A DNA stretch of 64,000 nucleotides from Polycladomyces abyssicola. GTDB taxonomy: Bacteria; Bacillota; Bacilli; Thermoactinomycetales; JIR-001. The stretch lies in contig NZ_AP024601.1 in the NCBI RefSeq assembly GCF_018326425.1, positions 2,840,001 to 2,904,000 of the forward strand. The letters run 5' to 3'. Below the pieces are notes generated by a model. That model saw nothing but the letters and a program-made list of their open reading frames with translations. It did not search any database and was not told the DNA's origin. Of this stretch, positions 1 to 64,000 are shown one piece after another. Numbering within the stretch: the stretch's first letter is position 1; every line of letters begins with the position of its first letter. The position numbers were made by a program, and so were the translations under genes.

Positions 1-1
1 T

Positions 2-478
2 ATCGGGCTTGCCGCACTGATTCAGACGGTTCCAGGTCTTGCGCTGCTGGCCTTTATGCTGCCGTTGTTCGGGATCGGGAAGACACCGGCCATCGTCGCC
101 TTGACCCTGTATGCGCTCCTGCCCATCATCCGGAACACCTACACCGGCATCCTCGGAGTCGATCGCTCCGTCATCGATGCGGGCAAAGGAATGGGCATGA
201 CCTCCCGCCAGATCCTGTGGATGGTGGAATTACCCCTTTCGCTCCCGTTTATCATGGCTGGCATCCGCACCTCATCCGTATTCACTGTCGGCTTGGCAGC
301 ACTGGCCGCCTTTATCGGGGGCGGCGGATTGGGTGATCTGATCGTCCGTGGCATGAGCATGAACGACAATAATCTCATCTTGGCCGGCGCCATTCCTGCC
401 GCCTTGTTGGCCTTGGCATTCGATCTGATGTTCCGTTTGCTGGAGCGAAAAGTGACTCCCCATGGCATGCAGAGCTGA
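2..478 (+). CDS. Osmoprotectant (glycine betaine/choline/carnitine) ABC transporter permease, 3' part
   Basis: The reading frame is open from base 2, so the gene starts before the window; 158 residues are visible. They begin IGLAALIQTVPGLALLAF and continue with several hydrophobic segments. At about residues 55-90 lies a binding-protein-dependent permease EAA loop (VIDAGKGMGMTSRQILWMVE...LP), the site that contacts the ATPase. This matches the OpuCB/OpuBB/ProW family of membrane subunits importing quaternary amines during osmotic stress. The gene ends in a strong terminator, so it is the last cistron of its operon. Which substrate it takes cannot be told from this subunit. The ectoine genes further right fit the same osmoadaptive theme. 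Confidence 0.85.
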   Translation: MGLAALIQTVPGLALLAFMLPLFGIGKTPAIVALTLYALLPIIRNTYTGILGVDRSVIDAGKGMGMTSRQILWMVELPLSLPFIMAGIRTSSVFTVGLAALAAFIGGGGLGDLIVRGMSMNDNNLILAGAIPAALLALAFDLMFRLLERKVTPHGMQS

Positions 479-496
479 CAGTGAAACCCGGAAAAC

Positions 497-531
497 AATC
501 CCCCGGATTCTGTTCGGGGGATTTTATTTGT
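497..531 (+). terminator. Intrinsic terminator of the osmoprotectant permease operon
   Basis: A 9-bp perfect stem (AATCCCCCG/CGGGGGATT) with a 9-base loop is followed by TTATTTGTTTT. It lies 18 bases after the permease stop. Confidence 0.85.
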
Positions 532-541
532 TTTCTTGCGT

Positions 542-883
542 TCACATGATTTGATCCCTGTCCTGCTGCCGATCGCCACCCAGTACCCGACGAACCCACC
601 ATAACCCCACGACCCCGATCACCACATGCAAGGCGCCGATTTGCCATATAACACTTCCCGGTGAATCTAACAACAGCTGCACCATATCCTTGGACATTCC
701 CTTCATACCGCCTGCCAACGACTGCTTATAAAGATCCAACGCAGGCACCAACCCGATCACCAAAAGAAGGATCCCTGCAATGATCAGCACGAACATCGCT
801 GATCCGCAGAAAACGACCAACCAATCGCGCTTGTTCATCGGTGCATCAACGCTCCCTTTCACTTCACCCTCTTCTTTCACCAT
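542..883 (-). CDS. Small membrane protein of unknown function
   Basis: 113 residues. GGGGGTGG lies 4 bases before the ATG. A charged N-terminus (about 20 residues) precedes a long hydrophobic segment at about residues 23-48 (FCGSAMFVLIIAGILLLVIG) and a second at about 82-100 (IGALHVVIGVVGLWWV). The tail is charged (GGDRQQDRDQIM). Two transmembrane helices with both ends inside is the likely topology. I do not recognise the family. It converges on the osmoprotectant permease and shares the intergenic terminator region. Codon use resembles its neighbours, so it is probably a real gene. Confidence 0.6.
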   Translation of the reverse strand: MVKEEGEVKGSVDAPMNKRDWLVVFCGSAMFVLIIAGILLLVIGLVPALDLYKQSLAGGMKGMSKDMVQLLLDSPGSVIWQIGALHVVIGVVGLWWVRRVLGGDRQQDRDQIM

Positions 884-1128
884 AATTCCACCCCCAGGGT
901 TCCACTTCCTGTTTTTCGAGGAAAGAGAAGGTTTTCTACAACCTTGAGCGGTTTAAACCCTGTAACACCACGTTCAAAGGTCATTTCGCTAAATCACCCT
1001 TATTCAGTATGGACGAAAAACCCTCCTCTCAGGCGGCACTGAAGATATCGAAGAAAGAAGGTTGTTTCAGTGTTTCCAAACACAAAATGCCCAGGCTCCC
1101 AACTCCATGGAACCGGGCAAACCTCTTT

Positions 1129-1326
1129 CTACGGTAAACTTTCACATGCGATTCCGTCGTGGTCGTGATCCAAACCGTCCACATTGTTGGATGGTCTTCC
1201 ACCCACCATGCGCATGCTTTCGAAGAAGAGGGTTTCTTTTGCGTTGAGAGGGCCGGTCCCCTTCTTATACGCTGTAAATAAGCTCTTATTATCTATTTCG
1301 AAACATCCGTCATTTTTCGTGTCCAA
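1129..1326 (-). pseudogene. Excalibur-like calcium-binding domain fragment
   Basis: A 65-codon frame ends with a motif typical of the Excalibur domain (LDHDHDGIACE; family pattern LDxDxDGxxCE). This extracellular calcium-binding module is usually at the C-terminus of secreted nucleases or short surface proteins. The first conserved Cys of the domain appears to be replaced (FESMRM where the family has an xNC motif). No signal peptide or upstream catalytic domain is visible. A truncated, decaying relic of a secreted protein is the simplest reading; a short intact protein cannot be excluded. Confidence 0.4.
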
Positions 1327-1334
1327 TTCTTATA

Positions 1335-1376
1335 TGAAAAACAAAATACCGTTGACCTTTTAGATCAGGCCAACGG
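1335..1376 (-). terminator. Hairpin with T-rich tail on the minus strand
   Basis: CCGTTGGCCT pairs with AGGTCAACGG (one mismatch) around an 8-base loop. It is followed on the minus strand by TATTTTGTTTTT. It sits just upstream of the Excalibur fragment and downstream (minus sense) of nothing recognisable, consistent with a scrambled region. Confidence 0.5.
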
Positions 1377-1400
1377 CTAAATAACAGGTTCAGGTACCGG

Positions 1401-1724
1401 ACCCGAGCTACTCCTTATCGAAGTAGTGAACGGTCTCCGTGAAGGGGCATAGGTTTTCGCAGTATTGTAGTGGAGAAAAAATTGATATTCCATGTGTTTG
1501 AAGCGCTTGCTGAGTTTGAACGGGAGATAATCCGAGAGAGAACGCAGGCTGGTTTGGCTGCGGCTCGTGCAAGGAAGAAATTGGGCGGGCGACCACGGGT
1601 GATGGATGAGCGGAAAGTGAAAATGGCCCAATCTCTTATGAAGGCCCCCAACCTTTCCATCCAAGATATTTATGAAACACTTCAGGTGTCCAAAGCGACG
1701 CTTTACCGGTATCTGTCCGAATGA
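1401..1724 (+). pseudogene. Serine recombinase (resolvase/invertase) remnant
   Basis: The last 84 codons, from 1470, carry the C-terminal part of a Tn3-type resolvase. They hold the E-helix region (KLIFHVFEALAEFEREIIRE), the linker (RTQAGLAAARAR) and the DNA-binding helix-turn-helix ending KATLYRYLSE. Upstream, in another frame, 1405-1446 still reads like the preceding resolvase strand (LLLIEVVNGLREGA) before a stop. The catalytic serine domain is absent. The gene is therefore broken by deletion and frameshift, a footprint of a lost transposon. Confidence 0.7.
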
Positions 1725-1758
1725 AGTGTATTTGGATCTCCAGAACTGGAGATTCAAT

Positions 1759-1788
1759 TTGATTTTTTTGGCAAAATGTGCGTATAAT
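1759..1788 (+). promoter_or_regulatory. SigA-type promoter of a short RNA
   Basis: TTGATT and a perfect TATAAT are separated by 18 bases. The next signal downstream is a terminator about 100 bases away with no open frame between, so the product should be a small RNA. Confidence 0.55.
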
Positions 1789-1794
1789 ATGAAT

Positions 1795-1899
1795 AAGCAA
1801 TAAGGAGCCCTCATCGGAAGGGCCGCGATCTTTCAACCTAAAAACCTAGCCACAGAAAAGTGACCTGGTAGGTTGGCAGCCCGACGGGTCACTTTTTTT
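1795..1899 (+). ncRNA. Candidate small RNA, possibly antisense antitoxin
   Basis: Bounded by the promoter at 1759-1788 and an intrinsic terminator at 1856-1899 (AAAAGTGACC/GGTCACTTTT followed by T7). A 5' hairpin (GCCCT/AGGGC, 1808-1824) is visible, and AACCTA at 1834-1839 or 1844-1848 could pair with TAGGTT inside the terminator loop. The RNA converges on the hydrophobic mini-ORF at 1918-1989 of the minus strand. That ORF's transcript would run through the same inverted repeat. This geometry resembles txpA/ratA type I toxin-antitoxin loci. The assignment is inference. Confidence 0.35.
1856..1899. terminator. Bidirectional terminator hairpin
   Basis: A 10-bp perfect stem has T runs on both sides: TTTTTTT reading rightwards and TTTTC reading leftwards. 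It can end the small RNA from the left and the mini-ORF transcript from the right. Confidence 0.65.
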
Positions 1900-1917
1900 G
1901 CACCATGATGTGAACGA

Positions 1918-1989
1918 CTACCTGTACCACCACAGGATCGTAGTGATCACCTGGAAGATCAGGGACAGCAGAGCGATCGTCACACTCAT
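1918..1989 (-). CDS. 23-residue hydrophobic peptide, type I toxin-like
   Basis: ATG to TAG encodes a peptide starting MSVTIALLSLIFQVITTILW and ending WYR: one membrane-spanning stretch with a short positive end. Upstream is a purine-rich GGGAAGGAAG about 9 bases from the ATG. Length and composition recall the small holin-like or TxpA-type toxins of Firmicutes, but there is no sequence match I can claim. The candidate antisense RNA converges on its 3' untranslated region. It could be a chance frame. Confidence 0.3.
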   Translation of the reverse strand: MSVTIALLSLIFQVITTILWWYR

Positions 1990-2121
1990 TAGCACCACTT
2001 CCTTCCCTCGCCGGATGAAGGAAGAAGGAACGCGACCCGTCCTCAGGCTCCTTCAAAATTAATTCTGCGCAATCCACGGTAAATCCTTCCTGTTGACGAC
2101 GCGGCAACAAGCCAGTGCCGT

Positions 2122-2259
2122 TATATTACTATACTAAAATAGTGAAGGGATTGGATTCCCATGTGGATTTTGCCCAGCTCTAATGCTGGGTTCTTTTCTT
2201 TCACCATGACAAGTTGTCACATCCACGTGTGCACCGAGAGCCCTAAGCGGTGCTTTTTT
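2122..2259 (+). ncRNA. Structured intergenic segment with two terminators and no gene
   Basis: Two consecutive plus-strand intrinsic terminators are present: CCCAGC/GCTGGG at 2173-2190 followed by TTCTTTTC, and GCACCG/CGGTGC at 2231-2253 followed by T6. CATGTGGAT (2160-2168) can pair with ATCCACGTG (2221-2229), bringing the first terminator and a GACAAGTTGTC hairpin into one enclosed fold. A TATACT lies at 2130-2135 but no convincing -35. No plus-strand gene follows; the next gene is convergent. A stable small RNA or an orphaned leader are both possible. Confidence 0.3.
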
Positions 2260-2330
2260 GTTCAATATCTCGGAGGATTGGGTTATCGAAAACCCATCGA
2301 AAACCCGTAGAATTGAATCATCCAGACACA

Positions 2331-3164
2331 CTAGAAATCAAAATTGTCAGGATCGGGACCGAAACGTTGGTTCCGGTTCAGTCCATCCAGCTTGGCCATA
2401 TCCTCCTGGGACAGTTCAAAATCAAACACATCCGCGTTCTCACGGATACGGGACTCACTCACCGACTTGGGAATGGTGACCACACCATGTTGCAGGTTCC
2501 ATCGGAGGACGATCTGCGCGGGTGTCTTGCCGTATTTGGCAGCCAACTCCCGGATTTCCGGCACATTGGCCACTTCGCCCTTCATCAACGGACGCCATGC
2601 TTCCACCTGAATGGCGTGTTGAGAACAGTACTCACGCAGTTCCTTCTGAGTCAGATATGGATGAAACTCCACCTGGTTGACCATCGGCTTGATCTCGGCA
2701 TCAGCCATCAGATCCTCCAGATGGTGAATTTGGAAGTTGCTCACCCCGATTGCCCGTGCACGACCATCACGGTAGATTTTCTCCAGCGCTTTCCACGTCT
2801 CCTTGTACTTGCCCGCCACCGGCCAGTGAATCAGGTAGAGATCGACATAGTCCATCCCCAGTCGCTGGAGGCTTGCCTCAAACGCAGCCAATGTGGAATC
2901 ATAACCTTGATCGGTGTTCCACACCTTAGTTGTGATAAACAACTCCTCGCGCGGCACACCCGACTCCCGGACGGCTCGGCCCACGCCCGCCTCATTGCCG
3001 TACATCGCCGCCGTGTCAATACTGCGGTAACCCACCTGAATCGCCGTCTTCACCGCGTTTTCCACTTCGCCACCTTCTTGCGCACGCCAGACGCCCAATC
3101 CCAACCACGGCATCTTCACCCCGTTGTACAGGGTCGCTGCATCGGAAAGCGATTTGATCGACAA
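2331..3164 (-). CDS. Aldo/keto reductase (AKR5 family, YtbE/YvgN-like)
   Basis: NADPH-dependent carbonyl reductase, probably detoxifying glyoxals and other aldehydes. A TTG start is chosen because GGGAGGTGG stands about 6 bases before it. The frame extends upstream, but the extra 23 residues lack family similarity. From this start (277 residues) the catalytic tetrad falls at D50 and Y55 (SIDTAAMYGN), K80 (TTKVW) and H113 (LIHWP), as usual for the family. The cofactor loop (IPKSVSESRIREN) is present near the C-terminus. Single gene, no partner. Confidence 0.9.
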   Translation of the reverse strand: MSIKSLSDAATLYNGVKMPWLGLGVWRAQEGGEVENAVKTAIQVGYRSIDTAAMYGNEAGVGRAVRESGVPREELFITTKVWNTDQGYDSTLAAFEASLQRLGMDYVDLYLIHWPVAGKYKETWKALEKIYRDGRARAIGVSNFQIHHLEDLMADAEIKPMVNQVEFHPYLTQKELREYCSQHAIQVEAWRPLMKGEVANVPEIRELAAKYGKTPAQIVLRWNLQHGVVTIPKSVSESRIRENADVFDFELSQEDMAKLDGLNRNQRFGPDPDNFDF

Positions 3165-3552
3165 ATCTCTCCACCTCCCAGATGTTTTGGTACGAATGAT
3201 CACGAGAAACAGGCAATCCAGATTGGAAACCAATACATCTCAGAGTCAATCACGATCACCCTGAGTTTAAACCTTTGAAAAGATAGAATCAACTGCCATG
3301 TGTTTTATGCACATGATCTGTTAAGACCATACAGGTTTCCTATAGGTTCAAAGATGATTGATGCAAAAATGGCCCATTCAGTGTGAATGGGTTAACGTCA
3401 TTGTCTTTTCCCGATCGTCCCCAAAATCGTTCCAACTAAAAATTGTTCCTGCCTGATTGAATCGTTACACTGACCCAATCCTAACTTGGTTCATTTTTTA
3501 TGTTTTTGTATCTAATCACACTGAAATTAAATAAAATAGTCTAAATTACATA
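3165..3552. other. Intergenic region without a gene
   Basis: About 390 bases, AT-rich towards the right. One hairpin is seen (CCCATTC/GAATGGG, 3377-3396) without a clear T run. No conserved frame is recognised. The right end carries the promoter of the receptor gene. Confidence 0.6.
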
Positions 3553-3581
3553 TTCCAATCAAAACCCATTCATAGTATGAT
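3553..3581 (+). promoter_or_regulatory. Putative promoter of the HTH-TPR receptor gene
   Basis: TTCCAA, a 17-base spacer, and TATGAT; the start codon is about 40 bases downstream. The -35 is weak, which would suit an activated or autoregulated gene. Confidence 0.4.
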
Positions 3582-3621
3582 GAACATGTCGAGATATAGA
3601 GGAAAATGACAGGAGGAGAAA

Positions 3622-4950
3622 ATGATGCCAGAACTTGATCTCATTCAAATCGGATCTATTATCCGAAAAGTAAGAAAAGGCAAGGGATTGCGTCTGGAGG
3701 ATCTCGCGGATGAAAACATCTCCCCTGCCACTGTCAGCAACATCGAACGCGGAGTCCCACACGTCAATGCGGAAAAAGTGATGTATCTGTTGAAGAAGCT
3801 AGGGCTGTCATTGGAGCAGATTCCGGAGTTGTTGGTGGGGGAAGATGAAAAGGCAGAGCACTTATATCTTCAATTATTTTCATTGGAGTCCCAAATCGGC
3901 TATGTCGACACACAACAGATTTTGCAAGTGCTGAATACGATTGAAGTAGAGGATGACCACCCTTACGTCCCCTATGTCCACTATATAAGGGGAAGATGTT
4001 TGATCCAACAATCCCAGTTTTCGAAAGCGGAACGGTCCCTGTTTAATGCTATTCGACTTTCCAGCAGAGGATTAAACAAAAAAAGGAATTTCGAAGCACT
4101 CAGTTTTAATGAGCTGGGGATTTGTTACTATCACCAAGGAGATCTAAACCAAGCCCTCCATTTCACCGAGTCAGCCGCAGATGCCTACGAAGAAAATGGA
4201 GAACGTCCTCAACTCAAATATACCATCGCCTTAAACCAAGCCACCTACCTCGAAAAAATGGGACGTCTAGGAGAAGCGATGCAGATTGTGCAAAATATGT
4301 GGGAACACATTGATCGGATGGAAATCCTCCCTTCCCTTCAGTTGTATGATCTTCAAGTTCACCTGCTAAAAAGAAACAAAATTTATGATAGGGCCATACA
4401 TTATGCAAAAGAAGGTATTGAAAAAGCAAGGCTAAGTGGGAAAGCTGATTGGCTTTTCAATCTATGGACTGCGTTGGGTAGCGTTTATTTGTACAAGAAG
4501 GATTGGAATCTTTCTGAAACCTGCCTTCAAACTGCCTTGAATTTAGAGAGTTACTCATCTATTAATGTTTTGGTACAAGTCTATACAAAACTCGGTCTGG
4601 TATATTTCCACAAACGAATTCCTGACAAAGCTGAACAAGCATTACAAAGGGCGGTATCTTTAAGCGAAGAAGCCCATGTAATCCCTCGATTTTTCGCTTT
4701 ATTGGTGATGGGGGACTATTTGCAAAAAGTTGGTAGAGATCAAGAAGCTATCAAATTATATGTTCAGGCACTGGAAGTGTCCAAGTATTACCATAATCAT
4801 GCACTGGAATATAAGGCACTCTTCCGTCTAGCTGGTTTGAAAAAAGAGCAAAACAAAGAGGAATTCGTCAGTCATTTAGAAAATATGTATGAAGTAGCAG
4901 CAACATTGCAATGGTACGGCGGGGAGGAGGATTATTATGAAATCTTGTAA
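3622..4950 (+). CDS. RRNPP-type quorum-sensing receptor (XRE helix-turn-helix plus TPR repeats)
   Basis: 442 residues; AGGAGG stands 5 bases before the ATG. Residues about 9-63 form an XRE-type helix-turn-helix (IRKVRKGKGLRLEDLADE... SPATVSNIERG). The rest, from about residue 80, is a solenoid of tetratricopeptide-like helix pairs (ALSFNELGICYYHQGDLNQA; KLGLVYFHKRIPDKAEQALQ; MGDYLQKVGRDQEAIKLYVQ). This is the architecture of NprR/PlcR cytoplasmic receptors, and the length is close to NprR. The last 14 bases overlap the start of a 44-codon gene for a secreted peptide precursor, the hallmark of a receptor/propeptide pair. Expected role: a transcription factor switched by the re-imported peptide. 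Target genes are unknown. Confidence 0.8.
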   Translation: MMPELDLIQIGSIIRKVRKGKGLRLEDLADENISPATVSNIERGVPHVNAEKVMYLLKKLGLSLEQIPELLVGEDEKAEHLYLQLFSLESQIGYVDTQQILQVLNTIEVEDDHPYVPYVHYIRGRCLIQQSQFSKAERSLFNAIRLSSRGLNKKRNFEALSFNELGICYYHQGDLNQALHFTESAADAYEENGERPQLKYTIALNQATYLEKMGRLGEAMQIVQNMWEHIDRMEILPSLQLYDLQVHLLKRNKIYDRAIHYAKEGIEKARLSGKADWLFNLWTALGSVYLYKKDWNLSETCLQTALNLESYSSINVLVQVYTKLGLVYFHKRIPDKAEQALQRAVSLSEEAHVIPRFFALLVMGDYLQKVGRDQEAIKLYVQALEVSKYYHNHALEYKALFRLAGLKKEQNKEEFVSHLENMYEVAATLQWYGGEEDYYEIL

Positions 4951-5071
4951 GATAGTTGCGATGTTATCGATAGTCCTTGCACTATTTTGCGGAGTATTGC
5001 TTTATCAACCTACTCCATCTTTTATTTCCAGCAATATCATCCCCAACACTGGAGATCCTACATCTGGATAA
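4937..5071 (+). CDS. Secreted signalling-peptide precursor (Phr/NprX-like), 44 residues
   Basis: Starts inside the receptor gene with a near-perfect GGGGAGGAGG 6 bases before its ATG. Residues 1-5 are basic (MKSCK), and 6-23 are a hydrophobic export signal (IVAMLSIVLALFCGVLLY). The remainder is a short polar tail, QPTPSF..., ending NIIPNTGDPTSG. Size, topology, overlap with the receptor and the terminator directly after it are those of RRNPP propeptides, from which extracellular proteases release a C-terminal 5-8-mer that Opp re-imports. The mature form is not determinable here; it probably lies in the last 8-10 residues. The sequence does not match the NprX, PapR, AimP or Phr pheromones I know. 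Confidence 0.7.
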   Translation: MKSCKIVAMLSIVLALFCGVLLYQPTPSFISSNIIPNTGDPTSG

Positions 5072-5082
5072 TTGATTCATAT

Positions 5083-5116
5083 TCGGACACTTTAGGGTGT
5101 CCGATTTCTTTATTTT
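5083..5116 (+). terminator. Terminator of the receptor-peptide operon
   Basis: The stem TCGGACAC/GTGTCCGA has a 6-base loop, then TTTCTTTATTTT. It closes the bicistronic unit 11 bases after the propeptide stop. Confidence 0.85.
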
Positions 5117-5119
5117 GAG

Positions 5120-5905
5120 TAAAAACCCTTAGCATACCTTGAGCTAGGGCGATTTCCTTCGGGCCATGAACAGACAAATTGATACAGAAGAATATCACCC
5201 TATCTTATCAGCCGAAAGATTGGAGTCCTCACTTTCGTATCCCCTCTCTCACTCTATATCCGGATCGATTACAAGACACAAACGAATGGGTAAATCGGTA
5301 TCTTCAGTCGGAAAGAAAGTTGAAATGGCTCCAACGGATGGTTTCCCGCAGAAAGAAGGGATCAAATCGTTGGAGAAAAGCGGCCCTGATGTTGGCCAAA
5401 TGCCATGAATACATAGCCAATCAGAGAAAAGACGCCGCTCACAGAATCAGCCGATATTTGGTGGACAACTACGATGGGATCGCCTTTGAAGACTTGAACA
5501 TTCGGGGGATGGTGAAAAATCACCATCTTGCCAAGAGCTTGCAGACGCAGGTTGGAGGATGCTGGTTCAATTCACGACTTACAAGGCAGAGTGGGCCGGT
5601 AAGCAAGTGATAACAGTTGATCCTCGCAACACGTCGCAAGTTTGCTCGAAATGCGGTCAGATCGTAAAGAAGACATTAAAAGAACGTACCCATCGTTGCT
5701 CATGCGGATATGTGGCAGACAGAGATGTCAATGCCGCAAGAAATATCCTGCATCGAGCGATGGGATACGTTCCTGAACCGAGATACGGGCAATTAGAACT
5801 AAACCTTTTCTAGGCTTGGACGAAGCCTTCGTGGATGGATGTGGATTGCCACGCCAGATGAAGCGAGAAGCCCACGGCTTTAGCTGTGTGGAGCAAGTCA
5901 CCGAA
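5120..5905 (+). mobile_element. IS605/IS1341-type element relic (tnpB only, internally deleted)
   Basis: The left side has an imperfect hairpin (CCCTTAGC/GCTAGGG, 5126-5149). The right side has the subterminal hairpin typical of this group (GCCCACGGC-TTTA-GCTGTGTGG, about 5870-5895) after the tnpB stop. No tnpA transposase is present. The N-terminal half of tnpB is missing and the rest is frameshifted, so the copy is dead. The right-end segment recurs inverted near 18.3 kb. Exact boundaries are approximate. Confidence 0.65.
5179..5813 (+). pseudogene. tnpB: tnpB (IS605 OrfB, RNA-guided nuclease family), truncated and frameshifted
   Basis: The first part (5179 to about 5540) reads like the middle of TnpB: LQRMVSRRKKGSNRWRKAAL, IANQRKDAAHRISRYLVDNY, and the RuvC-associated FEDLNIRGMVKNHHLAKS. 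A one-base loss near 5538 shifts the frame. The reading resumes as ADAGWRMLVQFTTYKAEWAG, then the zinc-ribbon CSKCG...CSCG and the final RuvC Asp in VADRDVNAARNIL. The N-terminal about 150 residues are absent. TnpB proteins are ancestors of Cas12; this copy is inactive as written. Confidence 0.8.
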
Positions 5906-5907
5906 AC

Positions 5908-6027
5908 ATGAAAGCGATCGAGGACGAAACCGGGCAATATGAATTCTTTGTTGGTAATCCGTTTGTCACCGGAAACTTGGTCGATGGTACGTTCATTCAG
6001 GGGCCGTTGTTCCTGTTTCCCTATTGA
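5908..6027 (+). pseudogene. Fragment of a DUF4011-type DNA helicase
   Basis: 39 codons contain YEFFVGNPFVTGNLVDGTFI and QGPLFLFPY. This resembles the conserved N-terminal stretch of large superfamily I helicases with a DUF4011 domain (pattern xxVGyPFveGxlxDGtxvraPLxLFPv). The frame is open at its left edge only because the IS605 relic ends there, and it stops at a TGA with nothing of the helicase core after it. It probably marks a defence or mobility gene lost when the element and neighbours rearranged. Recognition is from memory of the motif, so moderate confidence. Confidence 0.45.
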
Positions 6028-6187
6028 AATCGCGGGCAATTTCCTCAAAACGAAGCATACTTTGCCCGCGACCTGCGCTGACTGGGTCGGAGCGGTGTCA
6101 TCATCTGCTTCCCTGTAGGGCGCAGGTGGAGCGAGCCGGGAAAGCGATGTGGACATTATCCACCAGACACACCCTCTCTAGCCAAAA
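6028..6187 (-). repeat. Dispersed repeat, copy A (inverted relative to copy B)
   Basis: Read on the minus strand, this stretch aligns over about 150 bases with 56262-56430 of the plus strand. Shared blocks include GTGTCTGGTG, GCTTTCCCGGCTCGCTCC, ACCTGCGCCCT, GGAAGCAGA and GAGGAAATTGCCCG. No transposase is associated. It lies between the helicase fragment and the carboxypeptidase promoter. Confidence 0.75.
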
Positions 6188-6194
6188 ATCTTAG

Positions 6195-6200
6195 TATAAT
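6195..6200 (+). promoter_or_regulatory. -10 element of the carboxypeptidase gene
   Basis: A perfect TATAAT about 80 bases before the ATG; no matching -35 is obvious because the upstream bases belong to the dispersed repeat. Confidence 0.4.
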
Positions 6201-6278
6201 AGAAGGTTAATGCATACAAAGAAGTGAATCATTGTAAAAATAGACTTCGTTAGCAGCAAGAAAGCTGGGAGGGGTTTG

Positions 6279-7883
6279 ATGACGAATAAGAAGTGGTTGT
6301 CCCTGTCGGCTGCGGCAGTACTGGCCTTCTCGTCCTTGGCCGTGGCTCAGGCGGAGCCGTCCACGCCATATTACGGGAAGAGTTATTCCCAGCCGGAAAA
6401 GGTGCTGAAACTGTATCCCGATCCGGATGAACGGTTTGACACCCCTGCATTCACTTCCGGAAAGGAGCGGTTCACCAGCCAAGAAGAGATGATGGCTTTC
6501 CTCCGTGGTTTGGAATCGAAGAGCCCCTGGATGAAATTGGAGGTGATCGGCCACTCCCAAGAGGGACGGGAGATACCTGCCCTCTTTTTCCAGAAGGGAA
6601 GCGGCAAGAAGAAGCCCACCGTCTGGCTGCAGGGACAGATCCACGGCAATGAACCGGCCGCCGGGGAAGCGGTGCTGGTGATGGCAGAGAAGCTGGCAGG
6701 TTCCTATGGCAAGAAGCTGCTGGATAAGATCAACGTGGTCATCGTACCCAGAGTCAATCCCGATGGCTCCTACGCCTTTAAACGGCAGATGAGGAACGGG
6801 CTTGATGGCAACCGGGATCATCTGAAGTTTGACACACAGGAAGTACGGGCGATCCACTCCCTCTTCAACCGGGTACAACCGGAAGTGGCGATAGACGCTC
6901 ACGAGTACAGCCCCGAACCCGAGTTGCTGAAAGACATCGGCAAGGAAGGCTCCCTCAAGTATCACGACCTTCTCATCCTCTCGGGCAAGAACCTGAACAT
7001 CCCGAGACATGTTCGAACATTCGCCGATAATATGTCGCAGAAGGCCAAGAAAGCTTTAGCGGAGAAGGGATTCTCCAGCGGCGACTACTACACGGCAACA
7101 AAAAAGGACGGAAAACTGGAGCTGACCGAGGGTGGACCGGAACCCCGCATCGGCCGCAACAGCTTCGCCCTGAAACCTGCCCTCTCCTTCCTCGTGGAAA
7201 CCCGGGGCATTGGGATCGGACGGGAAAACTTCCCCCGCCGGGTAGCCGCCCAGGTGACCACCCATGTAAGCTTGCTGGAGACCACCGCCCAACGGGCTGA
7301 CGAGATTAAACGCCTCGTGGATCAAGCCCGGGAAGAGATCGTCGACAAGGGACGCACTGTCGGGGATGACGACGAGATTGTGGTAGTAAGCCAAGCGACA
7401 GAAATCCCCAACAGCACCCTGCCGGTGGTGGACATCGCCGAGGGCAAGGTGAAGGAGGTGTCTGTCCGCTGGTTCAGCCACACCAAAGGAAAGCCCATCC
7501 TCACCCGGGAACGCCCCACCGCTTATCTCTTGTCCCCGGACCAAAAGGAAGCCGTGGAACGACTGTGGAATGCCGGGATCAAAATAAAACGGCTGAAGCA
7601 AGAGATGGTCTTGTCTGTGGAAAGCTACACCGTTCGGTCGAAGGAGACTTCCGAGTCATATGAAGGTCATCCGCAGTATCATGTAACTACGGATACAGCC
7701 GCAGAAACAGTCCACTTCCCCGCAGGGAGCTGGGTAATCCCGATGGATCAGCCAGCGGCCAACCTGGCTGCCCTGGCGCTCGAACCGGAGTCCACCGACA
7801 GCTATGTTACTTTCGGGTTCATCCGTTCGGAAGCGGGGAAAAAGCTCCCGATTTACCGGTACATGGAGGAGAAAAAGTGGTAG
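6279..7883 (+). CDS. Secreted M14-family zinc carboxypeptidase
   Basis: 534 residues from the ATG preceded by GGGAGGGG. A TTG one codon upstream is the only alternative nearby. A Sec signal peptide is clear (KKWLSLSAAAVLAFSSLAVA, cleavage after AQA at residue 25). The zinc site is H122/E125 (QIHGNEPAAGE) and H208 (DAHEY). The VNPDGSYAFKR and NGLDGNRDH stretches form the substrate pocket, and FLVETRG supplies the catalytic Glu. A C-terminal part of about 200 residues follows the peptidase domain and may be a beta-rich accessory module. Expected role: trimming extracellular peptides. Monocistronic, with its own promoter and terminator. Confidence 0.88.
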   Translation: MTNKKWLSLSAAAVLAFSSLAVAQAEPSTPYYGKSYSQPEKVLKLYPDPDERFDTPAFTSGKERFTSQEEMMAFLRGLESKSPWMKLEVIGHSQEGREIPALFFQKGSGKKKPTVWLQGQIHGNEPAAGEAVLVMAEKLAGSYGKKLLDKINVVIVPRVNPDGSYAFKRQMRNGLDGNRDHLKFDTQEVRAIHSLFNRVQPEVAIDAHEYSPEPELLKDIGKEGSLKYHDLLILSGKNLNIPRHVRTFADNMSQKAKKALAEKGFSSGDYYTATKKDGKLELTEGGPEPRIGRNSFALKPALSFLVETRGIGIGRENFPRRVAAQVTTHVSLLETTAQRADEIKRLVDQAREEIVDKGRTVGDDDEIVVVSQATEIPNSTLPVVDIAEGKVKEVSVRWFSHTKGKPILTRERPTAYLLSPDQKEAVERLWNAGIKIKRLKQEMVLSVESYTVRSKETSESYEGHPQYHVTTDTAAETVHFPAGSWVIPMDQPAANLAALALEPESTDSYVTFGFIRSEAGKKLPIYRYMEEKKW

Positions 7884-7904
7884 TGATGTGATCCATCACT
7901 GAAG

Positions 7905-7937
7905 AAGGCCGCCATTCGAATGGCGGCCTTGTATTTT
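7905..7937. terminator. Bidirectional terminator between the carboxypeptidase gene and ectD
   Basis: A 13-bp perfect palindromic stem (AAGGCCGCCATTC/GAATGGCGGCCTT) is followed by GTATTTTT rightwards and CTTCTTC leftwards. It separates two convergent genes. Confidence 0.85.
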
Positions 7938-7942
7938 TCCGG

Positions 7943-8833
7943 TCACTGTTCTCTGCTTGCAATAAACTCCGGCCGGGGTGCTTGCCCGGAGAACGGTTCC
8001 ACCAACTTGTTTTCCACGCTGTTGTAAACAAAGAACACATTGCTTCGCGGCAAAGGGGTAATATTGCTGTTGGATCCATGCATGAGGTTACAGTCGAACA
8101 GCACGACCGAACCAGCTGGACCTGTTAATGAGTCAATGCCGTGCTTTTTCACTAACAAGGTCAAACTGTCCTGATCCGGTACACCGTATTCCTGTCTCCG
8201 AAGTGACTGCTGGTAATGATTTTCCGGCGTTTTGCCCACGCAAGAGATAAAATATTGATGGGATCCCGGAATCAACATCAAAGGCCCATTGAAATGATAA
8301 TTGTCTTCCAACGTGATCGAACAGCTCAACGCCCGCATACGCGGCATTCCATCCTCCACATGCCAGGTCTCGAAGTCCGAATGCCAATAAAATTCTTTTC
8401 CTGAAAATCCCTTTTTGTAGTTGATTCGGGATTGATGGATGTACACATCGCTGCCGAGGATTTGCTTAACAATGTCTGTCAGCCGCCGATTTTGCGATAA
8501 CTGTTTATAAGTTTCGCTATTGCGGTGAACAGCAAAGATCGATCGAATTTCTCGGCTTTCCGGCTCACGAATCACTTCCTTCGCATCTGAATCCTGGTTC
8601 GCATCCCAGAGCCGTTTCAACTCATTGCGCAATTCCCGCACTTCTTCCTCAGAAAAGAAACGCTCAAAGAGCAGGTATCCGTTTTTCTGATAGAAATTTA
8701 TCTGCTCGGCATCAAGCGGACCTGCTGCTGGATCTTTTGAATAAATGACGGGATCTTTCCGTTTCAGAATCTCCGGATAATCATTGACGCGCGAAGGATA
8801 GAGATCCATCACCCGATCCTTTATGTTGCTCAT
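7943..8833 (-). CDS. ectD: Ectoine hydroxylase
   Basis: A non-haem Fe(II)/2-oxoglutarate dioxygenase converting ectoine to 5-hydroxyectoine in the cytosol. 296 residues, the usual length. The EctD signature is present: [20 protein letters not shown] gives the first two iron ligands (H, D) plus the ectoine-contacting residues, and the distal ligand is in [12 protein letters not shown]. Its ATG overlaps the ectC stop by 4 bases (ATGA), implying translational coupling. Last gene of ectABCD. Presence of ectD predicts that both ectoine and hydroxyectoine are made, often associated with heat or desiccation tolerance. Confidence 0.95.
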
Positions 8834-9303
8834 TGTCCCAACTCCCCCCGAACGGCTTGTTTTTCTACCCTTTGAGCCCTTTCGCCGGGGTACGCTTTCT
8901 GTTGATACTCCTGTGACTCCTCTTCGATGATGGGATAAACCCCTTCTTCATCATGTACCTCTTGCCCTGTCAATGGCGGATTAAATACACAAACCATCCG
9001 CATATCGGACTTCGCACGCAAGTAGTGCTTTTCATGGCCGTCGAGCGCATACAAAGTCCCAGGCTGAATCGGATAAACGGTGCCATCCTTCACGACCTCA
9101 ATTTCTCCTTCTCCCTCGATGCAGTACACCGCTTCCACATGGTTCTTATACCAAATTGTGGTTTCTGTTCCCGCCTTAATAATCGTATCGTGCATCGAAA
9201 AGCCCATCCCGTCCTTCTTCAAAAGCAAACGGCGGCTGTTCCACGTCTCAGTATCCACGTCATCTTTCGTTCCGATGATGTCATTCAGATGTTTGACGAT
9301 CAT
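8830..9303 (-). CDS. ectC: L-ectoine synthase
   Basis: Cyclises N-gamma-acetyl-diaminobutyrate to ectoine. 157 residues from the ATG giving [16 protein letters not shown], the typical N-terminus. AAAAGGAGA lies about 10 bases upstream. A TTG seven codons earlier opens the frame but would have no spaced ribosome site. A cupin barrel is visible ([34 protein letters not shown]) with metal-site residues E, Y and H. The C-terminal tail (after [10 protein letters not shown]) is some 25 residues longer than the minimal enzyme, low-complexity and charged. It lies 17 bases after ectB. Confidence 0.95.
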
Positions 9304-9320
9304 GATTTCATGTCTCCTTT

Positions 9321-10607
9321 TCAAATCATCTGTTTACACCACTGAAAGCTTTCCTCGAGAATGGTCAGTCCCTTTTCAAGTCCCTTTTCATCAATTGTTA
9401 AAGGAGGCATGATTTTCACGACTTCACTGTTGGGACCAGAAGTTTCCATAATCAATCCCCGTTCAAACGCGGCCGCGCATATTTTTTCAGCTAACCCGTC
9501 AACGCCGATTTTAATTCCCTGGAGAAGCCCTCTTCCTCGCACTTCAGCTTCCATCTCGGGATAGTTTTGTGCAAGCATTTCCAGGAAGAGTCTGACTTTC
9601 TCTCCCTTCTCCAGGATTTCTCGGCTGAACTGGTCGTCTTCCCAGTAACTGAGTGCTTCTGTTGCAGCGACGAAAGCTAAGTTATGGCCCCGAAAAGTGC
9701 CGTTATGTTCACCCGGTTCCCACAAATCATACTCAGGTTTGATCAAGGTCATGGCCAACGGGATGCCATATCCTCCAATTGATTTCGACAGACAGACGAT
9801 GTCAGGATAGATGCCGGCCGGTTCAAAGCTAAAGAATGGCCCTGTTCGTCCACATCCTACCTGTACATCATCGACAATCAACAGGATATTCCAGCGTCGG
9901 CACAGTTCTTCAATTTTGCGGAGCCACTCAAAACTGGCCACATTGATTCCGCCTTCACCCTGAACGGTCTCAAGGATAATGGCTGCAGGGAGAGAAATGC
10001 CGCTGCCATTATCTTCGAGAAAACGCTCAATGTAACTGACCGTGTCGGCCTCGCTGCCAAAATAACTGTCAAACGGCATTGAGATCGAATTCGTTAGTGG
10101 AATACCAGCGCCTTTTCGCTTGGATTCGTTCCCGGTAATCGACAGGGAACCGATTGTCATGCCATGAAACGCGTTTGTGAAACTCATGATCAAATCCCGA
10201 CCGGTTACTTTGCGGGCTAGTTTCAGCGCACTTTCCACCGAATTGGTGCCTGTCGGTCCCGGAAACATCACTTTATAGTGAAGCTTTCGCGGCTTTAAAA
10301 TGACATCATGAAATCGTTCCAGCAGTTTCTCTTTTGCTTCTGTCGCCATATCAAGACTGTGCGTAATACCATCATCCATCAAATAGTCGATCAGCTTGGC
10401 CTTGATCCGTTGATTATTGTGACCGTAGTTTAACGCTCCAGCACCGGCAAAAAAGTCGACATATTCCCGGCCGTCCCGATCCCACAGCTGATAGTCGCTC
10501 GCTTTTGCAAAGACAGTTGGAAAACTTCGACAGTAACTACGAACCTCTGATTCCAAAGTTTCAAAAACCTTCAATGGTGAACGTAATTCCTCTACAACTT
10601 TCACCAA
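9321..10607 (-). CDS. ectB: Diaminobutyrate-2-oxoglutarate aminotransferase
   Basis: First step of ectoine synthesis: transamination of aspartate semialdehyde with glutamate to L-2,4-diaminobutyrate. 428 residues, class III aminotransferase fold. [20 protein letters not shown] and FTNAFHGMT form the phosphate cup, [15 protein letters not shown] and [15 protein letters not shown] the cofactor Asp region, and LSKSIGGYG holds the PLP lysine. A GTG start follows GGGGGGATTTG. Separated from ectA by 11 bases. Confidence 0.95.
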
Positions 10608-10618
10608 ATCCCCCCTGG

Positions 10619-11113
10619 TTAAGTTTGATAACGAAATGGTCCGATCCGAAATGTCATCTCCGACTCATGATTTCCCCCCGGAAACAGATGGGCGGGGAAA
10701 CACTCCGAAACTTCGCAGCGCGTTGCAAAATCCCGTGCGAATCCCCGGAATAAAGCCTCGGATGAAAGATTCGACGGAGAGACAGTTGCTTCAAGGTAAC
10801 GGACATTCTTGCAAGCTTCCCGACGGATCAACGCTTTCAGGAGTGCCTTTCCCAACCCTTTGCCCCGTTGAGACTCGGCCACCGCCACCTGCCACACAAA
10901 GAGGGTTTGCTGGTCTGCCGGTAGTCGAAACGCTGACACAAAACCGACGATTTGTCCCTCCTGTTCGGCCACCACACAAGTATCCGAAAAAAACTTGCAC
11001 AGCATCAGATAACTGTAAGGGGAATTGACGTCCAACACTCCGGTATCCCTAACCAGGTGCCAGATACTGGTTCCATCCGCTACCTGCGGTTGGCGAAGCA
11101 CTACTTTGTTCAT
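10619..11113 (-). CDS. ectA: L-2,4-diaminobutyrate N-gamma-acetyltransferase
   Basis: GNAT-fold enzyme acetylating diaminobutyrate with acetyl-CoA. The conserved core is clear: [40 protein letters not shown] (acetyl-CoA loop) and [10 protein letters not shown]. The start is uncertain. The chosen ATG gives [10 protein letters not shown], matching the family N-terminus, but the strong GAGGAGGTG stands some 20 bases away. A TTG one codon upstream or a CTG at optimal spacing from that site might be used instead. First gene of ectABCD on the minus strand. Confidence 0.92.
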
Positions 11114-11691
11114 CAACCCGGTTTCCAGATTTATCACCTCCTCACCAGTACCGACGGCTCGACACTATGCCAAAAACCTCACGCATAGCGCGTCATCGCC
11201 GATTGAAAAAGATAAGACCGGTGCAAACTTTCTCCCAGGAACCAAATTCCAAGGAAAAAGTCTGTACCGGTCCGTCTTGTGAAATCCGTATGGGTCAGGT
11301 AAAGACTCTGATCCGCTCTCTCTTGCATCGGAAACATCAGTCCGGTGCAAAAGGGCAGATCCCTTGGATCTCCCAGCTCCAGCCGACGAGGCTGGCTGGC
11401 GGGCAGGATGGCAGAAAAGTGCTTTACATCCCTTCCGGTGTCTAACCGGAATTCCCCCAACACTTGGTTCCCCCGTTTCCATCGAAATACGGGATATCTT
11501 TAATTGTCAAAATAAACATTTTTATTCAATAAATAGTTAATAATTTTCATATTCTTTATATTACCATATTCCCCGCAATTACTCACCGCCGATAAATTCC
11601 GTTATTTTCCAAACATACTTGTTCTCCTGTATTCAGATCGGATTAATTGATCTATGCTCCCTTTCACGCTTCATTCCACTGATATTCATCT
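11114..11691. other. Long spacer between ehuA and ectA
   Basis: About 580 bases. A minus-strand frame at 11179-11463 (94 codons) has no recognisable family or ribosome site and is not called as a gene. 11500-11600 is strongly AT-rich and, on the minus strand, contains TTGACA at 11506-11511 without a good -10, a likely location for the ect promoter. No clear terminator follows ehuA, so read-through from ehu into ect is possible. Confidence 0.5.
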
Positions 11692-12525
11692 CTAATTGGA
11701 CATCGACCCTAAAGTCTGCTCACAGAAACTGCCCAAAAACTTACTTAAGCGTGGACTTTTCGGATGACTGTTACCAAAAATCTTTTCCGGGGGTCCTTCT
11801 TCCATAATTCGTCCTTCGTCAAAGAAAACGACCCGATCCGCCACTTCCCGGGCAAAACCCATTTCATGCGTAATTAACAACATCGCCATATTCCCTTCAG
11901 CAGCAATCTCCTTGATCACCCCGAGCACCTCGCCGACAAGCTCCGGGTCCAACGCAGATGTCACCTCATCAAACAACATGATCTTGGGTTGCATCACCAA
12001 GGCACGGGCAATCGCCACCCGTTGCTGCTGGCCGCCAGATAATTGTGATGGATAAGCGTCCATCTTATCCAGCAACCCCACTTTTTCAAGCATTGTTTTG
12101 GCCTGCTCTGTCGCTTCTTCCTTAGATAATCCCAATACCTTGATCGGAGCCTCCGTCACATTTCGTAAAATGTTCATGTGCGGAAACAGATTAAACTGCT
12201 GAAACACCATTCCAATTTTGCCGCGCACTTGATGCAGATGCTTTTCATCAGCCGGAACAAGCTTTCCACCCTTTTTTTTGTGCCAGAGCAACTCACCGTC
12301 TACTTCAATCGTCCCCGACGTCGGCCTTTCCAACGTCATCAAAATACGGGCAAATGTAGTCTTGCCGGACCCGCTCGGCCCAATGACTGCTACTTTTTCT
12401 GCCGGAGCCAAATCGAAATCGATTTCGTGTAATACTTGAGTCTCGCCATAAAACTTGCTGACCTTTCGGTAACGCACAATTGGTTCCGGTTGAACCGTAA
12501 TGGATTTTATATTATCCGATTTCAT
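11692..12525 (-). CDS. ehuA: Ectoine/hydroxyectoine-type ABC transporter ATPase
   Basis: 277 residues from the second ATG, which is 8 bases after GAGG; an ATG two codons upstream is too close to it. A polar amino-acid uptake ATPase of the GlnQ/HisP group. Walker A is [10 protein letters not shown]-loop [10 protein letters not shown], signature [15 protein letters not shown], Walker [16 protein letters not shown]-loop LLITHEM. It is the fourth cistron of ehuBCDA, 19 bases after ehuD. The substrate assignment rests on the binding protein and on the adjoining ect genes. Confidence 0.88.
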
Positions 12526-12544
12526 ACGCATAACCTCATTTCCC

Positions 12545-13216
12545 TCAGTTAATTAATCCTTTTTGATTGATTTTGAGCCTTGATTCCAAGCGTCGTACCA
12601 AGAGTGAGGAAAGGTAACTCAATATGAGGAAAAATACCCCCACAAGTGTAATGGGTTCCAAATAGCGGAATGAATTGGAGCCAATAATTTGTGCTTGACT
12701 CAGCAACTCAATCAGTGTGATTGCCGATAAAAGAGGCGTTTCTTTGAACATCACGATCAGATAGTTGCCCAATACGGGAACAATCGGCCGGATGGCCTGC
12801 GGGAGAATAATCCGCATCCACGTTTGTGATTTTGAAAAGTTGAGCGCGATGGCAGCTTCCCATTGCCCGCGCGGTACTGCATCAATCCCTGCCCTGTATA
12901 CCTCCGACAGATAGGTGCTAAAGTGAATGCCCAATCCCAACACACCAGCCGTGAACGGAGACAACATCAACCCAAAATGAGGTGCCACATAAAAAATGAA
13001 GAACAACTGAACTAATGGCGGTGTGCTGCGCACAAATTCGACAAAACCGCCGGTCACCCATGACAAAAGTTTTACCTCAGACCGTCGTGCAAAGGCTAAT
13101 AACAGGCCGCCGACAAGTGCAATCAAGAAAGAGACGACCGTTGCACTAATCGTAATCTTCAATGCATCGAGAAGTTGCGGTAAAATTTGCAAAGTAAATT
13201 TCCAAGACCATCCCAC
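12545..13216 (-). CDS. ehuD: Ectoine-type ABC transporter permease subunit
   Basis: 223 residues. A GTG start follows GGGGAGGT. Amino-acid-type permease with five or so transmembrane helices and the ATPase-contacting loop ([20 protein letters not shown] followed by ILPQA). The N-terminus ([20 protein letters not shown]) resembles EhuD. Pairs with EhuC to form the channel. One base separates its start from the ehuC stop. Confidence 0.87.
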
Positions 13217-13217
13217 G

Positions 13218-13877
13218 TTAAGACCTCCCCGTTGAAAGTCTGCGCTCCAACCAGCGCACGCCCAACGTCAGCGGATATGCGACGAGAAAATACAGGATGA
13301 GCAACAGACCGAATATTTCAGGGGTATGCTGATTCATATTTGTCCGTAAGGTTGTCGCTTGAAATGTCATATCAGAAATCGTAATCAAGGAAACCAAGGA
13401 GGTTCCTTTCAACAATTCGATGAGGAGATTACCGAAAGATGGTAACATGATCCGAAACGCCTGCGGCAGGATCACACTTCGCATCCTTTGCCCCGGTGTC
13501 ATGTTCAGCGCAATAGCCGCCTCGATCTGCCCCTTGGGGATAGCCAGTATCGAGCTGCGGACGATTTCTGATCCATACGCCCCAGCGTTAAGACCGAGTG
13601 CGAGCAAACCCGCTAAATCCGCCGGTAACCAGATGCCAAGCTGCGGCAGGACAAAATAAAGCCAAAACAATTGAACGAGCAAAGAGGTCCCGCGGAAAAC
13701 TACAACAAAAACACTGCACACCACTCGGATCGGATAAAATCTCGACAGGCGTCCGAATCCTATTAAAAAGGAGACGAAAAAGGCCAATATGGCCGAATAG
13801 ATCGTCAGCTGAACCGTAATTCCAAGCCCTTGCAGCAAAGCTGGCAATATTTTTTCGAAGACCCCGATCGAAATCAC
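13218..13877 (-). CDS. ehuC: Ectoine-type ABC transporter permease subunit
   Basis: 219 residues, GTG start with AGGAAAGGA just upstream. The same His/Glu/Gln permease family as its neighbour; the EAA loop is GQIEAAIALNMTPGQRMRSV plus ILPQAF. Hydrophobic segments start at about residues 20, 55, 85, 155 and 190. Lies 63 bases after ehuB. Confidence 0.87.
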   Translation of the reverse strand: MISIGVFEKILPALLQGLGITVQLTIYSAILAFFVSFLIGFGRLSRFYPIRVVCSVFVVVFRGTSLLVQLFWLYFVLPQLGIWLPADLAGLLALGLNAGAYGSEIVRSSILAIPKGQIEAAIALNMTPGQRMRSVILPQAFRIMLPSFGNLLIELLKGTSLVSLITISDMTFQATTLRTNMNQHTPEIFGLLLILYFLVAYPLTLGVRWLERRLSTGRS

Positions 13878-13940
13878 ATCCTTTCCTGTTACGATTCAAA
13901 CAAAAGTGTGTCTCGCATCAATCAGATTTTTGCCGGACAC

Positions 13941-14813
13941 TTAAGGTTTGCACAGTTCTTCAGCCTTTTTATCGGGCAAGTTCTCTTCAGTGAATCCGAA
14001 CGGCTCGAGAACATTCAATAATGCACCGGACTTTTTCATTTCCGCCAATTCTCGACTGAAGGCATCGCGAAATTGTTTATCTTCTTTTCGGAAGGCAGCC
14101 GCTCCATATCCCAGTACACTTTTTTCGTCCACAATCGGCTGTTTAAAGTCCTTCACTTCCTCGATATCTTGGGCACCGGTAGATTCCATCATGGCCCGTA
14201 AAGAAGGACCGGTCATCGTGATCGTATCCACCCGTCCGGATTCCAATGCGGAGATCGCGGAAGGCTGGTCCGGAACGATGATGATTTGATTCTCTTTCAC
14301 ACCTGATTTCTGCAAATAACTAACTTCAACCGCCCCCTTCATTACGGCGACCTTCACTTTCGGATTGGCGGCAATGTCTTTATAGCTGTGAAGATTCTTC
14401 GGATTGCCTTTTTTCACAGCGATAGCTTCCCCGATTTTGTATTCAGGGTCGGCAAACACCACTTCTTTGCAACGAGTCGGTGTAATGTACATCCCTGCGG
14501 TAATGACATCAAAACGACCTGATTTTAATCCGGGAATCAATGATCCAAAGTCCACCAAAACCGGCTCGATTTCGTTAATTCCCATTCTTTTAAAAACAGA
14601 GCGTGCAACCTCGACGGCCTCTCCCGTCACTTTACCAGTTTCATCTTTGTAAGCATAAGGTTTCTCATTGGCGAACCCGATTGTGACAACACCCTCTTCT
14701 TTCGCACGCTTGAGAGTATCCTGGCCATGCAATCCAAAATTAAGCCCGCATGCCGTTGCAGACACGATGAAAACCAGCAATATGACGACGTTCAAAAAAC
14801 GTTTCTTTGACAC
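13941..14813 (-). CDS. ehuB: Ectoine/hydroxyectoine-binding lipoprotein
   Basis: 290 residues. The GTG start is chosen because AAAGGGGGA lies about 8 bases upstream; the longer frame begins with a non-signal sequence. The lipoprotein signal is KKRFLNVVILLVFIVSATAC, with Cys as the lipidated residue. The mature part is a type II solute-binding fold with the EhuB-like segment EKPYAYKDETGKVTGEAVEV and the hinge regions LIPGLKSGRFDVITAGMYIT and DQPSAISALESGRVDTI. It captures ectoines outside the membrane. First gene of ehuBCDA. Next to ectABCD it allows both uptake and leakage recovery. Confidence 0.9.
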   Translation of the reverse strand: MSKKRFLNVVILLVFIVSATACGLNFGLHGQDTLKRAKEEGVVTIGFANEKPYAYKDETGKVTGEAVEVARSVFKRMGINEIEPVLVDFGSLIPGLKSGRFDVITAGMYITPTRCKEVVFADPEYKIGEAIAVKKGNPKNLHSYKDIAANPKVKVAVMKGAVEVSYLQKSGVKENQIIIVPDQPSAISALESGRVDTITMTGPSLRAMMESTGAQDIEEVKDFKQPIVDEKSVLGYGAAAFRKEDKQFRDAFSRELAEMKKSGALLNVLEPFGFTEENLPDKKAEELCKP

Positions 14814-14899
14814 CAAGCTTCCCCCTTTGTTTTGGATAGATCGATCGCTTCTCCCTCTCGCTGATGAGGGGCTCCATAGCCATAGCCTCATCACCTTTA

Positions 14900-14923
14900 T
14901 TCCCCAAAAGAAAAATTCAAAAC
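14900..14923 (-). promoter_or_regulatory. SigB-like promoter candidate upstream of ehuB
   Basis: On the minus strand GTTTTG, a 12-base spacer and GGGGAA resemble the SigB pattern (GTTTAA-N12-14-GGGTAT). It is about 90 bases before the GTG. General-stress control of osmolyte uptake would make sense, but the match is imperfect. Confidence 0.25.
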
Positions 14924-14976
14924 GGAATTTTACGTCTTGATCGACAAATCAAGCAACAATCATAACATCGGCATGA

Positions 14977-15003
14977 AAATAAGCCACCCGTTTCACGAGT
15001 GGC
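14977..15003 (-). terminator. Terminator of the alpha/beta hydrolase gene
   Basis: GCCACTCGT/ACGGGTGGC hairpin followed on the minus strand by TTATTTTC, 60 bases after the hydrolase stop. Confidence 0.6.
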
Positions 15004-15063
15004 AATATGGGCTCAATTTTTGAATTTGTTTTGCTGGACTTCGGTCACCCGACTTTTATACTG

Positions 15064-15951
15064 TCATCCCCGAATAGCTACTTGCTCCTGCCGTTTCAGC
15101 CAGCCGATCAAAGTGTCAATAACCGAAGTGGATTGTTCGGAGTGAAGGATACGGTGCCCGAATTCGGGGAGAAGGAGCCACTCTTTTTCCTTTACTGTTA
15201 ACGAGTCAAAAAACTGGCGAACGATATCCTCAGGGATCAAGGTATCATTTTTACCACAGATACACAGGGTGGGAACGGTGATTCTGGCCACGTTTTGCAA
15301 CGCTTCTTCAGTTTGGACAAGCAGCTGCTGAATCCAACGGAAGGAATATTTGAGGGGGATCAACGGGTCTACCAACTTGGTTTGAACATTATAGGTCACA
15401 AACGACTTCAGCCTCGGAATGCGTTGCGCTTTTTTTATCAAGCCATATGGATTGACACTGAATGAAGGCGCTACCCGGCTGATGATGGAGATCAACCGCT
15501 TCACAGAGATCGGGACGTGAATCCGCAAACCTAGAGCAGGAGCGGATAAAACAATACCGTCGACATGATCAGGCCGGTGTTGGACATAACGGGCAACGAT
15601 CAACCCTCCCAAGCTGTGTCCGATCAAGTAAATACGGCGATTTCCCAGTTTTTTCCTGAATACATGCACCAGCTGGTCCAGATCATTCAGGTATTCATGA
15701 AAATGTGTGATATGACCGCATCTTCCTTCAGAACAGCCAAATCCTCGCAAATCATACAAAACCAAACCGAATCCATCCCGAATAAACCTTTCCCCCAAAT
15801 GTTCGTATAATCCCAAGTGCTCACCCGCACCATGTACCAACACCGCGACACCGCGGGATTCATGAGGAAGCCACGTCCGATACCGAAGATGAACCCCATC
15901 CCATGTACATAGCCTGTCCTCATAGTTCTCTACAGACACCCCGACAGACAC
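15064..15951 (-). CDS. Alpha/beta hydrolase, monoacylglycerol lipase-like
   Basis: 295 residues from a GTG preceded by GGGAGG at 8 bases. The frame stays open 21 codons upstream, where no ribosome site is seen. Serine hydrolase of the S33/Hydrolase_4 group. HGAGEH is the oxyanion region, LYDLRGFGCSEG the strand after it, the nucleophile elbow is IGHSLGG, the acid is in CGKNDTLIPED and the His in LPEFGHRI. Likely acts on lysophospholipids or monoglycerides at the inner membrane face. No operon partner. Confidence 0.8.
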   Translation of the reverse strand: MSVGVSVENYEDRLCTWDGVHLRYRTWLPHESRGVAVLVHGAGEHLGLYEHLGERFIRDGFGLVLYDLRGFGCSEGRCGHITHFHEYLNDLDQLVHVFRKKLGNRRIYLIGHSLGGLIVARYVQHRPDHVDGIVLSAPALGLRIHVPISVKRLISIISRVAPSFSVNPYGLIKKAQRIPRLKSFVTYNVQTKLVDPLIPLKYSFRWIQQLLVQTEEALQNVARITVPTLCICGKNDTLIPEDIVRQFFDSLTVKEKEWLLLPEFGHRILHSEQSTSVIDTLIGWLKRQEQVAIRG

Positions 15952-16145
15952 TTCGCCGTCCTCCCGTGAACAAATCTCCATCATCCAGTATGTACAATTC
16001 ACGGGAAAATCCATTTTACAGTTTTTTCATTTCCTGAAGCGCTTCTTTATTATCATCACGATGATGCGAATAGAAAAAAATGGATTACTCAATATACACG
16101 CAAACACAAAAAATAATTTTGGCATAACCAAAAAGGGGGATTCAT

Positions 16146-16274
16146 ATGGCTTTTGTCAAGAATTGGTGGGAGTATGTTTTGGAGCGGCTGAGAAATTGGT
16201 TGTTTCAAGAGTATACGCGTTGGGGTACAGAAGCCAATCATTTGCCCCGAAAAGCGAAACAACCACAGGAATAA
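16146..16274 (+). CDS. 42-residue aromatic-rich small protein
   Basis: AAGGGGGA stands 5-6 bases before the ATG. The sequence begins MAFVKNWWEYVLERLRNWLF, continues QEYTRWGTEANHLPRKAKQ and ends PQE. An amphipathic Trp/Tyr-rich helix of about 30 residues with a basic tail suggests a membrane-surface peptide. The terminator begins 17 bases after its stop. I do not recognise a family. The ribosome site, the terminator and the sensible amino-acid composition argue for a real gene. Confidence 0.55.
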   Translation: MAFVKNWWEYVLERLRNWLFQEYTRWGTEANHLPRKAKQPQE

Positions 16275-16290
16275 ATCGTGCAAAACAAAA

Positions 16291-16318
16291 AACCCTCGAT
16301 CGACTCGAGGGTTTTTTG
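16291..16318. terminator. Bidirectional terminator shared by the small protein and tRNA-Ala
   Basis: AACCCTCGA/TCGAGGGTT with a short loop; T6 on the plus side and a T-rich TTTTTTGTTTTG on the minus side. Confidence 0.85.
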
Positions 16319-16321
16319 TTT

Positions 16322-16397
16322 TGGTGGAGCTGAGCGGGCTCGAACCGCCGACCTCTACACTGCCAGTGTAGCGCTCTCCCAGCTGAGCTACAGCCCC
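16322..16397 (-). tRNA. tRNA-Ala (anticodon GGC)
   Basis: The minus strand folds as a full cloverleaf: acceptor GGGGCTG/CAGCTCC with one G-U pair, anticodon stem CTACA/TGTAG around CTGGCAG, T loop GGTTCGAGCCC, and an encoded CCA. Confidence 0.95.
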
Positions 16398-16548
16398 GTG
16401 TTTTGAATTTGTCTCAACCGCTGACGAAGATTAGTTTATAACATGTCCATGAGAAAGTCAAGCACTTTTTTTCGGGTACCCGTAAACCAATCGAAAAACG
16501 TCAATGTCAGATGGAATGGCTTCCGCTTTCAGTATATCCCGATTCCAA

Positions 16549-16579
16549 CAAAAAAGTTCCCGGAGAAATCCCCGGGAAC
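16549..16579 (-). terminator. Terminator of the GH4 gene
   Basis: GTTCCCGG/CCGGGAAC followed on the minus strand by TTTTTTG, 10 bases after the stop. Confidence 0.85.
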
Positions 16580-16586
16580 GGATGAA

Positions 16587-17918
16587 TCAGGAAAACTGTG
16601 CCTCTTGGAAAAATTGGGGCAAATATGGTTTGTGCGCTTCCAACATTTCATCCAAAATTTGCTTCGCGATCGTGTCGGAAGGAAGGAGCGGATTGATCGT
16701 CATCGCCACCAGCGCCGTGCGATAGTCTCCCGTAACAGCGGCTTTACAAGCCACGCGTTCAAAGGATTTGATTTGCTGGACGAGACCGTTGACCGCAACG
16801 GGCAATTCTCCCACGGAGATCGGTACCGGCCCCTCTTTGGTGATCACGCAATTGACCTCAACGGCGGAATCATCCGGGATGCCGACGATCGCTCCGTTGT
16901 TTCTCACGTTGACCGGCTGGATGTCGCGTTTATCGTTGTAGATGGAGTTGATCAGGTTGCAGGCCGCATCACTGTAGTAGGCACCGCCCCGTTTTTCCAA
17001 TTGCGGCGGCTTCACCGCGAGATTGGGGTCCTTATACAGTTCAAACAGTTCCGCTTCCAGCTTTTTGACCACTTCGGCACGGGTTCCTTTTTCCTTTGCC
17101 GCAGCCAGCTCTTCTTCAAGCATCTTCTGCGTTTGGAAATAATAACGGTGGTACGGGCAAGGCAGTACTCCCAGGCCTTTGATAAAATCGGGCTCCCAGC
17201 CGAGATCGACGATCTTGCTCATGGTGACATTTGATTTTTCACCGCTGGTGATGAGATCGATCACCCGATCCGTCACCTTTTCACCGTCAAGATACACATC
17301 CAACCCGAACACCATGTGGTTGAGTCCCGCGAAATCGATATGCACGCGATCCGGGCTCACGTCGAGCAGTTTGGCTACGCCCATCCGCATGCCGATCGGA
17401 ACGTTGCACAGTCCCACCGCTTTTTTGATGTTGCTGTAACGGAGAATGGCTTCGGTCACCATGCCTGCGGGATTGGAAAAGTTGATCAGCCACGCGTCCG
17501 GGCACAGTTCCTCCATATCCTTGCAAATATCCAAAATGACCGGAATGGTGCGTAACGCCTTGAACAGCCCGCCCGGTCCGTTGGTCTCCTGACCGATGAC
17601 ACCATACTTCAACGGGATTCTTTCATCCAAAGCCCGCGCATCCAACAATCCCACACGCAATTGGGTAGTGACGAAATCGGCACCCCGAAGCGCCTCACGC
17701 CGATCCAGCGTCAGATGGATCTCAATAGGAACCCCGGCTTTTTTCACCATGCGTTTGGCCAGATTGCCCACGATATTCAACTTCTCTTTCCCTTCCGGGA
17801 TATCGACCATCCACAGTTCCCGTACCGGCAATTCGTCATACCGTTTGATCAACCCTTCCACCAGTTCCGGGGTGTAACTCGATCCTCCGCCGATGGTGAC
17901 GATTTTAATGCCTTTCAT
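16587..17918 (-). CDS. licH: Family 4 glycoside hydrolase (6-phospho-beta-glucosidase type)
   Basis: 443 residues; GGGAGG precedes the ATG. NAD+- and Mn2+-dependent GH4 enzymes cleave phosphorylated disaccharides by a redox mechanism. The dinucleotide-binding loop is [14 protein letters not shown]. The metal-binding Cys and His are in [11 protein letters not shown] and [10 protein letters not shown], and [12 protein letters not shown] is a family block. The sequence is closer to the LicH/CelF beta-glucosidase side than to the alpha-galactosidase or maltose-6-phosphate types, but specificity is inferred. No PTS or regulator gene adjoins it, which is unusual for licH. Confidence 0.85.
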
Positions 17919-18159
17919 ACTTTCATCCTCCCATGAAGGAATGTTTCATACAAATCAACAAACTCGGCAGCCAAATCTCTGATGGTGACCCGCACTCATC
18001 CCCTCATCCGTCGGCCATTCCTTCAGCTTCTGAAACACGCGTTCCTTTCGTTTAAGGTTGGGATAACAGCGACTTCAATGGATATGGCAGTTGATTTTAA
18101 ATTTATTACTAATCTGACTATTTATAATATATCATGCACAGCCGTACGATTTTGTCATG
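17919..18159. other. Intergenic region without a gene
   Basis: Carries the ribosome site of the GH4 gene. An AT-rich stretch at 18070-18140 shows no recognisable frame. Confidence 0.5.
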
Positions 18160-18193
18160 ACGGAAAAGAAAAAGGACAGGGGAAGCCCTGACC
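18160..18193 (-). terminator. Minus-strand terminator beyond the IS605-end relic
   Basis: GGTCAGGG/CCCTGTCC (one mismatch) with a CTTC loop, followed by TTTTTCTTTTCC on the minus strand. It probably ends the glycosyltransferase transcript. Confidence 0.6.
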
Positions 18194-18264
18194 TTCTTTC
18201 GCAAATGTGCCGATGGATGCCTATTTCCGGTTATCGATGGACTCGTGAACAGTCTGACGGCTAT

Positions 18265-18505
18265 TCGTGACTTGCCCCACACGGCTAAAGCCGTGGGCTT
18301 CTCGCTTCATCTGGCGTGGCAACCCACATCCATCCACGATGGCTTCGTCCAAGCCTAGTGATTTTAGTTTATCGAGATTTCGCTCGCAAAGTAGTTTTAA
18401 GTGTTTTCGCACTTCTCTGCTTAATTGTACCAAAATTCTGTCGGACTTGCAAAAGGGCTTAAGCCCTCCCTCGTCCGACGCTCGCTTTCATCCCAAACCT
18501 GAAGG
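18265..18505 (-). mobile_element. IS605-type end relic or PATE/MITE joined to the glycosyltransferase gene
   Basis: 18265-18357 is the inverse of 5808-5905, the right end of the tnpB relic. It shares the block CTAGGCTTGGACGAAGCC, the GTGGATGGATGTGG...TTGCCACGCCAGATGAAGCG stretch, and the terminal GCCCACGGCTTTAGCCGTGTGG hairpin. No tnpB remains; the 60 bases before it are AT-rich. The sequence from 18421 to about 18505 supplies an odd C-terminus to the glycosyltransferase and may be the other end of the element. The left boundary is uncertain. Confidence 0.6.
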
Positions 18506-19692
18506 GCTGGGTTTTCCCGCTCGCTCTTTATAAAACGCAAAATCTCATCCACAGCTCGGCGATACCCTCCCGCCTCTCGCAACGTTTCACTGATGAGCCG
18601 ACTGTTTTGGGCAAACCGCGGGTCCGCCCAGATTTTTTCCGCTGATTCTCTGAGTACCGCCGGCGTCACCGTTGAAGGGTCGAGTACAATCCCCGCTCCA
18701 AGCTCTTTCACCCGATTTGCAACAAGGGGTTGATCGTTCACCAAGGGGATGATCAACAGCGGAACACCGTAGTACAAGCCTTCGTTGGTGCTGTTCATGC
18801 CACCGTGGGTGATAAACAGATCGGCGTGCTTCAACACCTCCAATTGCGGAACATAACGGCGAACGATGAAGTTGTCCGGAATCTCAAGCAACTCCTCCAT
18901 TGGTGTATGTTGGCCGATGGAGAGAATCACCGTAGTGTCCAGATCACGAAATGCTTCTATGCACTTGCGGTATAGTTCAACCTGATAATTCACAATCGTA
19001 CCCATGGATATATAGATGACACGACGGTCACCCTGTTTGCCGATGTGGATATCTAACATTTCGCAATCTTTTCGCGGGGCGATCGACGGACCGACAAATT
19101 TGACGCTGTCGTCGAATGCTTCCGCATCCGGGTGAAAATACCGGGATGTAAATACGAGCGTCATATCTCCGAATGAAGGAAAATTGCCCGGGTTCAAATC
19201 AACACCATACCGATCCGCCATTTTTTGTGTGAGTTTTTTCATCCCTTCCAACAGGCTTACCGCTCGCTCCCTACCGAACCGGGGTATTTCCTTCCAAACG
19301 AAAGTGGTGGAGAAAGCAATGCGGGGCAGGCCCAACACTTGGGCTATGATCATTCCCGGAATAAACATCATATCATACAGACAATAGTCAAACTGTTCTC
19401 CTTTCACTTTTTCAAGGATCTCCGGAGTGATTCTCTCCATAAAATCGAGCATTTTCGGAAACATTTCCCGCATCTTCTCCTGCAACTGATCCGATTGGAA
19501 ACGAGGGGAGTTGGCCAAGAAAGGCTCCTGGTACCCTCGGAAGTCAGCGCCGGTTTTTTCAATCCGTTCCCTGAACCTTTCCCCGCCGACATAGACTACC
19601 TCTTCACCCCGACGGATCAATTCTTCAACCAGTCCCACCGTCGGGTTGATATGGCCTTCTCCGGAAAAATTGACCAAAAGCGCCTTTGCCAT
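18421..19692 (-). CDS. MGT/YjiC-family glycosyltransferase with altered C-terminus
   Basis: 423 residues from the ATG giving MAKALLVNFSGEGHINPTVG, 8 bases after GGAGGT. GT-B fold transferase using UDP-sugar on small aglycones (YjiC, macrolide and flavonoid types). The N-terminal acceptor domain has GHINPT. The donor-binding signature near residue 310 is FITHGGMNSTNEGLYYGVPL followed by LIIPLVNDQP. The usual end of the family falls near EILRFIKSE. The 30 extra residues (from RENPALQVWDESERRTREGL) are polar and derive from the IS605-end relic, so the tail is probably acquired. It follows the P450 gene on the same strand, suggesting joint tailoring of one metabolite. Confidence 0.85.
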   Translation of the reverse strand: MAKALLVNFSGEGHINPTVGLVEELIRRGEEVVYVGGERFRERIEKTGADFRGYQEPFLANSPRFQSDQLQEKMREMFPKMLDFMERITPEILEKVKGEQFDYCLYDMMFIPGMIIAQVLGLPRIAFSTTFVWKEIPRFGRERAVSLLEGMKKLTQKMADRYGVDLNPGNFPSFGDMTLVFTSRYFHPDAEAFDDSVKFVGPSIAPRKDCEMLDIHIGKQGDRRVIYISMGTIVNYQVELYRKCIEAFRDLDTTVILSIGQHTPMEELLEIPDNFIVRRYVPQLEVLKHADLFITHGGMNSTNEGLYYGVPLLIIPLVNDQPLVANRVKELGAGIVLDPSTVTPAVLRESAEKIWADPRFAQNSRLISETLREAGGYRRAVDEILRFIKSERENPALQVWDESERRTREGLSPFASPTEFWYN

Positions 19693-19823
19693 CTGAATGA
19701 CCTCCATTGTCAAAATCAAAAACAAATACAGGGAAACGAATAAACCTTGTTATTCCGTCAAACAGTCCGTAATGGATCAATCGTATCTCCTCTGTTCATA
19801 CAATGTTGAGACCTTCGACGAAG

Positions 19824-19850
19824 AAAAGTCACCGGGTTCTCCGGCGACTT
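19824..19850 (-). terminator. Terminator between the P450 and glycosyltransferase genes
   Basis: AAGTCGCCGG/CCGGTGACTT with one mismatch, then TTCTTC on the minus strand. The plus strand also has a T6 run. Confidence 0.6.
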
Positions 19851-19856
19851 TTTTCC

Positions 19857-21077
19857 TCAAAATCGGACTGGTAATCGCATCAATCCTCTCATAAGGAAAT
19901 CCTCACGCCAGGGAAGGGATTTCTCGTCCAGATCCAGATGTAGTTCCGGCAGACGGTCGAGCAGGCGAGAGATGGCGATTTGCCCCTCCATCCTGGCGAG
20001 AGGAGCTCCCAGACAATAATGGATACCCTTGCCGAAAGCGATATGGGGATTGGGCTCGCGGGTGATGTCAAAAACATCGGGATCAGGAAAACGGCGTTCG
20101 TCCCGGTTTGCGGAACCGATGGAAACCAGGACCAGGTCTCCGTGTTGAAATGATTGTCCCCCGAAGGAAAAATCCTCACCGACCCATCGGTTGGTCGACA
20201 TCTCCACAGGGCTGTAGTAACGCAGGATTTCCTCCACCGCGGTCGTGATCAGTTGTCGCTCCCTACGTAAAAGTGCCATTTGCTCCGGATGTTGCAGCAA
20301 GGCGAGGACACCGTTTCCGATCAGGTTGACGGTGGTTTCATGTCCCGCGATGATGAGCAGAAACACCATGGAGTAAAGTTCCTTCTCACTGAGACGGTCC
20401 CCTTGTTCTTCCGCCGCCAATAAGCCGCTGATCAGGTCTTCCCGGGGATTACGCCGGCGTTCTTCGAAAAGCCTTCCCAGATAGTCTTGAAAGTCTTTCA
20501 TCTGGGAACGGATCTCTTCAAACCCCTCCGGCCGGTTGATCGTGGAGACAACCGCATTGGACCACTCCCGAAATCGATCGCGATCTTCCCGCGGGACACC
20601 CAGCATATCGCTGATAACAATGATGGGCAGGGGAAATGCATAATCTCGGATCAGATCCACCTCCCTGCCCGGTGAACTGACAATAGCGTCCAGCAAATCT
20701 TCCGCAATCTCCTCGATGCGTTCTCTCATTCGTTCAATCATCCTGGGGGTGAAAGCCTGTTGCACCAGATTCCGAAGGCGTGTATGATCCGGTGGGTCAG
20801 ATGAGAGCATATGATGCACAAATATTTGTAATTCCTTAGTAAGTCGGCGCAATATTTCTTTACCCTGGAATAGTTTCACATTTTTGAGCAATCGTTTCTC
20901 TGTCAGTGCCGCCTGAGCTTCATCATAACGGACGATGAGCCAAGCCGGTTCGTCCCAGGGCATCCGGATGCGGTGAATCGCTCCCCTTTCCCGCAGTTCC
21001 CGGTACACCTTCCAAGCATTAGACTTGAATTCGGGCGAAAAAAAATCCAGTGTAAGTAAACTTTCGGGATTAGGCAT
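19857..21077 (-). CDS. Cytochrome P450 (CYP107-like, class I bacterial)
   Basis: 406 residues from the ATG giving MPNPESLL; GAGGAG is 8 bases upstream. Soluble haem monooxygenase. I-helix oxygen-activating motif AGHETT, ExxR in VEEILRYYSPVE, and haem-binding loop AFGKGIHYCLGAPLARMEG with the Cys thiolate. BLASTable as CYP107-type by the SSDPPDHTRLRNLVQQAFTP block. No ferredoxin or reductase gene adjoins, so it must borrow redox partners. The next gene in the same direction is a glycosyltransferase, so an oxidise-then-glycosylate pathway is plausible. Confidence 0.92.
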   Translation of the reverse strand: MPNPESLLTLDFFSPEFKSNAWKVYRELRERGAIHRIRMPWDEPAWLIVRYDEAQAALTEKRLLKNVKLFQGKEILRRLTKELQIFVHHMLSSDPPDHTRLRNLVQQAFTPRMIERMRERIEEIAEDLLDAIVSSPGREVDLIRDYAFPLPIIVISDMLGVPREDRDRFREWSNAVVSTINRPEGFEEIRSQMKDFQDYLGRLFEERRRNPREDLISGLLAAEEQGDRLSEKELYSMVFLLIIAGHETTVNLIGNGVLALLQHPEQMALLRRERQLITTAVEEILRYYSPVEMSTNRWVGEDFSFGGQSFQHGDLVLVSIGSANRDERRFPDPDVFDITREPNPHIAFGKGIHYCLGAPLARMEGQIAISRLLDRLPELHLDLDEKSLPWREDFLMRGLMRLPVRF

Positions 21078-21301
21078 ATCTATTACTCCTCTCAAAGTGG
21101 TTGCTATTGTTGAATTCTACGCTAACTAATAAAATCCCTTCCCTAAAGTTTTTAGGTGGACAATTCGCTTTGACACAGTTATTCACATAACACTTAGAAT
21201 GCGCGGAACAATCTTTTATCAAATTTCAATATATTGTTTAATTATGTAAGCATAGTTTAATTGCACCTGTCCCATATCGCGTTGTTCATCATTCCAAGCC
21301 G
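21078..21301. other. Upstream region of the P450 gene
   Basis: AT-rich, no open frame recognised; presumably contains the P450 promoter, but no clear -35/-10 pair could be fixed. Confidence 0.4.
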
Positions 21302-21425
21302 CTGAATGTAAAAATAAAAAACCCATCCTACCGATTAGTAGTATGGGCTTTGGTGCTGAATGGAGGGACTCGCCCCCGACCCCTTCATTACGAGTGTAGT
21401 GCTCTGCCATGCATCCTCTAACCGC
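21302..21425 (-). pseudogene. tRNA-Thr pseudogene with its terminator
   Basis: The minus strand repeats the body of the intact tRNA-Thr at 23014-23090, including the anticodon arm with CTCGTAA, the variable loop and the TCAGCACCA end. The T loop has lost the TTC (GGGGGCGAGTCCC instead of GGGGGTTCGAGTCCC), the anticodon stem is mismatched, and the D arm and 5' acceptor strand are destroyed. A terminator (AGCCCATACTAC/GTAGGATGGGT then T6) follows, as after the real gene. A duplicated, dead copy. Confidence 0.75.
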
Positions 21426-21539
21426 AAGGAACAACCTCTGGAAAAAGGAGGTCGCATGTTATCGCCAAGATTCGTGCTATCAATAACCTGATCGACTACC
21501 CGGCGCCCATACAGACTCATGGATAATCAGCGGTGGTGC

Positions 21540-21994
21540 AGGGTATGAATGATGTCGTAAAGTACTCCGTGAATTTACGTTTTCAGTCTTTTCGCTTCGT
21601 CGCGATTGGCCCGAAAGAGGACCGCCACTGCCTAAGGCAAACGGTCGAGGTTTATCGGGTTGATGAGAATATGGCATTATTTGGTTATTCTTACAATCTC
21701 CCCTGTGCAGACGCATTGCGGCGCGAACATCCATACCCCGAACAGTGGACCCAGACCGTCGTAAAAGTCGCAACGGATATACGGATCGAGACTCTTCACT
21801 TCGCGGTCGGTTCGAAAGCGGATTGCCACTGCGTGCAGCAACCGGTCGAAGTTTCCTATTCGGGGGATCCCCTTTTTGGGGATCGACTGATACCGATTGA
21901 TTCTCCAGATTTGCAGATGGTTCAACAGACAGATCGTCTTTCCCTTTGTCAGCAATGGCGGGTGCTTTCGCTGAATTATCGGACTCAGAAGCAA
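21540..21994 (-). pseudogene. Two further degenerate YheC/YheD fragments in tandem
   Basis: On the minus strand two segments repeat parts of the fragment at 22071-22745. One (about 21994-21760) reads LLTKGKTICLLNHLQIWRIN then GNFDRLLHAVAIRFRTDREV, compared with LTKRQVVDLLNQLKDRKTYL and GYLDRLMYP...NHDEAKSL. The other (about 21660-21565) reads NLDRLP-stop-AVAVLFRANRDEAKRL. Stops and indels interrupt both. The DNA itself is visibly repeated (CTTCGTCGCGATTGGC... and CTTCGCGGTCGGTTCG...). No functional product. Confidence 0.6.
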
Positions 21995-22070
21995 GAATCT
22001 GGTCCAACATCCGACTATCTTGGCCCGAAACCGCTATTACTGACGTTGAACGATCTTCCGAGAATTCTTC

Positions 22071-22745
22071 TCAATCCGGGAAACCGGCAAGTGCCTTGGC
22101 GTATTTGAGGGGGCCGGTCAAAATTTCGCGGAGGAGATGGGTGTCACCCAACAGTTCCAGGAATTTGCAACCGTATTTTTTGTTGATCTCCAGGATCCAG
22201 ACTTTTCTGTTTCTATCAACCGTCGGGTCGATCGCCACGTCCCCATATAATCCAACGGACAAACGGTCCAGGGTATTGCAGACGTTACAGCAAACCTCGC
22301 GAATTTGCCTTTCGAGGCTTTTCGCTTCATCGTGGTTGAGCTGGTAAACCTTCTGGATGGCCTCGTCAGGGTACATCAACCGGTCCAAGTATCCTAGGTT
22401 GGTGACGATGCTACCTGCTTTGGCAATCCGAGCGACCATCCCTTTACAGGTCCATTGTTGCCGGCTGTCTTTTTGCATGTACACACGGAAGTCGACGGGA
22501 CTTTTTCCATATTTCATTTGAACCGCCTGCTGGATCAGATAGGTTTTCCGATCTTTCAGCTGGTTCAACAGATCGACCACCTGTCTCTTCGTAAGTATAG
22601 AAGCGGTCTTCCCCTCCCTGAAGCTGACCCGATACCGATCTCTCTTTTTTTGACGTGTACGATACCACGCCCATGTAAACCACGGGAAGGTTTCAAAAAA
22701 CACTTCCGTATTCCCCGAGGAACCGATCCAATTGCCGGATAACAG
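22071..22745 (-). pseudogene. YheC/YheD-family ATP-grasp protein, truncated and frameshifted
   Basis: The longest frame (from 22703) encodes the C-terminal half of a YheC/YheD spore-coat-associated ATP-grasp protein: YLIQQAVQ...SPVDFRVYMQKDSRQQW, then the metal-binding GDVAIDPTVDRNRKVWILEI followed by NKKYG. Upstream the protein is restored only by changing frame. IRQLDRFLGEYGSVF is followed in another frame by KPSRGLHGRGIVHVKK, the nucleotide-binding loop, then RDRYRVSF in the first frame again. The shifts fall at a 6-base run (22695-22700) and a 7-base run (22645-22651). The N-terminal about 200 residues are missing. Sequencing error at the homopolymers cannot be excluded, but the truncation is independent of it. 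Confidence 0.75.
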
Positions 22746-22828
22746 TAGATTGTCAGGTGGATATTGAGATCGTACTATCGAAAAATCAATTAACTGAACT
22801 ATGTTGTAACCTTAAATACCTTTCATAA

Positions 22829-22865
22829 CTAAAAAAGCCCACCCAAGAGCTTGTTTGGGCGAGCT
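22829..22865 (-). terminator. Minus-strand hairpin terminator
   Basis: GCCCAA/TTGGGTGGGC-type stem followed by TTTTTTAG on the minus strand, about 150 bases beyond the tRNA-Thr terminator. It may be the relic of another tRNA or gene end. Confidence 0.5.
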
Positions 22866-22981
22866 TTAGTGGCTAACGAAAAGTTATGGTGCAAGAAACC
22901 TATGCGAATGGAACTTTAGATGCCTAGAAAGAAAGTCCAAGACGTAACCAGACATTGATTTTAAAGTGAATATAACTAAAA

Positions 22982-23006
22982 AAGAACAGGTTGTCACCTG
23001 TTCTTT
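22982..23006. terminator. Terminator of tRNA-Thr (and ssrA)
   Basis: Perfect GAACAGGT/ACCTGTTC stem with a TGTC loop; TTCTTTTTT on the minus strand and TTTTTTC on the plus strand. Confidence 0.8.
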
Positions 23007-23013
23007 TTTCAAG

Positions 23014-23090
23014 TGGTGCTGATGGAGGGACTCGAACCCCCGACCCCTTCATTACGAGTGAAGTGCTCTACCAACTGAGCTACATCAGCA
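23014..23090 (-). tRNA. tRNA-Thr (anticodon CGT)
   Basis: Complete cloverleaf on the minus strand: acceptor TGCTGAT/ATCAGCA, D arm GCTCAGTTGGTAGAGC, anticodon arm CTTCA-CTCGTAA-TGAAG, T arm GGGGGTTCGAGTCCCTC, CCA encoded. Lies 8 bases downstream of ssrA and is probably co-transcribed with it. Confidence 0.95.
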
Positions 23091-23098
23091 TATGCATT

Positions 23099-23458
23099 TG
23101 GTGGAGGCGAGCGGAGTCGAACCGCTGTCCGAAGATATCGCCGCGTCAGCGTCTACGAGCGTAGTCACTGTATTGAGATCTCGTCCGTCGGACTGCCCAG
23201 TGACAGGCGTTCCTACGGACCAGTCACCTAGATTTCGCCAACCGGCCGGTGACGACTCCGGTTAGCTAGCCCGCTGAATTTGAGACCCAGCTTCACCACA
23301 CGGGCGATGGTGAAGTGGATCCTGGCTGGAATTAAGCAGCCAGAGCGTAGTTTTCTTGTTTGCCAGTTACATTTGGCCTTGCGTTTTTTACGAAGGACGC
23401 AACCCCTCGGCTCGCAGCTAACGCTCGATCTATCCCCGTCGAATCCCAAAACGCCCCC
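23099..23458 (-). ncRNA. ssrA: Transfer-messenger RNA (tmRNA)
   Basis: 360 bases with the tRNA-like ends paired (GGGGGCG at the 5' end, CGCCTCC plus encoded CCA at the 3' end). A tag frame at 23364-23332 reads GKQENYALAA-stop, giving the degradation tag (A)GKQENYALAA with the usual ALAA end. The 3' T arm GGTTCGACTCC is intact. It rescues stalled ribosomes with SmpB, encoded just upstream. Confidence 0.96.
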
Positions 23459-23577
23459 AGGATTCCGACGAGTCAGCTTTGTTTTGGCCAAGCTTCTACG
23501 GCCTTGACAGTTACTTATATTATCACCGATTTTACCCTTTGTAAAGGGGGAAATTTGATTTTGGAATAATTTTTTTG

Positions 23578-24045
23578 TTAACCCCGAATACGTTCCTTCA
23601 ATTGTCGCTGAATCTCGCGCTCGGCATCGCGTTTGGCAATAGCAGCGCGTTTGTCATACAGTTTCTTCCCTTTGGCTAACGCCAACTCCACTTTGGCAAA
23701 ACCGTTACGCAAGTGAATATCCAACGGCACCAGCGTATACCCTTTTTGCTGAGTAAGACCGATCAATTTGTTGATTTCCTGCTTGTGCAAGAGCAATTTG
23801 CGCTCCCGGGTGGGATCGTGGTTAAAACGGTTGCCCTGCTCATACGGGCTGATATGCATGTTGACCACGTACACTTCCCCGTCTTTGATGCGCGCGTAAC
23901 TGTCCTTCAGGTTGACCCGGCCCTGCCGGATCGACTTGATCTCGGTACCGGTGAGGACAATGCCTGCTTCCAGCGTCTCCTCGATGTGGTAGTCGTGGGT
24001 CGCCTTCTTGTTGCGTGCAATCACTTTTGTACCTTTTTTCGGCAT
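23578..24045 (-). CDS. smpB: SsrA-binding protein
   Basis: 155 residues from the ATG giving [20 protein letters not shown], 7 bases after AGGGGGTG; the longer frame has no ribosome site. The OB-fold core is recognisable by [20 protein letters not shown] and [20 protein letters not shown]. The basic C-terminal tail ([20 protein letters not shown]) enters the decoding site. Delivers tmRNA to stalled ribosomes. Lies between rnr and ssrA, the standard Bacillales order, and RNase R degrades the freed mRNA. Confidence 0.97.
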
Positions 24046-24251
24046 TGTGCTCACCCCCTGCGCGCATGAAAAAGTAGCAATTATCATTGTAACAATCAAT
24101 CCGATGAATCGTCAACTCTTTTTTAAACGCAGGAAGATCAAAGCATCCCCCGAACAGACCGGAACAACGGGGAGGTACTCTCCGTCATTCCGGTCGATAT
24201 CTATTTTGTCCGTATCAGGGTCATGACATCGCTAAACCAGAAACGACTACT

Positions 24252-26519
24252 TCAGGGCTTCTTCTTTTTCCCCTTCGCCTCCGCTTTTTTGGCTTTCTTT
24301 TTCTTCTTTCCCTTGCGCATTCTCGACTCCGAATCCGTCTCTTTCCTGCGCTTTCTGCGTTTGGGGCTTCGTTGGAACAGCCCGCCGTCTTCCCAGTCCG
24401 GCACCAGCTCGAAGTCCACCTTGTGCTCGTCGATGTTGACACCGACCACCCGAACGCGAACCCGGTCTCCAATGCGGAAAATGTTCCCCGTGCGCTCCCC
24501 GATCAAGCAATAGGCATTTTCATCGTAGTGATAATAGTCGTCGGTCATGTAGCTGATGTGCACCAGTCCTTCGACGGTGTTGTCCAATTCAACGAAAATG
24601 CCAAACGAGGTGACACCGCTGATGATGCCGTCAAATTCCTGTCCAATTTTGTCCAGCATAAACTCGGCTTTTTTCAGATCGTCCGTCTCCCGCTCCGCTT
24701 CAACGGCGATGCGCTCGCGAACTGAGCATTGCTGGGCAATATCCGGCAGTTTGTCTTTCAACTGGTTCATCCGCTCGGGGGACAACGTCCCATTGGCCAG
24801 TACTTCCCGAATGATACGGTGAATGACCAGATCGGGGTACCGCCGGATCGGTGAGGTGAAGTGGCAGTAAAACGTTGCCGCCAACCCGAAGTGGCCCGTG
24901 CATTCCGCGGCGTAACGCGCTTGCTTCATCGAACGAAGCAGGACGGTGCTGATCAGCGTCTCTTCCGGTTTGCCACTGATTTTCTCCAACAACTCCTGGA
25001 GCGCGCGGGGTTTCACTTTATCCGCCCGTCCCTTGACACTGTAGCCGAAATGAGTGATGAACTCGTAAAACGCCTGCAGTTTCTCCGTATCCGGATTTTC
25101 GTGAATCCGGTACAAAAACGGGATATCCGCCCAGGCAAAATGCTCCGCCACTGTTTCGTTGGCGCACAGCATGAATTCCTCGATCAACTGCTCGGCGATC
25201 GTACGTGGCCGTTTCACAATTTCAACCGGTTTTCCGTTTTCGTCCACCTTGATTTTGGCTTCCGTGAAATTGAAATCGATGGCGCCCCGTTTGAGCCGCT
25301 TTCTACGCAAAGTACGGGCCAGGTCGGCCATCAAGCGGAAATCGTCCACCAATGGCTCATAACGCGCGATCAGCTCGGGATCTTCGTCCTCCAGGATACG
25401 TTTGACAGCGGTATAGGTCATCCGTTCGTTCGTACGAATGACGCTGGGATAGATCTCATGACTGACGACATTGCCATCCGGGTCGATTTCCATATCGCAG
25501 GTGAGTGTCAGACGATCCACCTGAGGGTTGAGACTGCAGATGCCGTTGGACAGCCGCGGCGGCAACATGGGGATCACCCGGTCCACGAGATAGACGCTGT
25601 TGCCACGGGCATAGGCTTCCCGATCGAGCGCACTCCCTTCTTTCACATAATAGCTGACGTCGGCGATATGAACGCCAAGGCGGATGTTGCCGTTGGGCAG
25701 GCGTTCCACTGACACCGCGTCGTCCAAGTCCTTGGCGTCTTCCCCGTCGATGGTCACCATCGTACGGTCGCGCAGATCCCGCCTTCCCTCGATTTCCGCC
25801 GGATCGATTTCGGTGGGGATTTGTTCGGCCTCGGCCAGCACCTCTTCAGGGAAAGCCTCAGGCAGTTGGTATTTGCGAATGATGGAGAGGATATCGACAC
25901 CTGGATCATCTTTGTGACCCAGCACTTCCGTGACCACACCCTCTGCGGTGAAACGACTGTCGGGAATGTGATGCAGTTCGACAACCACTTTGTCCCCCTG
26001 TTTGGCACCATTTCGTGCCTCCGGGGGAATGAAAATGTCTGTCGGCAGGCGTTTATCATCGGGAATGACGAACCCGAAGTGTGTGGATGGGCTGGTGAAC
26101 GTTCCCACCACGACAGTACGACCCCGTTTCAAAATACGGACAATTTCCCCTTCAGGCCGCATATTCCGTGCTTGTTTCCCCTGTAGGCGGACGAGTACCG
26201 TATCGCCGTCCATCGCCCCGTTCATGTCGTTGGGATGAACGTAGATGTCCGGTGCGTTGGGCCGGTCTTGCACGACAAAACCGAACCCTTTGGGATGTCC
26301 CTGCAGTATTCCACGCACAAGATTAAACCGCTCGGGCACCCCGTACCGCCGGGATCGAGTCTGTACGATTCTGCCTTCTTGTTCCATTTGATCGACCAAA
26401 GATCGAAACGCCTCGATCTCTTCCTCATCGATCGCAAATGCTTCGACCAATTCCATGAATGTAAGCGGTTTGTACGCCTTTTTTTTCATGAATGTCAAGA
26501 TCTCTTGTTCTTCGATCAC
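24252..26519 (-). CDS. rnr: Ribonuclease R (3'-5' exoribonuclease)
   Basis: 755 residues from a GTG 7 bases after GAAAGGGG, giving the family start (M)IEEQEILTFMKKKAYKPLTF. Domains in order: N-terminal winged helix (1-65), two cold-shock domains (about 70-225), catalytic RNB (about 245-570) with the acidic metal site in GEDAKDLDDAVSV, S1 domain (about 620-700), and a lysine/arginine-rich tail from about 705. Degrades structured RNA and non-stop messages. One base after the esterase stop, 206 bases before smpB. Confidence 0.96.
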   Translation of the reverse strand: MIEEQEILTFMKKKAYKPLTFMELVEAFAIDEEEIEAFRSLVDQMEQEGRIVQTRSRRYGVPERFNLVRGILQGHPKGFGFVVQDRPNAPDIYVHPNDMNGAMDGDTVLVRLQGKQARNMRPEGEIVRILKRGRTVVVGTFTSPSTHFGFVIPDDKRLPTDIFIPPEARNGAKQGDKVVVELHHIPDSRFTAEGVVTEVLGHKDDPGVDILSIIRKYQLPEAFPEEVLAEAEQIPTEIDPAEIEGRRDLRDRTMVTIDGEDAKDLDDAVSVERLPNGNIRLGVHIADVSYYVKEGSALDREAYARGNSVYLVDRVIPMLPPRLSNGICSLNPQVDRLTLTCDMEIDPDGNVVSHEIYPSVIRTNERMTYTAVKRILEDEDPELIARYEPLVDDFRLMADLARTLRRKRLKRGAIDFNFTEAKIKVDENGKPVEIVKRPRTIAEQLIEEFMLCANETVAEHFAWADIPFLYRIHENPDTEKLQAFYEFITHFGYSVKGRADKVKPRALQELLEKISGKPEETLISTVLLRSMKQARYAAECTGHFGLAATFYCHFTSPIRRYPDLVIHRIIREVLANGTLSPERMNQLKDKLPDIAQQCSVRERIAVEAERETDDLKKAEFMLDKIGQEFDGIISGVTSFGIFVELDNTVEGLVHISYMTDDYYHYDENAYCLIGERTGNIFRIGDRVRVRVVGVNIDEHKVDFELVPDWEDGGLFQRSPKRRKRRKETDSESRMRKGKKKKKAKKAEAKGKKKKP

Positions 26520-26520
26520 A

Positions 26521-27300
26521 TCAAAACCCCTTTCCTCTCTCCCTTGTGGATATGGATTTGTCCACTTCTTGAATAAACGCATCCACATCAGCAAACAAAT
26601 GTTCCCGTTCTCGGTCGAGTGTGATGATGTGGGATGACTTGTTGTACCATTTCAGATGTTTGACAGCAGAACCGATCTTTTCATAGATATAGTGGGCACT
26701 TCGTGGTTCCACCGTTTCATCCTGTTCCGCCTGAACGACAAGGGTAGGTACCTGGATTTCGTGCAGATGACTGCGTACGTGGCGGATCAGACGTTGCAGG
26801 CTGGAAACGCATTTGAGCGGCGTGCGATCGTAAGGAACCAAGTGTTCCTCGATGTGCGCCGGTTTGGTTCCACGCCGAATCTGGTATGGCATCACCCAGC
26901 GAATCAGATTGACGGCGTGAACTCGCTTGTCTTTGAGGTAAACGGGTGCACACATCGCGATCACACCGTCGAGTGGATATTGTCGTGCCAAGTTGAGTAC
27001 CAGTGCACCACCCATCGACAAACCTGCGGCAAACACGCGACGAACTCCCGACTCCCGTAAACGCCGGTATCCTTCTACTGTGCTGTTCCACCAATCCTCC
27101 CATGTCGTGCAGGCCATCTCCTCCGGAGTCGTGCCGTGCCCGGCCAAAAGCGGTGCATGCACCGTGTATCCCCGCTCTTTCAGATATTCCCCCATCGGGC
27201 GCAATTCAGACGGTGTTCCGGTGAATCCGTGAATCAACAATACGCCGATCTCCCCACCTTCATAAAAAAACGGATCCGGAGAACGACGGACGATTTTCAT
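26521..27300 (-). CDS. Carboxylesterase, Est30/YvaK family
   Basis: 259 residues; GGGAGGTT precedes the ATG. Short-chain carboxylesterase of the thermophilic Est30 type. Oxyanion HGFTGTPSELRPMGEYL, nucleophile AGLSMGG, acid AEQDETVEP, His NKSSHIITLD. The position directly upstream of rnr is the conserved Bacillales arrangement (secG-est-rnr-smpB). A second member of the same family lies 1 kb away at 28318-29049. Confidence 0.9.
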   Translation of the reverse strand: MKIVRRSPDPFFYEGGEIGVLLIHGFTGTPSELRPMGEYLKERGYTVHAPLLAGHGTTPEEMACTTWEDWWNSTVEGYRRLRESGVRRVFAAGLSMGGALVLNLARQYPLDGVIAMCAPVYLKDKRVHAVNLIRWVMPYQIRRGTKPAHIEEHLVPYDRTPLKCVSSLQRLIRHVRSHLHEIQVPTLVVQAEQDETVEPRSAHYIYEKIGSAVKHLKWYNKSSHIITLDREREHLFADVDAFIQEVDKSISTRERGKGF

Positions 27301-27629
27301 TCAGACAACCTCCCGCTTTCATATTTTCATTCATTCCCTACCATGCATAAGATATTCGGATAACCTTACGATACCACAAGCAAACCTGACACAGATATAC
27401 TACCTACGGTTAAGCTCTCATTGATTCATGTTGAGAAGCAAAATGGTCCTAGGAATATCCTGTGAAGTATCGGGAGTGGAAAATGAGGGGGAGGAAGCGG
27501 GAGGCGGGTTCCCATCATAACCTACGGATGCGACACCTCGTTCTCCGTACCGCTACCGATGCCGGGAAACCCAGTGAGGTCAAATCGTCGCAATTCCATT
27601 CCCAAACCGGGAACGCTTTTTTACCGGCG
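27301..27629. other. Intergenic region without a gene
   Basis: Holds the upstream region of the esterase-rnr unit. A small hairpin TTCCC/GGGAA with T6 on the plus strand lies near 27598-27622. No frame convinces. Confidence 0.4.
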
Positions 27630-28076
27630 TTATTTCAGCCCCAGAACCATCCGAAGCAAGTCATCGCATTCCACACGGATAGACTCGTTAAGATAACGCT
27701 GTTCATAGACTTGGCCGCCAACCGCAAATTTGACGGTGCGGCCAAACGTGTCCTGCGTCACAGAAAGAATTTCCACGCCTTTGGACTGCAAATCCTCTCT
27801 CATAGCTGAAAGGTCATCCCGGATCGTTTGTATGACCGCATCCATAAATTGCGCAAAAATCCATCCGGTGTGCATCGGTCTGGTCAGCGGCTTGTCTTCA
27901 TCCAGCAATGCGACGAGCAGCTCCAGACAGATGCATTGCCTGATTTTCTCCTGAATCTCTTCGGGATCCACTTCTCGTTGTGGTTCAATCATCGTATTAA
28001 TCAATTTGACCACCGTTTTCGATAATAATGAATGAAGTTCAGATTCCAATATAAATCCATACCGCAAAAAACGCAA
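27630..28076 (-). CDS. Hypothetical protein, 148 residues
   Basis: No family recognised. Predicted mostly alpha-helical for the first 110 residues (EEIQEKIRQCICLELLVALL, FAQFMDAVIQTIRDDLSAMR) with a beta hairpin-like end (VKFAVGGQVYEQRYLNESIR). No signal or membrane segment. The frame opens at TTG but no ribosome site is seen there, so the start is uncertain and internal starts (TTG at codon 10, ATG at codon 29) are possible. It lies just past the 5S rRNA terminator. The amino-acid composition looks coding. Confidence 0.55.
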   Translation of the reverse strand: MRFLRYGFILESELHSLLSKTVVKLINTMIEPQREVDPEEIQEKIRQCICLELLVALLDEDKPLTRPMHTGWIFAQFMDAVIQTIRDDLSAMREDLQSKGVEILSVTQDTFGRTVKFAVGGQVYEQRYLNESIRVECDDLLRMVLGLK

Positions 28077-28112
28077 GAGTGTTTATCCAAAACAGGGATT
28101 TTTTGTTTTCAT

Positions 28113-28149
28113 CCAAAAAAACAGCGGCTCGCTTAATCAGCGAACCGCT
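28113..28149 (-). terminator. Terminator of the 5S rRNA gene
   Basis: An 11-bp stem (AGCGGTTCGCT/AGCGAGCCGCT, one G-T pair) followed by TTTTTTT on the minus strand, 6-7 bases past the 5S 3' end. Confidence 0.9.
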
Positions 28150-28155
28150 TCACTT

Positions 28156-28272
<117 letters not shown>

Positions 28273-28280
28273 CGAGATTG

Positions 28281-28309
28281 ATTATACAACCTTGTCGCCG
28301 ATTTGACAA
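28281..28309 (-). promoter_or_regulatory. Promoter dedicated to the 5S rRNA gene
   Basis: On the minus strand TTGTCA, exactly 17 bases, and a perfect TATAAT. The predicted start lies about 8 bases further, at the mature 5S end. Confidence 0.8.
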
Positions 28310-28317
28310 GCCCCCTT

Positions 28318-29049
28318 TTAAACGGAGGCTTGTTCTTGTACCGGCTCCGGGTTTCGCGAGGGCAGTCCGAAAAAAGTTTCAATTTCCCGCATCATCTCCA
28401 CCACTTCGCAATCATGACAGATCAGGTGGCGGGATTGTGGTAATAGCACCAGCTTCTTCTCGACTGATCCGATTTCATGGTAGAGATGGATCGCACCTTT
28501 GGGCTTAACCACATCGTCGCGCTCTCCCTGGATGATCAGCGTCGGAATGCGCACTTCAGGGAATTTGGGACGAACGTGTTCCACCAGTTGGAAAAACTGA
28601 GCGAAGGAGCGAAACGAAGAGCGCATGGTGCGCCTCATGTAGACTTTGAGCGGCAAGGCCCGAGCGCGTTTGTTAAACGGACTTTTCAGCGTTTCTGCCA
28701 TACCTCGGACGATTTCCGGCGTGTTAACGGAGAAGACGGCCGGGCTGAGCAATGCCATTTTGCCAACGGGATACCGTACTGCCAGATCGATGGCGATAAG
28801 GCTTCCCATTGAAAAACCGACCAGATGGACAGGATCGCACTCTCGGCGAAGCTGGATCAACGCTTCCTCGGCACTTTGAATCCAGTCCTGCCAAGAGGAC
28901 GATCGCATCTCTTTCCGCGTACCGCCGTGTCCGGCCAAAAGCGGAGCGGATACGGGCAAATTCAGTTCCTGTAAACGATCGAGTACAGGTTGGACGTCAT
29001 GCGGCGTACCGGCGTAACCATGGATCAGCAAAAAGCCTTCCACCGTCAT
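28318..29049 (-). CDS. Alpha/beta hydrolase, Est30-like esterase
   Basis: 243 residues. LLIHGYAGTPHDVQPVLDRL gives the oxyanion region, LVGFSMGSL the nucleophile serine, IQGERDDVVKPKG the acid, and PQSRHLICHDCEVV the His. Same family as the esterase at 26521-27300, so the pair looks like an old duplication. AAGGAG is only 3 bases from the ATG, while a GTG two codons in has better spacing; the start may be there. The stop codon sits in the loop of a hairpin (ACAAGCCTCC/GGGGGCTTGT) that also overlaps the 5S promoter. Confidence 0.85.
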   Translation of the reverse strand: MTVEGFLLIHGYAGTPHDVQPVLDRLQELNLPVSAPLLAGHGGTRKEMRSSSWQDWIQSAEEALIQLRRECDPVHLVGFSMGSLIAIDLAVRYPVGKMALLSPAVFSVNTPEIVRGMAETLKSPFNKRARALPLKVYMRRTMRSSFRSFAQFFQLVEHVRPKFPEVRIPTLIIQGERDDVVKPKGAIHLYHEIGSVEKKLVLLPQSRHLICHDCEVVEMMREIETFFGLPSRNPEPVQEQASV

Positions 29050-29150
29050 ACGCTCCTTCTTGCGGCTTCAAAAGAAAAACAGCTGGGAAACACCCGCTGT
29101 TGATCTGTTATTTCTATCGTACCCACAGTGGATGGAAATCATGTTTGGTG

Positions 29151-29384
29151 TTATTTCACAAAATATCCGACCAACAAAGTGAGCAGGATGAATAACACCG
29201 CTAGCACCACGGTGATTTTGTTGAGAAGTGCGTCGATGCCGCGCGCTTTTGTTTTTCCCAACAGGTGCTCCGCTCCACCGCCAATCGCACCGGAGAGGCC
29301 CGGACTTTTTCCGGATTGAAGCAGAACAACGATGATCAATGCGATACTCACGATCGCCAACAGAATCTTTGCTGCGATTTCCAC
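29151..29384 (-). CDS. secG: Preprotein translocase subunit SecG
   Basis: 77 residues, GTG start 7 bases after GGGAGGT. Two transmembrane helices (KILLAIVSIALIIVVLLQSG and ITVVLAVLFILLTLLVGYFV) flank the conserved loop SGAIGGGAEHLLGKTKARGI. Auxiliary subunit of the SecYEG channel. Position between eno and the est-rnr-smpB-ssrA group is as in Bacillus. Confidence 0.95.
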   Translation of the reverse strand: MEIAAKILLAIVSIALIIVVLLQSGKSPGLSGAIGGGAEHLLGKTKARGIDALLNKITVVLAVLFILLTLLVGYFVK

Positions 29385-29645
29385 ACCGATCTACCTCCCG
29401 AGTCTCACTGGGGATACTGTACCACATCGGACGCGGGTTTTCAATAAAGGTGAGTGGGAAAAAAAGACACGTACCAAATGAAGAAAACCCATAGCGCGCG
29501 GATTGGGAAGTCCCACTAGTTGGTGATGGAGTTTTCCACATCCGCACCTCTTCAGGACGGTGACCCCGTCCCATCAAGGAAGCACGTCTGCAATGGATCC
29601 GGATACAGTAACACCTGGGGCCATTTGTAGTTTATGTTCGGCAGC

Positions 29646-29673
29646 AAAAAACCGCCGGCGTCAGTGCCGGCGG
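29646..29673 (-). terminator. Terminator of the glycolytic operon
   Basis: CCGCCGGC/GCCGGCGG with an ACTGAC loop, then TTTTTTG on the minus strand, about 20 bases after the eno stop. Confidence 0.92.
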
Positions 29674-29690
29674 CAGGTGAAACAATGCTA

Positions 29691-32547
<2,857 letters not shown>

Positions 32548-32551
<4 letters not shown>

Positions 32552-33315
32552 GCGAGATCCCCCCGTACCGACGCGGTCACCAGACGGTCAAACGACTCCG
32601 GTTCCAGGCTGGCGCCGCCAACCAATGCACCATCGATGTCCGGCTGATCCAGGAACGCGCCGATATTGTCCGGTTTGACGCTGCCGCCATATTGAACGCG
32701 CACTTCGTTTGCCACTTGCTGATCGTATTGGTTGGCCACCATCTTGCGGATGAATCCGATCACTTCCTGCGCGTCGTCAGCCGTGGACGCCTTGCCAGAT
32801 CCGATCGCCCACACCGGCTCATATGCGATGATGACGCGCTTCACCTGTTCACTCGAGAGACCAGCCAACGCTTTTTCCACCTGTTGGCCCACAACCTGTT
32901 TCGTTTGCCCCGCTTCCCGTTCTTCCAGCGTTTCACCGACGCAAACAATCGGAATCAAGTCATGGGCAAATGCGGCATGTACTTTTTTGTTCACTGTTTC
33001 GTCCGTCTCGGCGAAATACGAACGCCGTTCCGAATGGCCGAGGATGACGTATTGCACCCCCAGGTCCTTCAGCATCACGGGACTGATCTCACCCGTAAAC
33101 GCTCCTTTTTCTTCCCAGTGCATGTTTTGTGCACCGATACCGATACCGCTGTCTTTCGCCGCCTCCACCAAAGCGGGCAAAGCCGTGAACGGCGCACAGA
33201 TCACAGTTTCCACGTCTGTCGTTTCTTTGGCCGCTTTCAATGCGCGGAAAAACGCAAGGGCTTCCGCGCTGGTCTTGTGCATTTTCCAGTTGCCTGCGAT
33301 TACGGGTTTGCGCAC
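32548..33315 (-). CDS. tpiA: Triosephosphate isomerase
   Basis: 255 residues, GTG start after AGGTGG. Starts (M)[14 protein letters not shown], with substrate Asn and Lys. Catalytic His in [12 protein letters not shown], catalytic Glu in [14 protein letters not shown], phosphate loop in [11 protein letters not shown]. Separated from pgk by 129 bases, the widest gap in the operon; nothing regulatory is recognised there. Confidence 0.97.
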
Positions 33316-33444
33316 CAGTCACACCACCTTATCGGTTCAACTTGAGGTTGCCATATCCAGCCTGCGAATAGATCTTCCGTATCTACTTCTGTTACGGAAA
33401 TGGTCACCCTTCTTTGTATGAAAGACAACAACCTTAAACTTCAA

Positions 33445-34629
33445 TCATTCCCGATCGTCCAAAGCGACAACTCCCGGCAGCGCTTTTCCTTCCATCATCT
33501 CCAACGACGCACCACCGCCGGTGGACACGTGGCTGACACGATCGGCCAGACCGGCTTTCTCGATGGCTGCCGCCGAATCGCCTCCGCCGACGATGGTGAG
33601 CGCATCGGAATCCACCAGTGCTTGAGCCACCGCATTGGTACCGTGAGCGAACCGGTCGAATTCAAACACACCCATCGGACCGTTCCAAATGACCAGTCGC
33701 GAGCTTTTCACCACTTCGGCAAACAGTTCCCGCGTTTTCGGCCCGATATCCATCGCTTCCATGTCTGCCGGAATCGCATCGATGGCCACCGTTTCCGCCC
33801 GGGCATCCGGAGCGAACCGATCAGCCACGACCACGTCGACCGGCAGCAGAAGACGCACTCCTTTGGCTTTTGCCTTTTCCATGAAGGAGCGGGCCAGATC
33901 CAGCTTGTCCTCTTCGAGCAGGGATTTGCCGATTTCATATCCCTGCGCTTTGACAAACGTATAGGACAAACCGCCACCGATCAGCAGGTTATCCACTTTT
34001 TCCAACAGGTTTTCGATCACACCGATTTTGTCTCGTACTTTGGCTCCGCCGATGATCGCTGTAAACGGCCGCTCCGGTGCTTCCAGCGCACGTCCCAGCG
34101 TTTCCAGCTCTTTTTGCATCAGGAAACCGGCCACTGCAGGCAAGTGTTCGGCGATCCCGGCTGTCGACGCATGCGCCCGGTGCGCCGCTCCGAACGCGTC
34201 GTTGACGTACAGATCAGCCAGTTGCGCAAACGCGCGGGCCAGTTCGGGATCATTTTTCTCTTCACCCGGTTCAAAGCGCACGTTCTCCAACAGAAGCACG
34301 TCGCCTTCGTTCAGTGCTGCCACCCGGCGTTCCACTTCTTCCCCAACGGTTTCCTTCACATAATCGACCGGTTTTTCCAACAACTCAGCCAACCGCTTCG
34401 CCACCGGCGCCAAGCGCAACTCTTCGACTACCTGGCCTTTGGGACGGCCCAGGTGGCTGGCGAGAATGACTTTCGCTCCTTGTTCCGTCAGATAACGAAT
34501 CGTCGGCAATGCCGCCCGAATCCGTGTATCGTCGGTAATCCGCCCATCTTCCATCGGCACGTTGAAATCTACTCGACAAAAAACGCGTTTGCCTCGTACA
34601 TCCACGTCTCGGATCGTCTTTTTGTTCAT
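33445..34629 (-). CDS. pgk: Phosphoglycerate kinase
   Basis: 394 residues from the ATG giving [20 protein letters not shown], with AGGAGG about 10 bases upstream; the frame extends further but without a ribosome site. Substrate motif [28 protein letters not shown], and the nucleotide-binding [16 protein letters not shown] near the C-terminus. ATP-forming glycolytic step; lies 85 bases after gapA. Confidence 0.97.
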
Positions 34630-34714
34630 CCGGGCCAATCCTCCTCGGCATGAGAAAGAGGAGAGAAAACCGCTCCCACTCTCCTCTTTCCCGAATTCCA
34701 CCTATATTCTAGTC

Positions 34715-36819
<2,105 letters not shown>

Positions 36820-36834
36820 CTTCTCACCCGGGAC

Positions 36835-36866
36835 ATTTTTTGTCCCTCGTAGCAAAATGCGTCCCA
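36835..36866 (-). promoter_or_regulatory. CggR-type operator in the leader
   Basis: On the minus strand two GGGAC half-sites begin 19 bases apart: GGGACGCATTTTGCT and GGGACAAAAAATGTC. The second matches the Bacillus pattern CGGGACN6TGTC exactly after its first base. It lies between the promoter and cggR, a roadblock position. Confidence 0.7.
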
Positions 36867-36912
36867 TCCGCGGCAAAAAAAGAGCATGGCCGGTTTCAGC
36901 CTGTTCATCTTC

Positions 36913-36941
36913 ATTGTATCGAAACAACCCGGTTTTGACAA
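36913..36941 (-). promoter_or_regulatory. Promoter of the cggR-gapA operon
   Basis: TTGTCA, 17 bases, TACAAT on the minus strand; the predicted start is about 40 bases ahead of the operator. Overlaps the last codons of rpoN. Confidence 0.75.
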
Positions 36942-36958
36942 GGCGAAGCGGCCTATCA

Positions 36959-38347
36959 TCAATTTTCGTATCGTTTGCGTAGGGTGGACGACAATATCCC
37001 CATTTCTTCTCTGTATTTCGCCACCGTTCTCCTCGAGATCCGGACTCCTTCCGCCTTCAAGAGATCGGCGATTTTCTGATCGGACAACGGCTGACGTTTA
37101 TCTTCCTGCGCGATCAACCGTTCAATCTTATTTTTCACGCTTTCCGCAGAGGTATTCCCTCCCGAATCGGTGGAAACACCGGATGGAAAGAAAAACCGAA
37201 AAGGAAAACACCCTCGTGGTGTCTGCATGTATTTGTGCTGAGTCGCCCGGCTCACCGTGGATTCGTGAATTCCCAGCTCATCCGCAATCTCCTTCAGGGT
37301 AAGCGGTTTGAGGTAATCCAGACCCCGATCGAAAAAATCCCGTTGTTTCTTGACGATGACGCTGCTGACCCGGGCCAATGTATGCCGGCGCTGTTCGATA
37401 CTTTTGACCAACCACATCGCTGATTGAAACCAATTTTTCAGGTAATGGGTCGCCTGCCGGCTCCGGTCATCTTCTTGGTAAAGCAATTGTTCGTAATGCC
37501 TGCTTACCGTCAGCCTTGGCACATACCCGTCATTGACCAGCACCACATATTCATTTTCCACTCGCTCAACAACCACATCCGGAACCACGTACCGCGGTTC
37601 GCCGGCATGATAGGCCAATCCAGGCCGGGGATTGCATCGTTTGATGCGGTCCACCGCACGCTGAATTACGGCTATATCGCAGTCGAGAGCACGTGCGATT
37701 TTTTTCATCCGGCCTTCAGCCAAATCTCGCAAGTGAGACTCGACAATTTTCAATGCGATGGGATCTGGTTCCTCGTCCCGTTCCAGTTGGATACGCAGAC
37801 ACTCAGCCAACGAACGCGCTCCGACTCCGGCGGGATCGAGCGAATGAATCACCCGCAGGCAAGCCTCCACCTTGTCTTCATCGATATTAAAGCGCTTACA
37901 AACATAATCAGGAGATATATCCAGATACCCTTTTTCGTCCAAATTGCCGACCAGATAGGTACACACTTTCCGTTCCATCGGTGACAGAGCCAAATACCGC
38001 AACTGCGTTTCCAGTACCTCGGTCAGCGTTTGTTCCGGGGAGGCAATCCGAGCGATCGGGTCCGTTTCATTTCCCTTTGCTTCGCGATCCACACTTCCCG
38101 TCCGCGCTTTCAGATACTGTGCCCACGCACGCAGGTCCTGTACGTCCCAATTGTTTTTCTCCTCGGTGCCGCGTTCTTCTGTCTCGTCGATTTCCAATAC
38201 CGGGTTTTCAATCAATTGTTCCTGGATATAATGTAATAGATCCGTCGCGGAGTATTGCAGAATCTCAATCGCTTGGCGCAACTCCGGCGTCATCGTCAAT
38301 TTCATGCGTTGTTCCTGCACCAAACCGTAACCCATGGACAGCGCCAT
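36959..38347 (-). CDS. rpoN: RNA polymerase sigma-54 factor
   Basis: 462 residues (sigL in Bacillus). Region I: LVQEQRMKLTMTPELRQAIE continuing ILQYSATDLLHYIQEQLIEN. Core-binding domain about 110-280. Helix-turn-helix LKEIADELGIHESTVSRATQ. The RpoN box is read as SRRTVAKYREEMGIL (family ARRTVAKYREx), recognising -24/-12 promoters. GGAGGTGAG precedes the ATG. Directly upstream of cggR in the same direction. No enhancer-binding activator is seen in the window. Confidence 0.95.
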   Translation of the reverse strand: MALSMGYGLVQEQRMKLTMTPELRQAIEILQYSATDLLHYIQEQLIENPVLEIDETEERGTEEKNNWDVQDLRAWAQYLKARTGSVDREAKGNETDPIARIASPEQTLTEVLETQLRYLALSPMERKVCTYLVGNLDEKGYLDISPDYVCKRFNIDEDKVEACLRVIHSLDPAGVGARSLAECLRIQLERDEEPDPIALKIVESHLRDLAEGRMKKIARALDCDIAVIQRAVDRIKRCNPRPGLAYHAGEPRYVVPDVVVERVENEYVVLVNDGYVPRLTVSRHYEQLLYQEDDRSRQATHYLKNWFQSAMWLVKSIEQRRHTLARVSSVIVKKQRDFFDRGLDYLKPLTLKEIADELGIHESTVSRATQHKYMQTPRGCFPFRFFFPSGVSTDSGGNTSAESVKNKIERLIAQEDKRQPLSDQKIADLLKAEGVRISRRTVAKYREEMGILSSTLRKRYEN

Positions 38348-38599
38348 TCATTCTCACCTCCGCGTGTTACATCATATGCCAAATACCGATAACTTGATGT
38401 TAAATTCGACTCGTGTCTGGTCCATACACTGACACCGCTTACCCAGCTCTTGGATTCATCAGACACGTCCTATGGTGTGTCGGTCATTTTCTCCTTTTTA
38501 TTGTAACATATCGTGAGGTAGTTGCGTTTTTTCAATAGAGATGGAGAAATAACCAAATTCACCGCTAAGGCTGGAAAATTGCGAAATCATCCGAGGGTC
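38348..38599. other. Intergenic region between rpoN and tRNA-Arg
   Basis: No gene. Contains the rpoN leader and an 8-bp inverted repeat (CGTGTCTG/CAGACACG) some 45 bases apart on the minus strand. The right end is the tRNA promoter. Confidence 0.5.
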
Positions 38600-38628
38600 T
38601 TGTCAAATTCCACACCCTGCGATATAAT
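38600..38628 (+). promoter_or_regulatory. Promoter of tRNA-Arg
   Basis: TTGTCA, 17 bases, perfect TATAAT; 29 bases before the tRNA. Confidence 0.85.
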
Positions 38629-38657
38629 GTATGCTGTCACTCGATGGATTCGCACAT

Positions 38658-38732
38658 GCGCCTATAGCTCAGGGGATAGAGCGCTGGTCTCCGGAACCAG
38701 GTGCCCAGGTTCGAATCCTGGTAGGCGCGCCA
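38658..38732 (+). tRNA. tRNA-Arg (anticodon CCG)
   Basis: Cloverleaf complete: acceptor GCGCCTA/TAGGCGC, anticodon arm CTGGT-CTCCGGA-ACCAG, T arm CAGGTTCGAATCCTG, CCA encoded. Reads CGG codons, consistent with a fairly GC-rich genome. Confidence 0.96.
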
Positions 38733-38736
38733 AACC

Positions 38737-38768
38737 AAAGCAGCCGAATGCGGCTGCTTTTTCTTTTT
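38737..38768 (+). terminator. Terminator of tRNA-Arg
   Basis: AAGCAGCCG/CGGCTGCTT with a short loop, then TTTCTTTTT. Confidence 0.85.
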
Positions 38769-38787
38769 ATGTTCACGAACAGGATTG

Positions 38788-38827
38788 TTTGACCTTTATT
38801 GACCTTTGATGTTCTTTGGAGTATGAT
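38788..38827 (+). promoter_or_regulatory. clpP promoter overlapped by a CtsR operator
   Basis: TTTGACC-TTT-ATTGACC (38788-38804) is the tandem CtsR heptad with its 3-base spacer. The second heptad provides the -35 (TTGACC, 38799-38804), and TATGAT follows 17 bases later. CtsR binding would block the polymerase until heat or protein stress. Thus clpP belongs to the class III heat-shock regulon. Confidence 0.85.
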
Positions 38828-38865
38828 GGAAATGAGAAACATACCGATGAGGGAGGAAGCAACGG

Positions 38866-39459
38866 ATGAACCTGATTCCGATTGTTGTTGAGCAAACCAA
38901 CCGCGGTGAACGTTCCTACGATATCTACTCCCGGCTTTTGAAAGACCGGATCATCTTTCTGGGCAGTCCGATCAATGACGCAGTGGCCAACTTGGTTGTG
39001 GCCCAACTGTTGTTCCTGGATGCCGAAGATCCGGATAAGGACATCCATTTGTACATCAACTCGCCGGGCGGCTCTATCACTGCCGGTATGGCCATCTATG
39101 ACACGATGCAGTATGTCAAAGCGGACATCCAAACGATCTGCATCGGGATGGCCGCTTCAATGGGGGCATTCCTTTTGGCGGCAGGCACCAAAGGCAAGCG
39201 GTATGCCTTGCCCAACAGCGAAGTGATGATTCACCAGCCGCTGGGCGGAGCCGAAGGGCAAGCGACCGATATCGAAATCCGCGCCAAACGCATTTTGAGA
39301 ATGCGGGATCGAATCAACCAGATTCTTGCGGAACGTACCGGCCAACCCCTGGAAAAAATCGAACAGGACACGGACCGCGATTACTTCATGACGGCCGAGG
39401 AAGCAAAAGAATATGGACTGATCGACCACGTGATCACCAGTTTACCTTCCTCAAAATGA
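38866..39459 (+). CDS. clpP: ATP-dependent Clp protease proteolytic subunit
   Basis: 197 residues; GGAGG is 9 bases upstream. Tetradecameric serine protease working with ClpX/ClpC. Catalytic Ser in [12 protein letters not shown], His in [13 protein letters not shown], and Asp in DTDRDYFM. Unlike many ClpP proteins there is no long propeptide: [20 protein letters not shown] starts at the mature fold. Monocistronic. Confidence 0.97.
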
Positions 39460-39520
39460 CCGGCATCAATCCACAGGGCGCGTCCGGTTACGCGCCCAAA
39501 AAACCACTATCTCTTGTAGA

Positions 39521-39551
39521 CCTCCTTCGGGAGGCTTTTCTTTTTTCTGTT
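39521..39551 (+). terminator. Terminator of clpP
   Basis: CCTCC-TTCG-GGAGG tetraloop hairpin followed by CTTTTCTTTTTT. Confidence 0.85.
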
Positions 39552-39592
39552 TAGAACAAAATAACAGGGAACTATGTTGACTGGAGGTCCTT

Positions 39593-39694
39593 ATGAAAAG
39601 CCAATGGGATCTACACGAACGGAGATTATTCTGGTTATGCATGGTCATCGCCCTGGTTATGCTGTTGTCCATGATCGGCCGCTTATTCCATTGA
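39593..39694 (+). CDS. 33-residue single-span membrane peptide
   Basis: GGAGG stands 5-6 bases before the ATG. The peptide begins MKSQWDLHERRLFWLCMVIA and ends with LVMLLSMIGRLFH: an N-terminal charged amphipathic stretch of about 11 residues and one transmembrane helix. It lies alone between the clpP terminator and the convergent trmO gene. No family recognised. The strong ribosome site and membrane-peptide logic suggest a real small protein. Confidence 0.5.
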   Translation: MKSQWDLHERRLFWLCMVIALVMLLSMIGRLFH

Positions 39695-39703
39695 CCCCAT
39701 TTC

Positions 39704-40159
39704 TCAAAAGTATGCCTTCATCAATCTGTCCAACCATTCCGGTGTGCGGGCATCCTCCACCTGATCAAAAGCGGGTACAAACGGTTTCAGATCCAGCACC
39801 GGCGTTCCGTCAATCGCATCTAACCCGCGCACCCGGACGCGGTTGTCCCCCACTTCCAGGATGGAGACCGTGGTGATCCCGATCGGATTGGGCCGATGTT
39901 TGGCCCGCTGGGCAAAAATGCCCGTATCCGGCATGTCCGCTCTTCCCTGTGGACGGCGAATCAAGTCCCGTTCAGGATGAAAGTCGGCCTGGTGAAGCCA
40001 AAAGACCACCAATAGATGCGAAAATTCCTCCAACCCCTTCAATCCTCGGTCATATGGGGAGAACAGCTCGATGTCTGACTCCACGCATCCCCAATTTTCG
40101 TCCCTTGCTTCACTGATCGGGGAATGGACAATTCCGATTGGTCTCACAGTCCAACTCAT
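39704..40159 (-). CDS. trmO: tRNA (N6-threonylcarbamoyladenosine37-N6)-methyltransferase TrmO
   Basis: 151 residues, the single-domain TsaA/YaeB type. Beta-barrel core with IGIVHSPISEARDENWGCVE, EEFSHLLVVFWLH, GIFAQRAKHRPNPIGITTVS (SAM-binding) and GLDAIDGTPVLDLKPFVPAFD. Uses SAM to methylate t6A37 of tRNA-Thr. The ATG overlaps the stop of the upstream gene by 4 bases. Confidence 0.88.
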   Translation of the reverse strand: MSWTVRPIGIVHSPISEARDENWGCVESDIELFSPYDRGLKGLEEFSHLLVVFWLHQADFHPERDLIRRPQGRADMPDTGIFAQRAKHRPNPIGITTVSILEVGDNRVRVRGLDAIDGTPVLDLKPFVPAFDQVEDARTPEWLDRLMKAYF

Positions 40160-40719
40160 CGTCCATCTCCTCCCTTTCCATCAGATGCCGACTGCAGCTT
40201 TTTCGCCTGCCACACATCCTTGAGCGCCCGATAAAACACATCCCCGCCTTCCAACGGCGCAAATTCGACCTTCATACGGTGAAAATCCCGATATTTCACT
40301 TCGATGCGTTGCCATTTGCCGTCGATGTCCGAATATTGCCCAAAAGTGATATCCCGGATCTCCGTGAGAGGCACGGCTGTGATCCGACCATGTTGATCAT
40401 ACACCAGGCGGTTGGAGGTGAGCAGGGCGATTTCCGAATCATCCATATCCAATGAGCGGTCATAATATGCGATCAACTCTTCCCCCTGTTGCAACAGGTG
40501 ACGCTGCTGCAGGGTCTTCAGTGTGTGGGCATCCACCTCGTTGGCCAGCTTCACTCCCGGCTCCATCTCCAAAAACGAGGATGCGTCGCTGATCAATCCA
40601 TTGACCGCAACCCCCAGGGCGATCAGGACGGCGACGGCTAAAGCGGCCACCCCGATCCACAGCGGCCAACGCGTTTTCTTGATGGCATGTTCCTGCATGA
40701 CAGGGCCTTCCACCCTCAT
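40156..40719 (-). CDS. Membrane-anchored protein with a PH-like domain, unknown function
   Basis: 187 residues. A short cytoplasmic start, one transmembrane helix at about 20-42 (LWIGVAALAVAVLIALGVAV), then a soluble domain. In it EELIAYYDRSLDMDDSEIAL plus LTSNRLVYDQHGRITAVPLT resemble bacterial PH-like folds. The start could also be the ATG seven codons downstream, which has GGAAGG at good spacing. Translationally coupled to trmO, although no functional link is known. Confidence 0.6.
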   Translation of the reverse strand: MRVEGPVMQEHAIKKTRWPLWIGVAALAVAVLIALGVAVNGLISDASSFLEMEPGVKLANEVDAHTLKTLQQRHLLQQGEELIAYYDRSLDMDDSEIALLTSNRLVYDQHGRITAVPLTEIRDITFGQYSDIDGKWQRIEVKYRDFHRMKVEFAPLEGGDVFYRALKDVWQAKKLQSASDGKGGDGR

Positions 40720-40862
40720 CCACCTCTCCCCAATATCAATTGGCAATCGCGAGATTATTCTCATTTTACTTTAGAATATGAGGAAAATCACTGCTTGGTT
40801 TCGCACGTTGAGCGATGCACCTGTCGGATACGTGAGACAGAAATCAGGCTGAAAGAACCCCG

Positions 40863-41327
40863 TTACGGATACTGCTTCGTGTTTTCCAATGGGGTATACA
40901 CGTGAAATGAGATCATCGGTTCCTCTCCTGCGTTGCACATGGCATGAATCAATCCAGGACCAATCACAACATATTCCCCCGGCAGATGGCGTCCGGTTGA
41001 AGACAACACCGGTTCGGTATCGCCCGGCTTCAACGTAAACACCCTGTTTTCCAATGTCCCAGCCACCACTCGGACACAACCGATGGAGCTCCCGTGATCG
41101 TGGATCGGAGTTTCCGTCCCGGGAGGAAGATGAATCACAATCGCTTCAAACCGATCCGATCGTAATACGACATTCCTTCCGTAGCTCATGGGAGGCTGAG
41201 GTTGTGTCACCAACTGGGCAATCCATTCCCGTGTACAGTCCAACTGTTCAACCGTTTGCCGAAGACGCCAGATGTCAGGACGATGGAGATTCTGAAGCAA
41301 ACGGTGTAAACACGAAACGAAGTCCAT
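40863..41327 (-). CDS. Cysteine dioxygenase type I
   Basis: 154 residues from the ATG 7 bases after GGAGGG. Cupin iron enzyme oxidising cysteine to cysteine sulfinate. Iron ligands are in TPIHDHGSSIG and GLIHAM. The position of the mammalian Cys-Tyr crosslink Cys is Gly (SIGC), as in other bacterial enzymes. RSDRFEAIVIHLPPGTETPI leads into the barrel. Stands alone. Confidence 0.85.
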   Translation of the reverse strand: MDFVSCLHRLLQNLHRPDIWRLRQTVEQLDCTREWIAQLVTQPQPPMSYGRNVVLRSDRFEAIVIHLPPGTETPIHDHGSSIGCVRVVAGTLENRVFTLKPGDTEPVLSSTGRHLPGEYVVIGPGLIHAMCNAGEEPMISFHVYTPLENTKQYP

Positions 41328-41585
41328 GCTATCGCCCTCCAATTCACCATGAATCTTGACTAAGTTGAGTATTGTACTCAAGATGAAAACCCGATGTTTC
41401 AACTTATGCGATAAGCGATAGCAAAGTTCGCCCCACCCAGAAAGTTCCGTAATGTATTACCAAAAAGCACGGATATAGCGCTTGAGACTGATGACAAAGT
41501 GATCGAGTTTGCATCTGATGAGTCAGACCGTTCGCTTTCCCGATCAACAACCTAAAGTGTCAATTTCGCGCTGTTACTTCCCAAA
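41328..41585. other. Intergenic region without a gene
   Basis: Contains the upstream region of the cysteine dioxygenase gene; no frame, RNA or repeat is recognised. Confidence 0.5.
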
Positions 41586-41615
41586 AGAAAACATCCCGCG
41601 ACGGATGCGGGATGT
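41586..41615 (-). terminator. Terminator of the formamidase gene
   Basis: AACATCCCGC/GCGGGATGTT with a 7-base loop, then TTCTTTT on the minus strand. Confidence 0.85.
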
Positions 41616-41636
41616 TGCGAATCATTTTTTCTGTTT

Positions 41637-42269
41637 TTACCACGACAACCCTTTCAACAGCAAGACCCGGGCCGGGGCCGCTTCCGTATCGACCAGCTTG
41701 ATCGGAGCGGCAACCATGAAATATTCACCTTCGTTCACTTCAGCGAGCCGCAATCCTTCGACAATGATGATATTGGCAGCAAACAGCGTTTTATGCGTGG
41801 GGTGGCCGGGTTGGCTGCGTTCGACCCCGAGGGCATCGATTCCGACGCCGCGAACACCGATTTCAGCCAAGTAACGGGCACCGTCTTCGGCCAGGAAAAC
41901 AAATTCGAAGTTGAAGGCATCCTCCATGGAGTTGCGCGTTTTGAAAAGGACGAAATCGTCCCGCCGGATACCGTGAGGCTCCAGATGCTCACGTGTAATG
42001 CCACCCTCCACGTGCGTCAGGTTCAACACCCGACAAGGTCCGACCAAACGGTCCAATGGGATGGTTTTCATCGTGCCGCCTTCCGGCACCATATGCAATG
42101 GTGAATCGACATGAGTCCCGGTGTGTGCATCCAAATCGATGCGGGATTCTCTCACCTTGCCGGTATCAAAGTCTTGGACCACACGGATTTTCGGTTGTTT
42201 CTCCGGTTTGTTTTTGTAAACGGGCATTCCTTCATAGATCGGCGCGGACACGTCGTATACCTTGTACAT
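41637..42269 (-). CDS. kynB: Kynurenine formamidase / cyclase-family metal hydrolase
   Basis: 210 residues; GGGGGAGG precedes the ATG. The signature DAHTGTHVDSPLHM (HxGTHxDxPxH) binds two metal ions. The domain is filled out by VYKNKPEKQPKIRVVQDFDT and VRGVGIDALGVERSQPGHPT. KynB hydrolyses N-formylkynurenine in tryptophan catabolism, but no kynA or kynU is nearby. Another cyclic amide or ester could therefore be the substrate. Lies downstream of zwf with the same orientation. Confidence 0.75.
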   Translation of the reverse strand: MYKVYDVSAPIYEGMPVYKNKPEKQPKIRVVQDFDTGKVRESRIDLDAHTGTHVDSPLHMVPEGGTMKTIPLDRLVGPCRVLNLTHVEGGITREHLEPHGIRRDDFVLFKTRNSMEDAFNFEFVFLAEDGARYLAEIGVRGVGIDALGVERSQPGHPTHKTLFAANIIIVEGLRLAEVNEGEYFMVAAPIKLVDTEAAPARVLLLKGLSW

Positions 42270-42294
42270 AAAGACCTCCCCCTGATTCCACCGG

Positions 42295-43842
42295 TTACTT
42301 GCACGTGATGATTTCGATGGCCTGATTCCCTTGAATGACGGGCATTGTACCCTGATTCCGTGACGGCCACCAACGTGCGCCTCTTCTGCTCAGAAGCTGA
42401 TGCGCCGCATCCGGTCCCCAGGTTCCAGCCCGGTATGGATGCAAGGTCGACTCGTCTTGCTGATCCCACGCACGCCGGATGGGATCAATGAATTTCCATG
42501 CCAGTGACACTTCATCCCAATGCGTAAAGAATGTCATATCCCCTTTGATCGCATCTCCGATCAATCGTTCGTATGCTTCCGGCGACCCGCCTCTATCGTT
42601 GCAGAACGCCATGGCGATGGGGACCACATCGTTATCGGCACCCGGCTTTTTGGCATTCAACACGAAATGCAACCCTTCGACCGGGTTGATGCTGATGACG
42701 AGCAGATTGGGCCCGAGATCGCCGTTTTTGTTGAAATACAGGTTTTTGGGCATCTCTTTAAACTGAATGACGATCTCCGTCGATTTTTGCGCCATTCGTT
42801 TGCCTGTACGGATGTAAAACGGCACACCGGACCAACGGAAATTGTCTACATACAACTCTCCGGCCACAAAGGTTTCCGTAAGCGAATGAGGGTCAACGTT
42901 CTCCTCCTCCCGGTAACCCGGTACCGGGCGCCCGTCCAAAACTCCCGCCTGATACTGCCCGCGAACCATGTATTGATTCACTTCGTCTTTAGTCAGGCGG
43001 CGCAAGGAACGAAGCACTTTCACTTTCTCAGCATGGATTGCTTCCGGTACCAGCCGGCTGGGTGGCTCCATCGCCACCATCATGATCATCTGGAGAATAT
43101 GGTTCTGTACCATGTCCCTGAGCGCTCCCGCCTTGTCGTAATAGGCGGCACGCTCCTCCACGCCGACCGTCTCACTGGCGGTAATCTGGATGTTGTCGAT
43201 GTAACGGTTGTTCCACAACGGCTCGAACAAGGAATTGGCAAAGCGGATCACTTCGATGTTTTGGATCATCTCTTTACCCAAATAGTGATCGATCCGGTAA
43301 ATTTCCTCCTCAGCAAAGGTTTGCCGAATCTGATCGTTCAATGCTTTGGCCGACTCATAATCTTCTCCGAACGGCTTTTCGATGATCAGCCGCTTCCATC
43401 CGGTTGTCTCTGTCAATCCCGACGCTTTCAGGTTCGTGGACACGGTGCCGAACAGATCGGGAGCCATGGCCAAGTAAAAAAACCGGTTGCCGGGCAAATT
43501 CCATTCATTTTCCAACCGCTCCATCAATCCGCCAAGTTGAGCATAGGCGGAAACATCTTTCACATTGAGCGGCTGGTAGTAAAAACGAGCAACAAAATCG
43601 GCCCAACCCGCTTCTTCCCGTTCCAAACGGGAATGCTCGTCAATCGCCTTCCGCACCGTGTCGCGAAATTCGTCCATCGTAATCGGTCTGCGACCTATGC
43701 CGATCACTGCGAATCGTTCATGAAGCTTTTTATCCCGGAAAAGGCCATATAAAGCCGGAAATAGCTTGCGTCTGGCAAGATCCCCCGTTGCTCCGAATAT
43801 CACCATCACAAACGGTTCCACCTGGGGTTGATGGGAAGGCAT
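42295..43842 (-). CDS. zwf: Glucose-6-phosphate 1-dehydrogenase
   Basis: 515 residues; AGGAG is 9 bases upstream of the ATG. First enzyme of the oxidative pentose phosphate path. NADP loop IFGATGDLARRKLFPALYGL, substrate and catalytic site RIDHYLGKEMIQNI, and structural RYIDNIQITASETVGVEERA. The last 40 residues form the usual proline-rich tail. No gnd or pgl adjoins. Confidence 0.96.
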   Translation of the reverse strand: MPSHQPQVEPFVMVIFGATGDLARRKLFPALYGLFRDKKLHERFAVIGIGRRPITMDEFRDTVRKAIDEHSRLEREEAGWADFVARFYYQPLNVKDVSAYAQLGGLMERLENEWNLPGNRFFYLAMAPDLFGTVSTNLKASGLTETTGWKRLIIEKPFGEDYESAKALNDQIRQTFAEEEIYRIDHYLGKEMIQNIEVIRFANSLFEPLWNNRYIDNIQITASETVGVEERAAYYDKAGALRDMVQNHILQMIMMVAMEPPSRLVPEAIHAEKVKVLRSLRRLTKDEVNQYMVRGQYQAGVLDGRPVPGYREEENVDPHSLTETFVAGELYVDNFRWSGVPFYIRTGKRMAQKSTEIVIQFKEMPKNLYFNKNGDLGPNLLVISINPVEGLHFVLNAKKPGADNDVVPIAMAFCNDRGGSPEAYERLIGDAIKGDMTFFTHWDEVSLAWKFIDPIRRAWDQQDESTLHPYRAGTWGPDAAHQLLSRRGARWWPSRNQGTMPVIQGNQAIEIITCK

Positions 43843-44407
43843 GCCATTCCACTCCTATCTTGCTTTCTTCAATGTCGTTTCGGGAGATTTCCTCCCTTTA
43901 TCTTTTACCCGATCTCTACGGGCAAATCATCTTTCCTTTCCATTTTCGTTTTCCTTGTCCATTTTGGCAACTCTTTTTCAGGTTTTTTATCCGATGCTGA
44001 TGTAAAAGTGCTCCATCGACACATGATGCAACGTAAGCGTGATGGATCCCAATCTTTCTCTGTTTCATATCCTGGCCGTCGATACGTCGTCTTTGTTTCT
44101 CACAATTCCCAATTCCCCCATCAACCCGAACATGACAACGATGATGGAAACCGTCACAAAACTACAGCACATGATGTTGAAGATCCGGTGGCAAATGATG
44201 GCCATGCGTTGGAAGGAGCGTGATGGTTTGACCGAATTTCTCTGCAGTCCTCAAGGATACCATTTGCTTTGCCACTGATTACGAGCGAACCAGAAACGGC
44301 GAGTTTCAGCAGTTTGGGAAATTTACATCTGCAGGATCAATGCTGCGGTCTACCAACGGGCGCCGGACTGTTCCATTTCTCATGCTTCTTTCCTGTTATC
44401 CAGATGC
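43843..44407. other. Intergenic region without a convincing gene
   Basis: 565 bases. A Met-rich plus-strand frame (44042-44278, TKLQHMMLKIRWQMMAMRWK) and a minus-strand frame with one hydrophobic stretch (from 44203, 46 codons) overlap each other. Neither has a good ribosome site and I call neither. The left end holds the zwf upstream region. Confidence 0.4.
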
Positions 44408-45076
44408 TCACGATGCGGACAACGTATTGACGATAATATCGAGTAAAAATAGGAGACACGCAACCATCCATGATCGGGTGACTGACAATCGGCAGATCAT
44501 CCGCATCCCCCGCGCCATCAGCAACAGTCGCCAGATCATGAACAGGTCCAGTGTCATCAAAAGCCCGGACCATCCGCCTTCCACCGGTATGTAAGCGGCC
44601 AAGCAGGAGGGTGGTTTTGTCAACCAACCGTCGGTCACCAGGAGCCCGATGGCACCGACAGCGGTTTGCAACACCATAAGAACCAACAGATGTGTCTGGA
44701 GAGAAAAGAGTTGACGAAATGTCCCCTGCCCCCCCAACCCTTTCATCATCAACCAAGTCAGGACACTGGTGACCAAGGCGTTCATCAAAAGGCCGATCAA
44801 ACTGAACAATCCGATCAACAATGCGAGAAACGGGCTCATCCATGCTTTTGGAAAACCCGCTTGCAATAATGAAGCGGCAACAGCGGGATTGTGACTGAGG
44901 AAGGATCCCGTCAACGCACCAGACAAGGTCTCCGCCAAAGCCAATATAGCCAGTGCACCACCGAACACCGGCTTGACCCGAATCCGCTCCCATTGCTGAT
45001 CCGGTGCCCACAACACTCCCCAGACTGAAGGTTCATTTTGGATATACTCCACCGAACCTACTGTCGGCACCCTCAT
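44408..45076 (-). CDS. Yip1-family integral membrane protein
   Basis: 222 residues; GGGAGGCG precedes the ATG. Soluble start with the family phrase VLWAPDQQWERIRVKPVFGG, then five or six hydrophobic segments (ALAILALAETLSGAL, FLALLIGLFSLIGLLMNALV, HLLVLMVLQTAVGAIGLLVT, GLLMTLDLFMIWRLLLMARG, SWMVACLLFLLDIIVNTLSA). Function in bacteria unknown. Not part of the adjacent whiA operon. Confidence 0.7.
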   Translation of the reverse strand: MRVPTVGSVEYIQNEPSVWGVLWAPDQQWERIRVKPVFGGALAILALAETLSGALTGSFLSHNPAVAASLLQAGFPKAWMSPFLALLIGLFSLIGLLMNALVTSVLTWLMMKGLGGQGTFRQLFSLQTHLLVLMVLQTAVGAIGLLVTDGWLTKPPSCLAAYIPVEGGWSGLLMTLDLFMIWRLLLMARGMRMICRLSVTRSWMVACLLFLLDIIVNTLSAS

Positions 45077-45150
45077 CTTTTTCGCCTCCCGCCAACCTCA
45101 TCCTTTTTCCTATCATACCAATATTTAGTCCATTTTGAAAACAGGAACAA

Positions 45151-45181
45151 AAAAGCCCCATCACCTGATGGGTGTGGGGCT
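45151..45181 (-). terminator. Terminator after the HPr gene
   Basis: AGCCCCA/TGGGGCT stem with an inner CATCA-rich hairpin, then TTTTTTG on the minus strand. Confidence 0.85.
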
Positions 45182-45218
45182 GACTGCTTACAAAGTGGTA
45201 ATCGGTGCGGGGGACAGA

Positions 45219-45476
45219 TCAATCCGCTTTGCTGACGATTTCCGCCAATGCGTTTACCGCTTCCTCGGCGTCCACGCCATCAGCGGAGATGGTGATTTCC
45301 GTTCCGGAAGCAACCGCCAGACTCATGATACCCATGATGCTTTTGGCGTTCACCTTTTTATCGCCTTTGGTCACAAAAATATCCGAGGTGTACTTGTTTG
45401 CTTCCTGCACAAACATTGCAGCCGGCCGGGCATGCAGACCGGTGCGCAATTGAACAACTACTTTTTTTTCAACCAT
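45219..45476 (-). CDS. HPr-family phosphocarrier protein in the crh position
   Basis: 85 residues; AAGGAGGAAT precedes the ATG. The fold is HPr. His15, the PTS phosphorylation site, is present in TGLHARPAAM, and Ser46, the HPr kinase site, in NAKSIMGIMSLA. The gene order rapZ-yvcK-whiA-(this) is where Bacillus has crh, whose residue 15 is Gln. By residue this protein can carry phosphate, so it is either the sole HPr of the cell or a His-bearing Crh paralogue. No ptsI adjoins. 79 bases after whiA. Confidence 0.92.
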   Translation of the reverse strand: MVEKKVVVQLRTGLHARPAAMFVQEANKYTSDIFVTKGDKKVNAKSIMGIMSLAVASGTEITISADGVDAEEAVNALAEIVSKAD

Positions 45477-45555
45477 ATAATATTCCTCCTTGGAAACATA
45501 TTGTGGTCAGTTGGTTTTGAGATCGTATTGAAGCGGTTTCCCCCGACCTTTTCCG

Positions 45556-46500
45556 TTATTCCCCGCTCGTTTTGCGTCGGAGACGATCCGCGATCTCGTC
45601 CAGTTTGCGCAAGCGATGGTTGACGGCCGACTTGCTCACTTTCCCACCGGGAAGCATTTGTCCCAGTTCCGTGAGCGTAATGTCGGGATGCTGCAACCGG
45701 ACTTCGGCAATCTCACGCAGACGCTGCGGCAGATTGTTCAATCCGATTTCCCGGTCGATCAATTGGATATTGTCAATTTGCCGCATGGCCGCCTGGATGG
45801 TTTTGTTCAGGTTGGCCGTCTCACAATTGACCAGCCGGTTGACCGAGTTTCGCATATCTTTCATGATGCGAACATCTTCAAAACGGAGCAAAGATTGGTG
45901 AGCACCGATGATGTTAAGCAACTCACCGATTTTGTCCCCTTCCTTGATGTAGACCACAAACCCTTTTTTCCGCTCGATGATTTTGGCATGCAGACGAAAA
46001 CGATTCATCAGACGGCACAAGGCTTCACTGTGGTCGTGGTAGGTGGAGATAATCTCCAAATGATACGAACCGCTGTCCGGATTGTTGACTGATCCGCCAG
46101 CCAGAAAGGCTCCACGCAGATATGCCCTTTTGCAGCAGTTTTTTTCGATCAGATCCGGCGCGATTCCTTTAACCCGCTCAAATCCTTCCCCTAGGATACG
46201 CAAATCGCGCAAGATTTCCTCCGCTCGAACAGACAAACGGACGAGGTAGACATTATTTTTTTTCAACCGCACCTTTTTGCGAACCAGTACTTCGGCTTGT
46301 AGCTGATACAGGTCCTTGATCAACGCGTAGGTCCGCCGGGCGATGGCGGCGTTTTCCGTGGTGATGTCCAGCACGATTCGCTGGCGGGCAATCTGCATCA
46401 CCCCATTCATGCGCGCCAATGCAGACAGTTCCGCCCGCTGGCAACAGGTGTCCGATTCGATGCGGGTCAATTCCTTTTTGGTTGCAGACGTAAAAGACAT
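45556..46500 (-). CDS. whiA: DNA-binding/cell-division protein WhiA
   Basis: 314 residues. N-terminal LAGLIDADG-like homing endonuclease fold without catalytic residues ([40 protein letters not shown]). C-terminal helix-turn-helix ([22 protein letters not shown]). Needed for sporulation or division and chromosome segregation in Gram-positives. 13 bases after yvcK. Confidence 0.95.
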
Positions 46501-46513
46501 GATTCATCATCCT

Positions 46514-47518
46514 TCACATGCCATGACGCTGGTACACCCGGTCGCGCAAGAGCCGGATGATGTGGCGACTGATTCTGCTCGCGTTGTGACGCAACACGGA
46601 ACGGTACAATAATAAATTATCCGCAATCACTTCACAACCGAGCTGTCGGATACGTTCGATATCGGGTAAAACGGGAATCGCCCCTTTTTCAGCGTATTGC
46701 TTCTGGATGGAAGGCGGCGGCAACTCATTGTTGACAATGGCCACATCGAAGAATCTCTCGCCGACGTGCCGGTGGATGGCGGCGATATGGTCACTCGCTG
46801 TGTAATCGTCAGTTTCCCCCGGCTGGGTCATGACATTGCAGATGTAGATCTTTTTTGCCTGCGAGGCCCGAATGGCATCTGCCATTCCTTTAACCAAAAG
46901 GTTGGGCAGGATACTGGTATACAAACTTCCCGGGCCGACTACGATCCCATCTGCTTCGGCTATGGCGTGCAATGCCTCCTCCAACGGCTGTGGATCCGGC
47001 GGATCCAAGAAGACACGACGAATCGTTTTGCCCGCTTTGGGAATCTGGGATTCTCCCCGGACGATGGTGCCGTCCGTCATTTCCGCAATCAATACTACGT
47101 CCTGCTCACTGGCCGGCAACACGCGTCCGCGCACGGCAAGCACACGGCTCAATTCCTTGATCCCACGGGTGAATCCACCCGTCAAATCGTTCATGGCAGC
47201 AATCAGCAAGTTGCCCAACGTGTGACCGGCAAGTCCTTCCCCATTTTTAAACCGATATTGCAACACCTTTTCCAAGAGGGGTTCCGTATCTGCCAGCGCG
47301 ACCAATACATTGCGGATATCCCCCGGCGGCGGCATCTGCATGTCATTGCGCAGACGTCCGGAACTTCCACCGTCGTCCGCCACCGTCACAATGGCCGTGA
47401 TGTCTACCGGAAATTTCTTGAGACCGCGTAAGATCACGGGAAGCCCGGTCCCCCCTCCGATGACTACGATGCGCAGGCGGCGATACCTCCTTCTTTTTCT
47501 CCTCACCATCGCTGACAT
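46514..47518 (-). CDS. yvcK: YvcK/MgfK gluconeogenesis-factor family protein
   Basis: 334 residues. CofD-like fold: VVIGGGTGLPVILRGLKKFP, IVTVADDGGSSGRLRNDM, PPGDIRNVLVALAD, and GLAGHTLGNLLIAAMND. The UDP-GlcNAc-binding relative in Bacillus is required for growth on gluconeogenic carbon and for cell-wall regulation. The basic N-terminus (MSAMVRRKRRRYRRLR) is longer than usual. 9 bases after rapZ. Confidence 0.94.
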   Translation of the reverse strand: MSAMVRRKRRRYRRLRIVVIGGGTGLPVILRGLKKFPVDITAIVTVADDGGSSGRLRNDMQMPPPGDIRNVLVALADTEPLLEKVLQYRFKNGEGLAGHTLGNLLIAAMNDLTGGFTRGIKELSRVLAVRGRVLPASEQDVVLIAEMTDGTIVRGESQIPKAGKTIRRVFLDPPDPQPLEEALHAIAEADGIVVGPGSLYTSILPNLLVKGMADAIRASQAKKIYICNVMTQPGETDDYTASDHIAAIHRHVGERFFDVAIVNNELPPPSIQKQYAEKGAIPVLPDIERIRQLGCEVIADNLLLYRSVLRHNASRISRHIIRLLRDRVYQRHGM

Positions 47519-47527
47519 CCCGATCGC

Positions 47528-48403
47528 TCACCTGTCTTTCCCCATGTCCCGATGTATCACCTGACAATGCGCTTGATTGCGGAACTTTTGGCAGAGATAT
47601 TCGGAAATCGCCACCGAACGGTGTTTGCCTCCCGTACAACCGATGCCGATCACCAATTGGGTTTTCCCTTCCCTGTGATAATGGGGAAGGAGGAAGCGCA
47701 GGAGGTCTTCCAACTTCTCAAGAAACTGCTTGGTTTCCTCCCACTTCATCACGTAGTCAAACACATCCTGGTCTTTTCCCGTATGAGGACGCAATGATTC
47801 GACATAGTGAGGATTGGGAAGAAAACGAACATCAAAAACCAGATCGGCATCGATCGGAATCCCGTATTTAAACCCGAACGACATGAAGGTAACCGAAAAC
47901 GGATTGGTGTCGACCGAGCCGAAACGGGACGCGATCTTTTCTTTCAGCTCCGCCGGTTTGAGCGAACTGGTGTCGATGATCTGGTGTGCACGACCTTTGA
48001 TTTCTTCCAACAGCTTCCGTTCCTGCGTGATACCGTCCAATGGTGTCCCGTCGGGGGATAACGGATGGCGCCGCCGCGTCTCTTTGTACCGTCGCACCAA
48101 TGTCTGGTCACTGGCGTCCAAAAAAAGGATATGATAATGAATACCGTGATGCTTTTCCAGTGTATCCAGCGACTCAAAAAGTGAAGAAAAGAAATCCCGT
48201 CCGCGAAGATCGATCACCAGCGCGACCCGACGCAGTTTCCCTTTCGATTGCTCCAACAACTCCGCAAATTTGGGCAGCAAAATGGGCGGCAAGTTGTCGA
48301 TGCAAAAAAAGCCGAGATCCTCCAAGCTTTGTACGGCAACCGTTTTGCCCGCTCCGGACATTCCGGTGATCACGACCAGGTTGATCTCCTTTTTTGCATC
48401 CAT
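47528..48403 (-). CDS. rapZ: RNase adapter / nucleotide-binding protein RapZ
   Basis: 291 residues from the ATG giving [27 protein letters not shown] is 5 bases upstream and the GTG three codons earlier lies inside it. Walker [32 protein letters not shown], and the C-terminal [13 protein letters not shown] domain. In Bacillus (YvcJ) it binds GTP and affects competence; the enterobacterial homologue controls GlmS RNA. 32 bases after the glucokinase gene. Confidence 0.95.
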
Positions 48404-48435
48404 CGTTATCACCCCATTAACGGCCTCTACTTATT

Positions 48436-49404
48436 TTATGAAGCGGAAGCCGGATTCTCTCGTCTCGCGATCAAACCAGCAGCACCAATGATGCCTGCGT
48501 TATTACCCAGCTTCGCAGGCACGATTTCCACACCCTCCGCTGCACTCGGCAACACATGTTTCCGGTAAGCTTCCTTAAGCGGTTGGAACAGCGTATCACC
48601 CGCCCGGGCAACCCCGCCTCCGATTACAAACCGCGCAGGGTTAAGAACAACCGTGATCATGGCCATCACCCGCGCCAATGCATCAACAGCTGTCTGCACC
48701 ACCCGGGAAGCAACCGCATCGCCCTGCTCCGCCGCCTGAAATACGTCTCGGGCAGTCAGCTCTCCTTTTTGGGCCGTTTCAGCCAATACAGTGGACTCCC
48801 CTTTTTCCAACGCTTCTTTGGCCAGTCGGACGATGCCGGTGGCTGAAGAAATCGTTTCCAAACAACCGCGTTGACCGCATCCACAACGCGCGCCATCCGG
48901 CTCGACGCAAACATGACCGATTTCCCCGGCAGCGTTGGATACCCCGTGGATCAAACGGCCGCCCGCTATCACACCACCGCCAACGCCGGTCCCTAACGTG
49001 ATTGCCACCATGTCGTCCACTCCTGCTCCGGCACCGCTCCATGATTCTCCCAATGCCGCGACGTTGGCATCATTGTCGATGCGAACCGGTCTGTTGCAAA
49101 GCGTTTCCAACCGTTCCACGATGGGTACGTTTTCCCACGGTAAATTGGTCAGCCGCTTGATCACTCCCCGCTCCAAGTCCAAAAATCCCGGCAATCCCAT
49201 ACCGATGCCGACGACTTGATCCCAGGAAGTTCCAGATTGGATCGTCACCTCTCGTACGGTCTCCACCACACGTTGCAGAACTGGTTCCGGCCCTTCTCCA
49301 TGCGTTGGGACCTCCGTGTGCTTCAACAAATTCCCTTCTCCATCGACCACACCGATTTTGGCGCTTGTACCACCCAAATCGATTCCGATGTAACGTGCTT
49401 CCAT
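48436..49404 (-). CDS. glk: Glucokinase, ROK family
   Basis: 322 residues from the ATG giving MEARYIGIDLGGTSAKIGVV; a GAGGGG is about 10 bases upstream. ATP-binding DLGGTSAK, catalytic Asp in IDNDANVAALGE, GTGVGGGVIAGG, and the zinc-binding ROK motif (CGCGQRGCLETISSATG) typical of sugar kinases. Phosphorylates cytosolic glucose. Placed ahead of rapZ-yvcK, a fitting link between carbon status and this cluster. Confidence 0.93.
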   Translation of the reverse strand: MEARYIGIDLGGTSAKIGVVDGEGNLLKHTEVPTHGEGPEPVLQRVVETVREVTIQSGTSWDQVVGIGMGLPGFLDLERGVIKRLTNLPWENVPIVERLETLCNRPVRIDNDANVAALGESWSGAGAGVDDMVAITLGTGVGGGVIAGGRLIHGVSNAAGEIGHVCVEPDGARCGCGQRGCLETISSATGIVRLAKEALEKGESTVLAETAQKGELTARDVFQAAEQGDAVASRVVQTAVDALARVMAMITVVLNPARFVIGGGVARAGDTLFQPLKEAYRKHVLPSAAEGVEIVPAKLGNNAGIIGAAGLIARRENPASAS

Positions 49405-49471
49405 GCCTCCATACCCCTCGTCTGAATGGTCTTGCGACTTGCTATGACTATACTCCAATAAGGTAAACCGG

Positions 49472-49948
49472 TCAAGCAATGATATTTTCTGTCTCGGTGT
49501 GAAGCGTGTAATCAATCAGTTCTTCCGACGGCGTATACGTAAATCGACCAATCAGCAAGTCCTGACCGGATGCGATGCGATCAAACACAAACCGATCGCC
49601 GGGTGCCGTCGGCAATTGGCTGATCGTATCCACGGGATGCCAGCGCAAAATCCCTTCTTCTGTGTGCCGCAACAATGAACCCGTATAGCGATCCGCATAA
49701 AAAGTAAACATCATCCATTCCTGTACCAACTGATCCCCGTCCCGAACACAAATCGTAAATATCCCGCGCAAACGGGGTTGGATCAGGGTGAGCCCGGTCT
49801 CTTCGACAAATTCACGTTGAACGGTTTCCATCAGCGTCTCACCGGGTTCCACTTTGCCACCGGGTGCGGCCCACCATCCACGTCGCGGCTTTTGCAGCAA
49901 CAACACGCGGTTCCGATCCCGCAAAATACAATTGGCCACACGTTGCAT
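49472..49948 (-). CDS. Nudix hydrolase (YvcI-like)
   Basis: 158 residues. Nudix box GGKVEPGETLMETVQREFVE followed by ETGL matches GX5EX7REUXEEXGU. Preceded by VANCILRDRNRVLLLQKPRR and WWAAPGG. Probably cleaves an oxidised or signalling nucleotide. In Bacillus yvcI heads the rapZ-yvcK-whiA operon, and here the same order holds with glk inserted. The HTETENIIA end is short and polar. Confidence 0.88.
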   Translation of the reverse strand: MQRVANCILRDRNRVLLLQKPRRGWWAAPGGKVEPGETLMETVQREFVEETGLTLIQPRLRGIFTICVRDGDQLVQEWMMFTFYADRYTGSLLRHTEEGILRWHPVDTISQLPTAPGDRFVFDRIASGQDLLIGRFTYTPSEELIDYTLHTETENIIA

Positions 49949-50081
49949 CCGCTTTCACCTCTGGATTTTAGCATATCATTCTATTCCTTGGCGTGTAAAT
50001 TTTTTAAAAAGAAAACAAGCGGGGATGACCCCCGCTGAGACGATTTGCATATCCTGTGGGCGTGGAAAAACCAACCGGTCG

Positions 50082-50594
50082 TCATCTTCGGGGCAAAATG
50101 GAATCGGATTCCCGCGCTTCCCGCTTTGTTTCGGGATGAGAGTCCGCTTGCATTGCCTGCCAAAACTCCTGCTGAAAATACTCGGTCACCTTTTGCATCA
50201 ATACCCGTCGGGGCAAGATACCAATAAATTTGTTTTTCACATCGATGATCGGAATGTAGGGCCGATCGATCAATACTTCAAAAGCGAATGAGAAAATGGA
50301 ATTGGCCATGATTCCTGAGTGATTCTTGTTCATTGCTTCGTACACACGATGATGAGGGAGCATGTGGAAATTGAAATCTCCTTTGGACATCATGAAGTCC
50401 AAGATGTTCGTCTTACTGATCAATCCCTCGACTTCCCCGTTATCATTGATCACCGGGACCGATGCGTATCCGCGCCGCATCAACACCCGCAATGCACGCT
50501 CCAATGTCCAGTCGGGCGCCACCGTCACTACTTTTTCCTTCGGAATGATCAACGACGCAATCTCTCTGGAAAACAGGAATCCGTCGTTTTTCAT
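50082..50594 (-). CDS. Tandem CBS-domain protein, CbpB/DarB (YkuL)-like
   Basis: 170 residues from the ATG 6 bases after AGGGGAG; the longer frame reads into the preceding terminator. Two CBS motifs: VVTVAPDWTLERALRVLMRR GYASVPVI...GLISKTNILDFM and NSIFSFAFEVLIDRPYIPII...GILPRRVLMQKV. The second half resembles YkuL/CbpB, which binds c-di-AMP and interacts with Rel. The c-di-AMP role is inferred from similarity only. Follows a terminator, so it is its own unit. Confidence 0.75.
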   Translation of the reverse strand: MKNDGFLFSREIASLIIPKEKVVTVAPDWTLERALRVLMRRGYASVPVINDNGEVEGLISKTNILDFMMSKGDFNFHMLPHHRVYEAMNKNHSGIMANSIFSFAFEVLIDRPYIPIIDVKNKFIGILPRRVLMQKVTEYFQQEFWQAMQADSHPETKREARESDSILPRR

Positions 50595-50642
50595 ACTGCT
50601 CTCCCCTGTCGCGGAAATGCGGTCGATAGGCTGGACATAAAA

Positions 50643-50672
50643 ACACCGCCGGAAAGGCGCTCCGGCGGCGAA
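50643..50672. terminator. Terminator between trxB and the CBS gene
   Basis: CCGCCGGAGC... hairpin (CCGCCGGA/TCCGGCGG, mismatch tolerant) with TGTTTTT on the minus strand and A/T-rich flanks on the other. Confidence 0.7.
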
Positions 50673-50793
50673 AAAACTTGCACCAGATGCGCCTTCTCTC
50701 CATTTCATGCGCAACTGCTTCGATCCGTTCGGACGCTGACATGTCCTTCACTTATCGAAACGGTAATCCGCACCGGAGAGTTCCCGTTGGTCT

Positions 50794-52041
<1,248 letters not shown>

Positions 52042-52359
52042 TTATTTGGCCATCTGTTCCAGAAATGTTTCGATCTGTTCCTGAGTTTTGGCCTCCCGAC
52101 TCGGCAGACGGCCGGTTTCCCGACCGTCTTCGAACACGATGAATGTCGGAATCCCTCTTACATTATATTGTTCTGCGATGGTACGTGATTCATCCACATC
52201 GATCTCGCCAAACTGAAAATCGGAAGCAAACTTTTTCTCGATCTCAGGCAAAAACGGTGCCACTCGTTTACAGTCGACGCACCAGCCGGCATTGAACTCC
52301 ACCACTTTTTTTCCTGATGCGATAAACTGTGCAAACGACTGTTGATTCAATTTTTCCAT
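52042..52359 (-). CDS. Thioredoxin-family protein with WCVDC active site
   Basis: 105 residues; GGGGGGAG precedes the ATG. Thioredoxin fold complete (VVEFNAGWCVDCKRVAPFLP, RGIPTFIVFEDGRETGR with the cis-Pro). The active site is WCVDC, not the WCGPC of the general thioredoxin, so redox potential and partners probably differ. Lies between the TPR-HTH gene and trxB on the same strand. Confidence 0.88.
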   Translation of the reverse strand: MEKLNQQSFAQFIASGKKVVEFNAGWCVDCKRVAPFLPEIEKKFASDFQFGEIDVDESRTIAEQYNVRGIPTFIVFEDGRETGRLPSREAKTQEQIETFLEQMAK

Positions 52360-52406
52360 CGCACTCTCCCCCCTTGCAACCTCACGATGTCAACGCCCGA
52401 TGCTGT

Positions 52407-54140
52407 TTACTCGGTTGAACGGGTGGAAATCTCCTTGAAATGGCGGCTCAGTGCACATGTTTGTTCCATCTGGCGGGCGTGTCTGCCGACTGTGGACGGG
52501 GATACGCCGTATTTTTCCGCCACTTCTGTTTGTGTCCGCCCTTGTCCGTGCAGCTTGGCGATCACATATTCCAAGGCAGCCGCCCAGCCTTCCACTTTTC
52601 TGACGGTGGGCAACTCCTTTTGTTTTTGCGTCAAAAAGGCGGTCCACAAGATCTGTGCGTCTTGGAGCAACGCCTCTGGATAACGACCTTTCATGTGGCC
52701 GAAGCAGCATTCCAGCACTTGGCGCCAGACTTGGATCTCACTGGCTTGCTTGGCCAATTGTTCTGCCGAAATGACGTGCTCAGCACCACCCATCCGGACA
52801 CGGTAAGGACCTTTGGCCCCAATCTGATACAAGATCATCAGGGCCGTTTTCTTCAGTTCATCATCGTGATCCGGACTCAACAGGAACTGGCGCAGGATTT
52901 GCTCCACTTCCTCATCCGCCATCCAGCTCAACAAATGCAGGATTTGCTGTTTCGTCTCCTCATCCCCGTGTTGGAGGGCCCAGTAAAACGACGAACGGAC
53001 CAAGGGGTTGACCCGAAATTGCTCGGGCACGGGGTTCGTCTGATCCTTCGACGACTTCGCCTGTTCATGAAACGGCAACTGATAATGGTAGCTGATCAGC
53101 GGAAGCTCCCGCTGATCCAGACGCCATTTCTTTAGCAAGCCCAGATAGTACCGGGGTACGGGAGAATCAGGATCCATCTCGGCTGCGATGCTCCAGTACT
53201 TTTGTGCCTTGCGCCAGCGACCTGTATTCATCGATGCGGCTGCAAGATAATGATACAAGCTGGGTTCCGGCTGACTCTCCATCAGAAGCAGACGGTGAAA
53301 TGCTTTGTAAGCAGCTTCGTGTTCCCCCAGAATGCCCAATGTGGTGGCCAGTTTGTACAGATGCTCCACATGAGTGGGAACGAGCTTTTTCAACATGCCA
53401 ACCAACCGGTCCCGCTCTGATTCACGTCCCAGGTGCTGATACAGCACGGCCAAGTTGCACAACGCATGCAAATTTCCCCGGTCTGTCTCCAGCACCTGAT
53501 GGATCGTGTCCACCGCCCGCTGAAACTGGCCCGTGTAATAATACGCCAATGCCAGATTGTTACGTGCGGCCAAAAAGTCGGGATACGCTTCCACCAGTTC
53601 CTCCAGCAGTTGTGTGGCCAGAACGAAGCGCCCTTCTTCCAAATGTTTGCGGGCTGTATCGTGCTTGACAAACCATTCCGGACGATCCACGCGCTCCGGA
53701 CGCCGCGGAGGCCGCCCCAGTTCGTAGGCCAGCATCTGGAGCATTTCTTCCGCTTCTTCGGCAAACTCGCCGTCCGGGTCTTTCTCCAAATAGGTGACCA
53801 AATATTCTTCGGCCAACTCGAAATCGTCCATGTTGGCCGCATTATTCGCCATGTAGAAATAACACTCGTGCAATTCCGGATCGATTTCGTTCAACACGGT
53901 TTCCAACACTTCATTGGATTCATCAAACCGCCCCATCTCGGATAAAATCCCCGCCAAATTGCAGTGATTGATGGGGTTGTCCGGTTCCTTCTCCACTGCC
54001 AGACGGAAATATTTCAATGCTTTGGGGTAGTTTTGCTTGTCCAGCGAGCGAACCGCCCGCTCAAAGAAAAAACCGGCATCCATACGAAGCCGAACGACTT
54101 TTCTCGATTGATTTCGCCATTTTGCTTCTTGTTTTTTCAT
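52407..54140 (-). CDS. TPR-repeat protein with C-terminal helix-turn-helix (YvcD-like)
   Basis: 577 residues; GGGGGG is 5 bases before the ATG. N-terminal tetratricopeptide repeats (about 20-350): NYPKALKYFRLAVEKEPDNP, NNLALAYYYTGQFQRAVDTI, and AVLYQHLGRESERDRLVGML. A middle helical domain follows. A C-terminal helix-turn-helix at about 535-562 (RTQTEVAEKYGVSPSTVGRH) could bind DNA. Neighbouring trxB matches the Bacillus yvcD context. Function unknown; the TPR-plus-HTH design suggests regulation by protein contact. Confidence 0.8.
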   Translation of the reverse strand: MKKQEAKWRNQSRKVVRLRMDAGFFFERAVRSLDKQNYPKALKYFRLAVEKEPDNPINHCNLAGILSEMGRFDESNEVLETVLNEIDPELHECYFYMANNAANMDDFELAEEYLVTYLEKDPDGEFAEEAEEMLQMLAYELGRPPRRPERVDRPEWFVKHDTARKHLEEGRFVLATQLLEELVEAYPDFLAARNNLALAYYYTGQFQRAVDTIHQVLETDRGNLHALCNLAVLYQHLGRESERDRLVGMLKKLVPTHVEHLYKLATTLGILGEHEAAYKAFHRLLLMESQPEPSLYHYLAAASMNTGRWRKAQKYWSIAAEMDPDSPVPRYYLGLLKKWRLDQRELPLISYHYQLPFHEQAKSSKDQTNPVPEQFRVNPLVRSSFYWALQHGDEETKQQILHLLSWMADEEVEQILRQFLLSPDHDDELKKTALMILYQIGAKGPYRVRMGGAEHVISAEQLAKQASEIQVWRQVLECCFGHMKGRYPEALLQDAQILWTAFLTQKQKELPTVRKVEGWAAALEYVIAKLHGQGRTQTEVAEKYGVSPSTVGRHARQMEQTCALSRHFKEISTRSTE

Positions 54141-54229
54141 GTTTTCCCCCCACCCAGCACCTGTTACAAGCTGGTGGTCGGTATTTGGTGATCGACTTTG
54201 GAAAGATTATACCACAATTTCACACAGGT

Positions 54230-55180
54230 TTACATTCCCCCGCGGAACAATGTGCTGATCGACCCTCCCCGTTCGATCAGATCGATTGCTTTCGCCAACA
54301 AGGGCGCCATCGACAACACTTTCAGTTTGGGCGAGGACACCACTTCCGGCAATGGCAGGGTGTCCGTGACGACCACTTCACGGATGCCGGGATGAACCAA
54401 TCGTTCCCACGCACGATCGGAAAACACGGGATGGGTGGCACACACGTACGCCGGTTCGGCACCTTTGGCCAGCAATCCCTCCACAACACTCACAATCGTG
54501 CCGCCGGTATCGATCATATCCTCGATGACTATGGGGGTTCTCCCCTCCACTTCGCCGATGATATGCGTAATGTCCGCCTTATGATGGGCCGGCCGCTTTT
54601 TCATCATGATCGCGAACGGGGCATCCAGATACGTGGCCAGTTTTTCTGCCATTTTGGCTCTTCCTGCGTCAGGAGAGACTACCACCGGGTTCATGATGTT
54701 CTTTGATTTGAGATATTCCGTCATATGGTCTAGTGCGGTTAGATGATCGACGGGTGTGTGAAAAAATCCCTGGATGGCGGGTGCGTGCAAATCGATGGTG
54801 ATGACGCGATCAATACCGACCACCGTCAGCAAATCAACCACCACTTTGGCCGTGATCGGCTCCCGCGGTGCATCTTTCTTCTCCTGGCGGGCATAACCGA
54901 AATAGGGAATCACTGCATTGACGCTGCAGGCGGAAGCCCGTCTGGCGGCATCTGCCATGATCAGGAGTTCCATCAGATGGTCGTTGATCGGATGGGAAAA
55001 GGTTTGCACGATATATAAATCGGCATTGCGCACGCTTTCTTCATAGTGAACGTAGATTTCTCCGCTTTTGAAGCGGCTGATCCGCACACTGCCCAATTGC
55101 TTCTTTAAATGGGATGCGATTTTCTCGGCCAGTTTCGGGTTGGACGTACCGGAAAACAACATGTATCCCTTGGATTGCAT
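54230..55180 (-). CDS. prs: Ribose-phosphate pyrophosphokinase
   Basis: 316 residues from the ATG giving MQSKGYMLFSGTSNPKLAEK; GGAGGG is a rather long 12-13 bases upstream. Makes PRPP for nucleotides, histidine and tryptophan. ATP site RQEKKDAPREPITAKVVVDL, metal DLHAPAIQGFF, flexible loop VVSPDAGRAKMAEKLA, and PRPP loop VIEDMIDTGGTIVS. In Bacillus prs sits with gcaD and spoVG; here it stands alone, about 1.3 kb from the end of the his operon, which consumes PRPP. Confidence 0.94.
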   Translation of the reverse strand: MQSKGYMLFSGTSNPKLAEKIASHLKKQLGSVRISRFKSGEIYVHYEESVRNADLYIVQTFSHPINDHLMELLIMADAARRASACSVNAVIPYFGYARQEKKDAPREPITAKVVVDLLTVVGIDRVITIDLHAPAIQGFFHTPVDHLTALDHMTEYLKSKNIMNPVVVSPDAGRAKMAEKLATYLDAPFAIMMKKRPAHHKADITHIIGEVEGRTPIVIEDMIDTGGTIVSVVEGLLAKGAEPAYVCATHPVFSDRAWERLVHPGIREVVVTDTLPLPEVVSSPKLKVLSMAPLLAKAIDLIERGGSISTLFRGGM

Positions 55181-55483
55181 AAGTGGTACAATCCCTCCGT
55201 TTGGTTTCCCGCGACAGCTTGCCACGCATCATCGTATGAACATTTCCTCATTTCCGTCCCGTTTCCTCCCAAAAAAAGAAAAAAGACCGACAGGATGAAC
55301 CGTAAACGTTCCGCTTTTGAACAACATCAGCCCAAGCATCAACATACTGCGGTAAGAACAGGAAATAAATGGATTATTTGCGCGAATCAAGGAGTTGTAG
55401 TAAAGTTTCAGTGAATAAAGCTTCTATTCAACCCGATCCAAAGCAACAAAGTGTATCCACAATATGGGAGAGGGGGGTAGAAG
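55181..55483. other. Divergent intergenic region between prs and the methyltransferase gene
   Basis: About 300 bases, no frame recognised. It must contain both promoters; neither could be fixed with confidence. Confidence 0.4.
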
Positions 55484-56266
55484 TTGCGAGTGTCTACAGT
55501 AAGGTTGCAAGAGTTCAAGAAAGAAATTGATGTTATACAGATGCTGCTGGAAGCAGGTTTATTCCAGGAAAAAGAGCGCTGGATATTGGAGATGATTCGG
55601 CCTGAGCGATTGATGCGGTTGTATCAGGTGCTGAATCAACGTACCAGATATATCTCCGTGTTGCTTGAAGCTGTTGATGACGGACACAACCAGGCAGCGG
55701 TTCTTAGAACGGCGGATGCCTTTGGTATCCAGGATATTTCCGTTGTCACCGGGAATCAACCGTTTGAACCAAGCAAGAAGATTACCCAAGGTGCCCATAA
55801 ATGGCTGACGATCAAGAAGAAACCAGACCTGCAAACGGCGGTGAAAGATCTGAAGTCGGAGGGTTATCAAATCTACGCCACATATCTTGGGGATGGTGCG
55901 GTACCGGTCGAAGAAATCGACCTTTCCAAACCCACCGTGCTCATTTTCGGCAATGAGCACAAGGGAATCTCGGAAGAAGCGGCCAATCTGGCAGATGGGA
56001 AATTCTACATTCCCATGTATGGCTTTGTGCAAAGTTTCAATATCTCCGTAGCAGCGGCGCTTGCCCTGCAGGAAGTAACGAAACGGGCCCGTGAAACGGC
56101 CAAAGAGCGCTATTATCTGACTGACAAGGAGAAGCGGGAGTTATACCTGGAATGGATCTTAAAAACGCTTCGACCACAAACCCGGAAAAAGGTGCAAAAG
56201 AGATTGGAGATGTCAGGGCAATCGCTTGCCAACCATGAAAGCAGCATCCACAGGCTAACTGGCTAG
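55484..56266 (+). CDS. trmH: SpoU/TrmH-family RNA 2'-O-methyltransferase
   Basis: 260 residues, TTG start 6 bases after GGGGGG. Knotted SPOUT fold with three motifs: NQAAVLRTADAFG (catalytic Arg), LIFGNEHKGIS, and IPMYGFVQSFNISVAAALAL (SAM-binding knot). Length and N-terminal helical extension fit TrmH, which methylates G18 of tRNA; a role on rRNA is also possible. The C-terminal basic helices (RARETAKERYYLTDKEKREL) aid RNA binding. The end of the gene runs directly into the dispersed repeat. Confidence 0.85.
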   Translation: MRVSTVRLQEFKKEIDVIQMLLEAGLFQEKERWILEMIRPERLMRLYQVLNQRTRYISVLLEAVDDGHNQAAVLRTADAFGIQDISVVTGNQPFEPSKKITQGAHKWLTIKKKPDLQTAVKDLKSEGYQIYATYLGDGAVPVEEIDLSKPTVLIFGNEHKGISEEAANLADGKFYIPMYGFVQSFNISVAAALALQEVTKRARETAKERYYLTDKEKRELYLEWILKTLRPQTRKKVQKRLEMSGQSLANHESSIHRLTG

Positions 56267-56430
56267 GATGTGTCTGGTGAATACTGTCCAATTGCTTTCC
56301 CGGCTCGCTCCACCTGCGCCCTGCAAGGAAGCAGACCATGACCGTTCCGACCCGGAGCGCAGAAAGCGGGCAAGTACGTCTTCTTCTTGAGGAAATTGCC
56401 CGTGATTTCATTCCTGCGCTTTCCGGGGCT
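56262..56430 (+). repeat. Dispersed repeat, copy B
   Basis: Aligns with the minus strand of 6028-6187 (see copy A). It begins at the trmH stop and, past the common part, continues in sequence not shared with copy A. No open frame of note. A degenerate mobile element or REP-like unit is likely. Confidence 0.75.
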
Positions 56431-56529
56431 TCACTCGGCTGGACCTCGGCCAATCTCACTTGGGAAACATTTCCCCTTTACTGATACATCACTGAAACAG
56501 AGCTGACTCCTGTCAGGCCGTGCAAAGGG

Positions 56530-56568
56530 AAAAACAAAGCCCACCATCGTGCAGATGGTGGGTGGCTT
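56530..56568 (-). terminator. Terminator of the histidine operon
   Basis: ACCCACCATC/GATGGTGGGC stem followed on the minus strand by TTTGTTTTT, shortly after the hisI stop. Confidence 0.85.
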
Positions 56569-56575
56569 TTATCCA

Positions 56576-57220
56576 TTATTCCTTCTGATCGGCATAACGT
56601 CCGCGCAATTCGGCCAATACGTCGTCCAACGGCAGTTTGGCGTGCCTGAGCAACACCAACAGATGGAACAGCAGATCGGCCGTCTCATACCGCAATTCCT
56701 CATGCGATTCGTTTTTGGCAGCGATGATCACTTCGGCTGCCTCTTCGCCCACTTTTTTCAGGATTTTGTCCAGTCCTTTTTCAAACAGATAGGTGGTGTA
56801 GGAGCCTTCCGGGCGTTCCGCCTCACGCCGGGTGATGAGGGATTCCAACCGGTTGAGGATGTCAAATCTGTCGGTTGTCGGTTGATCCCCGGATGGATCG
56901 ACGGGACGAAAACAACTGACGGCACCGGTGTGGCAGGCCGGTCCGTTGGGGATCACCTTGACCAACAGGGCATCCCGGTCACAATCCCACTGAAGGGAAA
57001 CGACGCGCTGCGTATGACCCGACGTTTCCCCTTTGTGCCAGAGAGATTGGCGCGAACGGCTCCAAAACCAGGTTTCCCCCGTCTCGATCGTTTTTTTCAA
57101 CGCGGTTTCATTCATATAGGCCAGCGTCAACACTTCCTTGCTCACCGCATCCTGAACGATGACGGGAACAAGGCCGCGTTCGTCCCACCGGATCGCGCTT
57201 ATGTCGATTTGACCGTCCAC
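56576..57220 (-). CDS. hisI: Bifunctional phosphoribosyl-AMP cyclohydrolase / phosphoribosyl-ATP pyrophosphatase
   Basis: 214 residues, GTG start. Residues 1-110 are the cyclohydrolase ([48 protein letters not shown], and the zinc Cys-His in [12 protein letters not shown]). Residues about 115-205 are the pyrophosphatase ([34 protein letters not shown]). Steps 2 and 3 of histidine synthesis. Overlaps hisF by 22 bases. Confidence 0.96.
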
Positions 57221-57975
57221 CGCACGTTCACTCCTTTGTCCGCCAAATACCGTTTCACTTCTTCGATGGAAAGCTCCTGATAGTGGAAAATGGACGCCGC
57301 CAGTGCCGCATCCGCTCCCGCTTCTTCAAAAGCCTCATAAAAGTGACGTGCCTCCCCGGCCCCTCCGGAAGCAATGACCGGCACGCGTACCGCATCCGCC
57401 ACTGCGCGGGTGAGTGCCAAATCGTAGCCGTCCTTTTGTCCGTCCTGGTCCATGCTGGTGAGCAGAATCTCTCCAGCCCCACGATCAACGGCTTCCTTGG
57501 CCCATTCGACAGCACGTTTACCTGTTTCCCGCCTGCCGCCGTGCGTGTAGACGAACCAATCGTCCTGTTCGGAATCGTATTTGGCGTCGATCGCAACGAC
57601 GATGCACTGGCTGCCGAACCGGCGAGCGCCATCTTCGATCAGCTGGGGATTCAAAATGGCGGAAGTGTTGATCGACACCTTGTCCGCACCGGCACGAAGG
57701 AGCCGGAACATATCCTCCACCGAACCGATGCCGCCTCCGACCGTAAAGGGGATCGTCAGTTGCGCCGCGGCATTTTGCACCACATCGATCATCGTTTTGC
57801 GCCCTTCGTGGGAAGCGGAAATGTCCAGAAAGACCAGTTCATCCGCGCCTTCCCGGTCATACAGACGGGCCAGCTCCACGGGATCGCCGGCATCTCGCAG
57901 CTGTTGGAAGGAAACCCCTTTGACCACGCGTCCGTCTTTTACATCCAAGCAGGGAATGATCCGTTTGGTAATCAT
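57199..57975 (-). CDS. hisF: Imidazole glycerol phosphate synthase, cyclase subunit
   Basis: 258 residues, TIM barrel. Catalytic Asp in [19 protein letters not shown] and [14 protein letters not shown], phosphate loops [17 protein letters not shown] and [17 protein letters not shown]. Joins with HisH, which supplies ammonia. The ATG overlaps the hisA stop by 4 bases. Confidence 0.97.
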
Positions 57976-58718
57976 GGGGTTGCCTCCTCACCTTCAACGG
58001 CACGAACTGCCTCACTCAATCGGATGTCGCCGGTGTACAGCGCCCGGCCCACGATGGCCCCGGCCACGCCTTCCTGTTGATAACGGGCCAGTTCCGCCAG
58101 ATCGGACACGTCCCGCACGCCACCGGAAGCGATTACCTGCTTGCCGCAGGCGCGGGCAAGCGAGCGCACCGCTTCGACGTTGGGACCTTGCAGGGTGCCG
58201 TCCCGGGAAATATCCGTGAAAATGAACGTTTCCGCTCCGTGTCTGGCCATCTCCACTGCCAATTCCTCAGCGCTCACTTCGGCCGTTTTCAACCATCCGT
58301 GGGTGGCGACGCGTCCCTCACGCGCATCTACACCCAGTGCGATCCGGTCACCGTAGTCGGCCAACGCCGTACGGACAAACTCCGGATCGTCAATGGCGGC
58401 AGAGCCGATCACCGCCCGCTGCACACCGATCGACCACAAACGCTCCAGCCGCTCACGTGTGCGCACGCCACCCCCCACCTGCACCGGAATGTCCACCGCA
58501 GCCACAATGGAACGGATCACGTCCTCGTTGACCGCTTCACCGGAGCGAGCCGCATCCAGATCCACCACGTGAAGCCAGCGCGCCCCCTCACGCGCAAATT
58601 GCCGCGCTACTGCGACAGGATCTTGGGCGTACACTGTTTCTGCATCGTAATCACCTTGGTATAAGCGGACGCATCGTCCGCCGCGCAAATCGATCGCCGG
58701 ATATACGACGAAGCTCAT
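57972..58718 (-). CDS. hisA: ProFAR isomerase
   Basis: 248 residues from the ATG giving [20 protein letters not shown], with AAGGTGG upstream; the upstream frame belongs to hisH. TIM barrel; Asp in PAIDLRGG and [14 protein letters not shown], phosphate loops [16 protein letters not shown] and [16 protein letters not shown]. Overlaps hisH by 4 bases. Confidence 0.96.
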
Positions 58719-59335
58719 ACCATTCCCACCTTTTCCTGACAACGCTCGGCAAATCGTTTCAGCAGAGCCATACCCAGTTTCCCGCTTTTCTCCGGATGAA
58801 ACTGCATGCCCACAATATGGCCGCGACCCACAATCGCCGTGACCGGTCCGTGATAATCCGTCACCGCCCATACGTCCTCCGGATTGTCCGCCTGAACGTG
58901 ATAGGAGTGGACGAAATAGACGTGACCTTCCTCGATGCCGCTGAAAAACGGATGCGGCCGATCAAACGACAACCAGTTCCAGCCCATGTGCGGCACTTTC
59001 ATCTCACCAGTAAACGGCACCACATGGCCCGGCAACAGGTTCAATCCTTGATGGTATCCGTGTTCCTCACTGCTGGTAAACAGCAGTTGCATTCCGAGAC
59101 AAATGCCCAACAGCGGTTTGCCTGCCAATACCTCTTCGCGGATGACGTTGTCCAAACCGCGCTCTCCCAGTTCCCGCATGGCATCGCCGAACGCACCCAC
59201 TCCGGGGAGAATCAGCGCGTCGGCTTTTCGGAGTTCTTCGGGATCTTCCGTCACCCTGTATTCAAATCCCATGCGTTCCAGCGCCTTGCTGACGCTGTGC
59301 AAATTGCCCATCCCGTAATCCACGATGGCAATCAT
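58715..59335 (-). CDS. hisH: Imidazole glycerol phosphate synthase, glutaminase subunit
   Basis: 206 residues from the ATG about 10 bases after AGGAG; a GTG two codons upstream is too close to it. Class I amidotransferase: nucleophile Cys in PLLGICLGMQLLF, His and Glu in GMQFHPEKSGKLG, and oxyanion LPGVGAFGDAM. Delivers ammonia to HisF. Confidence 0.96.
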   Translation of the reverse strand: MIAIVDYGMGNLHSVSKALERMGFEYRVTEDPEELRKADALILPGVGAFGDAMRELGERGLDNVIREEVLAGKPLLGICLGMQLLFTSSEEHGYHQGLNLLPGHVVPFTGEMKVPHMGWNWLSFDRPHPFFSGIEEGHVYFVHSYHVQADNPEDVWAVTDYHGPVTAIVGRGHIVGMQFHPEKSGKLGMALLKRFAERCQEKVGMV

Positions 59336-59337
59336 CG

Positions 59338-59928
59338 TCACAGCACTCCTTTGGATGAAGGTACGCCTTTGACACGCGGGTCGATCTGAGTCGCCTCGTC
59401 CAGTGCCCGTCCCGCCGCCTTGAACAGCGATTCGATCATATGGTGTGTGTTGCGTCCATAATGCAGAATAATATGCAGGTTCATCCGCGCCGACAGCGCC
59501 AACTTCCAGAAAAACTCATGGACCAATTCAACGGTAAACGTACCGACCCGCCGATCAGGGAATTCGGCACGGAACTCCAGATGCGGTCGGTTGGACAAAT
59601 CGACGACCACCTGACCCAACGTCTCATCCATCGGAACAAACGCGTTGCCGTAACGCCGAATCCCTTTTTTGTCCCCCAGTGCTTCCGCCAGTGCCATGCC
59701 CAAACAAATGCCGATGTCCTCCACGGTGTGGTGATCGTCAATGTGGATATCCCCGCGTGCGGTTACTTCCAGATCAAACAGACCGTGTTTGGCGAACAGA
59801 TCCAACATGTGCTCCAAAAATGGGACGCCGGTATCCAATTGCGTCCGACCCGTCCCGTCCAGATTGAGCCGGACCACAATGTCCGTTTCGTTGGTTTTTC
59901 GCTTGATTTCCGCCGTTCGCTCACGCAT
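59338..59928 (-). CDS. hisB: Imidazoleglycerol-phosphate dehydratase
   Basis: 196 residues from the ATG giving [20 protein letters not shown], 6 bases after AAGGGTG; the longer frame overlaps hisD. Mn-binding [27 protein letters not shown], and [17 protein letters not shown] with [14 protein letters not shown]. Monofunctional, without the phosphatase domain found in enterobacteria. Starts 8 bases inside hisD. Confidence 0.96.
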
Positions 59929-61213
59929 TGTTTTCACCCTTTTCCTTCCGTTCCAGCCGCACGCGGATTGAAGCCGCATGGGCTCCCAATCCCTCGCCCT
60001 CGGCCAGACGCACCACATGCAGTCCGTCCCGGAACAGAGCTTCACGGCTGTACGCAATCACGCTCGATTTTTTCACGAAATCGTCCACACTGAGCGGCGA
60101 AGAGAAACGCGCCGTCCCGTTGGTCGGCAGTACATGGTTGGGTCCGGCGAAATAATCGCCAACGGGCTCGGGGCTGTACGGTCCGAGGAAGATCGCCCCG
60201 GCGTTTTTTATTTTCCCGATCCAGTCCCAAGGCTGTTTCACCATCAGTTCCAGATGTTCCGGAGCCAAACGGTTGGCGGTGACGATCGCCTCTTCCATGT
60301 CACTCGTCACACAGATGGCTCCTTGCTCCCGCAACGACTGCGCGGCGATCTCCCTGCGTTCCAACCGTTCGCACTGTTGCACCAATGCCTCAGCCACATG
60401 CTTGGCCAATGTGGGGGACGGTGTGATCAACACCGCCGAAGCCAACGGGTCGTGTTCGGCTTGGGACAACAGATCCGCCGCCACCCATTCCGGATCGGCA
60501 GTTTCATCAGCCACGACCACAATTTCGCTTGGTCCGGCGATCATGTCTATGGCCACATCGCCGAACACCATCTGTTTGGCAAGGGCAACGTAAATGTTTC
60601 CCGGCCCGACGATTTTGTCGACAGGACGAATCGATTCGGTTCCGTACGCCAATGCGGCAACGGCTTGTGCACCGCCTACTTTCCAAATTTCCGTCACACC
60701 GGCTTCCTTGGCTGCAACCAGCGTGGTGGCAGGGATACGTCCATCCCGGTCGGGCGGCGTTACCATCGCGATTTCCTCCACCCCCGCCACCTGCGCGGGA
60801 ATGGCGTTCATTAACACGGAGGATGGATAAGCTGCTCGCCCTCCCGGTACATAAATACCGACCCGTGCGAGCGGTCGGATCAATTGACCCAGTATGGTGC
60901 CGTCCACTTCCGGATGAAACCAAGATGTCTGTCGTTGACGTTCGTGGTAGCGACGGATCCGATCGGCCGCCTGCCGGAGGGATGCCAGCCACTCTTGCGT
61001 CACTTCCCGATAAGCCGCCGCAATTTCCTCCTCCGTTACATCCAGCCGCGTCAGATCGGCTCCATCAAACCGACGCGTGTAGGCGAGCAAAGCCCCGTCG
61101 CCTCCATTACGCACTTCATTCAGTATGGTGCGCACCGTCTGCCGCTGTTGCTCCGTTCCCTTGTCCACCGACCGGCGGGTGTTCAGCTCCCCCGGCTTCA
61201 CGATTGCGATCAT
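59921..61213 (-). CDS. hisD: Histidinol dehydrogenase
   Basis: 430 residues. NAD- and Zn-dependent double oxidation of histidinol to histidine. [58 protein letters not shown], and [20 protein letters not shown] are family blocks with the zinc ligands; [20 protein letters not shown] lies near the end. The ATG overlaps the hisG stop by 4 bases. Confidence 0.97.
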
Positions 61214-61854
61214 CGCACGCTCCCTCCTTGACGAACCGTATCGGCCAACGAGCAGGTCAAGGCATCAATTTGTTCACTTTTCATGCGGTAGCTGGACCGG
61301 TTCGCGATCAGACGCGAGGTGACCGTCGTGATGGTTTCCAGTTCCACCAGTCCGTTTTCTTTCAGGGTGCGCCCGGTGGATACGATATCCACGATCCGAT
61401 CGGCCAAACCGATCAAAGGAGCCAGCTCGATCGAACCATTCAGCCGTATCACTTCCACCTGCTGCCCCCGTTCACGGAAATACCGGTCGGCAATGCGGGG
61501 ATATTTCGTCGCCACCCGCGGATGCAGCGTCGGTTGCCAATCCGGCAAACCGGCGACGGAGATCCGGCAGGGGCTGATGCGCAGATCGAGCAGTTCGTAC
61601 ACGTCCCGTTCCTCTTCCAACAACACGTCCTTGCCCACCACGCCCAGATCGGCCGTACCATACTCCACATATGTCGGCACATCCATCGGTTTGGCGAGGA
61701 AAAAGGAAAGGCCGGCTTCCGGCACAGTGACGATCAATTTCCGTGAATCCTCGCTCAGCTCGTCCGGAATGGGAAAACCGGCTTCTCGCATCAGGTGGAC
61801 GGCTTCCTCAAAGATCCTCCCTTTTGGCATCGCGATCGTCAACATGTTGTTCAT
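61210..61854 (-). CDS. hisG: ATP phosphoribosyltransferase, short (HisG-S) form
   Basis: 214 residues, so it lacks the C-terminal regulatory domain and must work with HisZ, encoded just upstream. [40 protein letters not shown], and the PRPP loop [20 protein letters not shown]. First committed step of histidine synthesis. Start may be the ATG three codons later. Overlaps the hisZ stop by 4 bases. Confidence 0.96.
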
Positions 61855-63029
61855 CGCCCTTCCTCCTCCCCGATCCGGATCACTTCGTCAAATAACGCCA
61901 ACCATTCGTCCGACGGATGTCCGCCTTGATCATCCCGCCACTGCAACACGACATGGTGTCCCTGTTCGCGCATCCGCTCGGCGACAAGAATCGCTTCCGG
62001 CCGTTGTGACCGGTCATACAGAACGGCCACTCGCCGCTTCTGCATATCCGGCACGCCGCCTGCCTCCATCACGCGATCCAGCTTCACCGCAAACCCTGTC
62101 GCCGGAAGCGGACGGTCAAACCGCTCCAACAATTGGTCGTAACTGCCCCCGCTCAAGACAGGGAACCCCAGGGAAGCCGTATAGCCTTCAAAATAAATGC
62201 CCGTATAATAGCCCAAACTGCCGACCAACCCCAAATCCAGCACCACGTGCGGCGTCACGCCGAAATCGGCGAGCGACGACCACATGGCTGAAAGCCGCTC
62301 CACCGCCGCTTGTGTCTCCGGCGACGATGTCACCAAGTTGAGACACATCAACTCCGACGGATTTCTCCTCACCTGGAGCAACGAGGTCAGTTCCCGTTTT
62401 ACCGAATCAGGCAAGGAAAATCGCTCCAACAAACCGAAAAACCCGACTACATTGCGGGCTCCCAACGATTCCTTCAGTTCTTGGACCGCCCCTTCATCCG
62501 CCACTGCTTGCCGCAGCACACCATCCAGCAGGCCCACATGACCCACCGCCAATTGAAACGCGTCCAAACCACATGCCCGAATCGTTTCCACCGCAAGCGC
62601 GATCACTTCCGCTTCTGCTTCGGGCGAAGCCTCCCCGACGAGCTCCACACCGGATTGGAAAAACTCGGCGTTGCGACCCGCGGAACGTTCTTGCGCCCGA
62701 AACACGCTGCCATGGTACAACAGGCGAAGCGGCACGGGCACCTCACGCAATACGGACCCCACCACGCGTGCGATCGGTGCGGTTTGGTCGGGACGCAGCA
62801 CGAGCGTTTTTCCTTCCCGGTCGATCAGCTTAAACAATTTCTCTTCGGGAATGGCACTGGCGCGACCCACGGTGTCATGGTACTCCAGCGTCGGCGTAAT
62901 CACTTCCTGATATCCCCAACGCTCGAAACACCGGTGAATCCGCTCTTCCACCGCGCGTTTCTTCGCCGCCAACGACGGCGGAAAATCACGAAATCCGGTC
63001 GGTTTTTCAAATTCCCGCGGTTTTGCCAT
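61851..63029 (-). CDS. hisZ: ATP phosphoribosyltransferase regulatory subunit
   Basis: 392 residues; GGGAGTGG precedes the ATG. A histidyl-tRNA synthetase paralogue without aminoacylation (motif 2-like [20 protein letters not shown], motif 3-like region [20 protein letters not shown]). Confers histidine feedback on short HisG. First gene of hisZGDBHAFI. hisC and a histidinol phosphatase gene are not in the operon and must be elsewhere. Confidence 0.95.
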
Positions 63030-63090
63030 CCCATTCCACTCCCAGCGATACTTTAGTTTGCTAATAAATTAAAGCGGTCATTTTTCTGGT

Positions 63091-63119
63091 AGTGTAACAC
63101 CGACTTCCATCAGCGTCAA
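63091..63119 (-). promoter_or_regulatory. Promoter of the histidine operon
   Basis: TTGACG, 17 bases, TACACT on the minus strand, about 60 bases before hisZ. The short leader leaves no room for a T-box, and none of its conserved elements is seen. Confidence 0.65.
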
Positions 63120-63212
63120 TCCCCTAGTAGGTTGTTTGGCGATCTCTTTCGATCCATAATGGACAATAATTTTTACCAACATCCTTTAGAATGCCTCTTT
63201 CCCTTCACTCCA

Positions 63213-63773
63213 TCACCGGCTCAACAACCATTCCGCCATTTGCTCCAGTGCGCGACTGCGATACGAATACTTCATTTGTTCTTCAGGCGTCATCGCTCCC
63301 AATACCCGCGTTTCACCGTCGGGAATAAAGATGGGATTGAAAGGCAAGCCCGGTTCCGGTCGGATGCCATCAGGAATCGGATCGAGGATGCGCCCGGGTG
63401 TCCTTGCAGCAAACAGACGGGTTTCCCCATCCCAAGAAACGGCGATGCAACCTTCAAACCAAGCCGTCCGATCTTCCCCTTCCAATAGTTTTCTCACTCC
63501 GCGGTAACCAATCCGGTCAAACACCCTTTTGGTCAACACACCGGGAAAATGGTTGTACGCGGCGAAAAAGATGCCGGCGTCATCCACCATGACACGGTCA
63601 TATCCCATCCGACGAATTTGCCGCAGTTTTTCCATGGTTACCGTTTGAATTTCCCCACTGGTAGGCTCCCACAAATCGACGGATAATCCGATCACTTCAA
63701 TCCCGAACCGGGATAGTACCCGTTTCGCTTCTGCCAATTTTCCTTCATTTTGAGTGGCGAATTGCAACTTCAC
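63213..63773 (-). CDS. Ham1/ITPase-like non-canonical purine NTP pyrophosphatase
   Basis: 186 residues, GTG start after GGGGGA. N-terminal QFATQNEGKLAEAKRVLSRF is the family's nucleotide-binding T/SxNxxK motif. VMVDDAGIFFAAYNHFPGVL gives the metal/substrate loop and GLPFNPIFIP the base-recognition loop. Probably hydrolyses ITP/XTP or another damaged nucleotide. It is divergent from the rph-linked RdgB type (no GHPGVYSAR motif as such). Separated from hisZ by 183 bases. Confidence 0.8.
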   Translation of the reverse strand: MKLQFATQNEGKLAEAKRVLSRFGIEVIGLSVDLWEPTSGEIQTVTMEKLRQIRRMGYDRVMVDDAGIFFAAYNHFPGVLTKRVFDRIGYRGVRKLLEGEDRTAWFEGCIAVSWDGETRLFAARTPGRILDPIPDGIRPEPGLPFNPIFIPDGETRVLGAMTPEEQMKYSYRSRALEQMAEWLLSR

Positions 63774-63953
63774 TTCCCATTCCCCCGTTCCCGTACCATT
63801 ATAAGGGATGGCAGTCGGTGTATGGGCAAAAAACCGTCATACTCAGAGGACGATACTTTTTTTATACTGAAGAGGGAAAAAATCACGGTTACCATGCCCG
63901 GCTCCGCATATCTCATGCCCATCACTTGAAACCTGAAACGGAGGAGGGAGAAC

Positions 63954-64000
63954 ATGAGCTCATTGGCCCATCTCTTCATCATGATCGGCATCATCCTGGA
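63954..64000 (+). CDS. Start of a small membrane protein gene, cut by the window edge
   Basis: GGAGGGAG is 5 bases before the ATG. The visible codons read MSSLAHLFIMIGIIL, a membrane segment resembling the N-terminus of the small DUF2905 family. Family assignment is tentative because only 15 residues are visible. Confidence 0.5.
   Translation, partial: MSSLAHLFIMIGIIL

Follow-up and report, generated by a model that had tools for sequence, protein, structure and literature searches.

A receptor gene and a short probable propeptide gene overlap at the locus

The window analyzed here, a 64,000-nt stretch of the Polycladomyces abyssicola chromosome, contains a receptor ORF (3622-4950, + strand, 442 aa) that overlaps by 14 nt an ORF of 44 aa (4937-5071, + strand), the product of which is MKSCKIVAMLSIVLALFCGVLLYQPTPSFISSNIIPNTGDPTSG. 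The features of this pair, with the evidence for each, are as follows.

3551..3581, + strand: putative promoter/operator TATTCCAA, 17 nt, TATGAT (conservation by eye; genome pattern count)
3622..4950, + strand: HTH + TPR receptor, RRNPP type, NprR-like architecture, 442 aa (Pfam, AF2, VIA-align)
3646..3846, + strand: helix-turn-helix DNA-binding domain, about residues 9-75 (Pfam HTH_3 E 3.6e-7, HTH_19)
3835..4911, + strand: TPR superhelix, about residues 72-430, predicted peptide-binding domain (Pfam TPR families; alignment with NprR 5dbk)
4921..4930, + strand: ribosome-binding site of the propeptide gene, GGGGAGGAGG, within the last codons of the receptor (sequence)
4937..5071, + strand: pheromone propeptide gene, 44 aa (position, SD, hydrophobic leader common to 36/89 other receptors; G002 orthologue)
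5051..5068, + strand: stretch encoding GDPTSG, the predicted pheromone core (conservation in L007 and L002; family-wide Pro at -4)
5083..5104, + strand: terminator-like hairpin at the end of the two-gene operon (terminator scan)

Pfam placed HTH_3 at residues 14-66 of the receptor and HTH_19 at residues 11-75, and several TPR models scored above the cut-off in the region from about residue 116 to 391. The ribosome-binding site lies 6 nt from the ATG of the propeptide gene, and the propeptide has a basic start with a best hydrophobic 12-mer of mean hydropathy 3.02 by the hydropathy rule. The hairpin consists of 9 pairs followed by TTTCTTTATT, one of 3 such sites in the terminator scan compared with 1.5 in shuffles. 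The first-pass annotation had described an HTH-TPR receptor overlapping a 44-residue precursor gene by 14 bases, with a basic and hydrophobic start, a ribosome site and a terminator directly behind; the coordinates and Pfam agree with the former, and each of the latter elements was seen. Neither Pfam nor NCBIfam assigned the propeptide to a named family at E<=1. Its best solved chain, a potassium channel at E 1.1, was set aside, and a PHROG match at E 0.043 was judged not to be real.

The accessible part of PMC10075063 gives an RRNPP signature in which the propeptide has 10-100 aa and the receptor 250-500 aa; the 44 and 442 aa found here fall within these ranges, and the TPR repeats and gene adjacency that the signature also comprises are present (the latter as the 14-nt overlap). 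The signature further asks for Sec export of the propeptide as judged by SignalP; on this point the sequence offers the basic start and hydrophobic 12-mer given above.

The block at 3551-3581 is conserved by eye 5' of the G001 and G002 copies and of paralogues, and many related receptor genes have, again by eye, a TTYCCA-like block at the -35 position and then TATGAT or TATAAT. The pattern TATTYCMA-N15-19-TATGAT occurs at 2 sites in the 3.2 Mb genome, 5' of the window receptor and of its paralogue L002, both of which carry a propeptide gene, while the reversed control gave 0; because the pattern was derived from these same loci, the count is partly circular and speaks to rarity rather than function. 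The element was absent from the list produced by a sigma-70 scan. A regulon search with the pattern matched only the two source loci, so we propose no further target. We infer that the operon may regulate itself through 3551-3581.

The receptor resembles NprR in its predicted fold

An AlphaFold2 model of the receptor, built from an 89-row alignment, had a mean pLDDT of 92.3. The top match in VIA-align 2 was NprR of B. thuringiensis (5dbk_A; Z 28.5, rmsd 4.6, 345 residues, 14% identity), which aligned with receptor residues 73-430, followed by Rap chains and NprR-NprX 4gpk at Z 26.1. Since eukaryotic LGN TPR domains reached Z 25.8 in the same search, near the NprR scores, and since Foldseek ranked eukaryotic TPR proteins on top with the first Rap at rank 30, the fold alone is no proof of peptide sensing. 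The order of the VIA-align matches points to the architecture of the HTH-bearing nine-TPR "clan B" receptors, a clan that comprises the nine-TPR families NprR, Rap, and QssR in the available portion of PMC12700828; the count of nine repeats is taken from the NprR match over residues 73-430. In a phmmer search with the receptor at E<=0.01, NprR was not among the matches, and the match to Rgg-type chains spanned residues 9-108 or 9-68. The modeled receptor thus looks NprR-built, at 14% structural-alignment identity and without a phmmer match to NprR, a likeness of architecture rather than of demonstrated subfamily membership. To place a protein in the cluster of a reference receptor, the excerpted rule of PMC10075063 asks for at least 30% identity over 80% mutual coverage.

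Probable leader propeptides lie behind many related receptors

The window genome, a single contig of 3.2 Mb, encodes five such receptors (E 4.9e-93 or better; a sixth match at E 4.8e-4 was left out of this count). Of 200 genomes sampled across the class, 16 had a match to the window receptor at E<=1e-40, and all 16 are from the window's own order. A search resting on the receptor alignment and two conserved peptide patterns gave 79 named loci, of which, among the matches listed, 77 carry a title or tree label of Thermoactinomycetaceae, whereas the remaining 2 are from one MAG titled only Bacillota. When the sister-clade receptor at L078 served as the query, 40 of the 42 genomes of the order matched at E<=1e-30, with up to 28 matches per genome.

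Behind each of 90 receptors (12 from the genus and 78 others) we looked for an ORF of 25-95 codons that starts between -30 and +3 of the receptor stop and has an SD, a basic start, and a hydrophobic 12-mer, a scan that is blind to tail composition. The 90 do not include L089 (no stop), L093 (truncated), L014-L016 (fragments from the genus), or L006 (a weak match). A leader ORF was present behind 37/90 receptors, the window's included, compared with 2/683 control ORFs (at least 200 codons, same loci), and one of these two control positives is the propeptide of a second receptor. This difference makes a chance origin of the window leader ORF unlikely, and it supports the quorum-sensing-type layout that had been proposed for the pair. 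The remaining 53 receptors, including three of the five in the window genome, failed the leader criterion, and they count against the first-pass annotation, which had named homologous receptors without a downstream signal-peptide frame as its refuting case.

Within the window genome, the paralogue at L002 has a leader propeptide and the receptors at L003, L004, and L005 have none; in two sister species a leader propeptide was found at L007, L008, L009, and L010 and none at L011, L012, and L013. An 11-codon frame at L003, MAANTISVQHT, was rejected, as it lacks the core described below and its SD is, by eye, apparently too close to the start. Leader-type ORFs that miss the scan criteria are present at L037 and L051. 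Some of the 53 look like orphans, while many of the sister-clade receptors among those that fail the criterion appear from their sequences to have leaderless or nested peptide genes instead.

The propeptide tails share a proline-centered core

Proline occupies position -4 exactly in 34 of the 37 propeptides and positions -3 to -5 in 36 of them, compared with a mean of 12.5 and a maximum of 22 in 2000 shuffles of the tails. In a second set of 22 leader propeptides, which shares some species with the first, 19 have Pro at -4, whereas shuffles averaged 2.8 and never exceeded 10. The commonest last six residues are [SGD]-[EDQ]-P-[G/x]-[GSH]-[G/L/x]. Leader propeptides of the window clade carry 1-6 copies of the core, and a repeated stretch in two to six copies occurs in 11 of 59 leader propeptides, for instance QSEPGGL four times in L025 and SAFPGP six times in L166.

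In genome G002, the propeptide of the 81%-identical orthologue (L007) keeps the tail as ..ADVSPTMGDPRSG. GDPxSG is retained in L007 (..MGDPRSG) and GDPxS in the paralogue L002 (..SGDPKSLIG), and the GDP.S core persists despite codon differences between the window, L007, and L002, as in Ser TCT/AGC/TCA. Compared by eye, the orthologue retains little of the 44-residue sequence beyond the tail, and in G001 the module is lost; both points speak against the operon reading given below. The pheromone is likely to be about GDPTSG, although the N-terminal end of the mature peptide is a guess. The first-pass annotation had called the pheromone unfamiliar, which is true of it taken singly, but it belongs to a family-wide x-[DE]-P-x-x-x code. 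The orphan receptor of the genus (L005, L012, and L013) ends in TPNQP/TPYRS, with Pro at -4 in 3/3, which is possibly a nested tail or chance.

A sister clade carries the same core in apparent leaderless micro-genes

By eye, some receptors that have no leader gene are followed by micro-ORFs in which a good ribosome site precedes a frame with this core: MRFESDPP at L091 (Shimazuella soli), MKRFESDPPKPSKVLESDPPKPLESDPPKNI at L078 (Lihuaxuella), MALIIVQHTEPPGT and MTLIIVKQQTEPPGT at L057 (Lihuaxuella), and MTEPTDD at L095 (Laceyella sediminis). A loose-motif scan gave no clear excess (6/53 leader-less receptors and 40/665 controls), and a strict-motif scan found two receptor loci (L057 and L095) versus 1/665 controls and missed the by-eye cases L078 and L091.

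We added 100 receptor 3' ends from the order, 100 of about 111 among the matches listed; since they were ranked by similarity to L078, the micro-gene proportions are not representative of the whole order. Micro-ORFs of 5-45 codons with an SD and [DE]PP, starting between -45 and +160 of the receptor stop, were present at 30 of 217 receptor loci (two sets, with some genes shared) compared with 0 of 673 control ORFs, in a scan designed after such cases had been noticed and L078-like receptors fetched. With [DE]P plus 2-3 end residues the counts were 32/217 and 1/673. Permuted motifs gave, for the 217 receptors and 673 controls respectively, 10 and 0 for PP[DE], 7 and 0 for P[DE]P, 2 and 1 for [KR]PP, 1 and 1 for [DE]GG, and 6 and 3 for P[DE] plus 2-3 residues at the end; we take the excess of PP[DE] and P[DE]P to be overlaps of DPPD/PDPP cores.

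The sister-clade micro-genes have 6-41 codons and 1-3 copies of the core. The shortest, of six codons, are MDSEPP (L110, TTG start) and MDGEPP (L112). Similar micro-gene sets recur across species, namely MTRLFGEPPAV/MTRLFGGEPPAV (L205), MKRLFGGEPPAV/MTFLFDGEPPAV (L172), MKHLVDGEPPAC (L200), and MKLRGHGEPPQA (L188, L202), and codons differ between the L205/L172/L200 sets and the L188/L202 set. A very short leaderless peptide gene beside the receptor, as in systems of leaderless communication peptides (LCP), is thus present in the sister clade (MRFESDPP, MDSEPP, MTRLFGEPPAV). At L212 and L221, micro-frames seen by eye (MKLIVLYTDKPPELRGE and MVHVTKPPTDTPTETTGT) stand behind receptors with a GGAGGTGA site; they are perhaps a KPP variant of the core.

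Some sister-clade receptors end in the core

We built a tree of 174 distinct receptors, having dropped L036, L093, L096, L210, frames with internal stops, and repeats of the same gene. A midpoint split placed 119 receptors on the window's side and 55 on the other, with a FastTree support of 73 and an SH-aLRT of 100 in a 94-row mixture-model tree that took in 40 of the 119 and 54 of the 55 (L095 was excluded as a long branch). By automatic criteria, the window side has 57 leader genes, 0 [DE]PP micro-genes, and 0 [DE]PP tails, and the other side has 1 leader gene (L083), 26 micro-genes, and 8 tails. The trees were rooted by midpoint only.

In the eight tailed receptors of the sister clade (8/55) the core is the receptor's own end, for instance ..HSDPPGG (L121), ..VEHEPPDS (L138), ..GEPPDNRSTSLEGEPPDNLI (L178), and ..MPDPPEE (L226). 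An in-frame ATG after a GGAGG-like site lies within the last 45 codons of all 8 core-tailed receptors compared with 3 of the 166 other receptors in the tree, by a pattern that was written after the nested cases had been noticed. A ninth tailed receptor (L137) has a stop inside the receptor frame, and a tenth is from Croceifilum oryzae (L053:932-2290, minus strand, ..MFSFTNEPPEV). The simplest reading of these sequences is that the nested form is a micro-gene fused in frame through loss of the receptor stop, with both products possible. Docking of the nested pheromone tail in cis was also considered; in the model of the second receptor of L053 the tail at residues 443-453 has a pLDDT under 50, and this low-confidence tail speaks neither for nor against it. 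At L190, a receptor end ..IFEADPPDI and a leaderless frame MITFQPLATRLFFESDPPDM occur together, so that two formats are found at one locus.

The module occupies a chromosomal site shared with a related genome

In the sister species G002, the aldo/keto reductase and M14 peptidase genes that flank the pair in the window flank it too, with 79% DNA identity over the receptor and a gap of about 7.5 kb from receptor to peptidase. ORFs in this gap (L097, about 1200-8400) resemble what we take to be DUF1963 and SMI1/KNR4-type immunity genes. In G001, another sister species, the module has been lost, and the first ~83 receptor codons remain, running nearly straight into the peptidase side. The resolvase fragment (1470-1724) and the tnpB/OrfB fragment (5179-5813) that the first-pass annotation had reported near the pair were located in the window, and neither stretch has a counterpart at the same site in G001 or G002; judged from these sequences, the debris looks independent of the module.

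Two other features of the region were recorded. For a MITE-like stretch of 164 bp (6023-6186), the G002 locus contains two more copies (84-87%) plus a short third, and the G001 locus contains a copy at 78%. Frames at 7943-10607 (- strand) resemble what are presumably ectoine genes (hydroxylase, synthase, aminotransferase).

Among putative viral contigs there was one distant relative of the receptor (L096, IMG/VR; 31% identical), a search of 50,697 phage records gave none at E 1e-5, and plasmid matches were confined to two plasmids at 21-26% identity. Behind the L096 receptor (3620-4960), a 20-codon frame MSLNNNSFFYFGDDDDTDRC follows a good ribosome site and does not contain the proline core.

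The pair is best read as a peptide-signalling operon

With considerable confidence we read the window pair as an operon of two genes for RRNPP-type peptide signalling, carried on a Thermoactinomycetales chromosome. This reading is supported by the layout, the SD, the domains, the fold, the leader counts, Pro at -4, the tandem copies, the synonymous changes, and, with the circularity noted above, the promoter-like pattern. Seven SBP_bac_5 (OppA-type) proteins in the window genome were also counted in its favor. The propeptide would leave the cell via Sec and be trimmed outside to GDPTSG or TGDPTSG, roughly its final six or seven residues; the trimmed peptide would re-enter through an oligopeptide permease and bind the concave face of the TPR superhelix, thereby altering DNA binding. 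The likeliest target would be the operon's own promoter at 3551-3581.

A hydrophobic N-terminal segment would also be expected if the 44-codon gene encoded a membrane microprotein that is co-translated with the regulator and acts inside the cell, without any pheromone. We consider this unlikely, because conservation is concentrated at the far C-terminus (with Pro at -4 in both propeptide sets), because tandem repeats surround the core in the 11 propeptides noted above, and because many sister-clade receptors keep the core without a hydrophobic leader. The remnant of about 83 codons in G001 and the transposon debris near the module could instead suggest that the regulator is orphaned or decaying and that the ORF behind it is a functionless remnant; the window and G002 alike, however, retain the SD and unbroken frames for both genes, and the core residues are maintained across synonymous codon differences, which makes decay very improbable.

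The first-pass annotation had also raised the possibility that the module came with, or once controlled, a mobile element, and a module that belongs to an element and controls its transfer or lysis is conceivable, given that tnpB/OrfB and resolvase fragments lie within 2.5 kb and that RRNPP systems are known on plasmids and phages, as stated in the part of PMC10075063 at hand. Yet the pair occupies the same chromosomal site in G002 and left its remnant there in G001, with the debris common to neither, and its matches in viral contigs, phage records, and plasmids are as thin as described above. We therefore rejected a mobile-element origin and regard this explanation as scarcely credible.

Beyond the signalling operon itself, we favor, with real reservations, the broader reading that there is one NprR-like Thermoactinomycetales family with the code x-[DE]-P in three formats, namely leader propeptide, leaderless micro-gene, and receptor-nested tail. 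In the window clade this core would be carried by leader propeptides; in the sister clade it would sit in micro-genes that are leaderless or nested in the receptor.

Relation to known systems and implications

The closest parallel is NprR-NprX of the Bacillus cereus group, which likewise pairs an HTH and nine-TPR receptor with an adjoining propeptide gene and provides the top structural match. NprX is SKPDIVG, with proline third in its core, as in the window pheromone. The two systems differ in that structural identity is 14%, the pheromone is another, and NprR-NprX belongs to another order. Rap-Phr of Bacillus shares the TPR superhelix (Rap Z 26.1), and its secreted propeptide with a C-terminal pheromone has a predicted counterpart here, but Rap lacks the HTH domain that the window receptor has (PMC12700828, available portion). 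According to the same portion, AloR of Paenibacillus also combines an HTH with nine TPRs, and AloR-AloP further resembles the present family in its many pairs per genome and its 6-aa C-terminal pheromone SHGRGG (PMC7425212, in excerpt). A DPG motif is reported for AimR peptides and for those of Paenibacillaceae subfamily 08 in the accessible text of PMC12700828, which also describes the TPRs of AloR-AloP and of the phage AimR-AimP systems as more degenerate and their taxa as different. Compared with AloP and AimP, the window family has the core x-[DE]-P-x-x-x, and leaderless and nested formats occur in it. RopB-SIP, an LCP system, has a leaderless peptide gene adjoining the receptor, as in the sister clade (PMC10518010, in part); its receptors are RopB/Rgg-type, and Rgg falls in a five-TPR clan (PMC12700828, in part), whereas the receptors here are NprR-like and the window propeptide gene has a leader.

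RRNPP systems in the window's order have been described, among the matches listed, as computer predictions only (PMC10075063, available part); that part reports prediction by five criteria and four Thermoactinomycetaceae gene clusters beside such systems, and the window receptor type may already be among its predictions. Its strict level asks for a secretion tag or SHP match and 10-100 aa, and its loose level takes untagged peptides. In a term look-up of the available text of PMC9765709 and PMC11343458, none of the Thermoactinomycetaceae names looked up occurred, and in the open-licence literature, among the matches listed, no title dealt with leaderless or receptor-nested pheromones in Thermoactinomycetales. 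Leaderless peptides are tied to the PrgX-TraA-ComR-Rgg branch in the text of PMC12700828 at hand, and the starting point of PMC10518010, as far as its excerpt goes, was RopB homologues.

If the three-format reading is true, leaderless signalling would also have arisen outside the Rgg/RopB lineage, and a nested gene would yield both a ligand-tailed receptor and a free peptide, so that the nested form could be an intracellular self-ligand rather than a quorum signal. Leaderless and nested pheromones beside leader-bearing relatives would allow matched receptors to be compared on how, or whether, leaderless signals leave the cell, and they suggest that part of such signalling would be overlooked by searches that demand a secretion tag or a length of 10 aa or more. 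The window module thus offers a testable pheromone, for which the family supplies the code.
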